Of a stretch of 64,000 bases of DNA, positions 1 through 64,000 are shown piece after piece; the stretch's first letter is position 1; each line of letters opens with the position of its first letter. This DNA comes from Geminicoccus roseus DSM 18922 (lineage in GTDB: Bacteria > Pseudomonadota > Alphaproteobacteria > Geminicoccales > Geminicoccaceae): assembly GCF_000427665.1 (NCBI RefSeq), contig NZ_KE386572.1, forward strand, positions 2,442,196 to 2,506,195. The letters run 5' to 3'. The position numbers and the translations under genes were made by a program. The notes under the pieces are model-generated. The model saw only the letters and a list, made by a program, of their open reading frames with translations. It searched no databases and was not told the DNA's origin.

Positions 1-846
1 ACCTGCATGGTGTTCCAGTCGCTCGCCTTGTTTCCGCACCGCACGGTTGGCCAGAACATCGAATTCCCGCTCAAGATCAGGGGCGTCGATCCGGCTGCCA
101 GGAAGAAGCGGGCGTTGGAACTGATGGCGCAGCTTCGCCTGCCCGAAAACTACTACGGCAAAGCGGTCACCCAGTGCTCGGGCGGCGAGCGGCAGCGCGT
201 GGCGCTCGCCCGTGCTCTGGCGTTCGATCCGGAGATCCTGTTCTTCGACGAGCCGCTGTCCGCGCTGGACTACAAGCTGCGCAAGATCCTGGAAAAGGAA
301 CTCAAGGACATCCACCGCGAGACCGGCAAGACCTTCGTCTACATCACCCACTCGCTGGAGGAGGCGATGGTGATGTCCGACCGGATCGGGGTGATGAACC
401 GCGGCCGGTTCGTGCAGGTCGGCACGCCGCACGAGATCTACGCCACGCCTTCCGACCGGTTCGTGTCCGAGTTCATGGGCGAGGTGAACATCATCGACGT
501 GTGCCGGGGCGACGAGGGAAAGGTCGTGGACACCGCGTCCGGCCGGGCGCTCGCGGTGCCGTTCCTGCCGCAGGGGTTCGAGACCGGCACGGTCGTGGTG
601 CGCCCGGAATCGATCCGGTTCTGCGAGAACGGCGCCACAGCGGACAACCTGCTGCAGGGAACCGTCTTCAACGAGTACCTGCTGGGCTCGCGGGTCCAGT
701 ACCAGGTCCGGGTCGAAGGGGGCGGCACCTTCCTGGTCGAGAAGCTGCGCGAGCAGCGCCTGGAAGGCGGGCTGGACCGCCCGATCACCATCGGCTTCGA
801 CACCTCCGACATGATGATCTTCGCGACCAACCGCCTGCAGCAGTGA
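1..846 (+). CDS. ABC transporter ATP-binding protein, spermidine/putrescine (PotA) type, 5' end missing
   Basis: Cytoplasmic ATPase subunit that powers an importer. The reading frame is open to the first base, so the N-terminus with the Walker A loop lies outside the window. Visible in order are the Q-loop region (VFQSLALFPH), the ABC signature CSGGERQRVALARALA, Walker B with ILFFDEPLSALD, and the H-loop YITHSLEEA. These are followed by a C-terminal part of about 120 residues that fits a TOBE domain, as in PotA/FbpC-type ATPases. It is followed after 48 bp by two permease genes on the same strand, so this is the distal part of one import operon; any binding protein must lie upstream. Substrate is inferred only from family resemblance (polyamine, or another small cation or opine). 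Confidence 0.9.
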   Translation, partial: TCMVFQSLALFPHRTVGQNIEFPLKIRGVDPAARKKRALELMAQLRLPENYYGKAVTQCSGGERQRVALARALAFDPEILFFDEPLSALDYKLRKILEKELKDIHRETGKTFVYITHSLEEAMVMSDRIGVMNRGRFVQVGTPHEIYATPSDRFVSEFMGEVNIIDVCRGDEGKVVDTASGRALAVPFLPQGFETGTVVVRPESIRFCENGATADNLLQGTVFNEYLLGSRVQYQVRVEGGGTFLVEKLREQRLEGGLDRPITIGFDTSDMMIFATNRLQQ

Positions 847-894
847 TGCCGGGCAGCCCCGGATCCGTCGGCATCTGAAACAAGGACCGAATTC

Positions 895-1824
895 ATGGCG
901 AGTGCCGGGAGTGCGATCGGGATCGAGGCGGTGGCAGCGCCAGCGGCCCGTCCCATAGCACGCAGACCTCATGTACTTGACTGGCTCAGGCAGCCAGGAG
1001 TCCTGACCGCGGTGCCGATGACGGTGCTGCTGCTCGCGGGCTTTGTCGGGCCGCTGCTGCTGGTGACGATCTTCGCCTTCATGCCGGCGCAGAGCTTTTC
1101 GGTCCTCCAAACGCCGACGCTCGCCAACTTCGAGGAGATCCTCGCGACCTCCTACTATATCTCCTTCCTTTCCTCGGTCTGGCTGGCGGCCCTCACGGTC
1201 CTGATCCTGTTCGTGATCTGCTATCCGGTCGCCTACGCGATGGTCCGGGTGTTCGGCCATCGCGGCAGCATTCTGGCGGTGCTGATCACTGCCCCCTTGT
1301 TCGTGGCGGAGAACCTGCGCCTGCTGGGCTGGGTCCTGTTCCTGGTCAAAGGGGGGGTGGTTTCGGGCAGCCTCGAGACCTTCTTGGGCATCCAGGTTGA
1401 CTCGATGCTCTATACCTCGGCCGCAACCCTGTTCGGCCTGGTCTATGTCTATCTGCCGTTCATGCTGTTCCCGATGACGCTCGGCATCTCCATGGTGCCG
1501 ATGCAGATGCGCGAGGCTGCCTTCGACCTCGGCGCCAGCCGCTGGCAGGTCCTGAAGGAGGTCGACATCCCGCTGGCGATGCCCGGCATCCTGATCGGCG
1601 CCCTCATGACCTTCATCCTGGCCGCGGGCGCCATCTCGGAAGCGAAGATCCTGGGAGGCACCGCCGTGGTCATGATCGCCCAGGACATCCAGAAGGAATT
1701 CACCTTCGCGCAGAACTGGCCCAAGGGCTCGGCGCTGTCGGTCCTGATGATCCTCCTGGCCGGAGGGCTGGCGCTGACGCTGCTCAAGCGGATCGACCTC
1801 GACGGCATTTTCGGGCGGAGATGA
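895..1824 (+). CDS. ABC transporter permease, PotB type
   Basis: Inner-membrane permease of the importer whose ATPase lies just upstream. The 309-residue product has about six hydrophobic helices, the first at roughly residues 40-65. Near residues 200-225 it carries the EAA cytoplasmic loop (EAAFDLGASRW then GI), the contact site for the ATPase. Length and topology match PotB/HisM-type binding-protein-dependent permeases. Its stop codon directly precedes the GTG/ATG start of the second permease, so translation is probably coupled. Substrate unproven. Confidence 0.9.
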   Translation: MASAGSAIGIEAVAAPAARPIARRPHVLDWLRQPGVLTAVPMTVLLLAGFVGPLLLVTIFAFMPAQSFSVLQTPTLANFEEILATSYYISFLSSVWLAALTVLILFVICYPVAYAMVRVFGHRGSILAVLITAPLFVAENLRLLGWVLFLVKGGVVSGSLETFLGIQVDSMLYTSAATLFGLVYVYLPFMLFPMTLGISMVPMQMREAAFDLGASRWQVLKEVDIPLAMPGILIGALMTFILAAGAISEAKILGGTAVVMIAQDIQKEFTFAQNWPKGSALSVLMILLAGGLALTLLKRIDLDGIFGRR

Positions 1825-2634
1825 GTGATGCAGGAGATCAGCCGCAGGGCGAAGTTCCTCTATGGGTCGGCAATCGCCCTCCTGATACTGTTCATGTACC
1901 TGCCGATGGCGACGCTGGTGCTCGCCTCCTTCTCGCGCTCCAAGTTCTTCCGCTTTCCGATCCCGGCCTACAGCGTGAAGCACTATGGCGACGTGCTGGA
2001 ATCCCTGTCGATCCGCGGGTTCTTCTGGACATCGCTGTTCCTGGCGCTGGCGGTGGCGGTCATCTCGACGGTGCTGGCCTTCTTCGGCGCGCTGGCCTTC
2101 GCCCGCTACGACTGGAAGGGGCGCAAGCTGTTCCAGAAGATCATGCTGCTGCCGATCCTGTTCCCGCAGGCGGTGCTGGGGTTGGCCCTGCTGCTCTGGT
2201 TCACCGCGATCGGCGTGACGCCCTCCTGGACCACCGCCATCTTCGCCCATCTGGTCTGGATTGCGCCGATCGCGACCATGGTGATCGCCATCCAGGTCTA
2301 TGCCTTCGACCCGGCGGTCGAGGAGGCGGCCATGGATCTGGGCGCCAGCCGCTGGCAGGTGCTCAAGGAGGTGACCCTGCCGATCCTGGCGCCCGGGATC
2401 TTCTCGGGCTTCCTGTTCTCTTTCCTGCTTTCCTGGGCAAACTTCCCGCTTTCGATGTTCGCGACCGGGGCCGACCAGACGATACCAGAGTGGATCAGCG
2501 CCAAGATCCAGTCAGGCTACACGCCGCAGGTGCCCGCGGTCGGCACGCTGACCATGCTGGCCGCAGCCCTGGTGATGGCGCTGGGCTACCTGGCCGCCTG
2601 GCTGCTCAGCCGGCGATCGTCGGCGGCCGGTTGA
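1825..2634 (+). CDS. ABC transporter permease, PotC type
   Basis: Second inner-membrane permease of the same importer. It has six predicted helices and an EAA loop (EAAMDLGASRWQVLKEV) around residues 165-185. The C-terminus ends in a short positively charged tail. The start may be GTG at 1825, abutting the previous stop, or ATG at 1828; the difference is one residue. It is the last gene of the operon: a strong GC-rich hairpin at 2641-2661 follows the stop codon, and the next gene begins 150 bp later. Confidence 0.9.
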   Translation: MMQEISRRAKFLYGSAIALLILFMYLPMATLVLASFSRSKFFRFPIPAYSVKHYGDVLESLSIRGFFWTSLFLALAVAVISTVLAFFGALAFARYDWKGRKLFQKIMLLPILFPQAVLGLALLLWFTAIGVTPSWTTAIFAHLVWIAPIATMVIAIQVYAFDPAVEEAAMDLGASRWQVLKEVTLPILAPGIFSGFLFSFLLSWANFPLSMFATGADQTIPEWISAKIQSGYTPQVPAVGTLTMLAAALVMALGYLAAWLLSRRSSAAG

Positions 2635-2640
2635 GCACAG

Positions 2641-2661
2641 GCCCGGGAGAGTCTCCCGGGC
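2641..2661 (+). terminator. GC-rich hairpin after the ABC transporter operon
   Basis: A near-perfect inverted repeat, GCCCGGGAG then AGT then CTCCCGGGC, begins 7 bp after the permease stop codon. The stem is 9 bp with a 3-base loop. No T-run follows, so it is not a textbook intrinsic terminator. It may act as a Rho-assisted stop or as an mRNA 3'-end stabiliser. Confidence 0.5.
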
Positions 2662-2783
2662 ATCCTGGTACGTGGTTGGCGATCTAGGCGTCGCCCGTTT
2701 CCATATCGTTCACGATTGAGGCGCCATCCTGCGCTCCGGGGAAACGCGTCGGGCTCACGTAGAGACCGCGCAAGCCGGAGCGC

Positions 2784-3485
2784 ATGATGATGCCGAGCAT
2801 CATCCTCGTGAGCCTCGCTGCTGCGGGGCTCCTGTTGACATGTAGTCTTTCGACGGCATCTGCCGCCTTGCCCACGATCTTCAACTCGGTGGAGGTGCGG
2901 GCCGATCGCCAGCTGTCGCTGCCGCAATGGAGCCGGATGTCCGTCCAGGTGGAGGCGGAACGCCAGCTCTACCGGGCCTGTGCCGCAGCCGCGCCCGGCT
3001 GCACCTCCAAGGCCGGCATCGCCTGGCAGACTCTCCTGGAGAGCATGAGGGGGCAGGCTCGTCTCGAGCAGGTGCGGACCCTCAACCGCTTCGCCAACCG
3101 CATTCCCTACCGCTCGGACATGGAGGTCTGGGGAAAAAGCGACTATTGGGCGTCACCGCTGGAGTTCCTCCGCAGGACGGGTGACTGCGAGGACTACGCC
3201 ATCCTCAAATACTACTCGCTGCGCCAGCTCGGCGTTCCGGCCAGCGACATGCGCATGGTCGTGGTCCAGGATACGGTGCGCAACCTGGCCCATGCGGTGC
3301 TGGTGGTCCTGGTCGATGGCCGCCTGCTGGTGCTGGACAACCTGACCAACGCGATCCTGCCGCAGGAGCGTACGCCCCAATATGTGCCCTACTATTCGAT
3401 CAACGAGGAGGCGCGCTGGGCGCACCTCGACCGTACCGGCACGCAGCTTGCCGCGGCCGGCGTCACCCGTTCCAGGTCACGATGA
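2784..3485 (+). CDS. Secreted transglutaminase-like cysteine peptidase (BTLCP family)
   Basis: Predicted periplasmic cysteine peptidase of the bacterial transglutaminase-like family (Pfam family 'Peptidase_C93', formerly DUF920). The N-terminus is a signal peptide (hydrophobic to about residue 28, ending SLSTASA). The catalytic triad pattern is present: Cys at about 135 in GDCEDYA, His at about 170 in LAHAVLVV, and Asp at about 185 in LVLDN. The total of 233 residues is normal for the family. Three ATGs occur in a row at the start, with GGAG about 5 bp upstream. Relatives such as LapG cleave surface adhesins under c-di-GMP control, but no LapD or adhesin gene is adjacent, so that role is only a possibility. 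The 3' end overlaps the stop region of the convergent PHA synthase gene. Confidence 0.85.
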   Translation: MMMPSIILVSLAAAGLLLTCSLSTASAALPTIFNSVEVRADRQLSLPQWSRMSVQVEAERQLYRACAAAAPGCTSKAGIAWQTLLESMRGQARLEQVRTLNRFANRIPYRSDMEVWGKSDYWASPLEFLRRTGDCEDYAILKYYSLRQLGVPASDMRMVVVQDTVRNLAHAVLVVLVDGRLLVLDNLTNAILPQERTPQYVPYYSINEEARWAHLDRTGTQLAAAGVTRSRSR

Positions 3486-5285
3486 CGGCGCCTCGTCGGA
3501 GCGGGCGCGGACATAACTGCCGGGCGCATCCTCGATCGCGGGCAGCCCGCCCGCGCCGGGGACCCGTGCCGGAACCATGGCGCCGGACTTGGCAGCATTC
3601 CAGGCCGACCAGTCCTCCCACCAGCTGCCCTGATGATGCTGGGCTGCGGCGAGCCAAGCCTCCGGATCCGGCGGCAGTTCATCGTTGACCCAGTAGCCGT
3701 ACTTGCCCGACCCCGGCGGGTTGACGATCCCGGCGATATGGCCGGATCCAGCCAGGACAAAACGCTTGGGCCCCTTGTAGATCTGGGTGGCGACGTAGGT
3801 GCTCTTCCAGGGCGCGATATGGTCCTCGCGGGTGCTGATCCAGTAGACCGGCAGCCTCAGGCGACCGAGATCGATGGGGACCCCGCACAAGGACATCCCG
3901 TTCGGCTCGACCAGCTTGTTCTCATGATAGAACTTGCGCAGATAGAAACTGTGCATCGCGGCAGGCATCCGCGTGCTGTCGCTGTTCCAGTACAGGAGAT
4001 CGAACGGGAACGGCTCCTTGCCCAGCAGGTAGTTGTTCACCACGAACGACCAGATCAGGTCGTTGGCGCGCAGCATGTTGAACGTGTGCGCCATTTCCGC
4101 CCCCTCCAGATAGCCGGTCCTGGCCATCTGCATCTCGAGGCTCTTGAGCTGTTCCTCGTCGATGAACACGGCGAGTTCGCCGGGCTCGGAGAAGTCGACC
4201 AGGGTGGTGAAGAAGGTCACCGCCTTGATCCTGTTGTCCTTCTTGGTCGCCATGTAGGAAAGGGTCGAGGCCATCAGCGTCCCGCCTAGGCAGTAGCCGA
4301 TCGCGTTGATCGCCTTCTCGCCGATCGCCCTCTCGATGGCGTCCAGGGCAGCGAGAATTCCTTCCTGCATGTAGTCTTCAAAGCTCTTGTGCGCGAGCTT
4401 TGCGTCTGGGTTGACCCAGGAAACCACGAACGTGGTGAACCCTTGGTCGGTACAATACTTGATGAAACTGTTCTTTGCCTGAAGATCCAGGATGTAGAAT
4501 TTGTTGATCCAGGGCGGGACGATCAGGAGCGGCCGCCGGTATTGCTTCTCCGTTGTCGGATCATACTGGATCAGCTGCATGAGATCGTTCTGGTAGACGA
4601 CCTTGCCCTTCGAGGTAGCGATGTTGCGGCCGATCTCGAACGCGTCCAGGTCCGTCATCCGGATCGTCAGCTTGCCTTTGCCGCGCTCCAGATCCTCCAG
4701 CATGTTGGCGAGGCCCTTGATCAGGTTCTCGCCCTTGGTCTCCAGCGTCTCGCGCAGGACCTGTGGGTTGGTTGCAACGAAGTTGGAGGGCGCCAGCGCG
4801 TCGACGAACTGTCGTGTGTAGAAGGCAAGCTTGGCCTGGGTCTTCTCGTCCAGTCCCTCGGTCTCGCCCACGGTCTTCAGCAGGAAGCGGGAGGTCAGGA
4901 GGTAGGACTGCTTGATGAAGTCGAAGACCGGGTTCTCTTCCCAGGCGGTATCCTTGAACCGCCGGTCACCCCGGTCGGGTACAACCACCGCCTCGGGCTC
5001 GCCGCCCAGCATCCTGGACGTGGTCGAGTTCCACAGGCGCAGATAGTCCTGCCAGAGAGAGAACTGGGCATTCATGACCTCCGCAGGATTGGCCCATAGC
5101 CGCGTGCCCAGTTCCATCATGGCGCTGCCAAGGCGGATCGGATCCACGCCGGCCTGTCGCTGCTCGAGCATGTTCTGCCGCTTGATGAAATCCTGCACGA
5201 GCTTCTGGCTGCGTCCGGCGATCCTGTTCAGGATCACCGTGATGTCATCATTTTCGGGTTGAGCCGCCTTCGGTTCCTCGGTCAT
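3477..5285 (-). CDS. phaC: Class I poly(3-hydroxyalkanoate) synthase
   Basis: Polymerises 3-hydroxyacyl-CoA into polyhydroxyalkanoate at the granule surface. The product from ATG 5285 has 602 residues, the usual class I length. It has the PhaC N-terminal region followed by an alpha/beta hydrolase core. The lipase-like box is GYCLGG with the nucleophile Cys at residue 332; the Asp of STREDHIAP is near 488 and the His of SGHIAGI near 516, a complete catalytic triad. The ATG at 5285 is chosen because AGAGG lies about 10 bp upstream and residues before it are not family-like. No phaA, phaB, phasin or depolymerase is adjacent; the gene stands alone, convergent with the peptidase gene and divergent from a lipoprotein gene. 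Confidence 0.95.
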   Translation of the reverse strand: MTEEPKAAQPENDDITVILNRIAGRSQKLVQDFIKRQNMLEQRQAGVDPIRLGSAMMELGTRLWANPAEVMNAQFSLWQDYLRLWNSTTSRMLGGEPEAVVVPDRGDRRFKDTAWEENPVFDFIKQSYLLTSRFLLKTVGETEGLDEKTQAKLAFYTRQFVDALAPSNFVATNPQVLRETLETKGENLIKGLANMLEDLERGKGKLTIRMTDLDAFEIGRNIATSKGKVVYQNDLMQLIQYDPTTEKQYRRPLLIVPPWINKFYILDLQAKNSFIKYCTDQGFTTFVVSWVNPDAKLAHKSFEDYMQEGILAALDAIERAIGEKAINAIGYCLGGTLMASTLSYMATKKDNRIKAVTFFTTLVDFSEPGELAVFIDEEQLKSLEMQMARTGYLEGAEMAHTFNMLRANDLIWSFVVNNYLLGKEPFPFDLLYWNSDSTRMPAAMHSFYLRKFYHENKLVEPNGMSLCGVPIDLGRLRLPVYWISTREDHIAPWKSTYVATQIYKGPKRFVLAGSGHIAGIVNPPGSGKYGYWVNDELPPDPEAWLAAAQHHQGSWWEDWSAWNAAKSGAMVPARVPGAGGLPAIEDAPGSYVRARSDEAPSS

Positions 5286-5424
5286 GCGCGATCGGACCTC
5301 TGTGCCTTTGCCTCCGCCACCAGCGCTCGTGTAGACGAAGGGCACCGCACCTGCCAACGATGCCGGGCGCATCTAGAACCGTAATCCCGACGGGCATCGC
5401 ATGCCGACCTGCTATAGTGGTTCC

Positions 5425-6432
5425 ATGTCGCAGACCAGATTTGTCCGAACGAGGCGTCCGCTCGTCCTGGTGGCGTGCGCGATCCCGGTGCTCCTGTCCT
5501 GTGCACCTGAGCCGGCGCCGCAGGCCGATGATCTGGTTGATCGCATCATCGCCGAGGACGCCGCCAAGGCTGCCGCCGCCCAGCCGAATGAGAATACCTA
5601 TCCGGACCTGCGGGACGTGCCGCCGCGACCGCAGCTTGGCTACTCCGTCGAGCAGCGCCGGGCGATCGAGAGCGGACTGGTGGCTGACCGCGACTATGCT
5701 CGACGTAGCTCCGAACTCCTGCGTTCGACCGACGGCGCCGACCTTCCGCCCCCTCCAGAGTCGCCCTCGGTGCTGCCCGTGACCGAAGCTCCCGCGGCCG
5801 TTCCCGCCGTGCGCAAGGCGCCGCCCAAGGTGGTCCTGATCGAGCGACGCGATACCAGCGGCGACCTGTCCTCCTTCCTCGACGACGTGGTGGGTGTCGA
5901 CCCCCAGGTGGACACGACCGTCGAGCCATCCCTGGTCCCGTCGCCACGCACGACGCCCAGCAACCAGCTGCCGCTCGCAGGAGACGTACCGGGCGGAGAG
6001 GATGTTCCGGAACCCGCCAGCGAGACGCCGTCCGGCGGTGATGTCTCCGCAAGCGCGCTTACGCCGCAGGAGGTCGACCCTCCGTCGCCGGACATGGTGC
6101 AGGCGGCCGTCGCGGATCAGGCCGCGACGGCAGGTGAGGCCCTTGAAGTCGGGCGGGTCTGGCTCTTCCCCCTGGAGGCCGGCGCTGATTCGCCCACGGT
6201 AAAGGCGATGGCCCCAATGCTCGCCGCCGTGTCCGCCGAGGGTGCCATGGATGAGCGGCGCCTTTCGGTAGTGGGCCGTTCCGCCGATCCCGAGCAGGCA
6301 TCGCGGCGGGCCAGATCCTTGGAAGCGGATCTGGTGGCCGCTGGCGTTTCGAGCGGACAGATCGAGGTCGGCACGGATAGCTCCACGCCCGGCGAAGTGG
6401 TGACGATCAGGGTCTTGTCGGGCCGGGATTGA
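5425..6432 (+). CDS. Predicted lipoprotein with a C-terminal OmpA-like segment
   Basis: Function not recognised. The product (335 residues from ATG 5425) begins with a basic stretch and a hydrophobic segment ending in a lipobox, VLLSC, so Cys26 would be acylated. The middle is a Pro/Ala/acidic low-complexity linker. The last 90 residues weakly resemble an OmpA C-terminal (peptidoglycan-binding) fold, with a VVGRSADPEQASRRARSLEADLV segment split here as the helix that follows a beta strand in that fold. This points to an envelope-anchored protein. It is divergent from phaC and 90 bp upstream of the aminotransferase gene. The OmpA-like assignment is tentative and needs a profile search. Confidence 0.6.
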   Translation: MSQTRFVRTRRPLVLVACAIPVLLSCAPEPAPQADDLVDRIIAEDAAKAAAAQPNENTYPDLRDVPPRPQLGYSVEQRRAIESGLVADRDYARRSSELLRSTDGADLPPPPESPSVLPVTEAPAAVPAVRKAPPKVVLIERRDTSGDLSSFLDDVVGVDPQVDTTVEPSLVPSPRTTPSNQLPLAGDVPGGEDVPEPASETPSGGDVSASALTPQEVDPPSPDMVQAAVADQAATAGEALEVGRVWLFPLEAGADSPTVKAMAPMLAAVSAEGAMDERRLSVVGRSADPEQASRRARSLEADLVAAGVSSGQIEVGTDSSTPGEVVTIRVLSGRD

Positions 6433-6523
6433 CGGGCGCATGTCCTAGCGATGCCGATCGTGCTAGACGGCCGCGGTCACGCCGATCCGTCCGCAATCTC
6501 GCGGGACTGCCGGGAAACTTTCG

Positions 6524-7741
6524 ATGCAGCAAGCCTTCCACCGCATCCGCCGCCTGCCGCCTTACGTGTTCGCCGAGGTGAACCGGCTCAAGGCGGACGC
6601 GCGAGCGGCGGGCAGGGACGTGATCGATCTCGGCATGGGCAACCCTGACACGCCGACGCCCAAGCACATCGTGGAGAAGCTGGTGGAGACGGTGCGCGAT
6701 GGCCGCACCCATCGCTACTCCACCTCGCGAGGCATCCCGGGGCTGCGCCGTTCGCTGGCCAACTATTACGGGCGACGCTTCGGGGTGAAACTGGACCCGG
6801 AGAGCGAGGTCTGCGTTACTCTGGGCTCCAAGGAGGGGCTGGCCAATCTCGCCCAGGCGATCACGGCCCCCGGCGACACGATCCTGGTGCCCAATCCCTC
6901 CTACCCGATCCATCCCTACGGGTTCATCATCGCCGGAGCTGGCATTCGCCACGTGCCGATGCAGGATGGCCCTGACCTTCTGCGCGAACTGGCCCATGCC
7001 GCCGAGCACTCCGTGCCGTCGCCGACCATGATGGTCCTGAACTTCCCGTCCAATCCCACCGCCAGGGTAGTTGACCGGAAATTTTACGAAGAGGCGGTGA
7101 AGTTCGCGAAGTCCAAGGACATGTTCATTCTCTCGGACATCGCCTATTCGGAGATCTGGTTTGAAAGCCCCCCGCCCTCGATCCTGGAGGTGGAAGGGGG
7201 CTTCGACGTCGCCGTCGAATTCTCGTCACTCTCCAAGACCTACTCGATGCCCGGGTGGCGGATCGGCTTCGCGGCCGGGAACCAGCGGCTGATCGCGGCG
7301 CTCACCCGGATCAAGTCCTACCTGGACTATGGCGCGTTTACCCCGATCCAGGTCGCTGCCACGGCGGCCCTGGACGGGCCGCAGGATTGCGTCGAGAAGA
7401 TCCGCGTCATGTACAAGGAACGACGCGACGTGCTGATCGACGGCCTGGCCAAGGCAGGATGGAACGTGCCTGCGCCGCCGGCCACGATGTTCGCCTGGGC
7501 GCCCATTCCCGAGCCGTTCCGCGAGCTTGGATCGCTCGGCTTTGCCAAGCTGCTGATCGAGGAGGCGGACGTCGCCGTGGCCCCCGGCATCGGCTTTGGA
7601 GAGTATGGCGATGGCCATGTGCGGCTGGCGCTCGTTGAGAACAAGCAGCGCCTCCGGCAGGCAGCCCGCAACATCAAGGCCTTCTTTCACCGCCGAGGCC
7701 TGACCGGGCAAGCGGGTTCCTCGTTGGTGGAGGCGGCATGA
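6524..7741 (+). CDS. Class I/II pyridoxal-phosphate aminotransferase (alanine/LL-DAP aminotransferase family)
   Basis: Cytoplasmic fold-type I transaminase for amino acid synthesis. The protein has 405 residues, with the substrate-loop motif GMGNPDTPTP near the N-terminus, NFPSNPTA in the middle and the PLP lysine K238 in SLSKTYSMPGW. The family includes AlaA/AlaC and enzymes annotated as LL-diaminopimelate aminotransferase, so the exact acceptor cannot be read from sequence. Its stop overlaps the ATG of homoserine dehydrogenase by 4 bp (ATGA), a translationally coupled pair common in alphaproteobacteria. This fits a job in aspartate-family or branched-chain amino acid synthesis. Confidence 0.88.
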   Translation: MQQAFHRIRRLPPYVFAEVNRLKADARAAGRDVIDLGMGNPDTPTPKHIVEKLVETVRDGRTHRYSTSRGIPGLRRSLANYYGRRFGVKLDPESEVCVTLGSKEGLANLAQAITAPGDTILVPNPSYPIHPYGFIIAGAGIRHVPMQDGPDLLRELAHAAEHSVPSPTMMVLNFPSNPTARVVDRKFYEEAVKFAKSKDMFILSDIAYSEIWFESPPPSILEVEGGFDVAVEFSSLSKTYSMPGWRIGFAAGNQRLIAALTRIKSYLDYGAFTPIQVAATAALDGPQDCVEKIRVMYKERRDVLIDGLAKAGWNVPAPPATMFAWAPIPEPFRELGSLGFAKLLIEEADVAVAPGIGFGEYGDGHVRLALVENKQRLRQAARNIKAFFHRRGLTGQAGSSLVEAA

Positions 7742-9027
7742 GCCCGCTCAGGATTGGTATCGCGGGACTGGGCACGGTCGGCGCTGCGACCGTTTCGGTG
7801 ATCGAGGAGAATGGCTCGGTCCTGGCCCGGCGCACCGGGCGGAAGATCGAGATCGTGGCGGTCTCGGCACGGGACCGCGGCAAGGATCGTGGTTTCCCCG
7901 CTGACCGCTATCGCTGGTACGAGGATGCCCGTGATCTTGCGGCCGATCCCGACATCGATCTTGTCTGCGAACTGATCGGCGGTTCGGACGGCATTGCGCT
8001 GGAGTTGGTCCGGACAGCGCTGTCCAGCGGCAAGCATGTGGTCACGGCCAACAAGGCGCTGCTTGCCCATCACGGTGCGTCGCTGGCCCGGCTGGCGGAA
8101 ACGAAGGGGGTGGTTCTGGCGTTCGAGCCGGCCGTTGCCGGCGGCATCCCGATCGTCAAGGCGCTGCGCGAGGGGCTGGCAGCCAATCAAATCCACAAGA
8201 TCACTGGCATTCTGAACGGCACCTCCAACTACATCCTGACCACGATGCGCGAGACCGGCCGCGATTTCGCGAGCGTGCTCGAGGAGGCGCAGGCCAAGGG
8301 CTACGCGGAAGCGGACCCGTCCTTCGACGTGGACGGGATCGATGCTGCTCACAAGCTCGCCCTGCTGGCGAGCCTGGCCTATGGCTGTCCGCCGCGCTTC
8401 GACGCGATGCGGCCCGAGGGGATCCGGGCAATCGCACCGGTCGATATCGCGTTCGCGGAGCAGTTGGGCTTCCGGATCAAGCTGCTCGGTACGACCCGGC
8501 TGGCGGAAGGCGGGCTGGTGCTGCGCATGTACCCGGCCATGGTGCCGCAGGATGCCCCCATCGCCGCGGTCGAAGGGGTCTTCAACGGCATTGCCGTCGA
8601 GGGTGACAGGGTCGGCACGGCGATGTTCGAGGGGCGGGGCGCTGGCGCCGGTCCTACCGCCTCCGCCGTGGTGGCCGACATTGTCGACATCGCCCGGGGC
8701 CTGCGCCTGCCGACGTTCGGCGTGGCAGCCAGCGAACTGACCGACCGGCCAATGGCCCCGACCGAGGATCTGGTCGGCAGCTATTATCTGCGCCTGGAGG
8801 TCGTGGACCGTCCGGGCGTGCTCGCCGATGTGGCGGCCGTGCTCCGCGACCATCGGGTCTCCATCGAGAGTCTGATCCAGCGTGGACGGGATCCCGAACA
8901 GCCCGTTACCCTGGTCCTTACCACCCACGAAGCGACCGAAGGTGCGATGAGCCAGGCGCTTGCCACCATCGCGGGTCTTTCGGTGGTGCTGGAAGCGCCC
9001 ACGATGATCCGTATCGAGCGTGCTTGA
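7738..9027 (+). CDS. hom: Homoserine dehydrogenase
   Basis: Reduces aspartate semialdehyde to homoserine with NAD(P)H, the branch point to threonine and methionine. In order the 429 residues hold an N-terminal Rossmann fold (GLGTVGAATV), the catalytic and dimerisation domain with the family signature around AKGYAEADPSFDVDGIDAAHK, and a C-terminal ACT domain of about 80 residues starting YYLRLEVVDRPGVLADV. The ACT domain suggests allosteric control by threonine, as in related enzymes. It overlaps the aminotransferase by 4 bp and is followed within 40 bp by glpX. Confidence 0.96.
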   Translation: MSPLRIGIAGLGTVGAATVSVIEENGSVLARRTGRKIEIVAVSARDRGKDRGFPADRYRWYEDARDLAADPDIDLVCELIGGSDGIALELVRTALSSGKHVVTANKALLAHHGASLARLAETKGVVLAFEPAVAGGIPIVKALREGLAANQIHKITGILNGTSNYILTTMRETGRDFASVLEEAQAKGYAEADPSFDVDGIDAAHKLALLASLAYGCPPRFDAMRPEGIRAIAPVDIAFAEQLGFRIKLLGTTRLAEGGLVLRMYPAMVPQDAPIAAVEGVFNGIAVEGDRVGTAMFEGRGAGAGPTASAVVADIVDIARGLRLPTFGVAASELTDRPMAPTEDLVGSYYLRLEVVDRPGVLADVAAVLRDHRVSIESLIQRGRDPEQPVTLVLTTHEATEGAMSQALATIAGLSVVLEAPTMIRIERA

Positions 9028-9067
9028 TCAATCGTAGAAGAGCATGGGCGGCAGCCCGAAGAGGCCG

Positions 9068-10063
9068 ATGATGAGCGACTATCAGAGTGAAGACCGCAAT
9101 CTTGCCATGGACGCGGTCCGGGTGACCGAGGCGGCAGCATTGGCGGCCTCCCGCCTGATGGGGCTGGGCGACGAGAAGGCGGCCGATCAGGCTGCGGTGG
9201 ATGCGATGCGCTCGGCGCTGAACGTGCTGGACATCGACGGTACCGTCGTGATCGGCGAGGGCGAGCGCGACGAGGCGCCGATGCTCTATATCGGCGAGAG
9301 CGTCGGTACCGGCCGCGGGCCAGAGGTCGATATCGCCCTGGATCCTCTCGAAGGGACCACGATCTGCGCGAAGGGCGGATCCAATGCCCTGGCCTGCCTG
9401 GCGATGGCAAGCAAGGGCGGCTTCCTGAACGCGCCCGACGTCTACATGGAGAAGATCGCGGTCGGCGGCGGCCTGCCGGAAGGCGTCATCAAGCTCGGGG
9501 ACGCTCCCAAGGACAACCTCGCGAGGCTGGCGGAGGCCAAGGGTGTTCAGGTCAACGACCTGGTGGTGATGATCCTGGACCGGCCGCGTCATGCCGAACT
9601 GATCGCGGACGTGCGCAAGGCGGGCGCCCGGATCCGGCTGATCGGCGATGGCGACGTGGCGGGCGTGATCGCGACCTCGCGGACCGACACCGGCGTCGAC
9701 ATCTACATGGGCAGCGGTGGCGCGCCCGAGGGCGTGCTGGCTTCGGCGGCGCTGCGCTGCATCGGCGGTCAGTTCCAGGGCAAGCTCCTGTTCCGCAACG
9801 ACGACGAGAAGGGGCGCGCCCGCAAGTTCGGGGTCGAGGACTTCGACCGCATCTACCATCTGGAAGACCTGGCCAAGGGCGACGTGACCTTCTGCGCCAC
9901 CGGCGTCACCGATGGGACCATGCTTCAGGGCATCCGCCGGATCGGCACCCGGATCTCGACGCACTCGATCGTGATGCGCTCCAAGACCGGCACCGTGCGT
10001 ACCGTGCTGGCGGAGCACAACATGGGCCAGAAGCGCGGGGTCGTCCCGCATTTCGGACGCTGA
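9068..10063 (+). CDS. glpX: Class II fructose-1,6-bisphosphatase
   Basis: Hydrolyses fructose-1,6-bisphosphate in gluconeogenesis (some homologues also act on sedoheptulose-1,7-bisphosphate). The product is 331 residues from the ATG at 9068 (a second ATG follows at once), the normal GlpX length. Metal and substrate motifs are present: VIGEGERDEAPML and DPLEGTT followed by GGSNALA. GAAGAGG lies just upstream of the chosen start; an earlier in-frame ATG at 9044 would add eight non-family residues. It sits between hom and recJ in one apparent transcription unit. Confidence 0.95.
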   Translation: MMSDYQSEDRNLAMDAVRVTEAAALAASRLMGLGDEKAADQAAVDAMRSALNVLDIDGTVVIGEGERDEAPMLYIGESVGTGRGPEVDIALDPLEGTTICAKGGSNALACLAMASKGGFLNAPDVYMEKIAVGGGLPEGVIKLGDAPKDNLARLAEAKGVQVNDLVVMILDRPRHAELIADVRKAGARIRLIGDGDVAGVIATSRTDTGVDIYMGSGGAPEGVLASAALRCIGGQFQGKLLFRNDDEKGRARKFGVEDFDRIYHLEDLAKGDVTFCATGVTDGTMLQGIRRIGTRISTHSIVMRSKTGTVRTVLAEHNMGQKRGVVPHFGR

Positions 10064-10070
10064 TCGGATC

Positions 10071-11810
10071 TTGCTGGAGCAGCTCAGTCCGGTGTCTGGA
10101 CGGCAGTGGCGGGAACGCCCTGCCGATCCGGACCTCGTCGGCGCCCTGGTCCAGCGCAAGGGGCTGGCCGACGTCGTCGCACGGGTTCTAGCCGGGCGGG
10201 GCATAGGCCTGGACCAGATCGACGGATTCCTGGAGCCGCGCCTGCGCGATTTCCTGGTGGACCCCTCACATCTGGTCGACATGGACAAGGCCGCCGCCAG
10301 GCTGGCTGAAGCGGTCGTCGAGGGTGAACCCGTCGGGATCATCGGCGACTATGACGTCGACGGTGCCACGTCCGCTGCGCTGTTGAGCCGCTGGCTGCGC
10401 GCCAGCGGCATCGAGGCGACGGTCGAGATCCCGGACCGGCTTCTGGACGGCTACGGGCCGAACTCGGGTGCCTTCGACCGGTTGGCGGAGCACGGGTGCC
10501 GGCTGGTGCTCTCCCTGGACAGCGGCACCACCGCCTTCGAGCCCCTGGCCTACGCTGCGCTGCAGGGCCAGGAGGTGATCGTCGTCGACCATCACGTGGC
10601 CGAGGCTGACCTTCCGAAGGCCTACGCCGTGGTGAATCCCAATCGGCAGGACCAGGAGAGCCCGTACGGGCATCTGGCGGCGGTCGGGGTCACCTTCCTG
10701 CTCCTGGTGGCCGCGAACCGGGAATTGCGTCGCCGTGGCCGCTCCGAGCCGGACCTCATGAGCCTGCTCGACCTGGTCGCGCTTGGCACCGTCTGCGATG
10801 TCGTCCCTCTCATGGGGCTGAACCGCGCCTTTGTTCGCCAGGGGCTGCGGGTGATGTCGAAGCGGGCAAATACCGGGATCGCCAAGCTGGCGCTGGAAGC
10901 AAAGGCGCCGGAATCCTTGGAGGCTTGGCATCTGGGATTTCTGCTCGGACCTCGCATCAATGCAGGGGGGCGGATCGACCAGGCCGACCTGGGCGTCCGG
11001 TTGCTCACTGAAATGGACGCGGGAGAGGCTGGCGCCCTTGCCGCGCGGCTCGACCAGCTGAACGCACGGCGGCGCCAGATCGAGCGCGAGATCCTGGATC
11101 TGGCCGATCGTTCGGTGCGTGACCAGGTCGATGCGGACGCTTCGGTGCTTTTGGCCTATGGCCAGGGCTGGCATCCCGGCGTGATCGGCATTGTGGCGAG
11201 CCGGCTTGTCGAGCGATATGATCGGCCGGTCTTCGTCATCGGGTTCGACGAAGCTGGAATCGGCAAGGGGTCCGCGCGCTCGGTGCCGGGCGTCGATCTG
11301 GGACGGGCAGTGATCGCCGCGCGCCAGGAGGGCATCCTCGAGAAGGGCGGCGGCCATCCGATGGCGGCGGGTATCACCATCGCCGCCAACCGTCTGGACG
11401 ACTTCGCCGAGCATCTGCGGAAACGGCTTCCCGCCATCACTGGTGGACAGCGAGCGCGACGTGCTCTGGATCTCGACGCCTCGGTCACCGTAGCGGCATG
11501 CCGGCGCGACCTCGCGACCGCCTTCGAGCAGTTGCAGCCCTTTGGTGCGGGGAACGACGAGCCGCGTCTTCATCTGGTCGACGTGCGGGTGGCCAATGCA
11601 CGTCCGGTCGGCACCGGCCACCTTGCGCTTCGTCTGGAAGGCAAGGACGGCTCCAGGGTCGATGGCATTGCGTTCCGGGCGCTGGAGCGCCCGCTGGGCG
11701 ACCTGCTACGCACCGCGGACCGGCCAATCCAACTCGCCGGGACACTGAAGCTCGACCGTTACCAGGGCAACGAGCGCATCTGCTTCCATATCGACGACGC
11801 AGCAGGCTGA
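10071..11810 (+). CDS. recJ: Single-stranded-DNA-specific exonuclease RecJ
   Basis: 5'-3' single-strand DNA exonuclease used in RecFOR recombination and mismatch repair. The 579-residue protein has the DHH-family motifs: DYDVDG near residue 93, LDSGTTA, and VVDHHV near residue 173. The DHHA1 domain follows with GGHPMAAG, then a C-terminal OB-like domain. The best start is TTG at 10071, eight bases after the glpX stop. No good Shine-Dalgarno is visible, but the following residues match the expected RecJ beginning (SGRQWRER), and the next Met is deep inside the domain. Probably translated by coupling to glpX. Confidence 0.93.
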   Translation: MLEQLSPVSGRQWRERPADPDLVGALVQRKGLADVVARVLAGRGIGLDQIDGFLEPRLRDFLVDPSHLVDMDKAAARLAEAVVEGEPVGIIGDYDVDGATSAALLSRWLRASGIEATVEIPDRLLDGYGPNSGAFDRLAEHGCRLVLSLDSGTTAFEPLAYAALQGQEVIVVDHHVAEADLPKAYAVVNPNRQDQESPYGHLAAVGVTFLLLVAANRELRRRGRSEPDLMSLLDLVALGTVCDVVPLMGLNRAFVRQGLRVMSKRANTGIAKLALEAKAPESLEAWHLGFLLGPRINAGGRIDQADLGVRLLTEMDAGEAGALAARLDQLNARRRQIEREILDLADRSVRDQVDADASVLLAYGQGWHPGVIGIVASRLVERYDRPVFVIGFDEAGIGKGSARSVPGVDLGRAVIAARQEGILEKGGGHPMAAGITIAANRLDDFAEHLRKRLPAITGGQRARRALDLDASVTVAACRRDLATAFEQLQPFGAGNDEPRLHLVDVRVANARPVGTGHLALRLEGKDGSRVDGIAFRALERPLGDLLRTADRPIQLAGTLKLDRYQGNERICFHIDDAAG

Positions 11811-11859
11811 GGCGGAGCAGGAACCCGATGCGATCCATGCAGCGGCACCGCCCACCTCG

Positions 11860-13305
11860 ATGATCGACGTCCGGCCGGTCTTCTATGCGCTGGGGGCGCT
11901 CCTGTGCGTCCTGTCAGTCTTCATGCTGGTGCCCATGCTGGCGGATCTGGCGTTTGGTCATGCCGATGCATCCTCGTTCCTGATCTCCGCCTGCGTTACC
12001 GCCTTCTTCGGCGTCGCCCTGATCCTGGCCTTCCATGTCGACGACCTGAAGGTCGACCGCCGGCAGGGCTTCCTGCTGACGGCCCTGGCATGGCTCGTCC
12101 TGTCCGGTTTCGCCGCGCTGCCGTTCCGGTTCAGCGCCATGGAGATGGATTACGCCGCCGCCTACTTCGAATCGATGTCGGGTCTCACCACCACCGGCAG
12201 TTCCGCGATCGCGGATCTGTCGATCGCGCCGCCTGGGATCCTGCTCTGGCGCGGCCTGCTCAATGCCCTCGGAGGTGCCGGCATCATCGTCCTGGCGCTG
12301 GTGATGCTGCCCTTCCTGTCGGTGGGCGGCATGCAGCTCTTCCGCACCGAGTCTTCCGACCGCAGCGAGAAGCTGTTCCCCCGGATCGATCAGATCGCCG
12401 GGGCGACGATCGGGGTCTATTCCGGCCTGATCCTGCTGTGCGCGTTCATCTACGCCGCGTTGGGAATGGAGCCTTTTGACGCCGTGGTGCATGCCATGGC
12501 CACGATCGCGACCGGCGGTTTCGGCAACCATGCCGACAGTTTCGGTTCTTATCCGGCCCCGATCCTCTGGGCCGCCACGTTCTTCATGGCGTGCGGCGGC
12601 ATGCCGCTGGCTCTGTTCGCCCTGACCCTCAACCGAGGGCCCCGAGCCCTCCTGTCCGACACCCAGGTCCGCGCATTCGTGATGTTCCTGGTCGTCGCCA
12701 CGATCATGGTAGCGGGCTGGCTGATCCTCGTCGGCAAGGCCCCTATCTTCTGGTCCCTGACCCACGCCGCGTTCAACGTCGTCTCGATCGTGACCACCAC
12801 CGGCTTCGCTTCCGACGACTACATGCAGTGGGGCACGTTCGTCGTCATGATGTTCCTGTTCCTGACCGCGGTCGGCGGCTGTACCGGATCGACCACTGGC
12901 GGCCCGAAGATCTTCCGCTACCAGGTGCTGGCAATGCTGCTGCGCCGGCATCGCAACGAGACGGTGATGCCGCACGCGGTGAACGTGCGTCGCTATGGAG
13001 GCCGGCCGGTCGGGGACGATGTTGTGCGGGCCGTCCTTGTGCTGTTCGCCCTCTATGGGGTGACGGTCATTTCCCTGGCTTTGGGGCTCGCTGCCACCGG
13101 CCTGGACGTCGAGACTTCCTTCTCCGGTGCGCTCACCGCCGTGAGCAATGTGGGCCCAGGGATCGGCGACCAGATCGGGCCGGTCGGCAGCTTCGCCGGC
13201 CTCTCGGATACCGCCCTCTGGATGCTGGCATTCGGCATGATGGTAGGACGGCTGGAGTTCACCACCGTCTTCATCCTGTTCAGCAGGCGGTTCTGGCGGA
13301 CCTGA
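11860..13305 (+). CDS. trkH: TrkH-family potassium uptake protein
   Basis: Integral membrane K+ translocating subunit of a Trk/Ktr system. The 481 residues form four membrane-pore-membrane repeats. The selectivity-loop segments are visible, including SMSGLTTTGSSAI, ATIATGGFGNH, VSIVTTTGFASDD and AVSNVGPGIG. It needs a TrkA-type NAD-binding partner, which is not in this window. The start ATG lies 49 bp past recJ. Its TGA stop abuts the stop of the convergent gspF gene without a spacer. Confidence 0.92.
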   Translation: MIDVRPVFYALGALLCVLSVFMLVPMLADLAFGHADASSFLISACVTAFFGVALILAFHVDDLKVDRRQGFLLTALAWLVLSGFAALPFRFSAMEMDYAAAYFESMSGLTTTGSSAIADLSIAPPGILLWRGLLNALGGAGIIVLALVMLPFLSVGGMQLFRTESSDRSEKLFPRIDQIAGATIGVYSGLILLCAFIYAALGMEPFDAVVHAMATIATGGFGNHADSFGSYPAPILWAATFFMACGGMPLALFALTLNRGPRALLSDTQVRAFVMFLVVATIMVAGWLILVGKAPIFWSLTHAAFNVVSIVTTTGFASDDYMQWGTFVVMMFLFLTAVGGCTGSTTGGPKIFRYQVLAMLLRRHRNETVMPHAVNVRRYGGRPVGDDVVRAVLVLFALYGVTVISLALGLAATGLDVETSFSGALTAVSNVGPGIGDQIGPVGSFAGLSDTALWMLAFGMMVGRLEFTTVFILFSRRFWRT

Positions 13306-14550
13306 TCAGCGCACGCCGGCCAGGTCGTTCACCGCAACCACTGCCGCCAGGATCGAGAGCACCACGCCGGCCACGGCCACGCCGAGCCCGACCACGATCA
13401 CCGGCTCCAGGATCGACAGGACCCGCTGAATTCGTTCCTCTAGCCGGGTTTCGAACCAGTTGGCCGCCTGCTGCAGGGTGGCGCCGAGCCTGCCGGTCTC
13501 CTCGCCAATCCGGCAAAGCCGGATTGCCTGGGGGGCCAGCAGTCCGGCATCGCTCAGGCACAGCCATAAGGGCCGGCCCTGGCGCACGCCGGAAAGCGCC
13601 CGGTCGAGGCTGGCGGCGACCGCCCGATTGCCGACCACGTCACGGGTGAGCTGCAGGGCCTGCGGCAACTCGACGCCGCCTGATAGGAGCGAACCCAGAA
13701 CCCGGGTGGTCTGACCCGTGGCCCGCGCCCGGGCCATGCCGCCGATCAGGGGAACGCGCAGCATCATCCGGTGCAGGCTGCGTGCGCCGCTCTCCCTCCT
13801 TGTAGCTCCAACCAGCAGGAGCACCACAAGCCCGATCCCGGCCAGAGTGATGATCCCGTAGTCTTCCACGAAGCTGGCGACCGCCAGGGTCGCCTGGGTC
13901 GAGCCTGGAAGGGTGGCGCCCGCATCGGCGAACAGCGGCTCGAACTGGGGCACCACGACGGTCAGCAGAACCAGCAGCGAGCCGACCGCCACGATCGCCA
14001 GAAGGATCGGGTAGGTCATCGCCCCGATCAGCTTGGAGCGCATCCGTTCCTCCCGTTCGCGCAGCGCCGAGAGTTCCATCAGGGCAGAATCGAGGGCACC
14101 GGTTGCTTCGCCGGCCCGCACCATGCCGACATAGGAGCGGGGGAACAGCCTGGGATGCTGGGCCAGCGCATCGGTGAAGCTCTTGCCGCCCTTCACCTCG
14201 CCCAGCAGTTGCTGGATCACGCCTCCCATCCGCCCAAGCGTCTCGTCCTCGGCAAGGGTCTCAAGCGACCAGGCAAGCGTCTGGCCTGCAGAAACCAGGG
14301 TCGCGAGCTCTCGGGTGAACTGGGTCACGACCGACCCGCTGATCCCGAACAGCCCCTTGCCACCCGCCGGTCGCGCCGCGGTCCGCCGTTCGGCGGGACG
14401 GGCCACTCCCGCACGCCCCTCGGCCAGTTCGACAGGCACCAGTCCCATCGCTTCCAGGGCCCGCACTGCGGCGGCCCGATTGGCACCCTCGACATCGCCG
14501 CTGGTCATCTGGCCGGCGGCGGTCAATGCGCGGTAGCGGAACGAAGCCAT
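13306..14550 (-). CDS. gspF: Type II secretion system inner-membrane protein GspF
   Basis: Polytopic inner-membrane platform protein that couples the ATPase to pseudopilus assembly. The product is 414 residues from ATG 14550, and starts MASFRYRALTAAGQ, the typical GspF/PilC beginning. It carries two T2SSF domains: one around residues 110-235 (FTRELATLVSAG then LSALREREERMR) and one around 310-400, with hydrophobic helices after each. Its start lies 4 bp after the gspE stop, so the two are co-transcribed. Confidence 0.92.
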   Translation of the reverse strand: MASFRYRALTAAGQMTSGDVEGANRAAAVRALEAMGLVPVELAEGRAGVARPAERRTAARPAGGKGLFGISGSVVTQFTRELATLVSAGQTLAWSLETLAEDETLGRMGGVIQQLLGEVKGGKSFTDALAQHPRLFPRSYVGMVRAGEATGALDSALMELSALREREERMRSKLIGAMTYPILLAIVAVGSLLVLLTVVVPQFEPLFADAGATLPGSTQATLAVASFVEDYGIITLAGIGLVVLLLVGATRRESGARSLHRMMLRVPLIGGMARARATGQTTRVLGSLLSGGVELPQALQLTRDVVGNRAVAASLDRALSGVRQGRPLWLCLSDAGLLAPQAIRLCRIGEETGRLGATLQQAANWFETRLEERIQRVLSILEPVIVVGLGVAVAGVVLSILAAVVAVNDLAGVR

Positions 14551-14554
14551 CCGC

Positions 14555-16237
14555 TCAGAACTCCTCGGTGGCGCGCAGCACTTCGTCCAGGGTGGTGATG
14601 CCAGCCCTGGCCTTGGCGACGCCATCCTGGAACATGGTGGTCATCCCTCGGGTCATCGCATGCGCCTGCAGCGCCTGGCTTGGGGCCCGCTCGCGGATCA
14701 GGCGGCGGATCTCCTCGTCCACCTCGAGCATCTCGAAGATCCCGACCCGGCCGACAATCCCGGTCCCGTTGCATTGCTCGCAGCCGTCGGCGGCGAACAG
14801 GGTGACCGGCAGGTCCTCGCCGCCGAAGCGACGGAGCACGGCGGCTTCCTCCTCGGTGGGAGGATGAGGCCGCCGGCAGTTGGGGCAGAGCTCCGCCACC
14901 AGCCGTTGGCCGAGCACGCCGCGCAGCACCGAAGCCAGGAGGAACGGCTCCACTCCCATGTCGAGAAGCCGGCCGATTGCGCCCGCCGCACTGTTGGTGT
15001 GCAGGGTGGACAGGAGCAGGTGGCCGGTCAGGGCGGCGTTGACGGCGATATCCGCCGTCTCGCCGTCGCGGGTCTCGCCTACCATGATCACATCCGGATC
15101 GTGGCGCACGACGCTGCGCAGGATCCGGGCGAAGCCTAGGTCGATCTCCGGCCGGACCTGGATCTGAGTGACGCCTTCCACCTGGTATTCGACCGGGTCC
15201 TCGATGGAGATGATCTTGTCGCTGACCGCGTCGAGCTGGCGCAGCGAGGTGTAGAGGGTCGTGGTCTTGCCGCTGCCGGTCGGGCCGGTCACCAGGAACA
15301 TCCCATGAGGTGCTGCGAGCTGGCGGCGGATAGCCGCCTCGATCGCCGTCGGCATCCCCAGCTCGACGAAGCTCGGCGCGTCCTTGTCGGTCTCCAGCAG
15401 GCGGATCACCACGCTCTCGCCGTGCACCGAGGGGGCGGTCGCGACGCGCAGGTCGAAGCGCCGCTGGTCGACCACCACCCGTGCCCGCCCGTCCTGCGGC
15501 AGCCGGCGCTCGGCGATGTCCAGACGCGCCATGATCTTGATTCGAGAGATCACCGCCGCGGCCAGACGCGCCGGCGGGGCACCGATCTCGCGCAGGCGGC
15601 CATGAACCCGAAAGCGCACGCGCAGCCGGTCACGGGCAGGCTCCACATGGATGTCGGAGGCGCTGGTCCGGGCAGCGTCGGACAGCATCTGATTGACGAA
15701 GCGGATGACCGGCGCCGCCTCGGCCTGATGTTCCAGGCTTTCCTTGTCGTCCGGCATCTGGTCGAGGGGATCGCCCCCGGCCGCCGCTCGCCCGATCTCG
15801 TCGAGGGAGGGGGCGTCGGCACGAACCGCCTTCACGATCGCGCGCTCAAGCTCGTCGTGTGGCACCACCACCGGGATGACCCGCCGCCGCGTGGCGATCG
15901 CCACGGCACGCATGGTGGCGCTGTCGGTGGGATCGGCCATGCCGAGCCAGACCGTGCGCTCGTCCTGGCGGATCGGCAGCGCGCGGTTTGCCTCAAGGAA
16001 GCGGGCGGCGAGCTGGCCTGGGAAGAGCAACTCCTTGGGGAGGGCGTCGCCGCTGGCGATCTCCACGTTGTAAAGGTCAGCCATGGCGCGGGCGAAGCCA
16101 GCTGGCGTCATCAGGCCGCTCTTGGCGAGGAGGGCGGGCAGAGGCTCGGAGCTTTCCGCCGCCTGCTCGCGCAGTTGTGCCACGTCAGCAGACGCGAGCC
16201 GGCCGGCCTCTACCAAGCGCGTCAGAATCAGGTCCAT
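14555..16237 (-). CDS. gspE: Type II secretion / type IV pilus assembly ATPase GspE
   Basis: Cytoplasmic hexameric ATPase for pseudopilin assembly. The 560 residues contain an N1E-like N-terminal domain (1-150), an N2E domain, then the RecA-like core. Walker A is GPTGSGKTTTLY near residue 317; the Asp-box region, Walker B (VIMVGETRDGETA) and His box (LLSTLHTNSA) follow. A zinc-binding four-cysteine loop lies near the C-terminus (CPNC at about 450 and CEQC at about 486), a hallmark of GspE rather than PilT. It starts 239 bp from the divergent gspD gene. Confidence 0.93.
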   Translation of the reverse strand: MDLILTRLVEAGRLASADVAQLREQAAESSEPLPALLAKSGLMTPAGFARAMADLYNVEIASGDALPKELLFPGQLAARFLEANRALPIRQDERTVWLGMADPTDSATMRAVAIATRRRVIPVVVPHDELERAIVKAVRADAPSLDEIGRAAAGGDPLDQMPDDKESLEHQAEAAPVIRFVNQMLSDAARTSASDIHVEPARDRLRVRFRVHGRLREIGAPPARLAAAVISRIKIMARLDIAERRLPQDGRARVVVDQRRFDLRVATAPSVHGESVVIRLLETDKDAPSFVELGMPTAIEAAIRRQLAAPHGMFLVTGPTGSGKTTTLYTSLRQLDAVSDKIISIEDPVEYQVEGVTQIQVRPEIDLGFARILRSVVRHDPDVIMVGETRDGETADIAVNAALTGHLLLSTLHTNSAAGAIGRLLDMGVEPFLLASVLRGVLGQRLVAELCPNCRRPHPPTEEEAAVLRRFGGEDLPVTLFAADGCEQCNGTGIVGRVGIFEMLEVDEEIRRLIRERAPSQALQAHAMTRGMTTMFQDGVAKARAGITTLDEVLRATEEF

Positions 16238-16476
16238 GTTTGTCTCATCCGGGCCACATGATGCGGGAGCCGATACCCGGCGGTCGGCCGTCTTGTCCTC
16301 GATAAGATTGTCTGCCTGATCACAGGTGCGCGTGTCAAAGTCGTCACGTTGCCCCGGCTCCCTTGACGCGGAGGGGCCCGGTCGGCACTACCCATGACTG
16401 GCGGTACGGGTGAAACCGGGGGGTGGAACCGGCCGTCCTGATGCACCCATGACACTGTTGGCGATCCAGACAGACA

Positions 16477-18747
16477 ATGATGCCTAACTGGGCCAAGAAT
16501 ACCGCACGCAAACAGCTTGCGGGAAACCTGCTTCGTGTGAGTCTGGCAGCTCTGCTTGCCGGTTGCGCCCAAGGTGGTAGTGGCGTGCAGCCATCCATTA
16601 CCGATGATGTGAGTCGTCTTGATTTCGAACCCCCTGCCGAGCCCCGGGAACTGGTGGAGCAGGGGCTCGCGACTGAGCCCGGCCGTCCAGCGGCGCCGGA
16701 AGCTCGGATCTACACTTCGGATGCCACCCGACGGCAGGAGCAGCGCCCCGGGGCGGTGGTCACTCCTGACGGCGCCGGTGTCCAGCTCAACTTCGAGAAC
16801 GCCGATTTGCGCGAGGTGGTGCGAACGATCCTGGGCGACGTGCTGCAGGTGAATTACACCGTCGACCCTGCGATCCAGGGCTCGGTGACCCTCTCCACCT
16901 CCGCGGCGATGAGCCGGGACGACCTGCTGGCAACCCTGGAGACGGTGCTCCGCCAGAACAATGCCGCGCTGGTGCAGGAAGCCGGCGGCTATGCCGTCGT
17001 GCAGATGCAGAATGCCGTAGGCCGTGCCGGCGTGGCGCAGCTCGGCGATTCGCCGCAGCAGATCGACCCAGGCTACGGCGTGACGGTGGTGCCGTTGCGG
17101 CATGTGCCGGCCATCACCGCCCAGGAATTCGCCCGGCCGCTGATCGCCAATCCGGATGACCTGCGGATCGACATGTCGCGCAACCTGCTGCTGGTGAGCG
17201 GCACTGCCCAGGAAAGGCAGACGGTCGTCGACACGATCGCGGAAGTGGACGTGGATTGGCTGGCGGGGCGTTCCGTCGGCATCTTCCCGCTGCAGAACAC
17301 GACGCCGGAAGCTGTCATTCCCGAACTGGAGGCGATCTTCGGGGTCCGCGGCGGCGCTGCGGCTCAGGACTTCACTGCCTATGAGGGTATGCGTTTCGTG
17401 CCGATCCAGCGGCTGAACGCGGTGCTGGCCGTCTCGAGCGATCTGGAAGGCGTCCAGCGCGCCCGCGAGTGGGTCGAGCGGCTGGACGCGGGCAGCTCCG
17501 TCGGAACGGAACTCAACATCTACCAGCTTCGCTACACCCCGGCCGCGGCGATGGCGGCGACCCTGACGGCGGTGATCGCCGATGGGGGCGGAGCTCTTGG
17601 AGCGACAACGCCCGCCACCACCGCACCGCCCTCGGCATTGGACAGCACCGGCCTTGCCGATGCGACGGAGCCGCCGCCGGATCTTGGCTTGGCCGACGCA
17701 GCCCAGCTCGACTTCGGCGGTGGCGGTGGCATCAACATCGGCAGCCCGGACTCGCTGCGGCAGATCAAGATCGTCCCGAACGAGACGAACAACACGCTGG
17801 TGATCCGCGCCTCTCCGGAACTCTACCGGATGATCGAGGCGACGGCCCGGCGGCTCGATACCCCGCCCGGACAGGTGGTGATCGACGCGACCATCGCCGA
17901 GGTGCAGCTCAACGACCGGCTGCGCTATGGCGTGCAGTATTTCTTCGAAAGCGGCGACTTCCGGTTCGGCTTCTCGACCGGCGACCTGCTCCGGCCGAGG
18001 AACGTGACGCCTGGCTTCAGCTTCCTGTTCAACAGCGGCAACGACAAGATCATCGCGCTGGATGCGCTATCGTCGGTCACCGATGTGCGGATCATGAGCT
18101 CGCCGACGCTGGTGGTCCAGGACAACAAGGAAGCGTCGCTGAACGTCGGTAACGAGGTGCCGATCACGATCCGGTCGGCGACGGGCGATCAGGAGGATGA
18201 CCGGACGGTCAATACGATCCAGTATCGCGAGACCGGCGTGATCCTGACGGTCAAGCCTCGAATCAGCGGCAACAGCAGCGTGGCGCTCGAGATCGCGCAG
18301 GAAGTCTCGAACGTGGTGGAGCTGGACAGTGGTGCCAGCGAAGAGGACCGCCTCACTCCCACCATCAACCAGCGCAAGGTGCAGAGCGTGGTATCGGTCC
18401 GCTCCGGGCAGACCGTTGTCCTGGGTGGCCTGATCCAGGAACAGGAACAGCGCTCGCGCCAGGGCATCCCGCTGCTGTCCGACATCCCCGGGATTGGTGA
18501 CCTGTTCGCCAACAACAACCGCTCGGGCAACCGGACGGAACTGGTCGTGTTCATCACGCCGAGGATCGTCCGCAATGCCGAAGATGCCGGCGCCATCAGC
18601 CGGGAGATCCGCGACCGGATGCGCGGGATGAACGGCAACATCGACGATCGGACGCTGGTTCCAGGGCCGGTTCAGCGGGGCACCATCCGCGGCCTGCGGC
18701 CGGAAGCCTCGTTGGTGCCGGTCGAAAACCGGCCGGCAGCGGGCTGA
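16477..18747 (+). CDS. gspD: Type II secretion secretin GspD, lipoprotein form
   Basis: Outer-membrane multimeric secretion channel. The 756-residue product begins with a signal sequence ending in a lipobox (LLAGC, Cys30), so it may be self-piloting through lipidation. Next comes an N0/STN-like domain (FENADLREVVRTILG), repeated N1-N3 domains with a Pro/Ala/Gly-rich insert near residues 365-425, and the C-terminal secretin domain with VPITIRSATGDQ and VVLGGLIQEQEQRS. Two consecutive ATGs form the start. It is divergent from gspE and immediately upstream of the prepilin peptidase gene. Confidence 0.93.
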   Translation: MMPNWAKNTARKQLAGNLLRVSLAALLAGCAQGGSGVQPSITDDVSRLDFEPPAEPRELVEQGLATEPGRPAAPEARIYTSDATRRQEQRPGAVVTPDGAGVQLNFENADLREVVRTILGDVLQVNYTVDPAIQGSVTLSTSAAMSRDDLLATLETVLRQNNAALVQEAGGYAVVQMQNAVGRAGVAQLGDSPQQIDPGYGVTVVPLRHVPAITAQEFARPLIANPDDLRIDMSRNLLLVSGTAQERQTVVDTIAEVDVDWLAGRSVGIFPLQNTTPEAVIPELEAIFGVRGGAAAQDFTAYEGMRFVPIQRLNAVLAVSSDLEGVQRAREWVERLDAGSSVGTELNIYQLRYTPAAAMAATLTAVIADGGGALGATTPATTAPPSALDSTGLADATEPPPDLGLADAAQLDFGGGGGINIGSPDSLRQIKIVPNETNNTLVIRASPELYRMIEATARRLDTPPGQVVIDATIAEVQLNDRLRYGVQYFFESGDFRFGFSTGDLLRPRNVTPGFSFLFNSGNDKIIALDALSSVTDVRIMSSPTLVVQDNKEASLNVGNEVPITIRSATGDQEDDRTVNTIQYRETGVILTVKPRISGNSSVALEIAQEVSNVVELDSGASEEDRLTPTINQRKVQSVVSVRSGQTVVLGGLIQEQEQRSRQGIPLLSDIPGIGDLFANNNRSGNRTELVVFITPRIVRNAEDAGAISREIRDRMRGMNGNIDDRTLVPGPVQRGTIRGLRPEASLVPVENRPAAG

Positions 18748-18770
18748 GCGGGCTAATCATCCTGGCGATC

Positions 18771-19484
18771 GTGGCGGGTCTCGCCGGTGCCTGCATCGGG
18801 AGCTTTCTTGCCACGGTCGCCCGCCGATGGGAGCAGGGGGCGGGCGCGGCTCTTCGAGGCCGGTCCGCCTGCGACCAGTGCGGCTCGACCTTGGGACCCA
18901 TTGAACTGCTGCCCGTGGTGGGGCGCATGCTCCTGCGCGGGCGCTGCCGCCATTGCGGGACCCGGATCCCGCTCACCGAGACGACCGTCGAGGCGGCGTC
19001 GGCGGGCGTCGCTATCCTCGCGGTGCTGATGGCGCCCACGGCCTGGTTCTGGCTGGTGATCCTCGGCTGGCTCCTGGTGCTGCTGGCCACGATCGACCAT
19101 CTGCACGGCATCCTGCCCGACCCGCTGAACACAGCGCTCCTCATGACCGGGCTTCTGGCGGTGCTGTTCGATGCGACCGCACCTGCTCCTATTGACGCGC
19201 TTCTCGGTGGGGCCGTGGGCGCGGGAGCGTTCGCACTCGTGGCCTTCGGCTATGAGGCCCTGCGTGGACGGGCCGGCCTGGGCGGCGGCGACGTCAAGCT
19301 CCTGGGAGCCCTTGGGGTCTGGGTGGGGCTGGCCGGGCTGCCCTGGATCGTTCTGCTGGCCGCGGCCTCGGCACTGGTCGCGGCTGTTGCGACCAGCGGT
19401 GGCCGCTTCGAGGGGAGCCGCGCGATCCGCTTCGGACCCTGGCTTGCCGGAGCCGGGTTCGTCGTCGCACTCGTTCTGCGCTAG
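18771..19484 (+). CDS. Prepilin peptidase (GspO/PilD type)
   Basis: Inner-membrane aspartic protease that removes the leader from type IV prepilins or pseudopilins and N-methylates the new end. Two CXXC pairs (CDQC and CRHC) lie in the N-terminal cytoplasmic domain. The two catalytic Asp motifs are ATIDHLHGILPD and GGGDVKLLGALG. The only standard start candidate is GTG 18771, which cuts the first membrane helix short. Codons just upstream (from about 18744) read as a matching hydrophobic helix, so a non-standard start such as CTG, or an error in gspD's end, is possible. It lies 23 bp past gspD and overlaps the stop of the convergent small gene. Confidence 0.88.
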   Translation: MAGLAGACIGSFLATVARRWEQGAGAALRGRSACDQCGSTLGPIELLPVVGRMLLRGRCRHCGTRIPLTETTVEAASAGVAILAVLMAPTAWFWLVILGWLLVLLATIDHLHGILPDPLNTALLMTGLLAVLFDATAPAPIDALLGGAVGAGAFALVAFGYEALRGRAGLGGGDVKLLGALGVWVGLAGLPWIVLLAAASALVAAVATSGGRFEGSRAIRFGPWLAGAGFVVALVLR

Positions 19485-19987
19485 TACATCTCGGGATCGT
19501 ACGGCTCGTCCCCGCTGAACTCGCTGATGCCACCGTCCATGCGTGGCGGACTGGGATCGCCATAGTCCGGCGGGATGTCTTCGATCGGGCCATCTTCCGG
19601 AAAGGCGCCGTCCGGATCCGGCGCAACCTCCCGGGCGACCGGGGGTGGTGCGCCTCCAGAAGGACCGAAGACGACGACCCTGGCAATCCGGTCCGAGCCG
19701 CCTTCCTTCGCCATGAAGATCGCGTGATCGTGGCCGGTCAGCACCCAATCCAGCAACTGTCTGGCGTCGCCGCTTCGGCTGCCGTTCAGGCGCTGCTCGC
19801 TGGGACGCAGGACCTTGAGCTCGAAGTCGAACCGCTCGCTCAGAGCCTCGACCGCCTGCTCGACCGGAACATCATCGAGATTAAGCCGGATCCCATCCGG
19901 CTCGGCCTCGATCGACAGGCTCTCGGCCGACGCAGGAGCCGCAGCCAGGAGAACGGCTAGGGCCCAAGGGAGGACGTGAAGGCGCAC
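19481..19987 (-). CDS. Small secreted protein with STN-like region
   Basis: Not a recognised named family. From GTG 19987 the product is 168 residues with a clear signal peptide (hydrophobic helix, cleavage near APASA-ES). Residues of about 22-75 (IRLNLDDVPVEQAVEALSER and following) resemble the STN domain found at the start of secretins and TonB-dependent receptors. The C-terminal 80 residues are Pro/Asp/Gly-rich and probably disordered. It ends convergently on the prepilin peptidase gene, so a link with the secretion module is plausible. The reading frame stays open upstream to 20863, but an ATG at 20125 would give a leader without a signal sequence; the GTG is preferred. Confidence 0.6.
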   Translation of the reverse strand: MRLHVLPWALAVLLAAAPASAESLSIEAEPDGIRLNLDDVPVEQAVEALSERFDFELKVLRPSEQRLNGSRSGDARQLLDWVLTGHDHAIFMAKEGGSDRIARVVVFGPSGGAPPPVAREVAPDPDGAFPEDGPIEDIPPDYGDPSPPRMDGGISEFSGDEPYDPEMY

Positions 19988-20149
19988 CAGGTCGGATCTC
20001 GTCGGTGAGGGAATGGGCAGCCCTCTATAGCGACTGACCGGCTTCCTTGGAACCGGCTTCCATGACCGTGGCCGGGGCTGCTTGACAAGGCTTGGCCCCG
20101 TGGTCGACAGGGGCATCGCCACCATCCGTGCCGGGAGGCCGTCCGAGCC

Positions 20150-21127
20150 ATGATGCGCCTCTATATCACCACCGGCAGCTCGATCGAGGTCATGCAGGGC
20201 ACTTGCGACGAGGCTCTGCATGACCGGATCATCTGGATCGACCTGCACGAGCCGTCGCCGCGCGAGGTGCGGTTCGTCGAGGACATGCTGCAGATCGACG
20301 TCCCGACCCGGGCAGAGATCGTCGAGATCGAAGCTTCGTCGCGCCTCTACGAAGAGACCGACGCATTCTTCATGACCGCAACCATGCTGTGCCGGGCCGA
20401 CAGCGAGAGCCCGGAGCTCACGCCGGTCACCTTCATCCTGGTGGGCCACCGGCTGGTCACCCTGCGCTATGCCGATCCACTGCCGTTCCGCACGGCAGCC
20501 TCCCAGATCCACCGCAACCCGCTCGCCTGGAACTCGGGCGAGGTGGTGTTCGTCGGCTTGCTCGAGGTGATCGTCGATCGCCTGGCGGACATCCTGGAGG
20601 CCATCGGCGCCGACCTGGACGCGGTCAGCCGCGAGGTGTTCACCACCGACGCCAAGGAGGCTGCCCGGCGGGCCAAGGACTATCGGCAGCTGCTGGCGCG
20701 GGTGGGGCGTGCAGGTGACATGATCGGCAAGTCGCGGGAAAGCCTGGTCAGCCTGGGAAGGCTGGTGGCCTTCGTGACCGTCGCGTTCAAGTCCAAGGAC
20801 CGCAAGAGCCTGCAGACCCGGATGAAGACCGTCAGCCGCGACGTGATCTCCCTGTCGGACCACGCCTCCTTCCTCACCAACAAGGTGACCTTCTCCCTCG
20901 ATGCCATCCTGGGCCTCGTCTCGATCGAGCAGAACGGGATCATCAAGATCTTCTCGGTCGCAGCGGTCGTCTTCCTGCCGCCGACCCTGGTGGCGAGCAT
21001 CTACGGGATGAACTTCGAGGTGATGCCGGAGCTGACCCTCACCTATGGCTACCCGATGGCGCTGGGCATGATGGTCCTGTCCGCCATCATGCCCTACCTC
21101 TACTTCAAGCGGAAAGGCTGGCTCTGA
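20150..21127 (+). CDS. corA: CorA-family divalent cation transporter
   Basis: Homopentameric inner-membrane channel for Mg2+ or a related divalent metal. It has 325 residues. A long N-terminal cytoplasmic alpha/beta domain and a helical stalk are followed by two membrane helices at the very C-terminus, with the selectivity motif YGMNFE between them and a basic tail (FKRKGWL). Loss of the usual MPEL immediately after GMN is not seen: VMPEL is present. Two ATGs start the frame. It is monocistronic, divergent from the small secreted protein and convergent with phnF. Confidence 0.93.
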   Translation: MMRLYITTGSSIEVMQGTCDEALHDRIIWIDLHEPSPREVRFVEDMLQIDVPTRAEIVEIEASSRLYEETDAFFMTATMLCRADSESPELTPVTFILVGHRLVTLRYADPLPFRTAASQIHRNPLAWNSGEVVFVGLLEVIVDRLADILEAIGADLDAVSREVFTTDAKEAARRAKDYRQLLARVGRAGDMIGKSRESLVSLGRLVAFVTVAFKSKDRKSLQTRMKTVSRDVISLSDHASFLTNKVTFSLDAILGLVSIEQNGIIKIFSVAAVVFLPPTLVASIYGMNFEVMPELTLTYGYPMALGMMVLSAIMPYLYFKRKGWL

Positions 21128-21130
21128 GCC

Positions 21131-21901
21131 TCACGACTCGACCGTGAGCGTCACCCGTTCGCCTGCCCAGACCGTATAGTTGTAGGCGAGCGGCGCACCG
21201 GACGCGGACGTGTCCAGCGCCTCGGTGATCAGCACCGGCCGTTCCCTCGACTGCTCGAGCTGCTGCGCTTCGTCAGGGGACGGCAGCCTCGTGCCGATCC
21301 TGGTCCAGGCACGGCGATAATCCGCATGCCCCGCGGCCGTGAACAGCGCCGTGACCGACGGGTTGGCGGCCAAGCTTGCGGCAGCCTCCGGGAACCTGGC
21401 CTTTGGCAGGTAGATGGTCCCCAGGGTAACAGGGGTACCGTCTGCACGGGCGAGGGTCCGGTGACGCAAGCCGGTGGAACCTTCCGGCAGCCCCAGCGCC
21501 CGGGCGGTCGGCCCCATCAGCTCGACCTCGTCGATGCCAAGGGTCACCCGGGAAGGCAGGCGTTCCCGACTGGCAAGATTGGAGGAAAACCGGGTGCGCG
21601 CCCCGATGGAGTAGTCGAGCGGCTGCATGTCGACGAAGGTGCCGCGCCCCTGCTCGATCCGCAGGATGCCCCGGCTTGCCAGAGCACGTACGGCCTGGCG
21701 GACAGTGTGCCGGTTGACCCCGAAGCGTCGAGCCAGTTCCGGCTCGGCAGGCAGGCGGCCGGAGGGCGCGAAGCTGCCCTGCAGGATGGACTGCTCCAGC
21801 ACGCCTTCGATCTGCCGCCAAAGCGCAACCCCCTGGCCCCGGGCAAGTCGGTCCACCTCCCCTGAATCGGGAAGTTCGGCGGCAACAGGAAAGGAGGACA
21901 A
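21131..21901 (-). CDS. phnF: GntR-family transcriptional regulator PhnF
   Basis: Repressor-type regulator of phosphonate use. The 256-residue protein has an N-terminal winged helix of the GntR/HutC type (residues of about 28-95: LPAEPELARRFGVNRHTVRQAVRALASRG) and a C-terminal UTRA ligand-binding domain. It is transcribed away from phnG, with 173 bp between them. That gap holds a near-perfect dyad at 22058-22071 that resembles HutC/PhnF-type operators, so autoregulation and control of the phn operon are likely. Confidence 0.9.
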   Translation of the reverse strand: MSSFPVAAELPDSGEVDRLARGQGVALWRQIEGVLEQSILQGSFAPSGRLPAEPELARRFGVNRHTVRQAVRALASRGILRIEQGRGTFVDMQPLDYSIGARTRFSSNLASRERLPSRVTLGIDEVELMGPTARALGLPEGSTGLRHRTLARADGTPVTLGTIYLPKARFPEAAASLAANPSVTALFTAAGHADYRRAWTRIGTRLPSPDEAQQLEQSRERPVLITEALDTSASGAPLAYNYTVWAGERVTLTVES

Positions 21902-21981
21902 GGGAGCAGCCCACGGTCGTTTCTCGTCGCGCCGGGGACGCTAGGCGCAGCAGCCCATCCCGTCTACCGCCCGTCTCGCCT

Positions 21982-21998
21982 GATCATCCATCATGATC
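21982..21998. promoter_or_regulatory. Inverted repeat in the phnF-phnG intergenic region
   Basis: GATCAT and ATGATC are separated by 5 bases. The element lies between the divergent phnF and phnG starts, closer to phnF. It could be a second regulator site or part of the phnF promoter. Six-base arms are short, so the support is weak. Confidence 0.3.
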
Positions 21999-22015
21999 CT
22001 GTCACCGCGCTGGCG

Positions 22016-22043
22016 TTTACATCAATCCGGCAGCGACTACAGT
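22016..22043 (+). promoter_or_regulatory. Candidate sigma-70 promoter for the phn operon
   Basis: TTTACA (22016-22021) and TACAGT (22038-22043) are separated by 16 bases and lie 32 bp before the phnG ATG. The match is moderate (-35 five of six, -10 four of six). The operator-like dyad at 22058-22071 would sit just past the transcription start, which suits repression. Confidence 0.4.
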
Positions 22044-22057
22044 GCTGTCGAAATTCA

Positions 22058-22071
22058 TCTAGACGTCTGGA
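22058..22071. promoter_or_regulatory. Candidate PhnF operator
   Basis: TCTAGAC directly followed by GTCTGGA is a dyad with one mismatch, ending 3 bp before the phnG ATG. GntR/HutC-family repressors bind sites with a GTxTAxAC-type core, and this element fits that class loosely. It leaves no clear Shine-Dalgarno for phnG, so bound repressor could block both transcription and ribosome access. Confidence 0.45.
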
Positions 22072-22074
22072 CCG

Positions 22075-22521
22075 ATGGCTTCCGACCCCAGTACCCGCGC
22101 CCGCTGGCTCCAGGCGCTTGCCCTGGCGAATGACCAGGAAATGGAGGCGGCCACCGCCGCCTTCGCCGTCCGGCCCGAGGCGTTCGAGACGCTGCGCGCC
22201 CCGGAAGTCGGGCTGGTCATGACCCGAGCACGGGCAGGCGGAAGCGGCGCTCCCTTCAATCTCGGAGAAGCCACGGTCACCCGGAGCGCGGTGCGCTCCC
22301 CGGACGGGATGGTAGGCATCGGCTGGGTGCAAGGGCGGCGGCCCCGGCGCTCCGTTCAGATCGCCAGGCTGGACGCGGTGTTCCAGTCGGCTGGGAGCGA
22401 GCAGGTGATGGCCGTGGTTCGCGACATGGAAGCCGGGCTGGCCGAACGGCGGGCCCAGGTCGCGCGCAAGGCGGCGGCGACCCGGGTGGACTTCATCACC
22501 CTCGTGCGCGGGGAGGACTGA
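22075..22521 (+). CDS. phnG: Alpha-D-ribose 1-methylphosphonate 5-triphosphate synthase subunit PhnG
   Basis: Subunit of the PhnGHIJ core complex that, with PhnI as nucleosidase, couples phosphonate to ATP-derived ribose. The 148-residue length is normal. Family residues are visible: RARWLQALALA at the start, then GFxLGEATVTR-like (GAPFNLGEATVTRSAV) and GWVQGRRPRRS. It is the first gene of phnGHIJKLM, and its stop is 1 bp from the phnH start. Confidence 0.94.
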   Translation: MASDPSTRARWLQALALANDQEMEAATAAFAVRPEAFETLRAPEVGLVMTRARAGGSGAPFNLGEATVTRSAVRSPDGMVGIGWVQGRRPRRSVQIARLDAVFQSAGSEQVMAVVRDMEAGLAERRAQVARKAAATRVDFITLVRGED

Positions 22522-22522
22522 G

Positions 22523-23107
22523 ATGACCAGCCTGGCAGGCGGACTGGCCGATCCAGTCCACGATGCGCAACGGCAGTTTCGTGATCTTCTTCACGCCATG
22601 AGCCATCCCGGAACGGTGGTGCCGCTCCGGGGCATGCTGCCGCCGGCTCCGGCCCCGCTCGCAACGGCGACCTATGCCCTGCTGCTGGGACTGGCGGACC
22701 ACGAGACCAGGCTTTGGATCGACGGCGAGCATCGCGATGCACGCGCCTCGCTGCGTTTCCATACCGGCGCCGGCTGGGTGCAGGATCCGGCCGATGCGAG
22801 CTTCGCGGTGGTGGCGGAAGGAGGTGACCTGCCGCCCCTCGACCAGTTTGGTCAGGGCGATCCGGACTACCCGGACCGGAGCAGCACGGTGTTCTTGCAG
22901 GTGGCACGGTTCGGCCACGGCCAGACCCTGCATCTCGCCGGGCCGGGGATCGATGGCCGGGCGTGCCTGCAGGTCGACGGGGTTCCAGCGGATTTCGGCG
23001 CGATGCTGCGCGCCAACCGAAGCCGGTTCCCGCAGGGGGTCGACCTGGTGCTGGTGGCCGGAGCCACGATCGCCTGCCTGCCGCGCAGCATCCAGGTGGA
23101 GGGCTGA
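22523..23107 (+). CDS. phnH: C-P lyase complex subunit PhnH
   Basis: Structural subunit of the C-P lyase core complex, with a PLP-transferase-like fold but no PLP site. It is 194 residues, the usual size. It begins with the typical GLADPVHDAQRQFR and FRDLLHAMSHPGTV segments, followed by the LADHETRLWID region. GGAGG from the end of phnG serves as ribosome binding site. It is followed 3 bp later by phnI. Confidence 0.95.
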   Translation: MTSLAGGLADPVHDAQRQFRDLLHAMSHPGTVVPLRGMLPPAPAPLATATYALLLGLADHETRLWIDGEHRDARASLRFHTGAGWVQDPADASFAVVAEGGDLPPLDQFGQGDPDYPDRSSTVFLQVARFGHGQTLHLAGPGIDGRACLQVDGVPADFGAMLRANRSRFPQGVDLVLVAGATIACLPRSIQVEG

Positions 23108-23110
23108 GGG

Positions 23111-24205
23111 ATGTACGTGGCGGTCAAGGGTGGCGAGCGTGCCATCCGCCATGCCCATCGCTGGCTGGACGAGGAGCGGCGGGGTGATCCGGAGGTGCCG
23201 GAGATCGACCCCGTCCAGTTGCGCGAGCAGCTGTCGCTCGGGTGCGGCCGGGTCATGAACGAGGGGTCGCTCTACGATCCTGACCTGGCGGCGCTGGCGC
23301 TCAAGCAGGCGCGGGGCGACATGGTGGAGGCAGCCTTCCTGCTCCGCGCGTTCCGCACCACCCTGCCGCGCCTGGCCAACTCGGTGCCGGTCGAGACGGC
23401 GGCGATGCGGGTGGTGCGCCGGGTCTCCGCGACCTTCAAGGACATTCCCGGCGGGCAGATCCTGGGGCCGACCTTCGACTACACCCACCGCCTGCTCGAC
23501 GAGGACCTGGCCGGAACCGGCAGTCGGCCGGAGGCTGCGGCGGAAGCCGGGGAGCCGGTCGAGCCGCACATGCCGCGCGTGCTCGACCTGCTGGATGCCG
23601 ATGGCATGATCGAACGGGAGGATCCGGGGACAGGCGACGAGCCGGCCGATCTGACCCGCGAGCCGCTTCTGTTCCCGGTCGGGCGCGATGCCTGGCTGCA
23701 GAACCTGGCGCGCGGCGACGAGGGCTTCGTGTTCGCCCTGGGCTATTCCACCCAGCGCGGCTTCGGGCGCACCCATCCGTTCGTGGGCGAGCTCCGGGTC
23801 GGTACGGTCGACCTGGTGGTGGAGCCGGAGGAGCTGGGCTTTCCCATCGTGATCGGCGAGCTGGAACTGACCGAGTGCGAGATGGTCAACCAGTTCCTGG
23901 GATCGAAGACGGAGGCGCCGAAGTTCACCCGCGGCTACGGGCTGTCGTTCGGCCACCAGGAGCGCAAGGCGATGGGCATGGCGCTGGTCGACCGGGCGCT
24001 GCGCAATGCCGAGGGCGGCGACGAGGTGGCGGCGCCGGCCATGGACCAGGAGTTCGTGCTCTACCATTCCGACAACGTGCAGGCGTCCGGCTTCGTCGAG
24101 CACCTGAAGCTGCCGCACTATGTCGATTTCCAGGGCGAGATGGAGACCATCCGCAAGATGCGCCGGGCAGCGGCCTCGGGCGACGCGGCGGAGGCAGCGG
24201 AATGA
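23111..24205 (+). CDS. phnI: C-P lyase complex subunit PhnI (nucleosidase)
   Basis: Catalyses the exchange of adenine in ATP for phosphonate, with PhnG, H and L. The 364 residues match the family length and start MYVAVKGGERAI with AHRWLDEERRGD. Conserved late segments include GYSTQRGFGRTHPFVGELR and the C-terminal DNVQASGFVEHLKLPHYVDF, cut here to its key part. The TGA overlaps the phnJ ATG (ATGA). Confidence 0.95.
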   Translation: MYVAVKGGERAIRHAHRWLDEERRGDPEVPEIDPVQLREQLSLGCGRVMNEGSLYDPDLAALALKQARGDMVEAAFLLRAFRTTLPRLANSVPVETAAMRVVRRVSATFKDIPGGQILGPTFDYTHRLLDEDLAGTGSRPEAAAEAGEPVEPHMPRVLDLLDADGMIEREDPGTGDEPADLTREPLLFPVGRDAWLQNLARGDEGFVFALGYSTQRGFGRTHPFVGELRVGTVDLVVEPEELGFPIVIGELELTECEMVNQFLGSKTEAPKFTRGYGLSFGHQERKAMGMALVDRALRNAEGGDEVAAPAMDQEFVLYHSDNVQASGFVEHLKLPHYVDFQGEMETIRKMRRAAASGDAAEAAE

Positions 24206-25056
24206 GCGTCGGCTACAACTTCGCCTACCTGGACGAGCAGACCAAGCGGATGCTGCGGCGGGCCATCCTCAAGGCGGTGGCGATCCCGGGCTACCAGGTG
24301 CCGTTCGCCAGCCGGGACATGCCGCTGCCCTATGGCTGGGGCACCGGCGGCATCCAGGTGACTGCCGCGGTGCTGGGCCAGGACGACGTGCTCAAGGTGA
24401 TCGACCAGGGGGCGGACGACACCACCAACGCGGTGAGCATCCGGGCCTTCTTCGCCCGCACCGCCAGGGTCGCCACCACCGAGCGCACCGCCGAGGCCAC
24501 GATCATCCAGACCCGACACCGGATCCCCGAGGAGCCGCTGAAGCCCGGGCAGGTCCTGGTCTACCAGGTGCCGATCCCCGAGCCGCTGCGGTTCTTGGAG
24601 CCGCGCGAGCGCGAGACTCGGCGGATGCATGGCCTTGCCGACTATGGCGGCATGCACGTGAAGCTCTACGAGGACGTGGCGCGCATGGGCCGGATCACGA
24701 CCTCCTACGCCTACCCGGTCATGGTGGCGGGCCGCTACGTGATGGATCCGTCGCCGATCCCCAAGTTCGACAATCCCAAGATGAACCGGAACGCCGCCCT
24801 GCAGCTGTTCGGCGCCGGGCGGGAAAAACGGATCTACGCGATCCCGCCGCACACCGAGGTCGTCAGCCTCGACTTCGAGGACCATCCGTTCGAGGTGCAG
24901 AGCTGGGACAGGCCGTGCGGCCTGTGCGGCGCCACCGGGTCCTATCTCGACGAGGTGGTGACCGACGACCAGGGCGGCCGGCTGTTCTGCTGTTCCGACA
25001 CCGATTTCTGCCGGTCGCGCCGGGACGAAGCCGGGGCAGGGGGAGCACAGCCATGA
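24202..25056 (+). CDS. phnJ: Alpha-D-ribose 1-methylphosphonate 5-phosphate C-P lyase PhnJ
   Basis: Radical SAM enzyme that breaks the carbon-phosphorus bond. From ATG 24202 it is 284 residues. The C-terminal cysteines are all present: C239 and C242 (CGLC), C264 (in FCCSD) and C270 (DFC), equivalent to the iron-sulfur ligands and the thiyl-radical Cys of the E. coli enzyme (C241, C244, C266, C272). The start SVGYNFAYLDEQTKRMLRR is typical. It overlaps phnI and phnK by 4 bp on each side. Confidence 0.96.
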   Translation: MSVGYNFAYLDEQTKRMLRRAILKAVAIPGYQVPFASRDMPLPYGWGTGGIQVTAAVLGQDDVLKVIDQGADDTTNAVSIRAFFARTARVATTERTAEATIIQTRHRIPEEPLKPGQVLVYQVPIPEPLRFLEPRERETRRMHGLADYGGMHVKLYEDVARMGRITTSYAYPVMVAGRYVMDPSPIPKFDNPKMNRNAALQLFGAGREKRIYAIPPHTEVVSLDFEDHPFEVQSWDRPCGLCGATGSYLDEVVTDDQGGRLFCCSDTDFCRSRRDEAGAGGAQP

Positions 25057-25829
25057 CCGACGCGGCGCTGCTGGAGGTCAGCGGACTCGCCAAGTCCTAT
25101 GGGCGGCTGCAGGCGCTTTCGCCCACGGACCTCGCCTTGTGGCCGGGCGAGGTGCTGGCGATCGTGGGCGAGAGCGGTTCCGGCAAGACGACGCTGCTGA
25201 ACTGCCTGGCTGGCCATGTCCCGGCCGACGAGGGCAGCGTGCAGTTCCGGATCGCGGACGGCTCCGTGGCGGACCTGCGCCGAATGGACGAGGCGCAGCG
25301 CCGCCTCCTGGCCCGCACCGAATGGGGCTTCGTCCACCAGAACCCGCGCGACGGCCTGCGCCTTGCCGTCTCCGCCGGCGGCAATATCGGCGAGCGGCTC
25401 ATGGCAGTCGGCTGGCGGCACTATGGCAGGATCCGCGCCGAGGCGCTGGCCTGGCTGGAGCGGGTCGAGATTGATCCCGGCCGGATCGACGACCTGCCGC
25501 GGACGTTCTCGGGCGGCATGCAGCAGCGCCTGCAGATCGCCCGCAACCTGGTGACGCGGCCGCGGCTGGTGCTGATGGACGAGCCGACCGGCGGGCTGGA
25601 CGTCTCCGTGCAGGCCCGCTTGCTCGACCTGATCCGCCGCCTGGTCGCCGAACTGGGCCTGGCGGTGGTGATCGTCACCCACGACCTGGCGGTGGCGCGG
25701 CTCCTGTCCCACCGCATGCTGGTGATGCGCCGGGGCCGCGTGGTCGAGCATGGCCTCACCGACCGGGTGCTGGACGACCCACAAGATCCCTACAGCCAGC
25801 TCCTGGTGAGCTCGATCCTGGCGGCCTAA
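25053..25829 (+). CDS. phnK: C-P lyase-associated ABC-type ATPase PhnK
   Basis: Nucleotide-binding protein that docks on PhnJ in the C-P lyase core and is not a membrane transporter. It is 258 residues from ATG 25053. Walker A is GESGSGKTT near residues 37-45, the signature is FSGGMQQRLQIARNL, Walker B VLMDEPTGGLD and the H-loop VIVTHDLAVA. The sequence GFVHQNPRDGLR after the Q-loop is characteristic of PhnK. The gene starts inside the phnJ stop. Confidence 0.94.
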   Translation: MTDAALLEVSGLAKSYGRLQALSPTDLALWPGEVLAIVGESGSGKTTLLNCLAGHVPADEGSVQFRIADGSVADLRRMDEAQRRLLARTEWGFVHQNPRDGLRLAVSAGGNIGERLMAVGWRHYGRIRAEALAWLERVEIDPGRIDDLPRTFSGGMQQRLQIARNLVTRPRLVLMDEPTGGLDVSVQARLLDLIRRLVAELGLAVVIVTHDLAVARLLSHRMLVMRRGRVVEHGLTDRVLDDPQDPYSQLLVSSILAA

Positions 25830-25832
25830 CCG

Positions 25833-26531
25833 ATGCAGCCCCTTCTGATCGCCGAGGATCTCGGCAAGACCTTCACCCTGCATCTCCAGGGCGGGGTGCG
25901 GATGCCGGTGCTGGCCGGGCTGGGCTTCTCGGTCCTGCCCGGCGAGTGCGTCGTGCTGAGCGGCCCGAGCGGCACCGGTAAGTCCACGGTGCTGCGGGCG
26001 ATCTACGGCTCCTATGGCCTGGACCGGGGCTCGATCCTGGTCCGGCACGAGGGTGCGGTGATCGACCTCGCCCGCTCGCTGCCGCGCGAGGTGCTGGCGG
26101 TGCGGCGGCGCACGCTGGGCTATGTCAGCCAGTTCCTGCGGGTGGTACCGCGGGTGGCGACCCTGGACGTGGTGGCGGAGCCGCTCTTGGCGCTGGGCAC
26201 GGACCGGGAGGCGGCGCGGGAGCGGGCCCGGGCGATGCTGGCGCGGCTGCGCCTGCCCGAGCGCCTTTGGCAGGTCCCGCCTGCGACGTTTTCAGGCGGC
26301 GAGCAGCAGCGGGTCAACCTTGCCCGGGCCTTCGTTCACCCTTACCCGATCCTTCTGCTCGACGAGCCGACCGCCTCCCTGGACGCCGCCAATCGCGAAA
26401 TCGTGGTGGACCTCGTGCGCGAGCGGCTGGCCGAGGGGGCGGCGATGCTCGCGATCCTGCACGACCAGGAGGCGCGCGAGGCCATCGCCACCCGCATCAT
26501 TGATCTCGAGACCATGGACCGCGCCCAATGA
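25833..26531 (+). CDS. phnL: C-P lyase-associated ABC-type ATPase PhnL
   Basis: Second ABC-type ATPase of the C-P lyase complex, required for ribose 1-phosphonate triphosphate synthesis. It is 232 residues, with Walker A GPSGTGKST, the region LGYVSQFLRVVPRV typical of PhnL, signature FSGGEQQRVNLARAF, Walker B LLLDEPTASLD and the H-loop LHDQEAREA. It starts 3 bp after phnK and overlaps phnM by 4 bp. Confidence 0.95.
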   Translation: MQPLLIAEDLGKTFTLHLQGGVRMPVLAGLGFSVLPGECVVLSGPSGTGKSTVLRAIYGSYGLDRGSILVRHEGAVIDLARSLPREVLAVRRRTLGYVSQFLRVVPRVATLDVVAEPLLALGTDREAARERARAMLARLRLPERLWQVPPATFSGGEQQRVNLARAFVHPYPILLLDEPTASLDAANREIVVDLVRERLAEGAAMLAILHDQEAREAIATRIIDLETMDRAQ

Positions 26532-27667
26532 CCGACCTCGTCTTCAAGAACGCGAGGATCGTCCTCGAGCACGAGGCGATCCAGGGCAGCCTGCACGTCA
26601 AGGACGGCCGGATCGCCGCGATCGCCGAGGGGCCGTGCAGCCTGCCGGGGGCGATCGACCTCGAGGACGACTGGCTGATCCCGGGCCTGGTCGAGCTGCA
26701 CACCGACAACCTGGAGCGCTGCTTCGAGCCGCGGCCCAAGGTGCGCTGGCCGGCCGAGGCCGCGATCCTGGCCCATGACGCCCAGATGGCGCTGTCCGGG
26801 GTGACCACCGTCTGCGATGCGGTCTGCGTCGGCTTCTACGACGACAAGCAGGCGCGGCTGGCGCTCCTGTCCCAGTCGCTGCGGGCGATCGAGCAGGCGC
26901 GGGCTAAGGATGCGCTGGCCTGCGACCATTACCTCCATCTGCGCCTGGAGATCACCGACCCGAACGTCGTGGCGCTGACCGAGCCGCTGGTCGACGAGCC
27001 GAGCCTGGTGGTGGTCTCGTTCATGGACCACACCCCGGGCCAGCGGCAGTGGCAGGATCTGGCCAAGTACCGGCAGTTCCAGATGGGCCGCAACGGCAAG
27101 ACCTCCGACGAGTTCGAGACGATGCTGGCGCAGCGGGTCGAGGAACAGGTCCTTTACGCCGAACGCCACAAGCGGGAGCTGCTGGCGCTGTTTGCCGGGC
27201 GGTCGCTGGTCATGGCCAGCCACGACGACACCACGGTCGAGCATGTCGACGAGGCGGTGCGGGACGGGATCACCATCTCCGAGTTTCCGACCACCATGGC
27301 GGCGGCGCGCGCGGCCAGGGACAAGGGGCTGGTGACGGTGATGGGGGGGCCCAACCTGGTGCTGGGGGGATCGCACTCCGGCAATGTCAGCGCGGGCGAG
27401 CTGGTCGACGAAGGGCTTCTCGACTGCTTCTCTTCCGACTACGTACCGACCAGCCTGCTGAACGCCGCCTTCATCATGCACCGCCGCCATGAGCGCCCGG
27501 TCCCGGAAGCCGTCGCGACCGTGACCAGCACCCCTGCCAGGGTGCTCGGCCTTTCCGATCGCGGCCGGATCGCGGTGGGCCTGCGGGCCGATCTCGTGCG
27601 GGTGCGCGAGGTCGGGCAGGCGGTGCGGGGGATGGGGGTCTGGAAGATGGGACGGAGAATAGCTTGA
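26528..27667 (+). CDS. phnM: Alpha-D-ribose 1-methylphosphonate 5-triphosphate diphosphatase PhnM
   Basis: Amidohydrolase-fold enzyme that releases pyrophosphate from the triphosphate intermediate, supplying the PhnJ substrate. It is 379 residues, with the metal-ligand region VELHTDNLERCFEPRP in place of the usual HxH, MASHDDTTVEHV in the middle and a C-terminal SSDYVPTSLLNAAF. All are normal for PhnM. It overlaps phnL and the next gene by 4 bp each. Confidence 0.95.
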   Translation: MTDLVFKNARIVLEHEAIQGSLHVKDGRIAAIAEGPCSLPGAIDLEDDWLIPGLVELHTDNLERCFEPRPKVRWPAEAAILAHDAQMALSGVTTVCDAVCVGFYDDKQARLALLSQSLRAIEQARAKDALACDHYLHLRLEITDPNVVALTEPLVDEPSLVVVSFMDHTPGQRQWQDLAKYRQFQMGRNGKTSDEFETMLAQRVEEQVLYAERHKRELLALFAGRSLVMASHDDTTVEHVDEAVRDGITISEFPTTMAAARAARDKGLVTVMGGPNLVLGGSHSGNVSAGELVDEGLLDCFSSDYVPTSLLNAAFIMHRRHERPVPEAVATVTSTPARVLGLSDRGRIAVGLRADLVRVREVGQAVRGMGVWKMGRRIA

Positions 27668-28329
27668 GCCCTCGCTACGCGCTCTATTGGTGCCCCAATC
27701 CGGCATCCAATCTGTGGCGCTGGGCCTGCCGCTGGCTGGGCAGGGACCCCATGTCCGGGGTCGAGTACCGCTGCGACCCGGCGATCCGTCCGCTGGTCGA
27801 GGCGCCGCGCCGCTACGGCTTCCATGCCACGCTGAAGCCGCCGTTCTGGATGCGGGACGACAAGGACCCGCAACAGTTCATGGCGGCGGCGGAGGAGTTC
27901 GCGGCCGCGCGGGCGCCGTTCGTGATGCCGCCCTTGCAGCTGTCCGACCTGCAGGGCTTCCTGGCGCTGACCCTGTCCGGCCCCAGCCCGCGGATGGACC
28001 GGCTGGCCGCCGACTGCGTGCGCAGCTTCGACGTGTACCGGGCGCTGCCCACCGAGACCGAGCTGGCCAAGCGCCGCGCCCACGGCCTGGACCCGATCGA
28101 GGAGGCCAACCTGCGGGCCTGGGGCTATCCCTACGTGCTGGACCGGTTCCGCTTCCACCTGACCCTCACCGGGCGGCTGGAGGACCGGCAGGCGATCCGG
28201 GCGCGGCTGCAGGCGGACACCGCCGCGTTCTGCGTGGAGCCGGTGCGGGTGGACGCGCTGTCGGTGTTCGTGCAGCCGGGGCCGCAGGAGCCCTTCCGCG
28301 TGGAAGCCCGCTTCCCGTTCCTGGGCTGA
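27664..28329 (+). CDS. DUF1045 phosphonate-operon protein, 2H phosphoesterase-like
   Basis: Member of DUF1045, known from family databases as a protein of unknown function found in C-P lyase operons (TIGR03223). From TTG 27664 it is 221 residues. Two HxT motifs typical of the 2H phosphoesterase fold are visible: H54-A-T-L in RRYGFHATLKPP and H165-L-T-L-T in RFRFHLTLTG. It starts inside the phnM stop, so it is made with the complex. With no phnP or phnN here, it is a candidate for the cyclic phosphodiesterase step (ribose 1,2-cyclic phosphate 5-phosphate); this is inference only. Confidence 0.85.
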   Translation: MSPRYALYWCPNPASNLWRWACRWLGRDPMSGVEYRCDPAIRPLVEAPRRYGFHATLKPPFWMRDDKDPQQFMAAAEEFAAARAPFVMPPLQLSDLQGFLALTLSGPSPRMDRLAADCVRSFDVYRALPTETELAKRRAHGLDPIEEANLRAWGYPYVLDRFRFHLTLTGRLEDRQAIRARLQADTAAFCVEPVRVDALSVFVQPGPQEPFRVEARFPFLG

Positions 28330-28355
28330 CCGATCCAGAAGGTCCCGGGCGGCGC

Positions 28356-29384
28356 TCAGCGCCGGCCGGGGGCCACGCCGCCGCGCAGGTAAAACCAGCC
28401 TCCCGGCAGGGTGCCGACCAGGGACAGGACCAGCACCATGATCGACAGGGTGAAGGACTGCTCGGCCGGGATGCCCACCAGGCCCAGCAGCGAGATGAAC
28501 GCCGCCTCGCCCACGCCCAGGCCGCCGAACGAGATCGGCACCATCATCACCAGCGACACGATCGGCACCACCACCATGTAGGTGTGGAACGAGGCGTCGA
28601 TGCCGATGGCGGCGCCGGCGACCACGTAGGTGGCGACCCGGAACAGCTGGAAGGCCAGGGCCATGGCGACGGCGCCGGCCAGCATCAACGGCTGGGCGCG
28701 GTACTCGTCCAGGCGCTGGTAGAGCTCCAGGAGCTTGGCACGGACCGGGGCCAGCAGCTGGCCGGGCAGCAGGAGCAGCGACAGCCGGCGGGTCGGGCCC
28801 AGCATCAGCGCCAGGCTGCCCAGCAGGATGGCGGCCAGGCCCACCCAGGCCAGCCGGGAGATCCAGACCGGGAAGCCGGCGTCGGAGACCAAGAGGCCCA
28901 GCACCACCAGCAGGACCAGGGCACCCAGCGCCAGGACCCGTTCCACGATCACCGAGGACAGCGCCAGGGCCAGGTCGGCGGTGCGCCGGGACAGGCCATA
29001 GACCCGCACCGCCTCGATCCCGACCCCGGCCGGCAGGAAGCTGCCGATGAAGTTGCTGACGAAGGTCAGCCGGGCGACCGGCCAGAAGGCGACGTCGACA
29101 TGCTTGCCGCGCAGCAGCATGTACCAGCGGAAGGCGGCCAGCATCCGGTCGACCACCGCCATGCCGGCCACCAGCAGCACCAGCCAGGGATCGGCATTGG
29201 CCAGGACGGCAAGGGCCTGGGCCGGCTCGACCAGGTAGAGCAGGTAGGCCAGCACCGCGAGGCTGAGCGGGATGCGCAGCCAGCGCAGGACGTGGCCGGC
29301 CAGCGCCTTGAGCCCGCCTTTGGCCGGGGCCTGGGACCCGGCTGGACCGGGCAGGGGTGCGTCGGAAACTTGCGACTTCGCCAT
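28356..29384 (-). CDS. UPF0104/LPG-synthase-like polytopic membrane protein
   Basis: Integral membrane protein of the lysylphosphatidylglycerol synthase transmembrane (UPF0104, AglD/YbhN-like) family, whose members often act in glycolipid or lipid flipping. From ATG 29384 it has 342 residues and about eight hydrophobic helices, with the family segments FVSNFIGSFLPAGVGIEAVR and PISFGGLGVGEAAFISLLG. A GTG at 29396 would overlap the upstream acyltransferase stop (GTGA) and add four residues. No aminoacyl-transferase domain is attached. It is the last gene of a leftward glycan-type operon. Confidence 0.85.
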   Translation of the reverse strand: MAKSQVSDAPLPGPAGSQAPAKGGLKALAGHVLRWLRIPLSLAVLAYLLYLVEPAQALAVLANADPWLVLLVAGMAVVDRMLAAFRWYMLLRGKHVDVAFWPVARLTFVSNFIGSFLPAGVGIEAVRVYGLSRRTADLALALSSVIVERVLALGALVLLVVLGLLVSDAGFPVWISRLAWVGLAAILLGSLALMLGPTRRLSLLLLPGQLLAPVRAKLLELYQRLDEYRAQPLMLAGAVAMALAFQLFRVATYVVAGAAIGIDASFHTYMVVVPIVSLVMMVPISFGGLGVGEAAFISLLGLVGIPAEQSFTLSIMVLVLSLVGTLPGGWFYLRGGVAPGRR

Positions 29385-29392
29385 CGGCCCGG

Positions 29393-30163
29393 TCACTGGG
29401 ACATGGCGGCCTGCAGCGCCGCCTGCGGGCTCTCGCCGCTCTGGCGCAGGCGGCGGACCTTGGCCGGGACCCCGGTGACCACCGCATGGTCCGGCACATC
29501 GCGCGCCACCAGGGCGCCGGCGCCGATCACGGCACCCCGGCCAATCGTCACCCCGGAGATGACGATGGCGCCGGCACCCAGCCAGCAGTCCGGCCCGATC
29601 ACCACCTTGCCCGCCAGGCCCGGCTGGGTGCGCATCGGCTGGTCCAGCCGGGCGTCGACCTGGTAGGTGCCGCCGCCGATATAGCAGTGGGCGGCCAGCA
29701 TGGTGTCGTCGCCGATCTCCACGCCGCTGCCGGCCATGATCGTGCAGCCATTGCCGATGCTGACATGGTTGCCCAGGCGCAGCGGGCCTTCCGCGGCGAC
29801 GATGGTGCAGCCCCGGCTGATCAGCACGTCGTCGCCCAGCACGAAGCCGCCGACCGGCGCCACCTTCGCGTCGAGCAGGGTGTCGTCGTCGACCAGCAGG
29901 CGGGCGCCGATCTTCATCTTGAGCGGCTGGCGCAGCACCACGCCCCGGCCGAACACCGCGCTGCCGCCGCACTCGGCGAACAGGCCCTTCCAGAACACCT
30001 TGCGGAAGGCCAGGCCCAGGGCGCCGGGGATGGCGCCGCCCAGGCCCACCAGCAGCTCGTGCTGGAGCAGCTTCAGCCAGGAGCGGCTGCCGACCATCAT
30101 GTCCTGGTAGGTGGCGATGGCGCTGCCCCCTTCCAGCCGGGTCGACAGCGTGCTGCTCAGCAT
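29393..30163 (-). CDS. Left-handed beta-helix (hexapeptide-repeat) acyltransferase
   Basis: Likely O- or N-acetyltransferase acting on a sugar or lipid precursor in the cytoplasm. From ATG 30163 the 256-residue product has a helical N-terminus (LEGGSAIATYQDMMVGSRSW) followed by many hexapeptide turns (for example IGDDTMLAAHCYIGGG and VVIGPDCWLGAGAIVISGV) and the closing VVTGVPAKVRRLR. The frame stays open upstream to an ATG at 30604, which would add seven 21-residue NEP repeats. I prefer 30163 because the family normally starts at that helical segment and the upstream part is a DNA tandem repeat. No strong ribosome site marks either start. Confidence 0.82.
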   Translation of the reverse strand: MLSSTLSTRLEGGSAIATYQDMMVGSRSWLKLLQHELLVGLGGAIPGALGLAFRKVFWKGLFAECGGSAVFGRGVVLRQPLKMKIGARLLVDDDTLLDAKVAPVGGFVLGDDVLISRGCTIVAAEGPLRLGNHVSIGNGCTIMAGSGVEIGDDTMLAAHCYIGGGTYQVDARLDQPMRTQPGLAGKVVIGPDCWLGAGAIVISGVTIGRGAVIGAGALVARDVPDHAVVTGVPAKVRRLRQSGESPQAALQAAMSQ

Positions 30164-30189
30164 CGCGCTGTCCGGGCGCTGCTCGGATG

Positions 30190-30640
30190 CCTCGGGCACC
30201 CGGGTGCCGTAGCCCTTGGGTTCGTTCGTGGAATCCGGCGCGTTCCCGGGTTCGTTTCGCAGCCGGGTGCCGTAGCGCTCGGGTTCGTTCGTGGAATTCG
30301 CTCCCGTCCCGGGTTCGTTTGGTAACGGGGTGCCGTAGCCCTCGGGTTCGTCCGTGTAATCCGGCGCGTTCCCGGGTTCGTTCGGCAGCCGGGTGCCGTA
30401 GCCCTTGGGTTCGTTCGTGTAATTCGCTTCGGTCCCGGGTTCGTTTCGCAGCCGGGTGCCGTAGCCCTTGGGTTCGTTCGTGTAATTCGCTTCGGTCCCG
30501 GGTTCGTTTCGCAGCCGGGTGCCGTAACCCTTGGGTTCGTTCGTGGAAGCCAGGGGACCGGGTTCGTTCGGAGGGCGGGTTTCGAGGCCGTCGCGTTCGC
30601 TCATGCCACGGGCCGCCCGGCGCTCGGGTTCGTTCGTGCA
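30190..30640. repeat. Array of 63-bp tandem repeats with a GGGTTCGTT core
   Basis: Between the acyltransferase and the asparagine synthetase-like gene lies a stretch of about 450 bp made of tandem units. The 9-mer GGGTTCGTT starts at 30218, 30248, 30281, 30311, 30344 (last base changed), 30374, 30407, 30437, 30470, 30500, 30533, 30560 and 30626. Spacings alternate 30 and 33, giving a 63-bp unit with two half-units, and then become irregular. Units at 30407 and 30470 differ at one of 63 bases. Outer units are more diverged. No stop codon occurs in several frames because the period is a multiple of three. In the leftward acyltransferase frame it would encode NEPKGYGTRLRNEPG-type repeats. Confidence 0.93.
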
Positions 30641-30656
30641 AAACCGGCGCGGGCGG

Positions 30657-32534
30657 TCATGCCGCTTCCCTTCGCGCCGGGGCCTGCTCCAGGCCGTCGT
30701 GATGGACCCGCAGCCAGGCCTCCAGCACCGCCATCGCCCAGAGGCGGTGGGAGTGGTTGTGGCGCTTGGCGCGGTGCTCCTCGATCAGGCGCTGCACGGC
30801 GGCCGGCTGGAACAGGCCGCGGCGGCGCACCGCTTCCGGCGAGAGCTGCGACGACACCCACTGCCACAAGGGGCCGCTCTCGCGCAGCCAGTTCTTCATC
30901 GGCACCGAATGGCCGAGCTTGTCCTTGCGGTGATTGATGATGTCGGGAAGCACACCCTCCATCGCCTGGCGGAACAGGCGCTTGGTCCGCTCGATGCCTT
31001 CCAGCTTCAGATGGGCGGGGATGCGGGCGCCGTACTCCACCAGCTCCTTGTCGTAGAAGGGCAGGCGGTGCTCGATGCCGAAGCGGCGCAGCAGCATCAG
31101 CCGGCTGAAATAGAAGGTCGAGGTGGTGGTGTAGTCGGAATAGAGATGCGGCGAGAGGCCGTCGTCGGGGCCGTCATAGCCGTCATAGGAGGCGACCACG
31201 CTGGCGAACGGGTCCTGGCCGCGCACGAGGGCCTGGCCGTCCTGGGTCAGCAGGCCCGGGAAGTCGCCGGGGGCGTAATAGGCGCGCCAGCGGAACGGGC
31301 CGATCGCCTTGGGCAGGCCGGGGGCCGGCAGGATCCGCTTCAGCTTGACCTTGAGGTCGCGCTTCTGGTCGCTGTCGGAAAACAGGTTGAAGGCGCCGGT
31401 CAGGGCCTTGTGCACGAATTGCGGCACCGGCAGGGCGTCATAGGGGGCCAGCAGCTTCTGCGCGGCATAGACCGGGTGGCTGGCCCAGAGCTCGTCGCCG
31501 CCATCGCCGGTGAACACGAACGGGACCTTGCCGCCGGCGGCGCGCGCCACGATCCAGGTGCCCTCGTTGATCCCCACATCGGTGAACGGCACCTCCATCT
31601 CGGCCGACACGTCGCCGACGCTCAAGGCCTCGTTCTCACCGTAGCGCACGGTCTCGTGCTCGGTGCCGAGCTGCTTGGCCAGTTCCGCCGCATAGTGGGA
31701 TTCGTCGAACCCGGCGCCGGCGCAGGAAAAGGCGAAGCTCCGGATCGGCCCGGACTCGTGGCGGCGCAGGAAGGTCGCGGTGGAGCTGGAATCCATGCCG
31801 CCGGACAGCATGATGCCGATCGGGGTGGTGGTCATCCGCCGCACGATCGCGGCTTCCAGCAGCTCGCGGAAGTTGCGGGCGAGCTCGGCCTCGTCGGGGG
31901 CATGCGGCGCCGCGAAGGACAGGCGGTACCAGTGGTGCAGGCTGGCGGCGCCGGTCGCGAGGTCGACGGTCACATGGCCGCCCGGCGGCACCCGGCGCAC
32001 GCCCTTGTCCAGGGTGGCGGTGCCCGGCACGTAGCAATAGGTCAGGAACTCGGCGAGCCCCAGCCCGTCGATGCCGCCTTCCAGCAGGCCGGTCGGGCGC
32101 AGGTCGCGGATCCTGGAGGCGAACAGCACGCCCTCGGGGCGCTCGGCATAGAACAGGGGCTCGGCGCCGAACCGGTCGCGCACCAGCAGCAGGCGGCGCT
32201 TCGGCGCGTCGTACCAGGCAAGCGCGAACACGCCGTCCAGCCCGTCCAGGCCGGCCGGCCCGTGCTGGATCAGGCGGGCCAGGACCGCCTGGGCCAGGTC
32301 GCCCTTCTGCTCGTCCTCGCGGGCCGAGGCCAGGATCGGCCGGCCGGACAGCGCCAGCCAGGAGCCGCTGGCGGCATCCTTCGCCACGCGGTCCAGGGCG
32401 TCCAGGGAACCGACCCGCCAGGGCAGCACCACGGCGGCGACGTCTTCGGCATGCAGCAGGACGTCGTTCTCGGCGCCGCCGGACCAGGGCTGGTCCTGGC
32501 GCCGCGACAGGGCACCGGTCGCACCGAGCAGCAT
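30657..32534 (-). CDS. Asparagine synthetase B-like amidotransferase without the N-terminal catalytic Cys
   Basis: Member of the AsnB family common in exopolysaccharide loci, where it may amidate a sugar acid or another carboxylate. It is 625 residues. The N-terminal half has the class II glutaminase fold (RDRFGAEPLFYAE) and the C-terminal half the synthetase domain with the pyrophosphate loop SGGMDSSS. The residue after Met is Leu, not the Cys nucleophile of MCGI in true AsnB, so glutamine hydrolysis is probably lost or ammonia is used. It starts 1 bp past the glycosyltransferase stop, in one operon with it. Confidence 0.85.
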   Translation of the reverse strand: MLLGATGALSRRQDQPWSGGAENDVLLHAEDVAAVVLPWRVGSLDALDRVAKDAASGSWLALSGRPILASAREDEQKGDLAQAVLARLIQHGPAGLDGLDGVFALAWYDAPKRRLLLVRDRFGAEPLFYAERPEGVLFASRIRDLRPTGLLEGGIDGLGLAEFLTYCYVPGTATLDKGVRRVPPGGHVTVDLATGAASLHHWYRLSFAAPHAPDEAELARNFRELLEAAIVRRMTTTPIGIMLSGGMDSSSTATFLRRHESGPIRSFAFSCAGAGFDESHYAAELAKQLGTEHETVRYGENEALSVGDVSAEMEVPFTDVGINEGTWIVARAAGGKVPFVFTGDGGDELWASHPVYAAQKLLAPYDALPVPQFVHKALTGAFNLFSDSDQKRDLKVKLKRILPAPGLPKAIGPFRWRAYYAPGDFPGLLTQDGQALVRGQDPFASVVASYDGYDGPDDGLSPHLYSDYTTTSTFYFSRLMLLRRFGIEHRLPFYDKELVEYGARIPAHLKLEGIERTKRLFRQAMEGVLPDIINHRKDKLGHSVPMKNWLRESGPLWQWVSSQLSPEAVRRRGLFQPAAVQRLIEEHRAKRHNHSHRLWAMAVLEAWLRVHHDGLEQAPARREAA

Positions 32535-32535
32535 G

Positions 32536-33762
32536 TCAGTGGCTCCCGCGGACCGCGGCGCTGCCGACCGGCTGCGGCTGGGCGAGCTGACGGTACATGC
32601 GGGCGAGACCGGCGGCGTTGGCGCGCACGCTGTGCCGCTCGGCGACCTCCTTGGCCGCGGCCGACCGGCGGGCGCGGTCGTCCGGGTTGTCGACCATCTC
32701 GATCATCGCGGCGGCGAGCGCGTCCTGGTCGTCCGGCTTCACCAGCACCCCGGCGGCGGAATGGCTGAGCAGCTCCTTCTGCTCGCCCAGATCGGTGGCG
32801 ATCGCCGGCAGGCCGTGGGCGAAGCCCTCCAGCAGGTGCACCGAGCTGAACCGCTCGTTCAGGAACGGCGCCACCACCGCGTCGGCGGCGGCCATGTAGG
32901 TGGTCGCCTGGTCGAGCTGCTCGATCAGGTCGACGCGATGGCCGATGCCCAGCTCCGCGATCAGCTTCTTCAGCTCGTTCAGCATGTGGTCCGTGTCGCG
33001 GATCCAGCTGATGCCCTCATATTCCTTGGGCGTGCGGTGGTAGTAGGTGGGCTTGTAGACGAAGGCCAGCCGGGTGTCCGGCCGGGCCGCCACCACCTTG
33101 GCGAAGGCGCGCATCAGGTACTCGTTGCCGCGCTCCGGCCCGAGCTTGGTCAGGCAGACGAACACCTTCTCGTCGGGGCTCCAGCCGAGCTCGGCACGGG
33201 CGGCCTCGCGGGTGGTGGTGCGCGCCGCCTCGAAGCGGGATTCCGGGATGGCGTGCGGCATGATCGACAAGCGGTCGGCCGGCAGCCGGCGGACGTCGCG
33301 CATGTAATCGCGGCACATCGGCGAGGCGGCCAGGGCATGGCCGGTCGACGAGGCAAGCATCCGGTCGGCGACCTTCAAGTAGCCGGGATAGGGGAAGTAG
33401 ATCTGGGTGTCGAAGTCGTGCACCACCGTGGGCACGCCATTCATCTTCCCGGCAAGGCGGCCGAAGGTCGACGCCGCGTAGCAGAACAGGTGCATCACGT
33501 CGATCTCGTGCTTCTTGCATAAGGACGTGATCGTGGTGAGCGTGGAAAGGTCGTACTTGCCCTTGTTGAGATTGACGACCTTCATCGGCGCGGTCTTGAA
33601 GAGCTCGACCACTTCGTCGCTGGCGCGCAAGAAATACGGGAAGACGCGGACCTCGTTCGGGTCGAACATCGGCGCCAAATTCATGAACAACCGGCCACCG
33701 CCATGCAGACTGCCGTCATAGCATACATGGTCGATGAGCCAGAGAACGTTGATCGGAGCCAT
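32536..33762 (-). CDS. Glycosyltransferase family 4
   Basis: Predicted retaining GT-B glycosyltransferase transferring a sugar from an NDP-sugar to a glycan or lipid acceptor. The 408 residues have an N-terminal acceptor domain that starts MAPINVLWLIDHV and a C-terminal donor domain. The donor domain carries the KLGPERGNEYLMRAFAKV region and the GT4 signature around EGFAHGLPAIATDLGEQKELL. It is first in the leftward operon with the AsnB-like, acyltransferase and UPF0104 genes. The 269-bp gap to the divergent deacetylase gene is noticeably less GC-rich and probably holds both promoters. Confidence 0.88.
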   Translation of the reverse strand: MAPINVLWLIDHVCYDGSLHGGGRLFMNLAPMFDPNEVRVFPYFLRASDEVVELFKTAPMKVVNLNKGKYDLSTLTTITSLCKKHEIDVMHLFCYAASTFGRLAGKMNGVPTVVHDFDTQIYFPYPGYLKVADRMLASSTGHALAASPMCRDYMRDVRRLPADRLSIMPHAIPESRFEAARTTTREAARAELGWSPDEKVFVCLTKLGPERGNEYLMRAFAKVVAARPDTRLAFVYKPTYYHRTPKEYEGISWIRDTDHMLNELKKLIAELGIGHRVDLIEQLDQATTYMAAADAVVAPFLNERFSSVHLLEGFAHGLPAIATDLGEQKELLSHSAAGVLVKPDDQDALAAAMIEMVDNPDDRARRSAAAKEVAERHSVRANAAGLARMYRQLAQPQPVGSAAVRGSH

Positions 33763-34031
33763 CAGTTCATCCCGGCTTTCGTCGATTCAAAAGACGAAGC
33801 AAATGTGCGGACCATCAGTGCCATCGACTTTCCGCCTGCGACCGACGGCACTCGCACCGTTATTAGGCGGGCCTCGCTCTTATATCAATCGCAGCGGGCT
33901 GCCGCACGTACCTCGCTGCATCCGCCCCGGGCGCCGCTGCCGGCCGGCAATCCCGCCGCGCTATGCCCTTGACGCGCCGGCCGCCATCCGCCGAGTGGAC
34001 GGGGAGAAGCGCACAGGACGAGGAGCGACGC

Positions 34032-35132
34032 ATGGCGACCGGCTGGACATGTCACGAGCTGTATTTCTGGCACGATACCGGCCACTACGCCTCGGTGTTC
34101 CCGGCGGGCCTGACGGTCGAGCCGGGCGTCCATGCCGAGAACCCGCAGACCAAGCGGCGGCTGCGCAACCTGATCGAGGTCAGCGGCCTGCTCGACCGGC
34201 TCACCCCGATCCGGCCGCGCCCGGCCACCGAGGACGAGCTGGCGCGCTTCCATACCCGCGAGCACATCGCCCGGATCAAGGCGAACTCGGCCGACTACAA
34301 GGGCGGCGACGAGAACCAGACCCCGTATGGCCACGGCTCCTACGAGATCGCCTGCCTGGCGGCCGGCGGCACCATCGCCACGGTCGAGGCGGTGCTGAAG
34401 GGCGAGGTCGCCAATGCCTACGCCCTGGTGCGCCCGCCAGGCCATCACGCCATCGCCGACAAGGGCATGGGCTTCTGCCTGTTCGGCAATGTCGCGGTGG
34501 CGGTGATGCATGCCCGCGCGGTGCACGGGGTCGGCCGGGTCGCCACGGTGGACTGGGACGTCCACCACGGCAACGGCACCCAGGCCGCCTTCTACGGCGA
34601 GCGCGACGTGCTCACCATCTCCCTGCACCAGGACCTGCTGTTCCCGCCGGACAGCGGCCACCGGTCCGAGCGGGGCGAAGGGGCGGGCCTCGGCGCCAAC
34701 CTGAACGTGCCGCTGCCGGCGGGCTCCGGCGTCGGCGCCTATGTCGCGGCGTTCGAGCGGGTGGTGCTGCCGGCCCTGCGCAAGTTCCGGCCGGAGCTGA
34801 TCGTGGTGCCCTCGGGCTTCGACGCCAGCGGCGCCGACCCGCTCGGCCGGATGATGATGACCTCGGACGGCTACCGCCAGCTCACCCGGATGCTGATGGA
34901 CGCGGCCGACGAGCTGTGCGGCGGCCGGCTCGTGCTCAGCCACGAGGGCGGCTACTCCGAGACCCACGTGCCCTATTGCGGGCTGGCGGTCATGGAGACG
35001 CTGACCGGCCACCGCACCGGCATCGCCGATCCCTGGCAGGACCCGATGATGGCCTGGGCCGGCCACGAGCTGCTGCCGCACCAGGAAGCGGCGATCCAGG
35101 CGGCCGCGGAACTGCTGGCCGAGATCCCCTGA
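34032..35132 (+). CDS. Class II histone-deacetylase-family amidohydrolase
   Basis: Zinc-dependent deacetylase of the arginase/HDAC fold; bacterial members deacetylate acetylpolyamines or similar amides. From ATG 34032 it is 366 residues. Active-site motifs are present: RPPGHHA (charge relay), DWDVHHGNGTQ (zinc Asp and His), SGFDASGADPLG (second zinc Asp) and HEGGYSETHV. The start is chosen from AGGAG 7 bp upstream; longer versions to 33963 lack family residues. It lies 35 bp from the stop of the convergent metallo-hydrolase gene. A neighbouring polyamine-type transporter suggests an acetylated polyamine as substrate. Confidence 0.87.
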   Translation: MATGWTCHELYFWHDTGHYASVFPAGLTVEPGVHAENPQTKRRLRNLIEVSGLLDRLTPIRPRPATEDELARFHTREHIARIKANSADYKGGDENQTPYGHGSYEIACLAAGGTIATVEAVLKGEVANAYALVRPPGHHAIADKGMGFCLFGNVAVAVMHARAVHGVGRVATVDWDVHHGNGTQAAFYGERDVLTISLHQDLLFPPDSGHRSERGEGAGLGANLNVPLPAGSGVGAYVAAFERVVLPALRKFRPELIVVPSGFDASGADPLGRMMMTSDGYRQLTRMLMDAADELCGGRLVLSHEGGYSETHVPYCGLAVMETLTGHRTGIADPWQDPMMAWAGHELLPHQEAAIQAAAELLAEIP

Positions 35133-35166
35133 CCGGCGGGCCGGCCCGTCCGAAAGGTCGGGCCGG

Positions 35167-36198
35167 TCACCACTGCCAGAACACCGGCTCCCAGCCATAG
35201 GCCGTGCCGCCGCGCCGCACGACGTGACCCAGGCCCGGGAACGGGAAGTGCGGCGCCTGCACCAGGAGGCGGTCGACCACCGCCCGCTCCAGGGCCTGTC
35301 GGCGGGCCGCCACCGCCAGGACCGGGTCGTCGTCGAAGCCGACATGCCATTCCGGGTGCTGCAATCCCAGCACCGGGTGGTGCACCAGGTCCGCGGTGTA
35401 GAACAGGCTCTCGCCGCGCGATTCCAGCAGGAAGGCGAGCTGGCCGGCGCTGTGGCCGAACGCGGCCAGCGCGGTGACGCCGGGCACCACTTCCTGGCCC
35501 TGCCGGACCATCCGCACCCGCCCCTCGATCGCGGCCAGCCAGGTGCGGGTCGCCTGGATCCGGCCGGCCGCGTCCGGCAGGCGGTCGCCCAGCCGGATGT
35601 CGGCGCGGTGCCAGAACTCCCATTCCTTCTGGCCGATCACGTAGCCGGCATTGGGGAACACCGGCGCGCCCGCGGCGTCGAACGCCCCGGCCAGATGGTC
35701 GATATGGGCATGGGAGATCACCACCAGGTCGATCGCCTCCGGGGCGATGCCGGCCCGGCCGAGATTGCGGACGAGCTGGCCCAGCCCGTCGCCCATGACG
35801 CTGCCGGCCCCGGCATCGATCAGGATCTTCTGCCGGCCGGTGTCGACGAACAGGGCGCTCACCTGGATCCCGGCCCGGTCGGCCGGCAGGAAGCTGCGGT
35901 GCAGGGTCTCGGCGAAGGCCGATGGCGGGGCGTCCGGAGCCAGCAGCGGCTGCACGGGCCTGGCCAGGAATGTCCCGTCGCTGACGGTGGCCAGCTGCAG
36001 GTCGCCCAGGGAGAAGCGGTAGAAGCCGGCACCCTGCCAGGTCGAGCCGGGAAGGGCCGGATCGGGCAGGGCAGGCTCGGCCAGCGCGGCTGCCGCCAGG
36101 CCAGGGCGGAAGCCGGCGAGGCTGCCCATGGCCGCCAGGCCTCCGGCGGCGGCCAGCAGCCGCCGGCGCGAGGTCGCGGCTCCAGTTGCGGCTATCAT
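35167..36198 (-). CDS. Tat-exported metallo-beta-lactamase-fold hydrolase
   Basis: Periplasmic MBL-fold enzyme of unknown substrate. It is 343 residues. The N-terminus has a twin-arginine signal (TSRRRLLAAAGG then a hydrophobic run to about residue 40). The metal motif SHAHIDHLAG gives the HxHxDH pattern, followed by FGHSAGQLAF and TADLVHH. The family includes quinoprotein relay, quorum-lactonase-like and arylsulfatase-like members. It is divergent from a TetR regulator, with an inverted repeat between the two, so it is probably that regulator's target. Confidence 0.85.
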   Translation of the reverse strand: MIAATGAATSRRRLLAAAGGLAAMGSLAGFRPGLAAAALAEPALPDPALPGSTWQGAGFYRFSLGDLQLATVSDGTFLARPVQPLLAPDAPPSAFAETLHRSFLPADRAGIQVSALFVDTGRQKILIDAGAGSVMGDGLGQLVRNLGRAGIAPEAIDLVVISHAHIDHLAGAFDAAGAPVFPNAGYVIGQKEWEFWHRADIRLGDRLPDAAGRIQATRTWLAAIEGRVRMVRQGQEVVPGVTALAAFGHSAGQLAFLLESRGESLFYTADLVHHPVLGLQHPEWHVGFDDDPVLAVAARRQALERAVVDRLLVQAPHFPFPGLGHVVRRGGTAYGWEPVFWQW

Positions 36199-36238
36199 GA
36201 AGGAACTCCAGGCGATCCATCGTTTAGTGCTGGTCGTT

Positions 36239-36273
36239 ACAAAACCTGGGTTGCGTCTGTCAATCGGTTTTGT
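36239..36273. promoter_or_regulatory. Inverted repeat between the MBL-fold gene and the TetR gene
   Basis: Perfect 8-bp arms, ACAAAACC (36239-36246) and GGTTTTGT (36266-36273), are separated by 19 bases. The element lies in the 110-bp divergent gap, in a stretch less GC-rich than its surroundings. Spacing of about 27 bp centre to centre suits a pair of half sites for a TetR dimer or tetramer. It is a candidate operator for the adjacent regulator. Confidence 0.5.
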
Positions 36274-36308
36274 TAGGACTGTTACAGATCCTGAAGGAGC
36301 GAGCCCGC

Positions 36309-36950
36309 TTGGCCGACGACGCGACCCCGCGCAACAAGGGTGGACGGCCCCGCAAGTTCGAGCGGTCGCAGGCGCTGGAGCGCGCGCTGGAGCTGTTCTG
36401 GGAGCGCGGCTACGAGGGCGCCTCGATGGCCGACCTGTCGGCGGCGATGGGCATGCACAGCCCGAGCATCTACGCGGCGTTCGGGTCCAAGGAGGAACTG
36501 TTCCGCGAGGTCACCGAGCAGTACGAGCGGCGCTTCTCCGCCCAGCTGGCCGACCTGCTGGAAAGCGCGCCCACGGCAAGCGCCGCCATCGCGGCGTTCT
36601 TCCGGCAGGCGATCCAGACCTACACCGACAGCGCCCGCGGCTGCTTCTTCGTGCTGGCCGCCGCCACCTGCTCGGCCGGCAACGACCAGGTCCGCGCCCA
36701 TCTGGCGCGCAAGCGCGGCTGGGTCCTGCGGGTGATCCGGGAGCGGCTGGAGCGCGGCTGCCGGGAAGGCGACCTGCCGGCCGACACCGATGTCGAGGCG
36801 CTGGCGGCCTATCTGGTGGCGGTGGTCCAGGGCATCTCGCTGCAGGCCCGCGACGGCACGCCGAAGGAGATGCTGGAAGCGGTGGCGGCGACGGCGCTGG
36901 CCAGCCTCGGGCGACCGCCCGGCCAGGAGAAGAGCGGCCGGGCGCCCTAG
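36309..36950 (+). CDS. TetR/AcrR-family transcriptional regulator
   Basis: DNA-binding repressor. From TTG 36309 it is 213 residues, starting LADDATPRNKGGRPRKFERSQ. The helix-turn-helix is at about residues 20-60 (ALELFWERGYEGASMADLSAAMG, split by the turn). A C-terminal helical ligand domain with two Cys (GCFFVLAAATC) follows. AAGGAG lies 9 bp before the TTG, better than the TTG at 36270. It is divergent from the MBL-fold gene, and its stop overlaps the stop of the convergent permease gene. Confidence 0.88.
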   Translation: MADDATPRNKGGRPRKFERSQALERALELFWERGYEGASMADLSAAMGMHSPSIYAAFGSKEELFREVTEQYERRFSAQLADLLESAPTASAAIAAFFRQAIQTYTDSARGCFFVLAAATCSAGNDQVRAHLARKRGWVLRVIRERLERGCREGDLPADTDVEALAAYLVAVVQGISLQARDGTPKEMLEAVAATALASLGRPPGQEKSGRAP

Positions 36951-37753
36951 CCCAGCGCCCGGCGGATGGCGCCGCTGCGGCGCATCAGGAGGGCCAGCAG
37001 GCCGACCGTGACCAGGCTGAACCCGATCAGGAGCGTGGCGATCGCGGTGATGGTCGGGTTCACCTGCAGGGTCAGCTCGTTGAACATCCGCTTGGGGATG
37101 GTGTCGATGCCGCCGGCCAGGAAGATGGTGACCACCACCTCGTCGAAGCTGATCACGAAGGCGAAGATCCAGGCGGCGGCGGCGCTGGGCGCCAGGTTGG
37201 GCAGGAGGATCCGGCGGAACATGGTCGGCCAGGAGGCGCCGAGCGTCAGCGCCACCTGCTCGATCCGCACGTCGAAGCTGCGGATCGCCACGGTCATCAC
37301 CAGCACCACGTAGGGGATCGCCAGCACGGTATGGCCGATGATCAGGCCGGTCAGGCTGCCGAGCAGGCCGATCTTGGCGAAATAGATGTAGAGGCCCACC
37401 GCGGTGACGATCTGCGGGACGATCAGCGGCGCCATGATGTTGCCGTCGGCGAGCGCGCGGCCGGCGAAGCTGCCGCGCACCAGGCCATAGGCGGCGACGC
37501 TGCCGACCAGCAGCGCCAGGCTGCTGGCGACCACGGCCACCAGCAGCGAGTTGCCGGCGGCGACCAGCCAGCGCTGGTCGCCGAAGAACGCCTCGTACCA
37601 GCGCATCGAGAAGCCGGGCGGCGGGAACTCCAGCGAGGAGGCGCTGGAGAACGACATCGGCACCACGATCGCGATCGGCAGGCACAGGAACAGCAGCACG
37701 GCCAGGCCGCCGATCGTGAGCAGCACGCGCGACGGGTCGGGGCGGGCGGTCAT
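36947..37753 (-). CDS. ABC transporter permease, PotC type (second system)
   Basis: Inner-membrane permease, 268 residues, about six helices. It has a long periplasmic first loop (SFSSASSLEFPPPGFSMRWY) typical of PotC-like spermidine/putrescine permeases. The EAA-like loop is QVALTLGASWPTMFRRILLP near residues 165-185. It starts 2 bp past the PotB-like gene. Its stop overlaps that of the TetR gene. Confidence 0.9.
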   Translation of the reverse strand: MTARPDPSRVLLTIGGLAVLLFLCLPIAIVVPMSFSSASSLEFPPPGFSMRWYEAFFGDQRWLVAAGNSLLVAVVASSLALLVGSVAAYGLVRGSFAGRALADGNIMAPLIVPQIVTAVGLYIYFAKIGLLGSLTGLIIGHTVLAIPYVVLVMTVAIRSFDVRIEQVALTLGASWPTMFRRILLPNLAPSAAAAWIFAFVISFDEVVVTIFLAGGIDTIPKRMFNELTLQVNPTITAIATLLIGFSLVTVGLLALLMRRSGAIRRALG

Positions 37754-37755
37754 CG

Positions 37756-38625
37756 TCAGTTTCCGGCCTTGCGGGAGAGGCGGCTGTAGAGCGCGTGCAG
37801 GAGCAGCGTCAGGACCAGGAGGATGATCGAGATCGCCGAGGCCACCTCCCAGCGCGGCAGGCGGTTGATCAGCATGTCGAGCATGCTGGCGATCATCGGC
37901 ACCCGGCCGCCGCCGAGGATCGCGGGCGTCACGTAGAAGCCCAGCGTCAGGATGAACACCAGCACCATCCCGGCCGCCAGGGCCGGCAGGGTGAGCGGGA
38001 AGAACACCCGGCGGAACACCGTCCAGCGCGAGGCGCCCAGCGTTTCCGCGGCCTGCAGGATCCGCTCGTCGATCCGGATCATCGCGGCATAGAGCGGCAG
38101 GACCAGGAAGGGCAGCAGCAGGTTGCTGGTGCCGATGATCACGCCCAGGTCGTTGTAGAGGAACGAGACCGGCTCCTGGGTGAGCCCGGTCGCCAGGATG
38201 CCGCGATTGACGATGCCGTTGTTGCCCAGCACCACGATCCAGGCATAGCTGCGCACCAGGATGCTGACCCAGAACGGCAGGATCACCAGGGTGAGCGCCA
38301 CCACCCGGGCGGTGCCGCGCAGGGAGCGCAGCCAGTAGGCCAGCACGTAGCCGGTCACCGCGCAGGTCAGCGTGGCGATGGCGGCGATGCGCAGGGTGTT
38401 GAGCAGGACCTTCAGGTAGGCCGGGCGGGTGAACACCTCGATGAAGGCGGCGAACGTCCCCTTGCTGCTGCTCAGCGCCCAGCCGAACATCATCGCCACC
38501 GGCACGTCGAAGGTGACCAGCAGGAACAGGGTGACCGGCAGGATGAAGCCCAGCCCGGTGGCGCCGAGGCGGACCGCGGACGCGGCCCGCCTCGTGCCGG
38601 ACGAAGGCGCGGCGGCGGTGCTCAC
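37756..38625 (-). CDS. ABC transporter permease, PotB type (second system)
   Basis: Inner-membrane permease of 289 residues with six helices. It has the PotB-like segment SILVRSYAWIVVLGNNGIVNR, in which the R-Y-AW motif is common in this family, and an EAA loop, QAAETLGASRWTVFRRVFFP, around residue 195. The GTG start overlaps the stop of the binding-protein gene (GTGA). Confidence 0.9.
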   Translation of the reverse strand: MSTAAAPSSGTRRAASAVRLGATGLGFILPVTLFLLVTFDVPVAMMFGWALSSSKGTFAAFIEVFTRPAYLKVLLNTLRIAAIATLTCAVTGYVLAYWLRSLRGTARVVALTLVILPFWVSILVRSYAWIVVLGNNGIVNRGILATGLTQEPVSFLYNDLGVIIGTSNLLLPFLVLPLYAAMIRIDERILQAAETLGASRWTVFRRVFFPLTLPALAAGMVLVFILTLGFYVTPAILGGGRVPMIASMLDMLINRLPRWEVASAISIILLVLTLLLHALYSRLSRKAGN

Positions 38626-39659
38626 AGGGTCAGCTTGAATTCCTGCCAGCGCTGCTCGACCTCATCGGCGTTCTCGAACCACCACTGGGCGTCGTTGAAC
38701 ATCTGCACGCTCTTGTTGGCCGACGTGGTCGGGAACTCGCCGAGCCGGTCCTGGGGCAGGAGCTCCTCCAGCTGCGGGCTGGGGCCGGTATAGGAGATCA
38801 CCTCGGCGGCGACCGCCTGGTTCTTGGCGACGCTCATCTCGTGCAGGAGGCCCATCGCCGCCTTCTTCAGCTCCGGGTCGGCCCCCTTGGGCACCACGAA
38901 ATAGGCCAGGTCGAGCAGGCCCTGGTCGAAGCTGTAGCCGATCCCGGGCGCGCCTGCGACGCGGCCGGACCAAGCGACCGCGTACTGGACCTCCTTGTCC
39001 TTGAGCAGCTGCGGCGGCTGCGCGCCGGCCTGCCACCAGACCGCCACGCTGTCCTTGACCCGCTCCAGGGTCTCGAACGCCTGGTCCAGGTCGAGCGGGT
39101 AGAGGTCGTCGGGCGTGCCGCCGGCGGCCAGCGCCGCCATCGGCAGGATGTAGGCCGGGTAGTCGGGCAGGGCGCGCTTGCCGGGGAACGCCTCGGTGTC
39201 GAAGAACTCCTTCCAGGTCTTGGGCGCCTTCTGGTCCTCGCCCCAGGCCATCACCGTCGAGTAGTACTGGTAGCCGAAGCCGAACTCGTGCTGGGCCTCG
39301 GGGAAGATCGGGTCGGGCGCCACCGCCTCCCAGTCGATCGGCTCGACCAGGTCCAGGGCCACCGCCTGGTAGAGTTCCGGGCTGCTGAGCTCCAGGAGCG
39401 GCACCGAGCTGTCGCCGGCCTCGACCATGGCGCGCAGCTTGCCGAGCCCGCTCGGGCTCTCGCGCATGACCTTGGTGCCGGTCTTCTCGGTGAAGGGCAC
39501 GATGTAGCCCTTCTCGATCGATTCGCCCGACGCGCCGCCGGCCTCGATCATCCGGAACTCGGAGACGGCGCCCTGGGCGTGGCCGGCCTTCACGCCGATC
39601 GCCGAGAGGGCCACCAGTCCTGCCGAGCTTTTGAGCACCTGCCGCTTGGAGAGATACAT
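38622..39659 (-). CDS. Extracellular solute-binding protein, PotD/family 1-like
   Basis: Periplasmic receptor that delivers substrate to the two permeases downstream. From ATG 39659 it is 345 residues with a signal peptide (LSKRQVLKSSAGLVALSAIGVKAGHA, of Tat-like or Sec type, split before the cleavage). The body has the bilobal pattern of polyamine/iron-type binding proteins, including WKEFFDTEAFPGKRALPDYP. AAGGA lies 8 bp before the ATG. It is divergent from the aminotransferase gene, so both may share control. Ligand unknown. Confidence 0.9.
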   Translation of the reverse strand: MYLSKRQVLKSSAGLVALSAIGVKAGHAQGAVSEFRMIEAGGASGESIEKGYIVPFTEKTGTKVMRESPSGLGKLRAMVEAGDSSVPLLELSSPELYQAVALDLVEPIDWEAVAPDPIFPEAQHEFGFGYQYYSTVMAWGEDQKAPKTWKEFFDTEAFPGKRALPDYPAYILPMAALAAGGTPDDLYPLDLDQAFETLERVKDSVAVWWQAGAQPPQLLKDKEVQYAVAWSGRVAGAPGIGYSFDQGLLDLAYFVVPKGADPELKKAAMGLLHEMSVAKNQAVAAEVISYTGPSPQLEELLPQDRLGEFPTTSANKSVQMFNDAQWWFENADEVEQRWQEFKLTL

Positions 39660-39754
39660 CCTGCCCGATCCTTCCATGGTACTTCGCGAGGAGTTAATGG
39701 AGATCAAACATCGTGCCAGTCGAACCGACGGCCCGGACTTGAAGCAGCGGGGTA

Positions 39755-41077
39755 GTGTTCATGCAGATCGAGGCCGGACGCCGCAATGCCACCGTGGAAA
39801 GCGCGCTCGAGGATGCGGAGAGGCGCTATACCGCCGCCAATCCGAACAGCCTGGCCCGCATGGAAGCGGCGCAGTCGGTGATGCCGGGCGGCAGCACCCG
39901 CACGATCCTGCATTTTTCCCCTTTCCCGCTGACCTTCGTCAAAGGTGAAGGGGCCAAGCTTCACGACGCGGACGGCCATGTCTACCTCGACTATCTGGGC
40001 GAGTACACGGCGGGCCTGTACGGGCACTCCAACCCGGCCATCCTGGACGCGGTCCGGGGCGTGCTGGACAGCGGCATCACGCTCGGCGGCCCCAATCTCT
40101 ACGAGGCCGAACTCGCCACCCTGATGTGCCAGCGCTATCCCTCGCTGGACCTGGTGCGCTTCTGCAATTCCGGCACCGAGGCCAATCTCAACGCGTTCTG
40201 CGCCGCCCGGGCGGTGACCGGTTGCGCCAAGATCCTCCTGTTCCACGGCGCCTATCATGGCGGCTGCTTCACCTTCGCCGCCGGGCCGGGGGCCATGAAC
40301 GCGCCGTTCGACGTGGTCCTGGCCGACTACAACGACATCGAGGGCACCCAAGCGCTGATCGACCAGCATGCCGGCGAGCTGGCGGCGGTCGGGCTGGAGC
40401 CGATGATGGGGGCCGGCGGCGGCATCCCGGCCAGCCCGGACTTCCTCGCCATGCTGCGCGAGCGCACCGAGAAGCACGGCATCGTTTTGGTGTTCGACGA
40501 GGTGATGACCTCGCGCCTGGCGCCGGGCGGCCTGCAGGCCAAGCGCGGCGTGATCCCGGACATGACCACCTTCGGCAAGTATCTGGGCGGCGGGCTGACC
40601 TTCGGCGCGTTCGGCGGCCGGCGCTGGATCATGGACCGGTTCGACGCGCGCAAGCCGGGGGCACTCGGCCATTCCGGCACCTACAACAACAACGTGCTGA
40701 CCATGGCGGCGGGGGTGGCTGGACTGCGCCACGTGTTCACGCCCGAGGCCTCGATCGCGCTGAACGAATCCGGCGACCGCCTGCGCGCGCGGCTGAACGA
40801 GGTCTTCCAGAAGCAGGCGATCCCGTTCCAGGTGACCGGAGAGGGCTCGATCAACTGCATCCATTTCCACGACCGGCCGGTGCGCCGGCCGGCGGACGCG
40901 CCCGCGCGGCCGGAGCTGCAGGCCTTGTTCCAGCTGGAGATGATCCTGCGCGGGATCTACCTGGCCAGGCGCGGCTTCATCACCCTGTGCCTGCCGCTCA
41001 CCGAGGATGACCACGACCGGTTCGTCGCGGCGGTGGAAGATTTCTGCGAGGTCCACGCCCCGATCCTGCGGCACTAG
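39755..41077 (+). CDS. Class III aminotransferase, glutamate-1-semialdehyde aminomutase-like
   Basis: PLP-dependent enzyme that transaminates or isomerises an amino compound. It is 440 residues (start GTG 39755 or ATG 39761). The family landmarks are visible: GGSTRT near the start, NSGTEANLNA, the D-E-V motif VLVFDEVMTSRLAPGG, and TFGKYLGGGLTFGAFGG with the PLP lysine. The product is not HemL itself by context. It sits inside a cluster with an ABC importer and a 3-hydroxyisobutyrate dehydrogenase-like gene, suggesting catabolism of an imported amine or beta-amino acid. Confidence 0.87.
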   Translation: MFMQIEAGRRNATVESALEDAERRYTAANPNSLARMEAAQSVMPGGSTRTILHFSPFPLTFVKGEGAKLHDADGHVYLDYLGEYTAGLYGHSNPAILDAVRGVLDSGITLGGPNLYEAELATLMCQRYPSLDLVRFCNSGTEANLNAFCAARAVTGCAKILLFHGAYHGGCFTFAAGPGAMNAPFDVVLADYNDIEGTQALIDQHAGELAAVGLEPMMGAGGGIPASPDFLAMLRERTEKHGIVLVFDEVMTSRLAPGGLQAKRGVIPDMTTFGKYLGGGLTFGAFGGRRWIMDRFDARKPGALGHSGTYNNNVLTMAAGVAGLRHVFTPEASIALNESGDRLRARLNEVFQKQAIPFQVTGEGSINCIHFHDRPVRRPADAPARPELQALFQLEMILRGIYLARRGFITLCLPLTEDDHDRFVAAVEDFCEVHAPILRH

Positions 41078-41104
41078 CGAGCGTCCAGGAGCCACCGGAG
41101 CCGC

Positions 41105-42160
41105 TCAGCCGGGGATCAGCCAGCCGTCGGATGCTTCCCAGTCGACGCCCACCACGTCGCCATGGCGGAACCGGGCGATGCGGTCGGCGCTCTGGGCGAC
41201 GATGCGCTGGCCGGCGGGATCGTCCAGGACGTAGCGGACCGACTGGCCCAGATAGATCGCGTCGACCACGCTGGCCTGCAGGCCCGCTTCCTGCGGGGCG
41301 CCCAGCCGGATCCGCTCGGGCCGGACCAGCAGGTCGACCGGCCGGCCGGCGGATCCGTCAACCGGGGCCGGGCAGGGCACCAGGCGGCCGTCGGCCAGCC
41401 GCAGCCGGACGGCGTCGCCCAGCCGTTCCGGCGTCCCGGTGAAGATGTTGGCCACGCCCAGAAAGTCGGCGACGAAGCGGTTGGCCGGGTGCAGGTAGGC
41501 GTCGGTGGGGGTGGCGACCTGCTGGACCTTGCCCTTGTCCAGGACCACCAGCCGGTCGGACAGGGACAGGGCCTCCTCCTGGTCGTGGGTCACCAGCACG
41601 CTGGTCAGGCCCAGCGCCTTCTGCATCTGGCGAAGCTCGATCTGGACCTCCTCGCGCAGCTTGCGGTCAAGCGCGCCCAGGGGCTCGTCCAGGAGCAGGA
41701 TCGAGGGGCCGAACACGGTGGCCCTGGCCAGCGCCACCCGCTGCTGCTGGCCGCCGGAAAGCTGCGCCGGCTTGCGCGTCGCGAACTCGGTCAGCCGCAC
41801 CATCCGGAACGCCTCGCCGACCCGGCGCTCGATCTCGGCTGCCGGCAGGCCCCGGATCGAGAGCGGGAAGGCGACGTTGTCGTACACGGTCATGTGCGGG
41901 AACAAAGCGTAGCTCTGGAAGACCAGCCCGATGTTGCGCGCAGCCGGCGGCACATGGGTGACTTCCCGCCCGGCCATCGAGATGCGCCCGTCCGACAGCT
42001 CGGTCAGGCCGGCGATCAGGGTGAGCAGGGTGGTCTTGCCCGAGCCGCTGGGCCCCAGGATCGTCAGGAACTCGCCATCCTGCACGTGCAGGTCGATGCC
42101 GTCCACGACAGTGGTGGCACCGTAGCGCTTGGTGACGCCGCGCAGTTCGATGTCGCTCAT
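41105..42160 (-). CDS. ABC transporter ATP-binding protein, PotA type (second system)
   Basis: ATPase of the polyamine-type importer whose permeases and binding protein lie at 36947-39659. From ATG 42160 it is 351 residues, with Walker A GPSGSGKTTLLTL, Q-loop LVFQSYALFPH, signature LSGGQQQRVALARA, Walker B ILLLDEPLGALD, H-loop VTHDQEEAL and a C-terminal TOBE domain. Unusually it is separated from the rest of the transporter by the opposed aminotransferase gene. The convergent stop codons lie 27 bp apart. Confidence 0.92.
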   Translation of the reverse strand: MSDIELRGVTKRYGATTVVDGIDLHVQDGEFLTILGPSGSGKTTLLTLIAGLTELSDGRISMAGREVTHVPPAARNIGLVFQSYALFPHMTVYDNVAFPLSIRGLPAAEIERRVGEAFRMVRLTEFATRKPAQLSGGQQQRVALARATVFGPSILLLDEPLGALDRKLREEVQIELRQMQKALGLTSVLVTHDQEEALSLSDRLVVLDKGKVQQVATPTDAYLHPANRFVADFLGVANIFTGTPERLGDAVRLRLADGRLVPCPAPVDGSAGRPVDLLVRPERIRLGAPQEAGLQASVVDAIYLGQSVRYVLDDPAGQRIVAQSADRIARFRHGDVVGVDWEASDGWLIPG

Positions 42161-42431
42161 GCCGGCTCCCGGGCTTGCAGAGAGTGCACCGGCCTTGCGG
42201 CCGGGGCTGGGGTCGAGGGCGGCCGGACGGCGCCGCCCCGCGCGCATGATGATTCAATTCTCGCGCCAGAACAGCCCATTCGGCGGAAGCACCCCCGGGC
42301 GAGGGCGATTTTCGGGCCATGGTTTGTGCCCCGACCGGAAGGCCGCTACCATCGGTGGTGCCGTCGCCACCGACGTCGCGACACGACACGGCACCGAAAA
42401 AATTCTCCTGTCTCAGGAAGGTCATTTCTCG

Positions 42432-43325
42432 ATGAGCAAACCCTCGATCGGCTTCGTGGGGCTCGGCCTGATGGGCTCGGCCATGGTCACGCGCCTGCAG
42501 AGCCTGGGCTACCCGATGACGGTGGTCGCCAACCGGAGCCGGGCCAATGTCGATGCCGCGGTGGGCCGGGGCGCCGTCGAGGTGGCGACCGCGCGCGAGC
42601 TCGCCGCCCGCAGCGACATCGTGATGCTGTGCATGGACACCTCCGCCTCGGTCGAGGCGCGGATGCTGGGCGAGGACGGGGTGATCGCCGGGGTGCGCGC
42701 CGGCACGCTGGTGATCGACTTCGGCACCTCCCTGCCGGATTCGACCAAGCGGCTGGGTACCACGGTCGCCGAGAAGGGCGCCACCTACATGGACGCCCCG
42801 CTGGGCCGCACCCCCTCGCACGGGCTGGAAGGCAAGCTCAACATCATGGCCGCCGGCAGCGAGGCCGCGTTCCAGCGCGCCGAGCCGGTGTTCCGGGACC
42901 TGGGCGAGAACATCTTCCATGTCGGGCCGCTGGGCGCCGGGCACACGCTGAAGCTGATCAACAATTTCTTCGCGATGACCACCGCCTGCGCCATGTCCGA
43001 GGCGTTCGCCATGGCCGACAAGGCCGGGATCGCCCGCGACACGCTCTACAGCGTGATGTCGGCCGGCCCGTTGCGCTCGGGCATGATGGACTTCGTCAAG
43101 GCCAACGCGGTGGACGGCAATCCCAACCAGCTGGCGTTCTCGGTGGCGAACGCCCGCAAGGATGTCGGCTATTACGGCCGGATGGCGGACGATCTGGGCG
43201 TGCCCACGGTGATGTCGACCTCGGCCAAGCAGGCCTTGTCCCTGGCCGCGGCGGAGGGCTGGGGCGACAAGCTGGTCCCGCAGATGGTGGACTATTTCGC
43301 CGAGCTGTTCCGCGCCAAGGCCTGA
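42432..43325 (+). CDS. NAD(P)-dependent beta-hydroxyacid dehydrogenase (3-hydroxyisobutyrate dehydrogenase family)
   Basis: Cytoplasmic oxidoreductase, 297 residues. The Rossmann motif is GFVGLGLMGSAM at the N-terminus; the family's substrate motif DAPLGRTPSHGLEG and the catalytic lysine region GAGHTLKLINNFF follow. Family substrates include 3-hydroxyisobutyrate, tartronate semialdehyde and related acids. AGGAAGG lies about 11 bp upstream of the ATG. It is divergent from the ABC ATPase and followed by a hairpin at 43348-43367. Confidence 0.88.
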   Translation: MSKPSIGFVGLGLMGSAMVTRLQSLGYPMTVVANRSRANVDAAVGRGAVEVATARELAARSDIVMLCMDTSASVEARMLGEDGVIAGVRAGTLVIDFGTSLPDSTKRLGTTVAEKGATYMDAPLGRTPSHGLEGKLNIMAAGSEAAFQRAEPVFRDLGENIFHVGPLGAGHTLKLINNFFAMTTACAMSEAFAMADKAGIARDTLYSVMSAGPLRSGMMDFVKANAVDGNPNQLAFSVANARKDVGYYGRMADDLGVPTVMSTSAKQALSLAAAEGWGDKLVPQMVDYFAELFRAKA

Positions 43326-43339
43326 TCCGGCACCCCTGG

Positions 43340-43367
43340 AAAAAAGAGGAGCGCCCAAGGGCGCTCC
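43340..43367 (-). terminator. Intrinsic terminator for the ADP-dependent kinase gene
   Basis: Read leftward, the arms GGAGCGCC and GGCGCTCC (43348-43367, tetraloop) are followed by TC and a run of six T residues (43340-43345 on the top strand as A). This is a good Rho-independent terminator, 63 bp past the kinase stop. On the rightward strand it follows the dehydrogenase but lacks a T-run, so it may also work weakly in that direction. Confidence 0.75.
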
Positions 43368-43429
43368 AGTCGGGGAGGTCGTCCGTCAAGACGACTTCGG
43401 AACGGGGAGGTTCACGGGAGGGCGCCGGA

Positions 43430-44806
43430 TCAGCGCGCGCCTCCTAGGACCAAAAGCGCCCCCGCAAGAAAAGTGTCGCCCAGGCCGATCGTCGCGGCCG
43501 GATATTTCAGCCAGGGCGTCGGACAGGTGACCACGGCCCGCCCCGCCTGCCGGTGGATTGGCGGGAACGGGGCCGGCTCGAACACCGCCGCCTCGGGCGG
43601 GCCGTCCGGCACCGCCACCCGGCCCTGCGCGGCGCGGGTCGAGGCCAGCAGCGAGCCGGCCATCAGGGCCTGCAGCTCCAGCGCCGGGTCGCCCGCGGTC
43701 ACGGCGAGCGCGAAGCTGTCGAAATGCACGACGACCCGGTCCACCTCCAGCCGCTCCGCCAGCGCGATCGTCCGCCCGGCGACGTCGCCGCCGGCGCCGG
43801 GCAGGAGCTTGTCCAGTTCGGAGAGGCTGAGGCCGACCGAGCCCAGCGCGCCGCGCAGACCGTCCAGCACCGGCCAAGCGTCGTTCATGTCGGGAAAGTC
43901 CCCGAGCTCCAGATGGACCAGGGCCAGCCCGGCCTCCCGCCAGGTCCGCGCCAGGCCGGCGGTGTGGCGGATGCTCTCCGGCAGCAGGGTGGCCGGGACC
44001 TCGTTGTAGCCGGACAGGATCGCGGCGCCGGCCTGGCCGGCCAGGCGCAGGCTCAGCGCCTCGAACAGCGGGTCGTCCTCCAGGGGATCGTCGGCGAAGC
44101 GGCAGATGATCCGCGAGGAGCGCGGCAGGACCTCCCCGCCGATGCGGGCGCCGGCCTGGAACTCGACGATGTAATGGGCGGGCTTGCCGGTCCCGGGCTT
44201 GCCGGTCCCGGGCAGACCGGTCACCGCTCCCATGCAGGTGAGCCCGTCCGGGCCGGCCAGGCCGACCTCGGGGTGGAAGAGTTCGATCTGCCGGCGGGTC
44301 CGGTCGCCGATCGCCACCAGGCTGGGGGCGCCGAGCGCGGCCAGCATCTGGGCAGCCTGCGGGCCGGTGCCGCCCAGGCCGAGCGTGGTCGGCAGGTGGG
44401 CGTCGATCCAGGCCGGTCCGCCCGGCCAGTCCAGGTGGATCTCGCCGCCGACGCCGCGCCGGGCGCGATCCAGGACCAGAGCTGCGAAGCGGCCCTCCGG
44501 GCTGGCCGGATCGGCCTCCAGCAGGACGGCGGCCTGTTCCAGGCGGACATAGGCGTCCACGCACAGGCTCATGCCGCACAGGGTCAGCCGGGCCCGGCGC
44601 ACCAGATCGGGCAGGGACTGGGCCAGCGCTGCATAGGCGTTTCGCCAGTCCGCGGCCGTGGGCGCGGCGCCCAGGTCCGGGGAACCGGTCGCCGCCGGGT
44701 TCCCTTCCTCCGCGCGCGGGGTGCCGGGGGCACCCATGCCCGGCTGCCCGGGCCCGGCCGGCCGTGGCCGGGCGGACATGTGGTTCCCCATCGAGAGGCC
44801 AGCCAT
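43430..44806 (-). CDS. Predicted ADP-dependent sugar kinase (ADP-glucokinase/phosphofructokinase family)
   Basis: Member of the Pfam 'ADP_PFK_GK' family, best known from archaea, that phosphorylates a sugar using ADP. From ATG 44806 it is 458 residues. Two family motifs are visible: HxE at 298-300 (VHLELGDF), and the catalytic GxGD at 441-444 (ATIGLGDTFLAGA). Thus the catalytic Asp is present. A TTG at 44911 or ATG at 44791 are other possible starts; the first 45 residues look unstructured. An in-frame PGTGKPGTGK doubling lies near residue 199. It is divergent from a DeoR regulator and ends at a good terminator. Sugar substrate unknown. Confidence 0.78.
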   Translation of the reverse strand: MAGLSMGNHMSARPRPAGPGQPGMGAPGTPRAEEGNPAATGSPDLGAAPTAADWRNAYAALAQSLPDLVRRARLTLCGMSLCVDAYVRLEQAAVLLEADPASPEGRFAALVLDRARRGVGGEIHLDWPGGPAWIDAHLPTTLGLGGTGPQAAQMLAALGAPSLVAIGDRTRRQIELFHPEVGLAGPDGLTCMGAVTGLPGTGKPGTGKPAHYIVEFQAGARIGGEVLPRSSRIICRFADDPLEDDPLFEALSLRLAGQAGAAILSGYNEVPATLLPESIRHTAGLARTWREAGLALVHLELGDFPDMNDAWPVLDGLRGALGSVGLSLSELDKLLPGAGGDVAGRTIALAERLEVDRVVVHFDSFALAVTAGDPALELQALMAGSLLASTRAAQGRVAVPDGPPEAAVFEPAPFPPIHRQAGRAVVTCPTPWLKYPAATIGLGDTFLAGALLVLGGAR

Positions 44807-44958
44807 CCCTACCCCCGAACGGGTGGCGCCGACCGCCGCCTGCGGCGCGAGGTCCCGGCATCCACCCTGACAGCGCCGCTTCCTGCGGCTTTCTGCATTT
44901 TTCGGCAGCAACCTATCGGTGAGCCAGTGGCGGCGTCAAGCAATCGCCGCTATCGTCC

Positions 44959-44972
44959 TTGTTCATGAACAA
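44959..44972. promoter_or_regulatory. Perfect 14-bp palindrome, candidate DeoR-family operator
   Basis: TTGTTCATGAACAA is a perfect palindrome in the divergent region between the sugar kinase and the DeoR gene. It is 22 bp upstream of the regulator's TTG start. It resembles the core of GlpR-type sites (GTTCATxATGAAC-like). The location and symmetry suggest binding by the neighbouring regulator. Confidence 0.6.
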
Positions 44973-44993
44973 CCGACCCACGGAGCGGCGGCG

Positions 44994-45803
44994 TTGAGCG
45001 AGCAGGAACTCCGCGACACCGATCTCCGCGACACGCTGCCGGCCAGGCGCCGCGCGGAACTGGTGCGCCTGGTGCGGGCGCGCGGCCAGGTGACCGTGAC
45101 CGAGCTGGCCAGCCTGTTCGACATCTCGGTCGACACGGTGCGCCGCGACCTCGACCACCTGGCCGAGCGCGGCCTGCTCGCCCGCACCCATGGCGGCGCC
45201 GTCGCCTCGGGCGACCTGGTCACCCAGGACACCCCGTTCGCCGACCGGCTGGTCCGGCAGAAGAGTGCCAAGACCCGCATCGCCCGCGCGGTGGCCAGCC
45301 TGATCGGCGACGGCGAGACGCTGCTGGTCAATGGCGGCTCCACCACAAGGGCGGTCGCCGCCGAGCTGGCCGGCCGGCGCAACCTCACCATCGTCACCAA
45401 CAACCTGGCCCTGCCGCAGGTGCTGCCGCCCGAGGCCTGCCGGGACGTCTACGTCATGGGCGGGCAGTACCGCCACGAGGCGCAGGTGACCGTGGGCGAG
45501 GTGCGCTTCGCGTTCGCCGCCGGCATCAACGTCGACACCGCCCTGATCGGGGTGGGCGGCATCAGCGCCGAGCGGGGCCTTTCCACCACCTCGATCGCCG
45601 AATCGGTGATGATCCGCGAGATGATCAAGATCGCCAAGCGCACCATCGTGCTGGTGGATTCCAGCAAGTTCGGCCACGATTCCTTTGCCGAGATCTGCCC
45701 GCTGGCGCTCGCGCACATGCTGGTCACCGACGAGGTGCCGCCCGACCGGTTCGTCCAGGCCCTGGCCGAGGCCAAGGTCGACCTGGTGGTGGCGCCGGCC
45801 TGA
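44994..45803 (+). CDS. DeoR/GlpR-family transcriptional regulator
   Basis: Repressor that senses a sugar phosphate. From TTG 44994 it is 269 residues, with a winged helix near the N-terminus (RARGQVTVTELASLFDISVD) and a C-terminal DeoRC sensor domain (LIGDGETLLVNGGSTTRAVA and ALIGVGGIS, the phosphate-binding region). GGAG lies 8 bp upstream of the TTG; an earlier GTG at 44919 has no such site and would overlap the palindrome. It probably controls the divergent kinase and itself. Confidence 0.88.
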   Translation: MSEQELRDTDLRDTLPARRRAELVRLVRARGQVTVTELASLFDISVDTVRRDLDHLAERGLLARTHGGAVASGDLVTQDTPFADRLVRQKSAKTRIARAVASLIGDGETLLVNGGSTTRAVAAELAGRRNLTIVTNNLALPQVLPPEACRDVYVMGGQYRHEAQVTVGEVRFAFAAGINVDTALIGVGGISAERGLSTTSIAESVMIREMIKIAKRTIVLVDSSKFGHDSFAEICPLALAHMLVTDEVPPDRFVQALAEAKVDLVVAPA

Positions 45804-45915
45804 CCGGCCCTGGCCGTGGCGCCACAGGATGCTGCCCTGCAGCATCCTGTCGGTTGACCGGACGCCGCCCGGTCGTCTAGCGGCGAAGGCACATCTTGGG
45901 TGGAAGCGACTGCAC

Positions 45916-47349
45916 ATGGCCGAACCTGTCATCGTCCCCGTCGTTCTGGCGGGTGGGTCCGGAACGCGCCTATGGCCGATCAGCCGCAGCTCCTACCCCA
46001 AGCATCTGGTCGAGATCCTGAGCGACGAATCGCTCCTGCAGGCCACCATCCGCCGGGCTCTGGCGGTGGCGTCGCCGGAGCACGTGCTCACCGTCGGCGC
46101 CGCCGCCCAGGCCTTCCTGATCGGCCGCCAGCTGGGCGAGATCGACCCGGTCCTCAAGAGCGGCCTGGTCCTGGAGCCGTCCGGGCGCAACACCGCGGCG
46201 GCGATCGCCCTGGCGGCGCTGATCGCGGTGGAGCGCGGCCAGGGCGAGGCGGTCTTGTGGGTGTGCCCGTCCGACCATCTGATCAGCGACGGCCGGGTGC
46301 TGACCGGCGCGGTGCGCGCCGGCGCCCTGGCGGCGGCCCGCGGCGAGCTGGTGACCTTCGGCATCCGCCCGTCCCGCCCGGAGACCGGCTACGGCTATAT
46401 CCGCCTGGGCAGCGCCGACCCGGAGCTGCCCTCGGTGCTCAAGGTCGAGCGGTTCGTGGAGAAGCCGCCGCGCGAGGAGGCCGAGGCCATGCTGCGCCAG
46501 GGCGGCCATGTCTGGAATTCCGGCATGTTCCTGTTCCGGGCCGACCGGCTGCTGGCCGAGCTCGGCCGGTTCGAGCCGGAGCTGGTGGCGGCGGCGGAGC
46601 AGGCGTTCCGGGCGGGCGAGCGGGAGCCGGCGATCGTGCCGGCGGCGGCAGAATGGGCGACGGTGCGCTCGGTGCCGATCGACAAGGCGGTCATGGAGCG
46701 CTCCGACCGGGTGGTCTGCGTGCCCTGCGACCCGCACTGGTCGGACGTGGGCTCCTGGCAGGCGATCTGGGAACTGATGGACCAGGACGCCGAGGGCAAC
46801 GCCAAGGCCGGCGACGTGCTGGTCTGCGACGCGCACAACAACCTGGTCCGCTCCGAGCGCCGGCTGGTGGCGCTGGCCGGGGTGTCCGACCTGGTGGTGG
46901 TCGAAACCGCCGACGCGGTGCTGGTCGCCGACCGGCAGCAGTCCGAGCAGGTCAAGAACCTGGTGGGGCTCCTGGCCGCCGCCGGCCGGCGCGAGGCGTC
47001 GCTGCACGCCAGCGAGGTGCGCCCCTGGGGCCGGCTCACCGCGCTGGCCGGCGGGACGGGCTTCCGGGTGCGCGAGCTGACCGTGGATCCCGGCGCGCGC
47101 CTGTCCCGGCAGCGCCATCCCGAGCGGGCCGAGCACTGGGTGATCGTGGCCGGCCAGGCGCTGGTCGAGCTTGGCGAGGAGGTCCGCCAGCTGGGACCGG
47201 GGGCGGTGGTCACCGTGCCGGCCGGGATGGTGCACCGCCTGTCCAACCCGAACGGCGGCCTGCTGCGCCTGATCGAGGTGGCGCTGGGAAGCGACCTGGA
47301 CGATGCCCGCACCGAGCGGCTCGACCCGCCCGAAGGCGGCCGCGCCTGA
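45916..47349 (+). CDS. Mannose-1-phosphate guanylyltransferase / mannose-6-phosphate isomerase
   Basis: Bifunctional ManC/AlgA/XanB-type enzyme making GDP-mannose for surface polysaccharide. From ATG 45916 it is 477 residues. The N-terminal nucleotidyltransferase has the pyrophosphorylase signature LAGGSGTRLWPISRSSYPKH and the FVEKPPREEAEAML lysine region. The C-terminal cupin domain has RPWGRLTAL and HPERAEHWVIVAGQA, the type II isomerase site. It appears monocistronic and ends 5 bp from the convergent Nudix gene. Confidence 0.93.
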   Translation: MAEPVIVPVVLAGGSGTRLWPISRSSYPKHLVEILSDESLLQATIRRALAVASPEHVLTVGAAAQAFLIGRQLGEIDPVLKSGLVLEPSGRNTAAAIALAALIAVERGQGEAVLWVCPSDHLISDGRVLTGAVRAGALAAARGELVTFGIRPSRPETGYGYIRLGSADPELPSVLKVERFVEKPPREEAEAMLRQGGHVWNSGMFLFRADRLLAELGRFEPELVAAAEQAFRAGEREPAIVPAAAEWATVRSVPIDKAVMERSDRVVCVPCDPHWSDVGSWQAIWELMDQDAEGNAKAGDVLVCDAHNNLVRSERRLVALAGVSDLVVVETADAVLVADRQQSEQVKNLVGLLAAAGRREASLHASEVRPWGRLTALAGGTGFRVRELTVDPGARLSRQRHPERAEHWVIVAGQALVELGEEVRQLGPGAVVTVPAGMVHRLSNPNGGLLRLIEVALGSDLDDARTERLDPPEGGRA

Positions 47350-47354
47350 AGCGT

Positions 47355-47828
47355 TCAGCGTCCGCGGGCCTGCAGCCAGGAGGTCAGCACCGGGTGGAGG
47401 TCTGCCCGGCCGAGCAGATGGTCCGGGCTCATCCAGGCCGCGGCGATCACCTCGGCCCCGTCAGGGGTGACCACCGGCCGGCTCGGCAGCGCCAGCTCGA
47501 ACAAATCGACCTGCAGGCTGCGATGCTCGTGGACGAGGCCGATGCGCCCGGCCGGGCGCAGCTGCTCCGCCGCCACCACCAGCTCGACCTCCTCGGCCAG
47601 CTCGCGGGCGGCGGCCAGGCGCGGATCCTCGCCGGGCGCCCGCCCGCCGCCGACCAGGCCCAGACCGGCCCGGAACGACTGGCGCACCACCAGCACCTTG
47701 TTCTCGGCCAGCACCGCCACGGCCACCCCCTCCGCGGCCGGTCGCCTGGCCCACCACCAGGCCCGGGCCAGGGGATAGCCCAGGCGGTAGGCGATCCGGC
47801 GCGCAAGGTTGGGCAGGTCCATCGTCAT
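47355..47828 (-). CDS. Nudix hydrolase
   Basis: Hydrolyses a nucleoside diphosphate linked to another moiety; substrate unknown. It is 157 residues. The Nudix box GxxxxxExxxxxxxREUxEE is intact as GGGRAPGEDPRLAAARELAEE near residues 60-81 (shown in part). It begins 4 bp after the flhG-like stop, so it is the tail gene of the flagellar operon, though nothing ties it to motility by function. Confidence 0.88.
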   Translation of the reverse strand: MTMDLPNLARRIAYRLGYPLARAWWWARRPAAEGVAVAVLAENKVLVVRQSFRAGLGLVGGGRAPGEDPRLAAARELAEEVELVVAAEQLRPAGRIGLVHEHRSLQVDLFELALPSRPVVTPDGAEVIAAAWMSPDHLLGRADLHPVLTSWLQARGR

Positions 47829-47832
47829 GCGC

Positions 47833-48615
47833 TCAGGCCGAAGGCGCGGCGGGCATGGCCGGTGCCTGCGGCTCCGGGCGGACCGCCAGGCGGCGCGCCA
47901 GCCGAACGATGTCGGCCGCGACCTTGCTGGTGGGATGGCGGGACAGAAGCGGGGTCTGGCATTTCAGCGCCTCGGATACCCTCGGATCGCGGTGGACGAC
48001 GCCCAGGAGCCGCGGCTCCCGGGCCAGGAAATGGACGCAGACGCGGCGCAGCGTGGCATAGGTGGCCTGCCCCTGTTCCTCGTTCTCGGCCAGATTGACG
48101 ATGATCTCGTGCGCGGTCAGGTCGCGGGTGACCTTGATGAAGGCATAGGCGTCGGCCAGGGCCGAGGGCTCGTCCGCAGTCACCACCAGCGCCCGGCCCG
48201 CCAGGGTCGCCAGGCGCCGCACCGAGCCTTCCAGCCCGCCGCCCAGGTCCAGGATGGTGACGTCGAAGCTCCTGGCCAGGTCCTGGAGCCCGCAGGACAG
48301 CCGGTCCAGCACGGCGCTGCCGGGCGTGCCGACCAGGCCGCTGCCCGAGCGCCCGGGCACCACGGTGACGCCGCTGCGCGGGTCCTGCACCAGCGTGTCC
48401 TGCAGGAGCGCGCGCCCCGCCACCACGTCGCCCAGGTCGGCGCCCTTGGTCAGGCCCAGATGCAGGTCGACATTGGCCGCGGTCAGGTCGGCGTCGACCA
48501 GCAGCACCGACTGGCCGGCCTGGGCCAGGGCCTGGGCGATCCCCACCGCGAGGAAGGTGCGGCCGATGCCGCCCTTGCCCGAGGCCAGGGCGAAGATCCG
48601 GTCGGCAGCGCTCAT
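47833..48615 (-). CDS. flhG: MinD/FlhG-type ATPase with altered Walker A
   Basis: Flagellar number/placement ATPase of the ParA/MinD class. It is 260 residues. The deviant Walker A reads G13-K-G-G-I-G-R19-T20: the signature Lys14 is present but the P-loop Lys19 is replaced by Arg. The A' region LLVDADLTAANVDLHLGL and Walker B-like TILDLGGGL are seen. It overlaps flhF by 4 bp, the normal flhF-flhG partnership. The C-terminus is Pro/Ala-rich and lacks an obvious amphipathic membrane helix. Confidence 0.87.
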   Translation of the reverse strand: MSAADRIFALASGKGGIGRTFLAVGIAQALAQAGQSVLLVDADLTAANVDLHLGLTKGADLGDVVAGRALLQDTLVQDPRSGVTVVPGRSGSGLVGTPGSAVLDRLSCGLQDLARSFDVTILDLGGGLEGSVRRLATLAGRALVVTADEPSALADAYAFIKVTRDLTAHEIIVNLAENEEQGQATYATLRRVCVHFLAREPRLLGVVHRDPRVSEALKCQTPLLSRHPTSKVAADIVRLARRLAVRPEPQAPAMPAAPSA

Positions 48616-49565
48616 CGGACCTCTCCCGCCTCGGTCCGGCTCATCAGGAGCCGGGCCAGGCCGATCGCGGACAGGGGCTTCAGGCCGCTGCCGATCACCG
48701 GTCCGATCCCGGCGGCGGCCAGCGCCGGGCCAGCCTCGGCCGCGGCCAGCACCCCGCCCAGCCGCCGGGCGTTGTCCAGGCGCGAGACCACCATCCGCCG
48801 GCAGCCGATCGCCGCGAAATTCTGCGCGATGTCGGCGGATTCGCCCGCAGACAGGCCGGCCGGCAGCACCAGCAGGATTTCGGCGCGCAGCGACGAGGCC
48901 AGCTCGGCCAGGCGCATCATCTCCTCCGTCTCGAACGGGTTGACGCCCTGGCTGTCGACCAGCACCGGGCCGCCCTCGTCCAGCTCCCCCGGCGCCAAGC
49001 CGTCCGAGGCCAGTCCCCGGGGATCGAGGCCGCCCGGCTGGATCTGCAGCGGCCGGAGCAGGTCGGCCAGCTGGGCCAGCCCCCCGGCCCTGCCGGCATC
49101 GGCGGACAGCACGCGCGGCCGGCGGTCGGCCAGCACCAGGGCGGTCGCGAGCTTGGCCACCGTCACCGACTTGCCGGCCCCGTTCGGGCCTGCCACCACC
49201 AGGGCACCCGCCGGCACGGTCAGCTCGGAAAACGGCAGCACCGCGGGCAGGGCCTGGCCCAAAGCCTGGACGGGGTCCTGCCAGCGCTCCGCCCGCACCG
49301 CCGCCAGGATCCGCTGGAGCAGGCCGGGCTCGGTCTCGTGCCAGCGCAGGGCGTCCTGGATGCGGGCCGTGTCGGGCTCGGGCAGGTCGGCGCGCAGGAG
49401 CTTCTCCAGGTCGATGCCCCGGTCCGGGGCGCTGGCGGTGACCGTCACCCCGGTGCGGTCCTCCCGGGTCGCCACGATCACCGCCTGCTCGCCCAGTTCG
49501 GCGGCGACCCTTGCGATCGCCTCGGCGACGGATGGAGCTTGGAATACGCGCAGTAGCATGGTCAC
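48612..49565 (-). CDS. flhF: Flagellar biosynthesis SRP-type GTPase FlhF
   Basis: SRP-family GTPase that sets flagellar position. It is 317 residues. An N-terminal B-domain-like region (LLRVFQAPSVAEAIARVAAE) is followed by the N and G domains, with P-loop GPNGAGKSVT near residue 130 and VLVDSQGVNPF as the G3-like segment (VDTAG degenerate here). The GTG start overlaps the flhA stop (GTGA), with ATG 49559 as alternative. The G-domain motifs are more diverged than in typical FlhF, so nucleotide specificity is uncertain. Confidence 0.82.
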   Translation of the reverse strand: MTMLLRVFQAPSVAEAIARVAAELGEQAVIVATREDRTGVTVTASAPDRGIDLEKLLRADLPEPDTARIQDALRWHETEPGLLQRILAAVRAERWQDPVQALGQALPAVLPFSELTVPAGALVVAGPNGAGKSVTVAKLATALVLADRRPRVLSADAGRAGGLAQLADLLRPLQIQPGGLDPRGLASDGLAPGELDEGGPVLVDSQGVNPFETEEMMRLAELASSLRAEILLVLPAGLSAGESADIAQNFAAIGCRRMVVSRLDNARRLGGVLAAAEAGPALAAAGIGPVIGSGLKPLSAIGLARLLMSRTEAGEVR

Positions 49566-51643
49566 ACCTGCCCCATCGTCTTGATCCGGGCCTTAGGATG
49601 GATTTCGTTCTGGGAGAGCACGCCCGTGCTCGGCCGGAACCGCTCGATCAGCGAGCGCACGTAGGGGCGCAGCGACGGCGTGGTCACCAGCACCGGCAGC
49701 TCACCGCGCAGCGCCAGCGCCTCGAAGGTCTCGCGCACGCCGCGCACGAACTGCTGCAGCCGGTCCGGGGCGATCGCCAGCTGGCGCTCCTCGCCCTGGC
49801 CGACCAGGGCCTCGCCCAGAGCCTGCTCCCAGCTGGCGGAAAGGGTGACCACCGGGATGTAGCCGCCCTCGCCGGTGAACATCGTGCTGATCTGGCGGGC
49901 GAGGCGGCTGCGGACATGCTCGACGATCACCACGGTGTTCTGGGTGTGGACCAGCGCCTCGCCGATCGCCTCCAGCACGGTCGGCAGGTCGCGGATCGAG
50001 ATCCGCTCGGCCAGCAGCCCCTGCAGGACCCGGTGGATGCCGCCCATCGAGATCCGTGCCGGCACCAGGTCCTGGACCAGCTTCTGCCATTCCGGCGGCA
50101 GGTCGCCCAGGAGCTTCTGGGTCTCCGCATAGGTGAGCAGATCCGCCAGGTTGTCCTTGACCAGCTCGGTCAGGTGGGTGGTGACCACCGTGGCCGGGTC
50201 GACCACGGTCATGCCGCGCAGGCTCGCCTCCTCCCGCAATGCCGGGCTGATCCAGGCGGCCTGCAGGCCGAAGGTCGGCTCGGTGGTCAGCTCGCCCGGG
50301 AGGTTGATCGGCCGGCCCTGCGGATCCATCACCAGCAGCATCGAGGCGCGGATGTCGCCGCGGCCGGCCTCCATCTCCTTGATCTTCAGGGTGTAGCTGT
50401 TGGCGGGCAGCTGGATGTTGTCCTGGATGCGCACCGAGGGCAGGACGAAGCCGAGCTCCAGGGCCAGCTGGCGGCGCAGGGCCCGGATCTGGTCGGTCAG
50501 GCGCGGCTGGGCGTTCTCGCCGATCAGGCCGAGCAGGCCGTAGCCCAGCTCCAGCCGGATCGGGTCCATCACCAGCACCGAGGCGATCGGCTCCTCGCCC
50601 GGGGCGGGTGGCGGCGCCTCGACCTGGGTGGGGCGGGCGGCGCGCTTCGAGGCCTGCCAGCCGGCATAGCCGCTGGCGGCGCCGATCAGCAGGAACACCA
50701 TGGTCGGCAGGCCCGGCAGGGCCGCCAGGATCAGGCTGATCGCCGCGGTCACGCCGAGCGCGCGGGGATAGGCGCCCAGCTGGCGGATCAAGGCGGTGTC
50801 GGTGCGGCCGTCCACCCCGGCCTTGGAGACCAGCAGGCCGGCCGCCACCGAGATGATCAGGGCCGGCACCTGGGAGACCAGCCCGTCGCCGATGGTGAGC
50901 AGGGTGAAGGTCCGCGCCGCGTCGCCGATCCCCATGCCCATCTGGGCGGTGCCGATGATCAGCCCGCCGACCAGGTTGATCGCGGTGATCAGCAGCCCGG
51001 CCACGGCGTCGCCGCGCACGAACTTGGCGGCACCGTCCATGGCGCCGAAGAACGAACTCTCCTCCTCCAGCTCCTTGCGGCGGCGCCGCGCGGTCTGCTC
51101 GTCGATCAGCCCGGCCGACAGGTCGGCGTCGATCGCCATCTGCTTGCCGGGCATCGCGTCCAGCGAGAAGCGGGCGCCGACCTCGGCGATCCGGCCGGAG
51201 CCCTTGGTGATCACCACGAAGTTCACGATCACCAGGATCGCGAACACGATCATGCCGATCACGAAATTGCCCTGCATCAGGAACTGGCCGAAGGCCTGGA
51301 TGATGTGGCCGGCGGCACCGGCGCCCTCGTGGCCGTTGCCCAGGATCAGCCTGGTGCTGGCCAGGTTCAGGGCCAGGCGCAGCATGGTCGCGATCAGCAG
51401 CACGGTCGGAAACGCGTTGAAGTCGAGCGGCTTCTCGATGAACAGCGCGGTCACCAGGATCAGAACCGACAGGCTCACCGAGAAGGCCAGCATCAGGTCG
51501 AGCAGGACCGGCGGCAGCGGCACCACCAGCACCGCCAGGATCGCCAGGATGCCCAGCGCCATCAGCACTTCGCTGCTGGCGCCCGAGCGGCGCACCCCGC
51601 CCAGAAGGTCGGTGCCGATCTGGCCGAGGGCCAGGGTCCTCAC
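49562..51643 (-). CDS. flhA: Flagellar type III export gate protein FlhA
   Basis: Inner-membrane export gate component. From GTG 51643 it is 693 residues. Eight N-terminal helices begin at about residue 25. The FHIPEP-type loop is visible around [20 protein letters not shown] and [17 protein letters not shown]. The C-terminal cytosolic half has the [13 protein letters not shown]-like segment [14 protein letters not shown] and ends in a conserved Ser/Pro region. The GTG overlaps the flbD stop and the gene overlaps flhF by 4 bp. Confidence 0.95.
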
Positions 51644-53007
51644 GAAACGGCTCCGTCGAGGCCCGGGATCCGGGCGCCCTCGATCGCGTACTGGCGAAGC
51701 TTGTTGCGCAGGGTGCGGATCGAGATGCCGAGCGTCACCGCGGCGCGGGTGCGGTTGCCGCTGGAACGCTGCAGGGTCTCGATGATCAGGCCGCGCTCGA
51801 CCTCGGCGACGGTGCGGCCGACCAGGGCCGGCACGGCCGGGGTTTCGCCTGCCGCGCCCGCCGCCAGGCCCGGCAGGGGCGGCGGTCCGGCCGCCTGCCC
51901 GGCGCTGCCGTCGGCCTGGAGCAGGATCGCCTCGACCCCGATCTCCGGGCCGCTGGCCAGGAGGACGGCGCGGTGCAGGCAGTTGTCGAGCTCGCGGACA
52001 TTGCCCGGCCAGCGGCCGCGGCGCAGGGCGTCCAGGGCGGCGGCGCTGAGCGGCCGGTCGGGCAGCTGGTTGGCCCGGGCATGCTTGCGCTGCAGCCACT
52101 CGGCCAGCGGCGCGATGTCGCCCGGCCGCTCGCGCAGGCTCGGCAGCTGCAGGCGCAGCACGTTCAGGCGGAAGTAAAGGTCCTCGCGGAACTGTCCGGC
52201 GCGGACGCTCTCCTCCATGTCGCGGTTGCTGGTGCCGATCAGGCGGATGTCGACCTTGACCGGGCGGGATCCGCCCAGCCGGTCGATCTCGCGCTCCTGG
52301 ATGGCGCGCAGCAGCTTGGCCTGCAGGCGCGGGTCCATCTCGCTGATCTCGTCGAGCAGCAGCGTGCCGCCGTTCGCCTCCTCGAACTTGCCGATCCGCC
52401 TGGCCGCAGCCCCGGTGAAGGCGCCCTTCTCGTGGCCGAACAGCTCCGATTCCAGGAGGTTTTCCGGAATGGCCGCGCAGTTGACCGAGATGAACGGCCC
52501 CTCGGCCCGACGGCTGTTCTGGTGGATGAAGCGCGCCATCACCTCCTTGCCGGTGCCGCTCTCGCCGGTGATCAGCACGCTGGCGTCGGTGGGCGCGAAC
52601 CGGCGCGCCAGCTCCAGGACCGAGAGCATGGCCGGGTCGGCGGCGATGAACGCGCTCTGGGGGGCGGCGGCGTCCTCCAGGATCGCCGCGATCAGCTCCT
52701 GGTCTGGGGGCAGGGGCAGGAACTCCCGGGCACCGGCCCGGATCGCCTGGACCGCGGCGCGCGGGGTGGTGCGGATCCCATAGGCGACCACCGGCAGGTG
52801 GATGCGCTCCGCCGAGAGGCGTCGGATCGCCGAAGCGATGTCGCTCTCGACATCCAGCAGCAGAAGATCGGCGCCCTGGCCCTGGCGCAGGCCGTCCAGG
52901 GCGGCGCCCAGGTCCAGGGCGCGCCGCACCGAAGCCCCCCGCGCCGCCGCCAGGTCCGCCGCCAGCACCACCTCCGGGCTGCCCCTGCCGACGATCAGAA
53001 GACGCAT
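51640..53007 (-). CDS. flbD: Sigma-54-dependent flagellar activator FlbD
   Basis: Transcription activator of late flagellar genes. From ATG 53007 (GGGAGG 8 bp upstream) it is 455 residues. The receiver-like domain (1-115) lacks the acidic pocket: residues 7-9 read GRG, as in Caulobacter FlbD, so it is not phosphorylated in the usual way. The AAA+ domain follows, with [12 protein letters not shown], the sigma-54 contact loop GAFTGA, Walker [10 protein letters not shown] and R-finger. A Fis-type HTH closes it ([17 protein letters not shown]). It likely acts at the sigma-54 promoter found upstream of fliK. Confidence 0.93.
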
Positions 53008-53044
53008 GTTCCAGCCTCCCATCTGCGCCGTGCCGGCGACCCGC

Positions 53045-53377
53045 TCACTGCTCGCCCTTGACGATCTCGGTCATCGTCACCCCAAGCCGGTCCTCCACCA
53101 CGATCACCTCGCCGCGGGCGACCAGCCGGTTGTTGACGAAGATGTCGATCGGCTCGCCGACCTTGCGGTCGAGCTCGACCACCGCACCGCGGCCCAGGCG
53201 CAGGAGCTGGTTGATCGGCATCGAAGCCTTGCCCAGCACCGCAGCGAGCTGGACGGGGATGTCGTAGACGGCCCCGAGCGAGCCGGCCGGGCCCGGTGCT
53301 GCCTTGCGCTCGGCGGGCGGCTCGTCGGCGCCGGGCTCGAACTGGTCGAGGTTCAGGTTCTGGGTCATCACGGTCAT
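53045..53377 (-). CDS. fliN: Flagellar motor switch protein FliN
   Basis: C-ring component that binds CheY-P and export cargo. It is 110 residues. The SpoA domain is clear: [60 protein letters not shown] (each shown within length limit). The acidic N-terminus is short. The ATG at 53377 overlaps the fliH stop by 4 bp. Confidence 0.95.
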
Positions 53378-54222
53378 TCCTGGGGCAGGTGGTCGGGGGC
53401 CTGGGGCAGGTCGTCGGAGGCGGGCGGCGTGGGCTCGCCGGCCACCGGGCCGGCAAGAGCGGGTTCAGGGGCCGGGGCGGCAGCCCCGGACGGTTCGGGC
53501 AGGCCGGGCGGATCGGGCGCGTGGGCGGCCAGGCTCTCGGCAAGCGCCCGGCGCAGCCGGTCCAGCGACCATTCGGCCCAGCCGTCCGGCCAGGACAGGC
53601 AGATGTCGCCCGGAACCAGATCCGGGCGCGCCTGCACGACGATGCGGCCAAGGCGCGACGTGGCGGCAAGTTCGGACCCGGGCGCATCGCCGGCCAGGAG
53701 CCGGGCGAGGGGCTCCACCAAGTCCGGCGCCACCGCGAGGGTCACCTCGGTGCCGGCGTCGAGGCCGGCCAGCGCCGGCTGCACCGCCCGCAGCATCGCC
53801 TGGGCGGCGGCGGGGCCGGCAAGTTGCTCCAGGCAGGCCTGGGCGAACTCCATGACCAGAGCCAGGGCCAGGGCCTGGGCCGCCCGGCCAGCATCCCGGC
53901 GTGCGTCGGCCAGGGCCTCCGCCTCCTCGGTCAGGCGGGCGGCGGCCCGGCGCAGCGCCTCGTCCAGCGCCGCCGCCTGCTCCGCCTTGGCGGCGATCCT
54001 GGCCATGGCGGCGCCCGCGGCCATGGCCCGGGCGAGCGCCGCCTCGTCAAAGCTCAGCTCCGGCGGGCAGGCAGCCGGCGCCTGGATCTGGGTGGCCTGG
54101 ATCTGGGCCGCCGCGGCTCCGGCCGGCCCCAGGTCGGGGAAGACGAACCGGGTTCGGGCCGGACGGGCCAGGAACGAGGCGGGACGCGGCCCGGCGGCGG
54201 GGAAGGAATTAAGGCCGGGCAT
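53374..54222 (-). CDS. fliH: Flagellar assembly protein FliH-like
   Basis: Regulator of the export ATPase FliI; in Caulobacter the equivalent gene is flbE. It is 282 residues. An Ala/Gln-rich N-terminal segment precedes a long helical region of about residues 65-125. A C-terminal FliH-like domain (VAPDLVEPLARLLAG and then RIVVQARPDLVPGDICLSW) ends in a Pro-rich tail. Identity rests mainly on position between fliG and fliN and on this C-terminal pattern. The start lies 1 bp past the fliG stop. Confidence 0.85.
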   Translation of the reverse strand: MPGLNSFPAAGPRPASFLARPARTRFVFPDLGPAGAAAAQIQATQIQAPAACPPELSFDEAALARAMAAGAAMARIAAKAEQAAALDEALRRAAARLTEEAEALADARRDAGRAAQALALALVMEFAQACLEQLAGPAAAQAMLRAVQPALAGLDAGTEVTLAVAPDLVEPLARLLAGDAPGSELAATSRLGRIVVQARPDLVPGDICLSWPDGWAEWSLDRLRRALAESLAAHAPDPPGLPEPSGAAAPAPEPALAGPVAGEPTPPASDDLPQAPDHLPQE

Positions 54223-54223
54223 C

Positions 54224-55252
54224 TCAGTAGACCATCTGGTCGTGCCGGTTGTCGGCGACGACGATCTCGCCCGAGGCCGCCAGTTCCTTGGCGGTGGTGA
54301 CCAGGAACTGCTGGGCCTCCTCGACGTCGCGCAGGCGGACCGGCCCCATGGTGGCCATGTCCTCCTTCAGCGCCTTGCCGGCGCGTTCCGACATGTTGCC
54401 GAGGATCAGCTCCTTGAGCCGGTCGCTGGCCCCCTTCAGCGCCAGGGCGATGCGCTGGTTGCCGACGCTGCGGATCAGGGTCTGGATGCCGGCGGCATCC
54501 AGGCGGACCAGGTCCTCGAAGGTGAACATCAGCGTCTTGATCCGCTCGGCGGCCTCCTTGTCGCTCTCCTCCAGGGAGGCGAGCAGGCGGCTCTCGGTGG
54601 AGCGGTCCAGATAGTTGAAGATCTCGGCCATCACCTCGTGGTTGTCGCGGCGGTTGGTGTGGGCCAGGTTGCTCATGAACTCGGTCCGCAGCGTGCGCTC
54701 GACATCGCCGACGATGTCGTTCTGGACCACTTCCATGCGCAGCATGCGGGTGACCACCTCCACCCCGAACTCGGCGGGCAGGTTGGCCAGCACCCGGGCG
54801 GAATGGGCCGGGTCGATCCGGGACAGGACCACCGCCACGGTCTGCGGGTATTCGTTCTTCAGGTAGGAGGCCAGCACCGCCTCGTTGACGTTGGCGAGCT
54901 TCTCCCAGACGGTCCGCCCGGCCGGGCCGCGGATCTCCTCCATGATCGCCTCGACCCGGTCGCCGGCCAGGAAGGAGGCGAGCAGGCGCTCGGTGGCGTC
55001 GAGGCTGCCGACCACCGTGTCCATCATGTCGGCCCGGGCGCAGAACTCGGCGAGCACCTGCTCGACCACGGCGCTATCGGTGCGGCCGAGGCCGGACATC
55101 GCCTGGGACAGGGTGCGGATGTCGTCGAACTCCAGGTTCTCCATCAGCCTGCGCGACAGGGCGGGCTCCAGCGCCAGCATCAGGACCGCGGCCTTGTCGA
55201 GGCCGGCCGCCGGCAGCTGGGGGGCGGCGAGGGGGACGAGCTGCTGGGTCAT
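54224..55252 (-). CDS. fliG: Flagellar motor switch protein FliG
   Basis: Rotor protein linking the MS ring to the C ring and the stator. From ATG 55252 it is 342 residues, the usual length. The N-terminal (LDKAAVLMLALEPALSRRLM), middle (EYPQTVAVVLSRIDP, the EHPQTxA motif) and C-terminal (LVRLDAAGIQTLIRSV, torque helix with charged residues) domains are all present. It starts 1 bp past fliF stop. Confidence 0.95.
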   Translation of the reverse strand: MTQQLVPLAAPQLPAAGLDKAAVLMLALEPALSRRLMENLEFDDIRTLSQAMSGLGRTDSAVVEQVLAEFCARADMMDTVVGSLDATERLLASFLAGDRVEAIMEEIRGPAGRTVWEKLANVNEAVLASYLKNEYPQTVAVVLSRIDPAHSARVLANLPAEFGVEVVTRMLRMEVVQNDIVGDVERTLRTEFMSNLAHTNRRDNHEVMAEIFNYLDRSTESRLLASLEESDKEAAERIKTLMFTFEDLVRLDAAGIQTLIRSVGNQRIALALKGASDRLKELILGNMSERAGKALKEDMATMGPVRLRDVEEAQQFLVTTAKELAASGEIVVADNRHDQMVY

Positions 55253-55253
55253 G

Positions 55254-57026
55254 TCATTCTCCAAGCCATGCCCGGATGACCTTGACGGCATCCTGGGGAC
55301 GTTCCTCGACGATCCGCACAACCTGCTGGATCAGCGCGCTCTGGCTTCCGCCGCTGCCGTGGCCGAGCATCGCCACCGGCTCGCCCTGCTGGTCCGACCC
55401 GCCGCCCTGCGCGGCGGCGGCGCCGGCCGGACCCTCCAGCAGGGCTTGGCCGCCGCCCGACCCCGGGCCGGCCAGGAGCGGGCGGAGATCGGCGCCGGCA
55501 CCGGGCAGCCCGACGGCGGCCTCCGGCGGCGGCAGCAGGCGGCCGAGCAGCGGGCGGACCCCGAAGAACAGGACGGCCAGGGTCAGCAGCGCCAGCATGC
55601 CCGTCTCGACCAGGCGGTGGCCGCTGACCCCGAGCTGCTCCAGCAGGCCAAGCTCGGGCTCCGGCGCCGGCGCGATCTCGACAAAGCGCCGGCTGGCGAT
55701 GCGGAACACGTCGCCGCGCGCCTCGTCGAAGCCGGCGGCGCTCTTGGCCAGCGCCTCCAGCTCGGCCAGCTCCTCGGCCGGGCGCTCGGCATAGCTGGCG
55801 GCGCCGTCCTCGCCCTGCCCATGGATGCCGTCGACCTGCACGGCGATGGAAAGGCGGCGGATCCCGCCCGGACGCTGCACCTCGTTGCGCACCGTCCGGG
55901 AGATCTCGAAGTTCACCGTCTCCTCGCTGCGGTTGCTGCGCTCCTGGCTGCCGGCGGCAGCGCCGGCCGGCGCCTGCGCGGTCGGCAGGTTGTTCGCCAC
56001 CGACACCGCCCGGTCCGCCTCGGACTCGTCCCGGCTGGTCTCCTCCTCGACGGTCTGGGTGCTGCGCGCGATCTGGCTCTGCGGGTCGAAGGTCTCGGCG
56101 GTGGTGGTGACCTGGTCGAAATTCATCTCGACCGTCACCTCGGCATCGACCCGGCCGATACCCACGGAACGCTCCAGGAGCTGGACGACCTTCTGCTTGA
56201 TCCGGGCCTCGTAGCTGCTGCGCAGCTCCTCGACCTCGCCCGGGACCATCCCGGCCTCGCCGGCCTCGCCGGAGCGCGCCAGCAGGTTGCCGCGGTCGTC
56301 GACGATGGTGATGCCGGTGGGATCCAGGCCAGGCACCGCGGCCGCCACCAGGTTGCGGATCGCCTGGACCTGCCGCGCGTCCAGGCCGGCCCCGCCGCGC
56401 AGCCCCAGCACCACCGACGCGGTCGGCCGGGCCTCGTCGCGGCGGAACAGGGAGCGCTCGGGCTGCACGACATGGACCCGGGCGGTGCGCACCGGCTTCA
56501 GCGTGGCGATCGACCGGGCCAGCTCGCCTTCCATGGCGCGGCGCAGGTTGACGTTCGACAGGAAGTCGGTCTGGCCGAAGCTGCCGGTCTGGTCGAAGAT
56601 CTCGTAGCCGACCACGCTGCCCTGCGGCATGCCCTCGGCGGCGAGATCCATGCGCAGCCGCCCGATCTGGTCCTGCGGCACCAGGATCGCGTCGCCGCCC
56701 CCGTTCAGCCGGAACGGGACGCCCTGGGCCTGCAGCCGGTCGACGATCTGCCGGGCGTCCTCGGGCTTGAGCTCCGCATAGAGCAGCGCATAGCCGGGCT
56801 CGAGCGCCCGGCTCGCCACGAAGGCGAAGAACATCATGAAGCCCAAAAGGATCGTGCCGATCGCCAGGAGGCGGCCGGGACCCAGCTCCCGCAGCGCCTG
56901 CCAGGCGGCGGAGAACCTGCCGAGCGGCAGGCCGAGCCCCCCGTCGGACGCGGACAGCGGGTCCTTGGGCAGCGGCGATGGCGTGGGTATGTCCATGGGT
57001 CCCGGATCGCTCGACGGCAGCACCAT
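55254..57026 (-). CDS. fliF: Flagellar MS-ring protein FliF
   Basis: Inner-membrane ring on which the flagellum is built. It is 590 residues, with an N-terminal membrane helix near residues 50-70 (ILLGFMMFFAFVA) and a C-terminal one near residue 460 (MLALLTLAVLFFG). Between them lie the YscJ-like domain with LYAELKPEDARQIVDRLQ and the FliF C domain. An ATG at 56996 is an alternative start. It is the first gene of fliFGHN-flbD-flhAFG, and a CtrA-type box lies 33-48 bp upstream. Confidence 0.95.
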   Translation of the reverse strand: MVLPSSDPGPMDIPTPSPLPKDPLSASDGGLGLPLGRFSAAWQALRELGPGRLLAIGTILLGFMMFFAFVASRALEPGYALLYAELKPEDARQIVDRLQAQGVPFRLNGGGDAILVPQDQIGRLRMDLAAEGMPQGSVVGYEIFDQTGSFGQTDFLSNVNLRRAMEGELARSIATLKPVRTARVHVVQPERSLFRRDEARPTASVVLGLRGGAGLDARQVQAIRNLVAAAVPGLDPTGITIVDDRGNLLARSGEAGEAGMVPGEVEELRSSYEARIKQKVVQLLERSVGIGRVDAEVTVEMNFDQVTTTAETFDPQSQIARSTQTVEEETSRDESEADRAVSVANNLPTAQAPAGAAAGSQERSNRSEETVNFEISRTVRNEVQRPGGIRRLSIAVQVDGIHGQGEDGAASYAERPAEELAELEALAKSAAGFDEARGDVFRIASRRFVEIAPAPEPELGLLEQLGVSGHRLVETGMLALLTLAVLFFGVRPLLGRLLPPPEAAVGLPGAGADLRPLLAGPGSGGGQALLEGPAGAAAAQGGGSDQQGEPVAMLGHGSGGSQSALIQQVVRIVEERPQDAVKVIRAWLGE

Positions 57027-57058
57027 GCCGCCACGAACCGGAACCTAGCCAATCTCGG

Positions 57059-57074
57059 TTAAGGCAAGGTTAAC
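57059..57074 (-). promoter_or_regulatory. CtrA box (TTAA-N7-TTAAC) upstream of fliF
   Basis: The sequence TTAAGGCAAGGTTAAC is an exact match to the alphaproteobacterial CtrA consensus TTAA-N7-TTAAC. It reads as TTAA-N7-TTAACC on the leftward strand. It begins 33 bp upstream of the fliF start, where CtrA activates class II flagellar operons in Caulobacter. TTAA is rare in this GC-rich DNA, so chance is unlikely. Confidence 0.8.
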
Positions 57075-57128
57075 GGCGCCGGCCACCGCCTCCTGGCCTG
57101 CGCCGTCCCCGCGCGGACACCCGGCTCC

Positions 57129-57482
57129 TCATCCGGAGGTCCGGCGGCGCGCCTCCTCCGGCATGCCTCCGGCCAGGGCCGGTGCGCCGGCCTCCCGGTC
57201 CTGGTCGCGGCGCCGGATCGCCTGGATCCGCGTCACCCGCAGGCCGCCCAGCCCATGCCGGCGGATCGCGGTCTGCCAGATCTCGAACTCCTCGGCCGAG
57301 ATGTTGTAGCGCGCGCAGGCCGCCTCTAGCGACAGAAGGCCCGCCTGGACCGCAGTCACCACCTCCGCCTTGCGGCGCGCCACCCAGCGCTGGAGGTCGC
57401 TGGGCGGCAGGTCCTCCAGGCGCAGCAGGCTGCCATCGGGTCCCACCGCCACCTGGATCGTCGTCCCCGTCATGCTGGGCAT
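57129..57482 (-). CDS. sciP: DUF1153 protein, CtrA inhibitor SciP-type
   Basis: Small DNA-binding protein that antagonises CtrA-dependent transcription in Caulobacter. It is 117 residues. The conserved core GPDGSLLRLEDLPPSD, RWVARRKAEVVTAVQ, LLSLEAACARYNISAEEFE and HGLGGLRVTRIQ matches the family throughout. A Gly/Arg-rich tail follows. The ATG at 57482 has GGAGG 6 bp upstream; ATG 57473 is an alternative. It lies beside fliF but is transcribed as a separate unit downstream of flgE. Confidence 0.9.
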   Translation of the reverse strand: MPSMTGTTIQVAVGPDGSLLRLEDLPPSDLQRWVARRKAEVVTAVQAGLLSLEAACARYNISAEEFEIWQTAIRRHGLGGLRVTRIQAIRRRDQDREAGAPALAGGMPEEARRRTSG

Positions 57483-57547
57483 CCTCGTCCTCCGACTTGC
57501 TTGTCCAGGCGGTCACGCCGCCTTCACCGGAGTAGAAACCCATCGGA

Positions 57548-57562
57548 ATAACGAGGATTTAA
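57548..57562 (-). promoter_or_regulatory. CtrA-like site upstream of sciP
   Basis: Read leftward this is TTAA-N7-TTAT, one base away from the CtrA consensus, 66 bp before the sciP ATG and after the flgE stop. It would put sciP under CtrA, as reported for Caulobacter. The mismatch makes this tentative. Confidence 0.4.
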
Positions 57563-57636
57563 GCGGCATGGTGAATATTCCGTTCATCATGGCAACATGC
57601 ATATCCGGCTACTTTCAAGCCTGCTCACCAGGGCGT

Positions 57637-58983
57637 TCAGCGTTTGACGCGCATCAGCTCGTCCAGCATGTCGTCGGTCGTGGTGACCACCCGGGCATTG
57701 GCGGAATAGGCTCGCTGGGTGACGATCATCTTGGTGAACTCGTCGGCGAGCTCGACATTGGCGGATTCCAGGGCGGCGGGAGAAAGCTGCCCGGCACCAC
57801 CGACCCCGGCTGCCTGCAGATTGGCGCTACCGGACGCCCAGGTAGTCGAGAACACGTTGCCCGACCGGGGATCCAGCGCGTTGGGGTTGCCGAAGGTCGC
57901 GATCGGGATCTGGTAGATCCGCCGCACCTCGCCGTTGGAGAAGGACGCCTCGACGAAGCCTTCCGCGTCGATCCGGACGCCGTTGAGCTCGCCATAGCCG
58001 GCGCCGTCCTTGGTCACGAACGACACCGCGCTCTCCCCGGCGAACTGGGTCAGGCCGTCGGTGCCGCCGATGGCGCCCAGGTCCAGCACGAGCGAGGAAT
58101 CAGTGGCACCGGAAGAATCGATCCAGTCGATCCCGACCGGGTCGCCGGCGGCCGCCCCGGCCGGGAAGGCCGGGGTGATCGCAGCACTCGCCAGACCGCC
58201 ATTGCCGTTGAAGCTCACCGTGCCGGAGGCCAGCAGACCGCCGGGGTGGGACGCCGCTTCCAGGTTGGCCGGATCGGCGTAGAGCTCGACGCTCCAGCTG
58301 GCGGCGCCGGGCGTGCGCAGAAAGGCGGCGATCACCGTGCGCGGATTGCCCAGGCTGTCGTAGATCTGGATCTGGCGCTGGAAATCCGGGGCGACGCCGC
58401 CGGCGCCGTCGGTGGTATGGTAGGTCGCCATGTCGCCGGCCGCATAGGCGCCGACATGCTCGGCCTGGCCGGAATCGAGATTGGCACCCAGCTTCAGGCG
58501 AGAGGTCGCGACCGTCACCGCGTTCAGGTTGCGCACGTTCACCGGCTGGGTGGTGTTGACGTCGATCGGCTGCCCGTCGGTGTCGAGCTGCCAGCCCAGC
58601 AGGTAGAACCCGTTGGCGTTGCGCAGATAGCCGTCCACATCCGGATCGAAGGAGCCGGCCCGGGTGTAGAGCGGTCTCTGGGTGTCGCCGGCGTTCTCCG
58701 CCACCACGAAGAAGCCGTTGCCCACGATCGCCGCGTCGGTCGCCGATCCGGTCGCCTGGGTCTGCCCCTGGCGGGTGATGGCGAACTGGGTCGACTGCTG
58801 CACGCCGCCCGGGCTGAACGCGCGCTGCTGGCTCGGCGACACCACCAGCGAGGCGAAGTTGGACACGCCGCCCTTGTAGCCGACGGTGCTGACATTCGCG
58901 ACATTGTCGGAGATCACCGCCATGGAGCGGCTCTGCGCCGCCATTCCCGACACCCCGGTGAACAAGGATCCGAACAGGCTCAT
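57637..58983 (-). CDS. flgE: Flagellar hook protein FlgE
   Basis: Subunit of the extracellular hook. It is 448 residues. It starts with the rod/hook motif MSLFGSLFTGVSGMAAQSRS and NVANVSTVGYKG, and ends with the matching helix LADEFTKMIVTQRAYSANAR and DDMLDELMRVKR. A large middle insert (residues of about 100-350) forms the surface domains. No secretion signal is removed, as expected for type III export. AGAGGA precedes the ATG. It is last in fliK-flgD-flgE. Confidence 0.93.
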   Translation of the reverse strand: MSLFGSLFTGVSGMAAQSRSMAVISDNVANVSTVGYKGGVSNFASLVVSPSQQRAFSPGGVQQSTQFAITRQGQTQATGSATDAAIVGNGFFVVAENAGDTQRPLYTRAGSFDPDVDGYLRNANGFYLLGWQLDTDGQPIDVNTTQPVNVRNLNAVTVATSRLKLGANLDSGQAEHVGAYAAGDMATYHTTDGAGGVAPDFQRQIQIYDSLGNPRTVIAAFLRTPGAASWSVELYADPANLEAASHPGGLLASGTVSFNGNGGLASAAITPAFPAGAAAGDPVGIDWIDSSGATDSSLVLDLGAIGGTDGLTQFAGESAVSFVTKDGAGYGELNGVRIDAEGFVEASFSNGEVRRIYQIPIATFGNPNALDPRSGNVFSTTWASGSANLQAAGVGGAGQLSPAALESANVELADEFTKMIVTQRAYSANARVVTTTDDMLDELMRVKR

Positions 58984-59051
58984 GCGCGCATTTCCTCTGG
59001 ATGATCGAGGGGGAAGGGGAAAGAGAGGGAAGACCGGGTTGCCCCGCCGGC

Positions 59052-59729
59052 TCAGTGCGGCCGGGCGATCGCGGTGACCGCGGGCAGGGCGACGTCGATG
59101 CCGCCGACCGAGAGGACCGGCGGGTCCGACGAGGGATCGATGGCGTCCACCGTGCCGCGGACCGTCTGGGTGACGTCCAGGCTGCCGCCCGAGGCCGAGA
59201 CGGCGGCGACGGCGACCCGGTAGGTCCCGGCCGGTAGCCGCCCGCCATCGGCCGCGGACCCGTCCCAGGCGATCCAGTGCGCGCCGGCGGCGGTCGGGCC
59301 CCGGGTCTCGGCGACAAGCTTCCCGGCCTGGTCGTAGATCTTCACCGACAGGCTGGCGGCCTCGGCCGGCAACTCGTAGCCGATCGCCGCCGGTCCGTCC
59401 TTGCCGAGCGCGACCTGGTCGCTCACCGCCTGGACGGTGGTGCCGAGATAGCCCAGGGCGCTGGTCCGGCTGGTGCCGCGCACCAAGCCGATCAGCTGCT
59501 CGAGATTGCTGTTGGCCTTGATCGACTGCTCAACCGAGGTGAACTGGACGAGCTGCTGGGTGAAGGTCTCCGTGTCCATGGGCGACAGCGGGTCCTGGTT
59601 CTGCAGCTGGGTGGTCAGCAGCGACAGGAAGCTGTCGAAATGGTCAGTCAGCTTGGAGGCGGCCGCCTTGGCGGCGCCGCCCGTGCCGGCCTGGATCGTG
59701 GCGGGCGTGGTCTCGACAGCGGACATCAT
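59052..59729 (-). CDS. flgD: Flagellar hook cap/assembly protein FlgD
   Basis: Scaffold for hook assembly. From ATG 59729 it is 225 residues. The N-terminal family motif FLSLLTTQLQNQDPLSPMDT is clear, followed by TQQLVQFTSVEQSIKAN and a FlgD Ig-like/Tudor region (LSVKIYDQAGKLVAET). The start lies 11 bp after the fliK stop. Confidence 0.93.
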   Translation of the reverse strand: MMSAVETTPATIQAGTGGAAKAAASKLTDHFDSFLSLLTTQLQNQDPLSPMDTETFTQQLVQFTSVEQSIKANSNLEQLIGLVRGTSRTSALGYLGTTVQAVSDQVALGKDGPAAIGYELPAEAASLSVKIYDQAGKLVAETRGPTAAGAHWIAWDGSAADGGRLPAGTYRVAVAAVSASGGSLDVTQTVRGTVDAIDPSSDPPVLSVGGIDVALPAVTAIARPH

Positions 59730-59739
59730 GGTGCTCCGG

Positions 59740-60936
59740 TCAGAGGACGAGGTCGAGCAGGCCGGTTCGCGCCGCCGGCCGGGCGGGCCTGACCGCCGCG
59801 GCGTCGGCCGGCGGATCGCCCTGGGACCAGCCAGGCTGCGGGCGGCGCTGTTCCCCGCCGCCATGGCCGGGCCCGTCGCGGCGCTCGCCCAGATCGAAGG
59901 TGAGGCCGTCCGAGCCAAGGGTCAGGCCGCTGCCGGTGAGCGCCCGCTCGATCCCGGGAGCATGGCGCTGGAGCAGTTCCAGCGTCTCCGGCTGCCGGAC
60001 AAGAACCACGGCGCGGACCTGGCGGTCGGGATCGACCTCGATGCGGATCTCCACCGAGCCCAGCTCCAGCGGATGGAGCTGCACCGACACGACCTGCCGG
60101 CCGGCGGACACCGCCTGGACGACGCGCGGGGCGATCTGCTCCACCATCGCCGCGCGCGGCATCTGCCGACTGTAGGACTCGGCGCCGCGCAGATGGGCGG
60201 GATCGAAGGGATCGGACGCGGTCGGGCCAGAAACCGCTTCCGCCGCGGGCGCGGCCGACTGGTTCTGCCCCGCCAGGGCGCCGGGGCCCGGGGGAGCCGA
60301 TGCCGCGGTGCGGACAGGCGGCCCCTCCTCTCCACCCGGCTGGGCGGGCGTGAGCGGGTTGCCGTCGGTCGGGGCGGGCGACGCCTCGGCTGGACCGGGC
60401 AGCGGGGCTGGCTGGCCCGCCAAGGAGCGCGCGGCCGGCGGCGGGGCATCAACCGATACGGGCTGGCCTGCGGGAAAGCTGGCCTTCGGGATCGGCGCCA
60501 GCGCGGCGCCTGATGGATTGTTGGAGGCCAGGGGAGGCGCAGGCCCGGCGCCCGGCGCCTCGGCTGCGGGAGACGCCGCCGGCTCGGCCGGCGCGGGCAT
60601 CGGGGCAAGGGGCGCAGCGCTCGGCGGAAGCCCGGCACCTGCGGCGGGCGGTGCGCCGCTGGCCCCTGCCGGGGCGACGCCCGGGACTTGCTCTGCAGCC
60701 GGCTGCAGGAGGAGGGGGATGGCCAGAACCGAGGCCACGTCGCCGTCGCCGGCCGTGGCATCCGGCGCCGGCGGGGCGGCTTCCGCCTCGCTGTCGGCTC
60801 CGGCGCTTTCCTGTTCCTTGGCGCGGACCAGCGTCGCGAACGCGCGGTCCTCGCCGGTGCCGTCCGGCAGGGATGACCCGGAGAGCGGGGATGCCGGCAC
60901 AGCCGGGGCGATCGGGGAAGCAGGCAGGATGGACAT
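59740..60936 (-). CDS. fliK: Flagellar hook-length control protein FliK
   Basis: Exported ruler protein that switches export specificity. From ATG 60936 it is 398 residues. The first 270 are Pro/Ala-rich low complexity. The C-terminal Flg_hook domain is recognisable at about residues 280-360 (VVSVQLHPLELGSVEIRIEV and LELLQRHAPGIERAL). The sigma-54 promoter at 60971-60987 lies about 35 bp upstream of the start. Confidence 0.88.
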   Translation of the reverse strand: MSILPASPIAPAVPASPLSGSSLPDGTGEDRAFATLVRAKEQESAGADSEAEAAPPAPDATAGDGDVASVLAIPLLLQPAAEQVPGVAPAGASGAPPAAGAGLPPSAAPLAPMPAPAEPAASPAAEAPGAGPAPPLASNNPSGAALAPIPKASFPAGQPVSVDAPPPAARSLAGQPAPLPGPAEASPAPTDGNPLTPAQPGGEEGPPVRTAASAPPGPGALAGQNQSAAPAAEAVSGPTASDPFDPAHLRGAESYSRQMPRAAMVEQIAPRVVQAVSAGRQVVSVQLHPLELGSVEIRIEVDPDRQVRAVVLVRQPETLELLQRHAPGIERALTGSGLTLGSDGLTFDLGERRDGPGHGGGEQRRPQPGWSQGDPPADAAAVRPARPAARTGLLDLVL

Positions 60937-60970
60937 CTGGTCGCCCGAGCTGGATCTCGGCGAACAGAAG

Positions 60971-60987
60971 AGCAACCTCCGTGCCAA
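60971..60987 (-). promoter_or_regulatory. Sigma-54 promoter of the fliK-flgD-flgE operon
   Basis: Leftward sequence TTGGCACGGAGGTTGCT matches the sigma-54 consensus (TGGCACG-N4-TTGC) at every defined base, with the GG/GC spacing correct. Transcription would start about 12 bp beyond, some 25 bp before the fliK ATG. The cluster encodes the matching activator FlbD. Confidence 0.85.
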
Positions 60988-61132
60988 CAGGCTGCTTCAC
61001 CGGCGGTATGAAGCCCAGCGCAACCTTGCCTGCCCTGCCCTGGCGGGGGCTGCTTCCCGCCGGCGCTCATGCAGGGCAGGTCGCTGCCGGCCGCCTCCCG
61101 GGCAAGCCGCGTCACGTCCTTTGGGGGGCAGC

Positions 61133-61163
61133 GCGGCAATTCCTGCCCGGCAGGATGTGCCGC
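61133..61163 (-). terminator. Imperfect hairpin downstream of dksA
   Basis: Nested arms GCGGCA/TGCCGC and TCCTGCC/GGCAGGA flank a one-base centre, with a symmetric 2-base internal loop. It begins 8 bp past the dksA stop, so it is likely the 3' end of that transcript. No T-run follows. Confidence 0.45.
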
Positions 61164-61170
61164 CCTGTGG

Positions 61171-61614
61171 CTATTCCTCCCGGTAGGTCCGCTCGCGGCG
61201 CTCGTGGCGTTCCTGCGCCTCGATCGCCAGGGTCGCGATCGGCCGCGCTTCCAGGCGCCGGATGCCGATCGGTTCCTGGGTTTCCTCGCAGTAGCCGTAG
61301 GAGCCCTCGTCGATCCGGCGCAGGGCCGCGTCGATCTTGCTGAGCAGCTTGCGCTCGCGATCGCGCGTGCGCAGCTCGAAGGAGCGCTGGATCTCGGCGC
61401 TCGCCCAGTCGGTGGCGTCGGGCAGACGGGTATCCTGTTCCTTCAACTGCTTCAGGGTCTGGTCCGAACCGCGCAGGATCTCGTCCCGCCAGTGTTCCAG
61501 CTTTCTGCGAAAATAGGCTTCCTGCTTGGGATTCATGTAGGGTTCGTCGTCAGACGGACGATAATCGTCGTCGATCTCGATCAAGTCGTCTGCGATCGCG
61601 CCAGTGTTGTTCAT
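61171..61614 (-). CDS. dksA: RNA polymerase-binding transcription factor DksA, single-cysteine form
   Basis: Works with ppGpp on rRNA and amino acid promoters by entering the RNA polymerase secondary channel. It is 147 residues. The coiled-coil tip holds LPDATDWASAEI with the two acidic residues. The globular domain reads GYCEETQEPIGIRRLEARPI followed by AIEAQERHERR, so only one of the four zinc cysteines remains, as in several alphaproteobacterial DksA proteins. No strong SD is visible. It stands alone between fliK and the moeB-like gene. Confidence 0.9.
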   Translation of the reverse strand: MNNTGAIADDLIEIDDDYRPSDDEPYMNPKQEAYFRRKLEHWRDEILRGSDQTLKQLKEQDTRLPDATDWASAEIQRSFELRTRDRERKLLSKIDAALRRIDEGSYGYCEETQEPIGIRRLEARPIATLAIEAQERHERRERTYREE

Positions 61615-61777
61615 CGCCCCTGCCTGGTAAATAGGAAGTCAAGGACACGAGAACGCGCGTGCCATCCATGGCGCTACGTCCGCTCACCGGTCCCGGCTCG
61701 CCACACCGAGACGGCGCTGGGTTAGTGAAATCAGTCCCTTCATGCAAGATGGTCGACGACACAATGGAGGCACATGC

Positions 61778-62593
61778 TTACGACGAAGCGTATGCGGGTG
61801 TGCCGGAAACCGTGCCAGTGTTGGCCTCGGCAGCGGCGCTGCGCGGGATTTCGATCCGGTGCAGCATTCCCGCCAGTCCATCGTAGCAGGTGAGGGGGGC
61901 CGGGATCGCGGGATCCTCCAGTTCCAGGAGGAGCTTGACGATCTCGGTGGCGGCAAGGCCGGCCATGGTGGCCGCGACCGGCCCCAGCACCCCGGACAGC
62001 GTGCAGCTGGGCAGGGAGCCGGGCTGCGGATCGTCCGGATAGATGCAGCGATAGCTCGGGTGCGGCGACCCCAGATAGGGCCGGAGCGCGATGAACTGGC
62101 CATCGAAGCCCTGGACCGACGCCGACACCAGCGGGATTCCGGCCCGGGCGCACTCGTCGGCCACCAGGACCCGGGTCTCGAACTGGTCGGTCCCGTCCAG
62201 CACCATGTCCACGCCGGCCAGCGCCTCCCCGACATTGCCGGCATCGACCCGGTGCGGGAACGGCTCGACCCGCAGCCCGGGCGAGGCCGCCTGCAGGGCA
62301 TCGATCGCCGCCTCCACCTTGCCGCGCCCGACATCGTCCTGGCCGAACAGCACCTGGCGATGCAGGTTCGACAGCTCGACGCGGTCATGGTCGATCAGCC
62401 GGAGCGTCCCGATGCCGGCCGCCGCCAGGAACATGGCGGCAGGCGCGCCGATGCCGCCGACTCCGACCAGCGCCACCCTGGCGGACAGCAGGCGGTCCTG
62501 CCCGCTCCCGCCGATCTCGCGCAGCACGATCTGCCGCGAGAACCGCGCCAGCTCATCCTCGGTCCAGTCCCGCAACGCCGCTGCTCCCCGCAT
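61778..62593 (-). CDS. HesA/MoeB/ThiF-family adenylyltransferase
   Basis: E1-like enzyme that activates a ubiquitin-like sulfur carrier (MoaD or ThiS class). It is 271 residues. The ATP-binding motif is VGVGGIGAPAAMFLAAAGIG; the RQVLFGQDDVGRGKVEAA region and the catalytic-Cys segment PSCTLSGVLGPVAATMAGL follow. The zinc CxxC pairs usual in MoeB are broken: the first reads SYRC and the second has only one Cys. No rhodanese domain is fused. It lies on the opposite strand to the flagellar genes next to it and may be unrelated to them. Confidence 0.87.
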   Translation of the reverse strand: MRGAAALRDWTEDELARFSRQIVLREIGGSGQDRLLSARVALVGVGGIGAPAAMFLAAAGIGTLRLIDHDRVELSNLHRQVLFGQDDVGRGKVEAAIDALQAASPGLRVEPFPHRVDAGNVGEALAGVDMVLDGTDQFETRVLVADECARAGIPLVSASVQGFDGQFIALRPYLGSPHPSYRCIYPDDPQPGSLPSCTLSGVLGPVAATMAGLAATEIVKLLLELEDPAIPAPLTCYDGLAGMLHRIEIPRSAAAEANTGTVSGTPAYASS

Positions 62594-62764
62594 GGCTTTT
62601 CAGAAAATCGAGAATCGCACTCCCAAGATGGGGATCGGCGGCCGGGCTGCGACCCCCTTCCCGGTCCGCCGGACATGGCGAAACGAAATCTTAACCCTTT
62701 TCCGTCAAGGTGAGCCCCGGGCTCGATCCGAGGAGCCCTGGACGGATCTTGGGAGGGGCATGGC

Positions 62765-63100
62765 ATGGACGCTGCGGACTTGGCCAGGACGGAGGAGATC
62801 CCGCCGGATCCGGGCGTTCTCGCGATCGAGGAGATCACCGCCCGGATCGCCGTGCTGCGCGGGCTGGTCGAGGCCGACCCGGTTCGACTGAACGATCTGC
62901 TGGGCGCCGAGGGAACCGAGTTCAACCCGGAAGCCGGTTTCCCGCCGCCCTTGCCGGCAACCCTCGCCCTCATGGACGAACTGGAGACGCTGACCGCCCT
63001 TCTGGCCATGCGGCGCGACCTGCTCGCCTCGGAACTGCGCCACGACCGCCAGCGACGCCACGCCCTGCATGCCTACCAGCCCCGCCGGGCGGAAGCATGA
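62765..63100 (+). CDS. Unknown small protein upstream of fliO
   Basis: Not recognised. The 111-residue product is soluble, acidic at the N-terminus and basic at the C-terminus. It has a helical middle (LALMDELETLTALLAMRRDLL) and no signal peptide or membrane segment. It overlaps fliO by 4 bp (ATGA), so it is likely a flagellar protein; size and charge suit a chaperone or a FlgN/FliT-like role, but no motif proves this. Confidence 0.65.
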   Translation: MDAADLARTEEIPPDPGVLAIEEITARIAVLRGLVEADPVRLNDLLGAEGTEFNPEAGFPPPLPATLALMDELETLTALLAMRRDLLASELRHDRQRRHALHAYQPRRAEA

Positions 63101-63426
63101 TCGAGGCCGGGCTGGAGCCAGGACGGATCCTGCTGGCGATCCTGGCCGTGGCGGTCCTGCTGGGTCTGGTGCCCCTGGTGGTGCGCCGTTTCCGGCCCCG
63201 GGCCGTGCTGGGCCCGCAGGCGCCGCTGGAGGTGGTGGCGCAACGCGCGCTCGACCTGCGCCACCGCGTGCTGGTGATCCGCTATCGTGGCCGCGACCAT
63301 CTGCTGGTGCTGGGCGGCACGCTGCCGGTCGTCCTGGACGGCGGCGACCCGGCCAGTGCCCTGGCGCCGGGGCCCGACCGCAGAACCAGGGACGAACTGC
63401 TCCCCAGGCAAGGACAGCTCCCATGA
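63097..63426 (+). CDS. fliO: Flagellar biosynthesis protein FliO
   Basis: Accessory membrane protein for assembly of the FliP export pore. It is 109 residues with one membrane helix (ILLAILAVAVLLGLVPLVV) followed by a basic cytoplasmic domain (LEVVAQRALDLRHRVLVIRY) matching FliO. It is placed directly before fliP, the standard order, and overlaps it by 4 bp. Confidence 0.85.
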   Translation: MIEAGLEPGRILLAILAVAVLLGLVPLVVRRFRPRAVLGPQAPLEVVAQRALDLRHRVLVIRYRGRDHLLVLGGTLPVVLDGGDPASALAPGPDRRTRDELLPRQGQLP

Positions 63427-64000
63427 GGCCGGCGCGCATGACGCTGCTCGTCCTGGCGGTGGCCGGGATGCTGGCGCTTCCCCAGCCGGTCCAGGCCGAG
63501 GGCGGCATCTCCCTCGACCTTGGCGGTGGCTCCTACACCAGCCAGCTCGTCCAGATCGTGGCGCTGGTGACGGTGCTCAGCCTGGCGCCGGGCATCCTGG
63601 TGATGGTGACGTCGTTCACCCGGATCGTGATCGTGCTCTCGTTCCTGCGCAGCGCCTTGGGCCTGCAGCAGACGCCGCCGAACCCGGTCCTGATCGGCCT
63701 GGCCCTGTTCCTGACCGCGTTCGTGATGGGCCCGACCCTGCAGCGCGCCTACGAGGCGGGGATCGCGCCCTACATGGCCGAGCAGATGGACGAGGCGACC
63801 GCGTTCGAGCGGGCCAGCGGCCCGGTGCGCGAGTTCATGCTGGCCCATACCCGCGCCAAGGACCTCGACCTGTTCCTGGACCTGGCCGGGCTGCAGCCGG
63901 AAGCCGCCATGGACACGCCGCTGCGCACCCTGGTGCCTGCCTTCATGATCAGCGAGCTGCGGCGGGCGTTCGAGATCGGGTTCCTGATCTTCATCCCGTT
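63423..64000 (+). CDS. fliP: Flagellar export gate protein FliP, 3' end cut by the window
   Basis: Core pore subunit of the flagellar export gate. About 192 residues are visible. A signal peptide ends near PVQAEGG. The family motifs SFTRIVIVLSFLRSALGLQQ and PPNPVLIGLALFLT are followed by the periplasmic loop and the start of the next helix at TLVPAFMISELRRAFEIGFL. The window ends inside the gene. Confidence 0.95.
   Translation, partial: MRPARMTLLVLAVAGMLALPQPVQAEGGISLDLGGGSYTSQLVQIVALVTVLSLAPGILVMVTSFTRIVIVLSFLRSALGLQQTPPNPVLIGLALFLTAFVMGPTLQRAYEAGIAPYMAEQMDEATAFERASGPVREFMLAHTRAKDLDLFLDLAGLQPEAAMDTPLRTLVPAFMISELRRAFEIGFLIFIP

Follow-up and report, generated by a model that had tools for sequence, protein, structure and literature searches.

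A 21-base DNA word dispersed over the genome of Geminicoccus roseus and locally amplified into a tandem array

The DNA uptake sequences (DUS) of Neisseriaceae and the uptake signal sequences (USS) of Pasteurellaceae are short words dispersed over both strands, in coding and non-coding DNA, and conserved themselves while sitting in permissive surroundings. The neisserial DUS is present in about 2,000 copies and is reported to arise by recombination, since new copies differ from the orthologous sequence at too many bases at once for point mutation, to be strongly conserved and to occupy permissive sites of the core genome (PMC2397512). Such words occur at hundreds per megabase, mostly as single copies or inverted pairs. 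Other small repeats are also relevant here: Rickettsia palindromic elements, which are found in spacers and, in open frame, inside conserved genes; bacterial tandem repeats (VNTR, slippage arrays); and the CRISPR and TIGR arrays, in which a conserved word alternates with variable spacers. We analysed a stretch of 64,000 nucleotides of Geminicoccus roseus DSM 18922 (hereafter the window; contig C5, NZ_KE386572.1, positions 2442196-2506195), in which a sequence-only reading had noticed a tandem array within a glycan gene cluster.

The array is real and the observation was confirmed (Table 1). We found 12 exact copies of GGGTTCGTT and one near copy, GGGTTCGTC, all on the + strand between 30218 and 30634, whereas none of 100 dinucleotide shuffles of the window reached the 20 hits observed when up to one mismatch was allowed. 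The spacings alternate between 30 and 33 bp from 30218 to 30533 and are then 27 and 66 bp, and TRF returned a 63-bp unit with 5.6 copies and 87% match. As claimed, two units differ at only 1 of 63 bases, but they lie towards the start-codon end of the array rather than in its middle, where a recent central expansion had been proposed. Several frames are open, and the leftward one fuses about six 21-residue NEP units to the acyltransferase (seven in the sequence-only reading). The differences between units show no third-position excess in that frame (summed diversity 4.67/3.73/3.2 for codon positions 1/2/3), in agreement with the previous remark that most of them change the residue.

Table 1. 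Coordinates of the array, its parts and the two adjoining genes, numbered from the first base of the window.
Position	Strand	Feature	Support
30623..30643	-	Founder element TTTTGCACGAACGAACCCGAG at the asnB/acyltransferase junction; the one copy also present in the sibling species	Sequence; conserved inside the otherwise diverged junction of the sibling genome
30560..30568	-	Core AACGAACCC, diverged single copy between the founder and the tandem units	
30482..30544	-	63-bp tandem unit 1 (two element cores, half-units of 33 and 30 bp)	
30419..30481	-	63-bp tandem unit 2	1 difference from unit 1
30356..30418	-	63-bp tandem unit 3	
30293..30355	-	63-bp tandem unit 4, with the changed core ACGGACGAACCC (GGGTTCGTC on the + strand at 30344)	
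30230..30292	-	63-bp tandem unit 5	
30167..30229	-	Last, partial unit: one core (30218-30226) running into the conserved acyltransferase N-terminus (EQRPDSA)	
29393..30604	-	Hexapeptide-repeat acyltransferase ORF; the array lies, in frame, between its likely ATG (30602-30604) and the part shared with the sibling	PF00132, E 1.1e-16; sibling ortholog 87% identical
30657..32534	-	Asparagine synthase-like gene just upstream in the same glycan gene cluster	PF00733, E 4.3e-62

The array belongs to a dispersed family. Read on the minus strand, the word is AACGAACCC, and the 5.7-Mb genome holds 206 exact copies of it (98 and 108 by strand) against 12 (6 and 6) for the reversed word used as control, with 73 close pairs against 0. 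We read twenty array loci in full. All copies in a cluster point the same way, the distances within clusters are irregular (mostly 21 to 131 bp), and the alignment of 128 copies gave the extended consensus TTTTGCAC(G/A)AACGAACCCG(A/G)G, with little or no conservation outside it. A Geminicoccus harenae record carries the same extended word (CCAATCTGCACGAACGAACCCGAG). Clusters of the extended element carrying TTTGCACNNNCGAACCC are uniform along the 5.4-Mb main contig (KS p 0.62) and balanced by strand (13/15). Copies were listed on contigs C1 and C5 but none on contigs C2-C4 (about 148 kb together), where about 5 would be expected at the chromosomal density; these contigs are possibly recently acquired replicons. 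The over-representation on both strands is shared with the DUS, but the density, about 36 per Mb or 1 per 27 kb, is far below, with about ten-fold fewer copies, and the same-orientation tandem clusters are not a habit of the DUS, which often form inverted pairs. The host also differs, being an alphaproteobacterium.

Using a home-made gene finder based on codon usage, and thus predicted genes only, we found that 40 of the 52 clusters with at least 16/21 matches are intergenic, many of them between convergent genes. Between co-directional genes, they are about equally sense and antisense (8 versus 10 in this genome, 5 versus 3 in the sibling species). Twelve clusters are inside predicted genes, ten of them sense, and seven in the sibling, all sense. 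This strong sense bias of in-gene copies (17 versus 2 clusters over the two genomes, some of them orthologous) is not predicted for an orientation-blind signal unless the antisense peptide is disfavoured.

We then compared the array with the sibling species (genome G001), the only other genome of the genus among the relatives searched. Its orthologous asnB/acyltransferase junction carries exactly one copy, TGA GCCCGCTCCGGTCCCGCACCGCA TTTTGCACGAACGAACCCGAG GCC ATG, in which the element is identical to the founder copy of the window while the rest of the spacer has diverged. In the window, about twelve more copies lie between the likely start codon and the shared QRPDSA of the enzyme. Copy number also differed at the other shared loci that could be compared: 13 versus 1 at the locus pair L054/L223, 4 versus 2 at the pair L051/L197, and 3 versus 1 in the cysS loop. 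The array is therefore a young, local and lineage-specific amplification. The intergenic alignments of the siblings were too diverged to date individual gains. Slippage arrays resemble the window in the near-identical neighbouring units of 63 bp and in the copy number that differs from the sibling, but between loci only the word is held constant, the spacers being unrelated and of varying length, and pure slippage does not explain the scattered copies inside unrelated genes.

Alignments of conserved genes with their orthologs showed that the word replaces the orthologous sequence rather than being inserted, in all three sense frames and on both strands. The glcD-type oxidase reads GTC GAC GAT TTA CAC GAA CGA ACC CGA TAC GAG CGG where the sibling reads GTC GAG GAG GTG GCG GAG CGC GCC CGC TAC GAG CGG. 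The same was observed against the sibling for htpG and, in antisense, for an amidase, and for leuS against other members of the family, the leuS of the sibling not being found. The frames used include TNEP, HERT and QTN, plus antisense GSFV. In the glcD-type and htpG genes the 21-bp patch is 52-57% identical to the sibling against 78-85% for the rest of the aligned stretch; the amidase is a weaker case (76% against 80%, with 2 gap positions near the patch). Where both siblings carry the word, in an SDR and in cysS, the patch is on the contrary 90-95% identical against 82-86% for the rest. The word forces codons that the genome avoids (TTA is 0.1% of Leu codons, CGA 1.5% of Arg codons and CAA 3.8% of Gln codons), and 12 Mb of codon-random coding DNA yielded a single element at 16/21 or better, against about 12 in-gene clusters in this one genome. 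This is the strongest evidence that the sequence acts as DNA. In the sibling, a RuBisCO-like protein gene (locus L210, 1785-3059) also carries a copy (PGFPTNEPGPYRR) near its N-terminal part, and the conserved YchF peptide PFCTIEPN (locus L279, around 1501) is encoded by TTTTGCACGATCGAACCCAAC, a natural 18/21 match to the element that could be due to chance or could be a seed.

The cysS loop, which gained about 19 residues and carries three motif copies in this genome, first suggested a mobile insertion element, like a Rickettsia palindromic element or a MITE, inserting in frame into genes. The scattered copies in genes and spacers would fit this reading, and the cysS loop and all arrays show that indel-type expansion also occurs; expansion by duplication thus happens in genes too, as in the window. 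However, the glcD-type oxidase, htpG, leuS and SDR copies are colinear, without insertion, and contradict it; only cysS showed added length. Moreover, the 21-bp consensus TTTTGCACGAACGAACCCGAG has no palindrome or inverted-repeat ends, and its flanks are not conserved; its arrangement in arrays is a further difference from the Rickettsia palindromic elements. We consider an insertion element very unlikely. The resemblance to CRISPR and TIGR arrays is limited to the conserved word alternating with variable spacers: the spacing within clusters is irregular, copies occur within genes, searches of Rfam at gathering and permissive thresholds returned nothing, and the predicted RNA folding of the array on either strand did not differ from that of shuffled sequences (z-scores 1.39 and -1.24). 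Searches of phage and plasmid collections found no similar DNA, and three viral contigs with triple cores showed unrelated-looking repeats.

A selected protein repeat, either an NEP-rich N-terminal domain of the acyltransferase or a phase-variable leader, also appears very unlikely. The frame is open through the array into the enzyme, so the NEP peptide may be translated, but the sibling enzyme has no such domain, the units show no third-position bias, and elsewhere the same word is used in other frames, in antisense and between genes. The peptide is thus probably tolerated rather than selected, and nothing suggests that it is what selection sees. Related membrane-anchored proteins of both siblings (loci L324 in this genome and L199 in the sibling) carry NEP copies in a variable linker, at differing places. 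The suggestion of a phase-variable leader for the downstream genes is not supported, since every spacing is a multiple of 3 and gain or loss of units would not switch the frame, and since most arrays elsewhere are intergenic, without preferred sense relative to co-directional neighbours. The interpretation proposed from sequence alone was therefore only partly supported: the preference for a dispersed DNA-level repeat family over a protein domain is well supported, and local tandem expansion is supported by the sibling species.

In 11 arrays, the self-alignment of duplicated units showed the core 87.5% identical against 69% for the spacers, and higher in every array, although BLAST seeding may favour the core somewhat so that the size of the gap is approximate. 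This conservation, together with the shared copies kept with rare codons in two species, could indicate the binding site of a chromosome-organising, silencing or regulatory protein, for which arrays would be high-avidity platforms and single copies lesser sites, those in genes being tolerated or useful. A bipartite layout, TTTG-N6-CGAACCC with fixed spacing, found in 54 of 185 cores in this genome and in 19 of 29 in an Acidobacteriia MAG, would also fit. On the other hand, we observed no fixed position relative to genes or to sense direction between genes, no regional domain on the chromosome, and a quick turnover of sites between siblings. Alternatively, the word could be purely selfish, copied without function or uptake by template switching or short-patch gene conversion from the many existing copies. 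The length-preserving patch replacements with partial match to the ancestral bases, the strong clustering, and the copy number that differs at every shared locus compared are in line with this possibility. However, it needs a mechanism that favours this one word, the dispersal of the same core in other phyla argues for something that recognises it, and the slower evolution of the core inside arrays suggests upkeep after copying. Both remain serious rivals, although we consider each of them rather unlikely, the selfish sequence more so.

Our analysis thus established that the array is a local tandem amplification of a DNA element of about 21 bp, which exists as single copies and clusters across the genome, is read as DNA, is pasted colinearly into genes and is held constant. 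From there we only infer that the element is a genome-wide recognition signal, most likely working like the DUS and USS, with preferential uptake or recombination of the fragments that bear it; this is our preferred explanation, but a tentative one. In this view, copies would be pasted into permissive places, kept intact and, in this lineage, multiplied by tandem duplication where nothing forbids it. Here, duplication would have begun near the one ancestral copy just upstream of the acyltransferase start and stayed in frame because frame-breaking versions would have cost the gene. The element matches the published behaviour of the neisserial DUS in the origin of its copies, their conservation and their permissive sites, but not in density and tandem arrangement. 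The gene for the ComEC uptake channel is present, but this family, which is near-universal (E. coli has it too), was detected in all 11 genomes examined and in 10 of 14 controls. Literature searches on the word itself, TNEP, small interspersed repeats in planctomycetes, Geminicoccus and alphaproteobacterial uptake sequences found nothing describing it. If the signal reading is right, an alphaproteobacterial family, possibly several phyla, would have a genome-wide DNA word that overwrites gene segments without regard to reading frame. It would make directly testable how uptake-type words arise and spread (molecular drive or function), and how often low-complexity protein stretches such as NEP repeats are by-products of DNA-level signals. 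In practice, NEP-rich proteins annotated in these genomes should not be read as domains.

Similar arrays occur patchily in other genomes. Within the Geminicoccaceae, one further genome (G009) has 189 copies (control 8) and three others (G013, G021 and G025) have many close pairs. In a class-wide sample of 289 genomes, the genome of the window was the only one with more than two pairs, and in a sample of 199 genomes from the phylum of an Isosphaeraceae MAG only that MAG had more than one. A scan of 85,000 genomes for triple cores, without control word, returned at least Geminicoccaceae, Ferrovibrio, Planctomycetota and Acidobacteriota, among many hits (Streptomyces, Lachnospiraceae, Cohnella and others) that look like ordinary coding repeats and that we do not retain. 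Whole-genome counts confirmed the enrichment in many of the genomes reached this way, for instance 213 versus 13 and 182 versus 12 in two Planctomycetota and 104 versus 21 and 87 versus 4 in two Acidobacteriota, but these genomes were chosen because they have arrays and do not measure frequency. The consensus flanks differ by lineage, except for the bipartite layout that the Acidobacteriia MAG mentioned above shares with Geminicoccus, and such sharing could be due to descent, transfer or convergence. It is conceivable, although unlikely, that AACGAACCC-type words are a recognition signal shared patchily by Alphaproteobacteria (Geminicoccaceae), Acidobacteriota and Planctomycetota, that is, a self-spreading signal system outside the two families where such signals are well known, in which the word also builds large tandem arrays.

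In the Acidobacteriia MAG VK_bin-0219 (loci L143/L281, L147, L162 and L114), we observed arrays of TTTGAAAAAACGAACCCAG with 21- and 42-bp periods plus scattered copies of TTTGCACGTTCGAACCC, with the same core but a different upstream half; the YchF-encoding sequence of the sibling is close to this TTTGCACGTTCGAACCC form. A MAG titled Bordetella parapertussis (HRS-HS12-bin-180), a label that looks doubtful, holds arrays of AAACGAACCCAA. Finally, Phycisphaerae MAGs (loci L084, L087, L149, L156 and L165) exhibited dense runs of AAACGAACCCAA mixed with AATTCAAACCC, with 10/11-bp and longer steps, a looser relative of the word.
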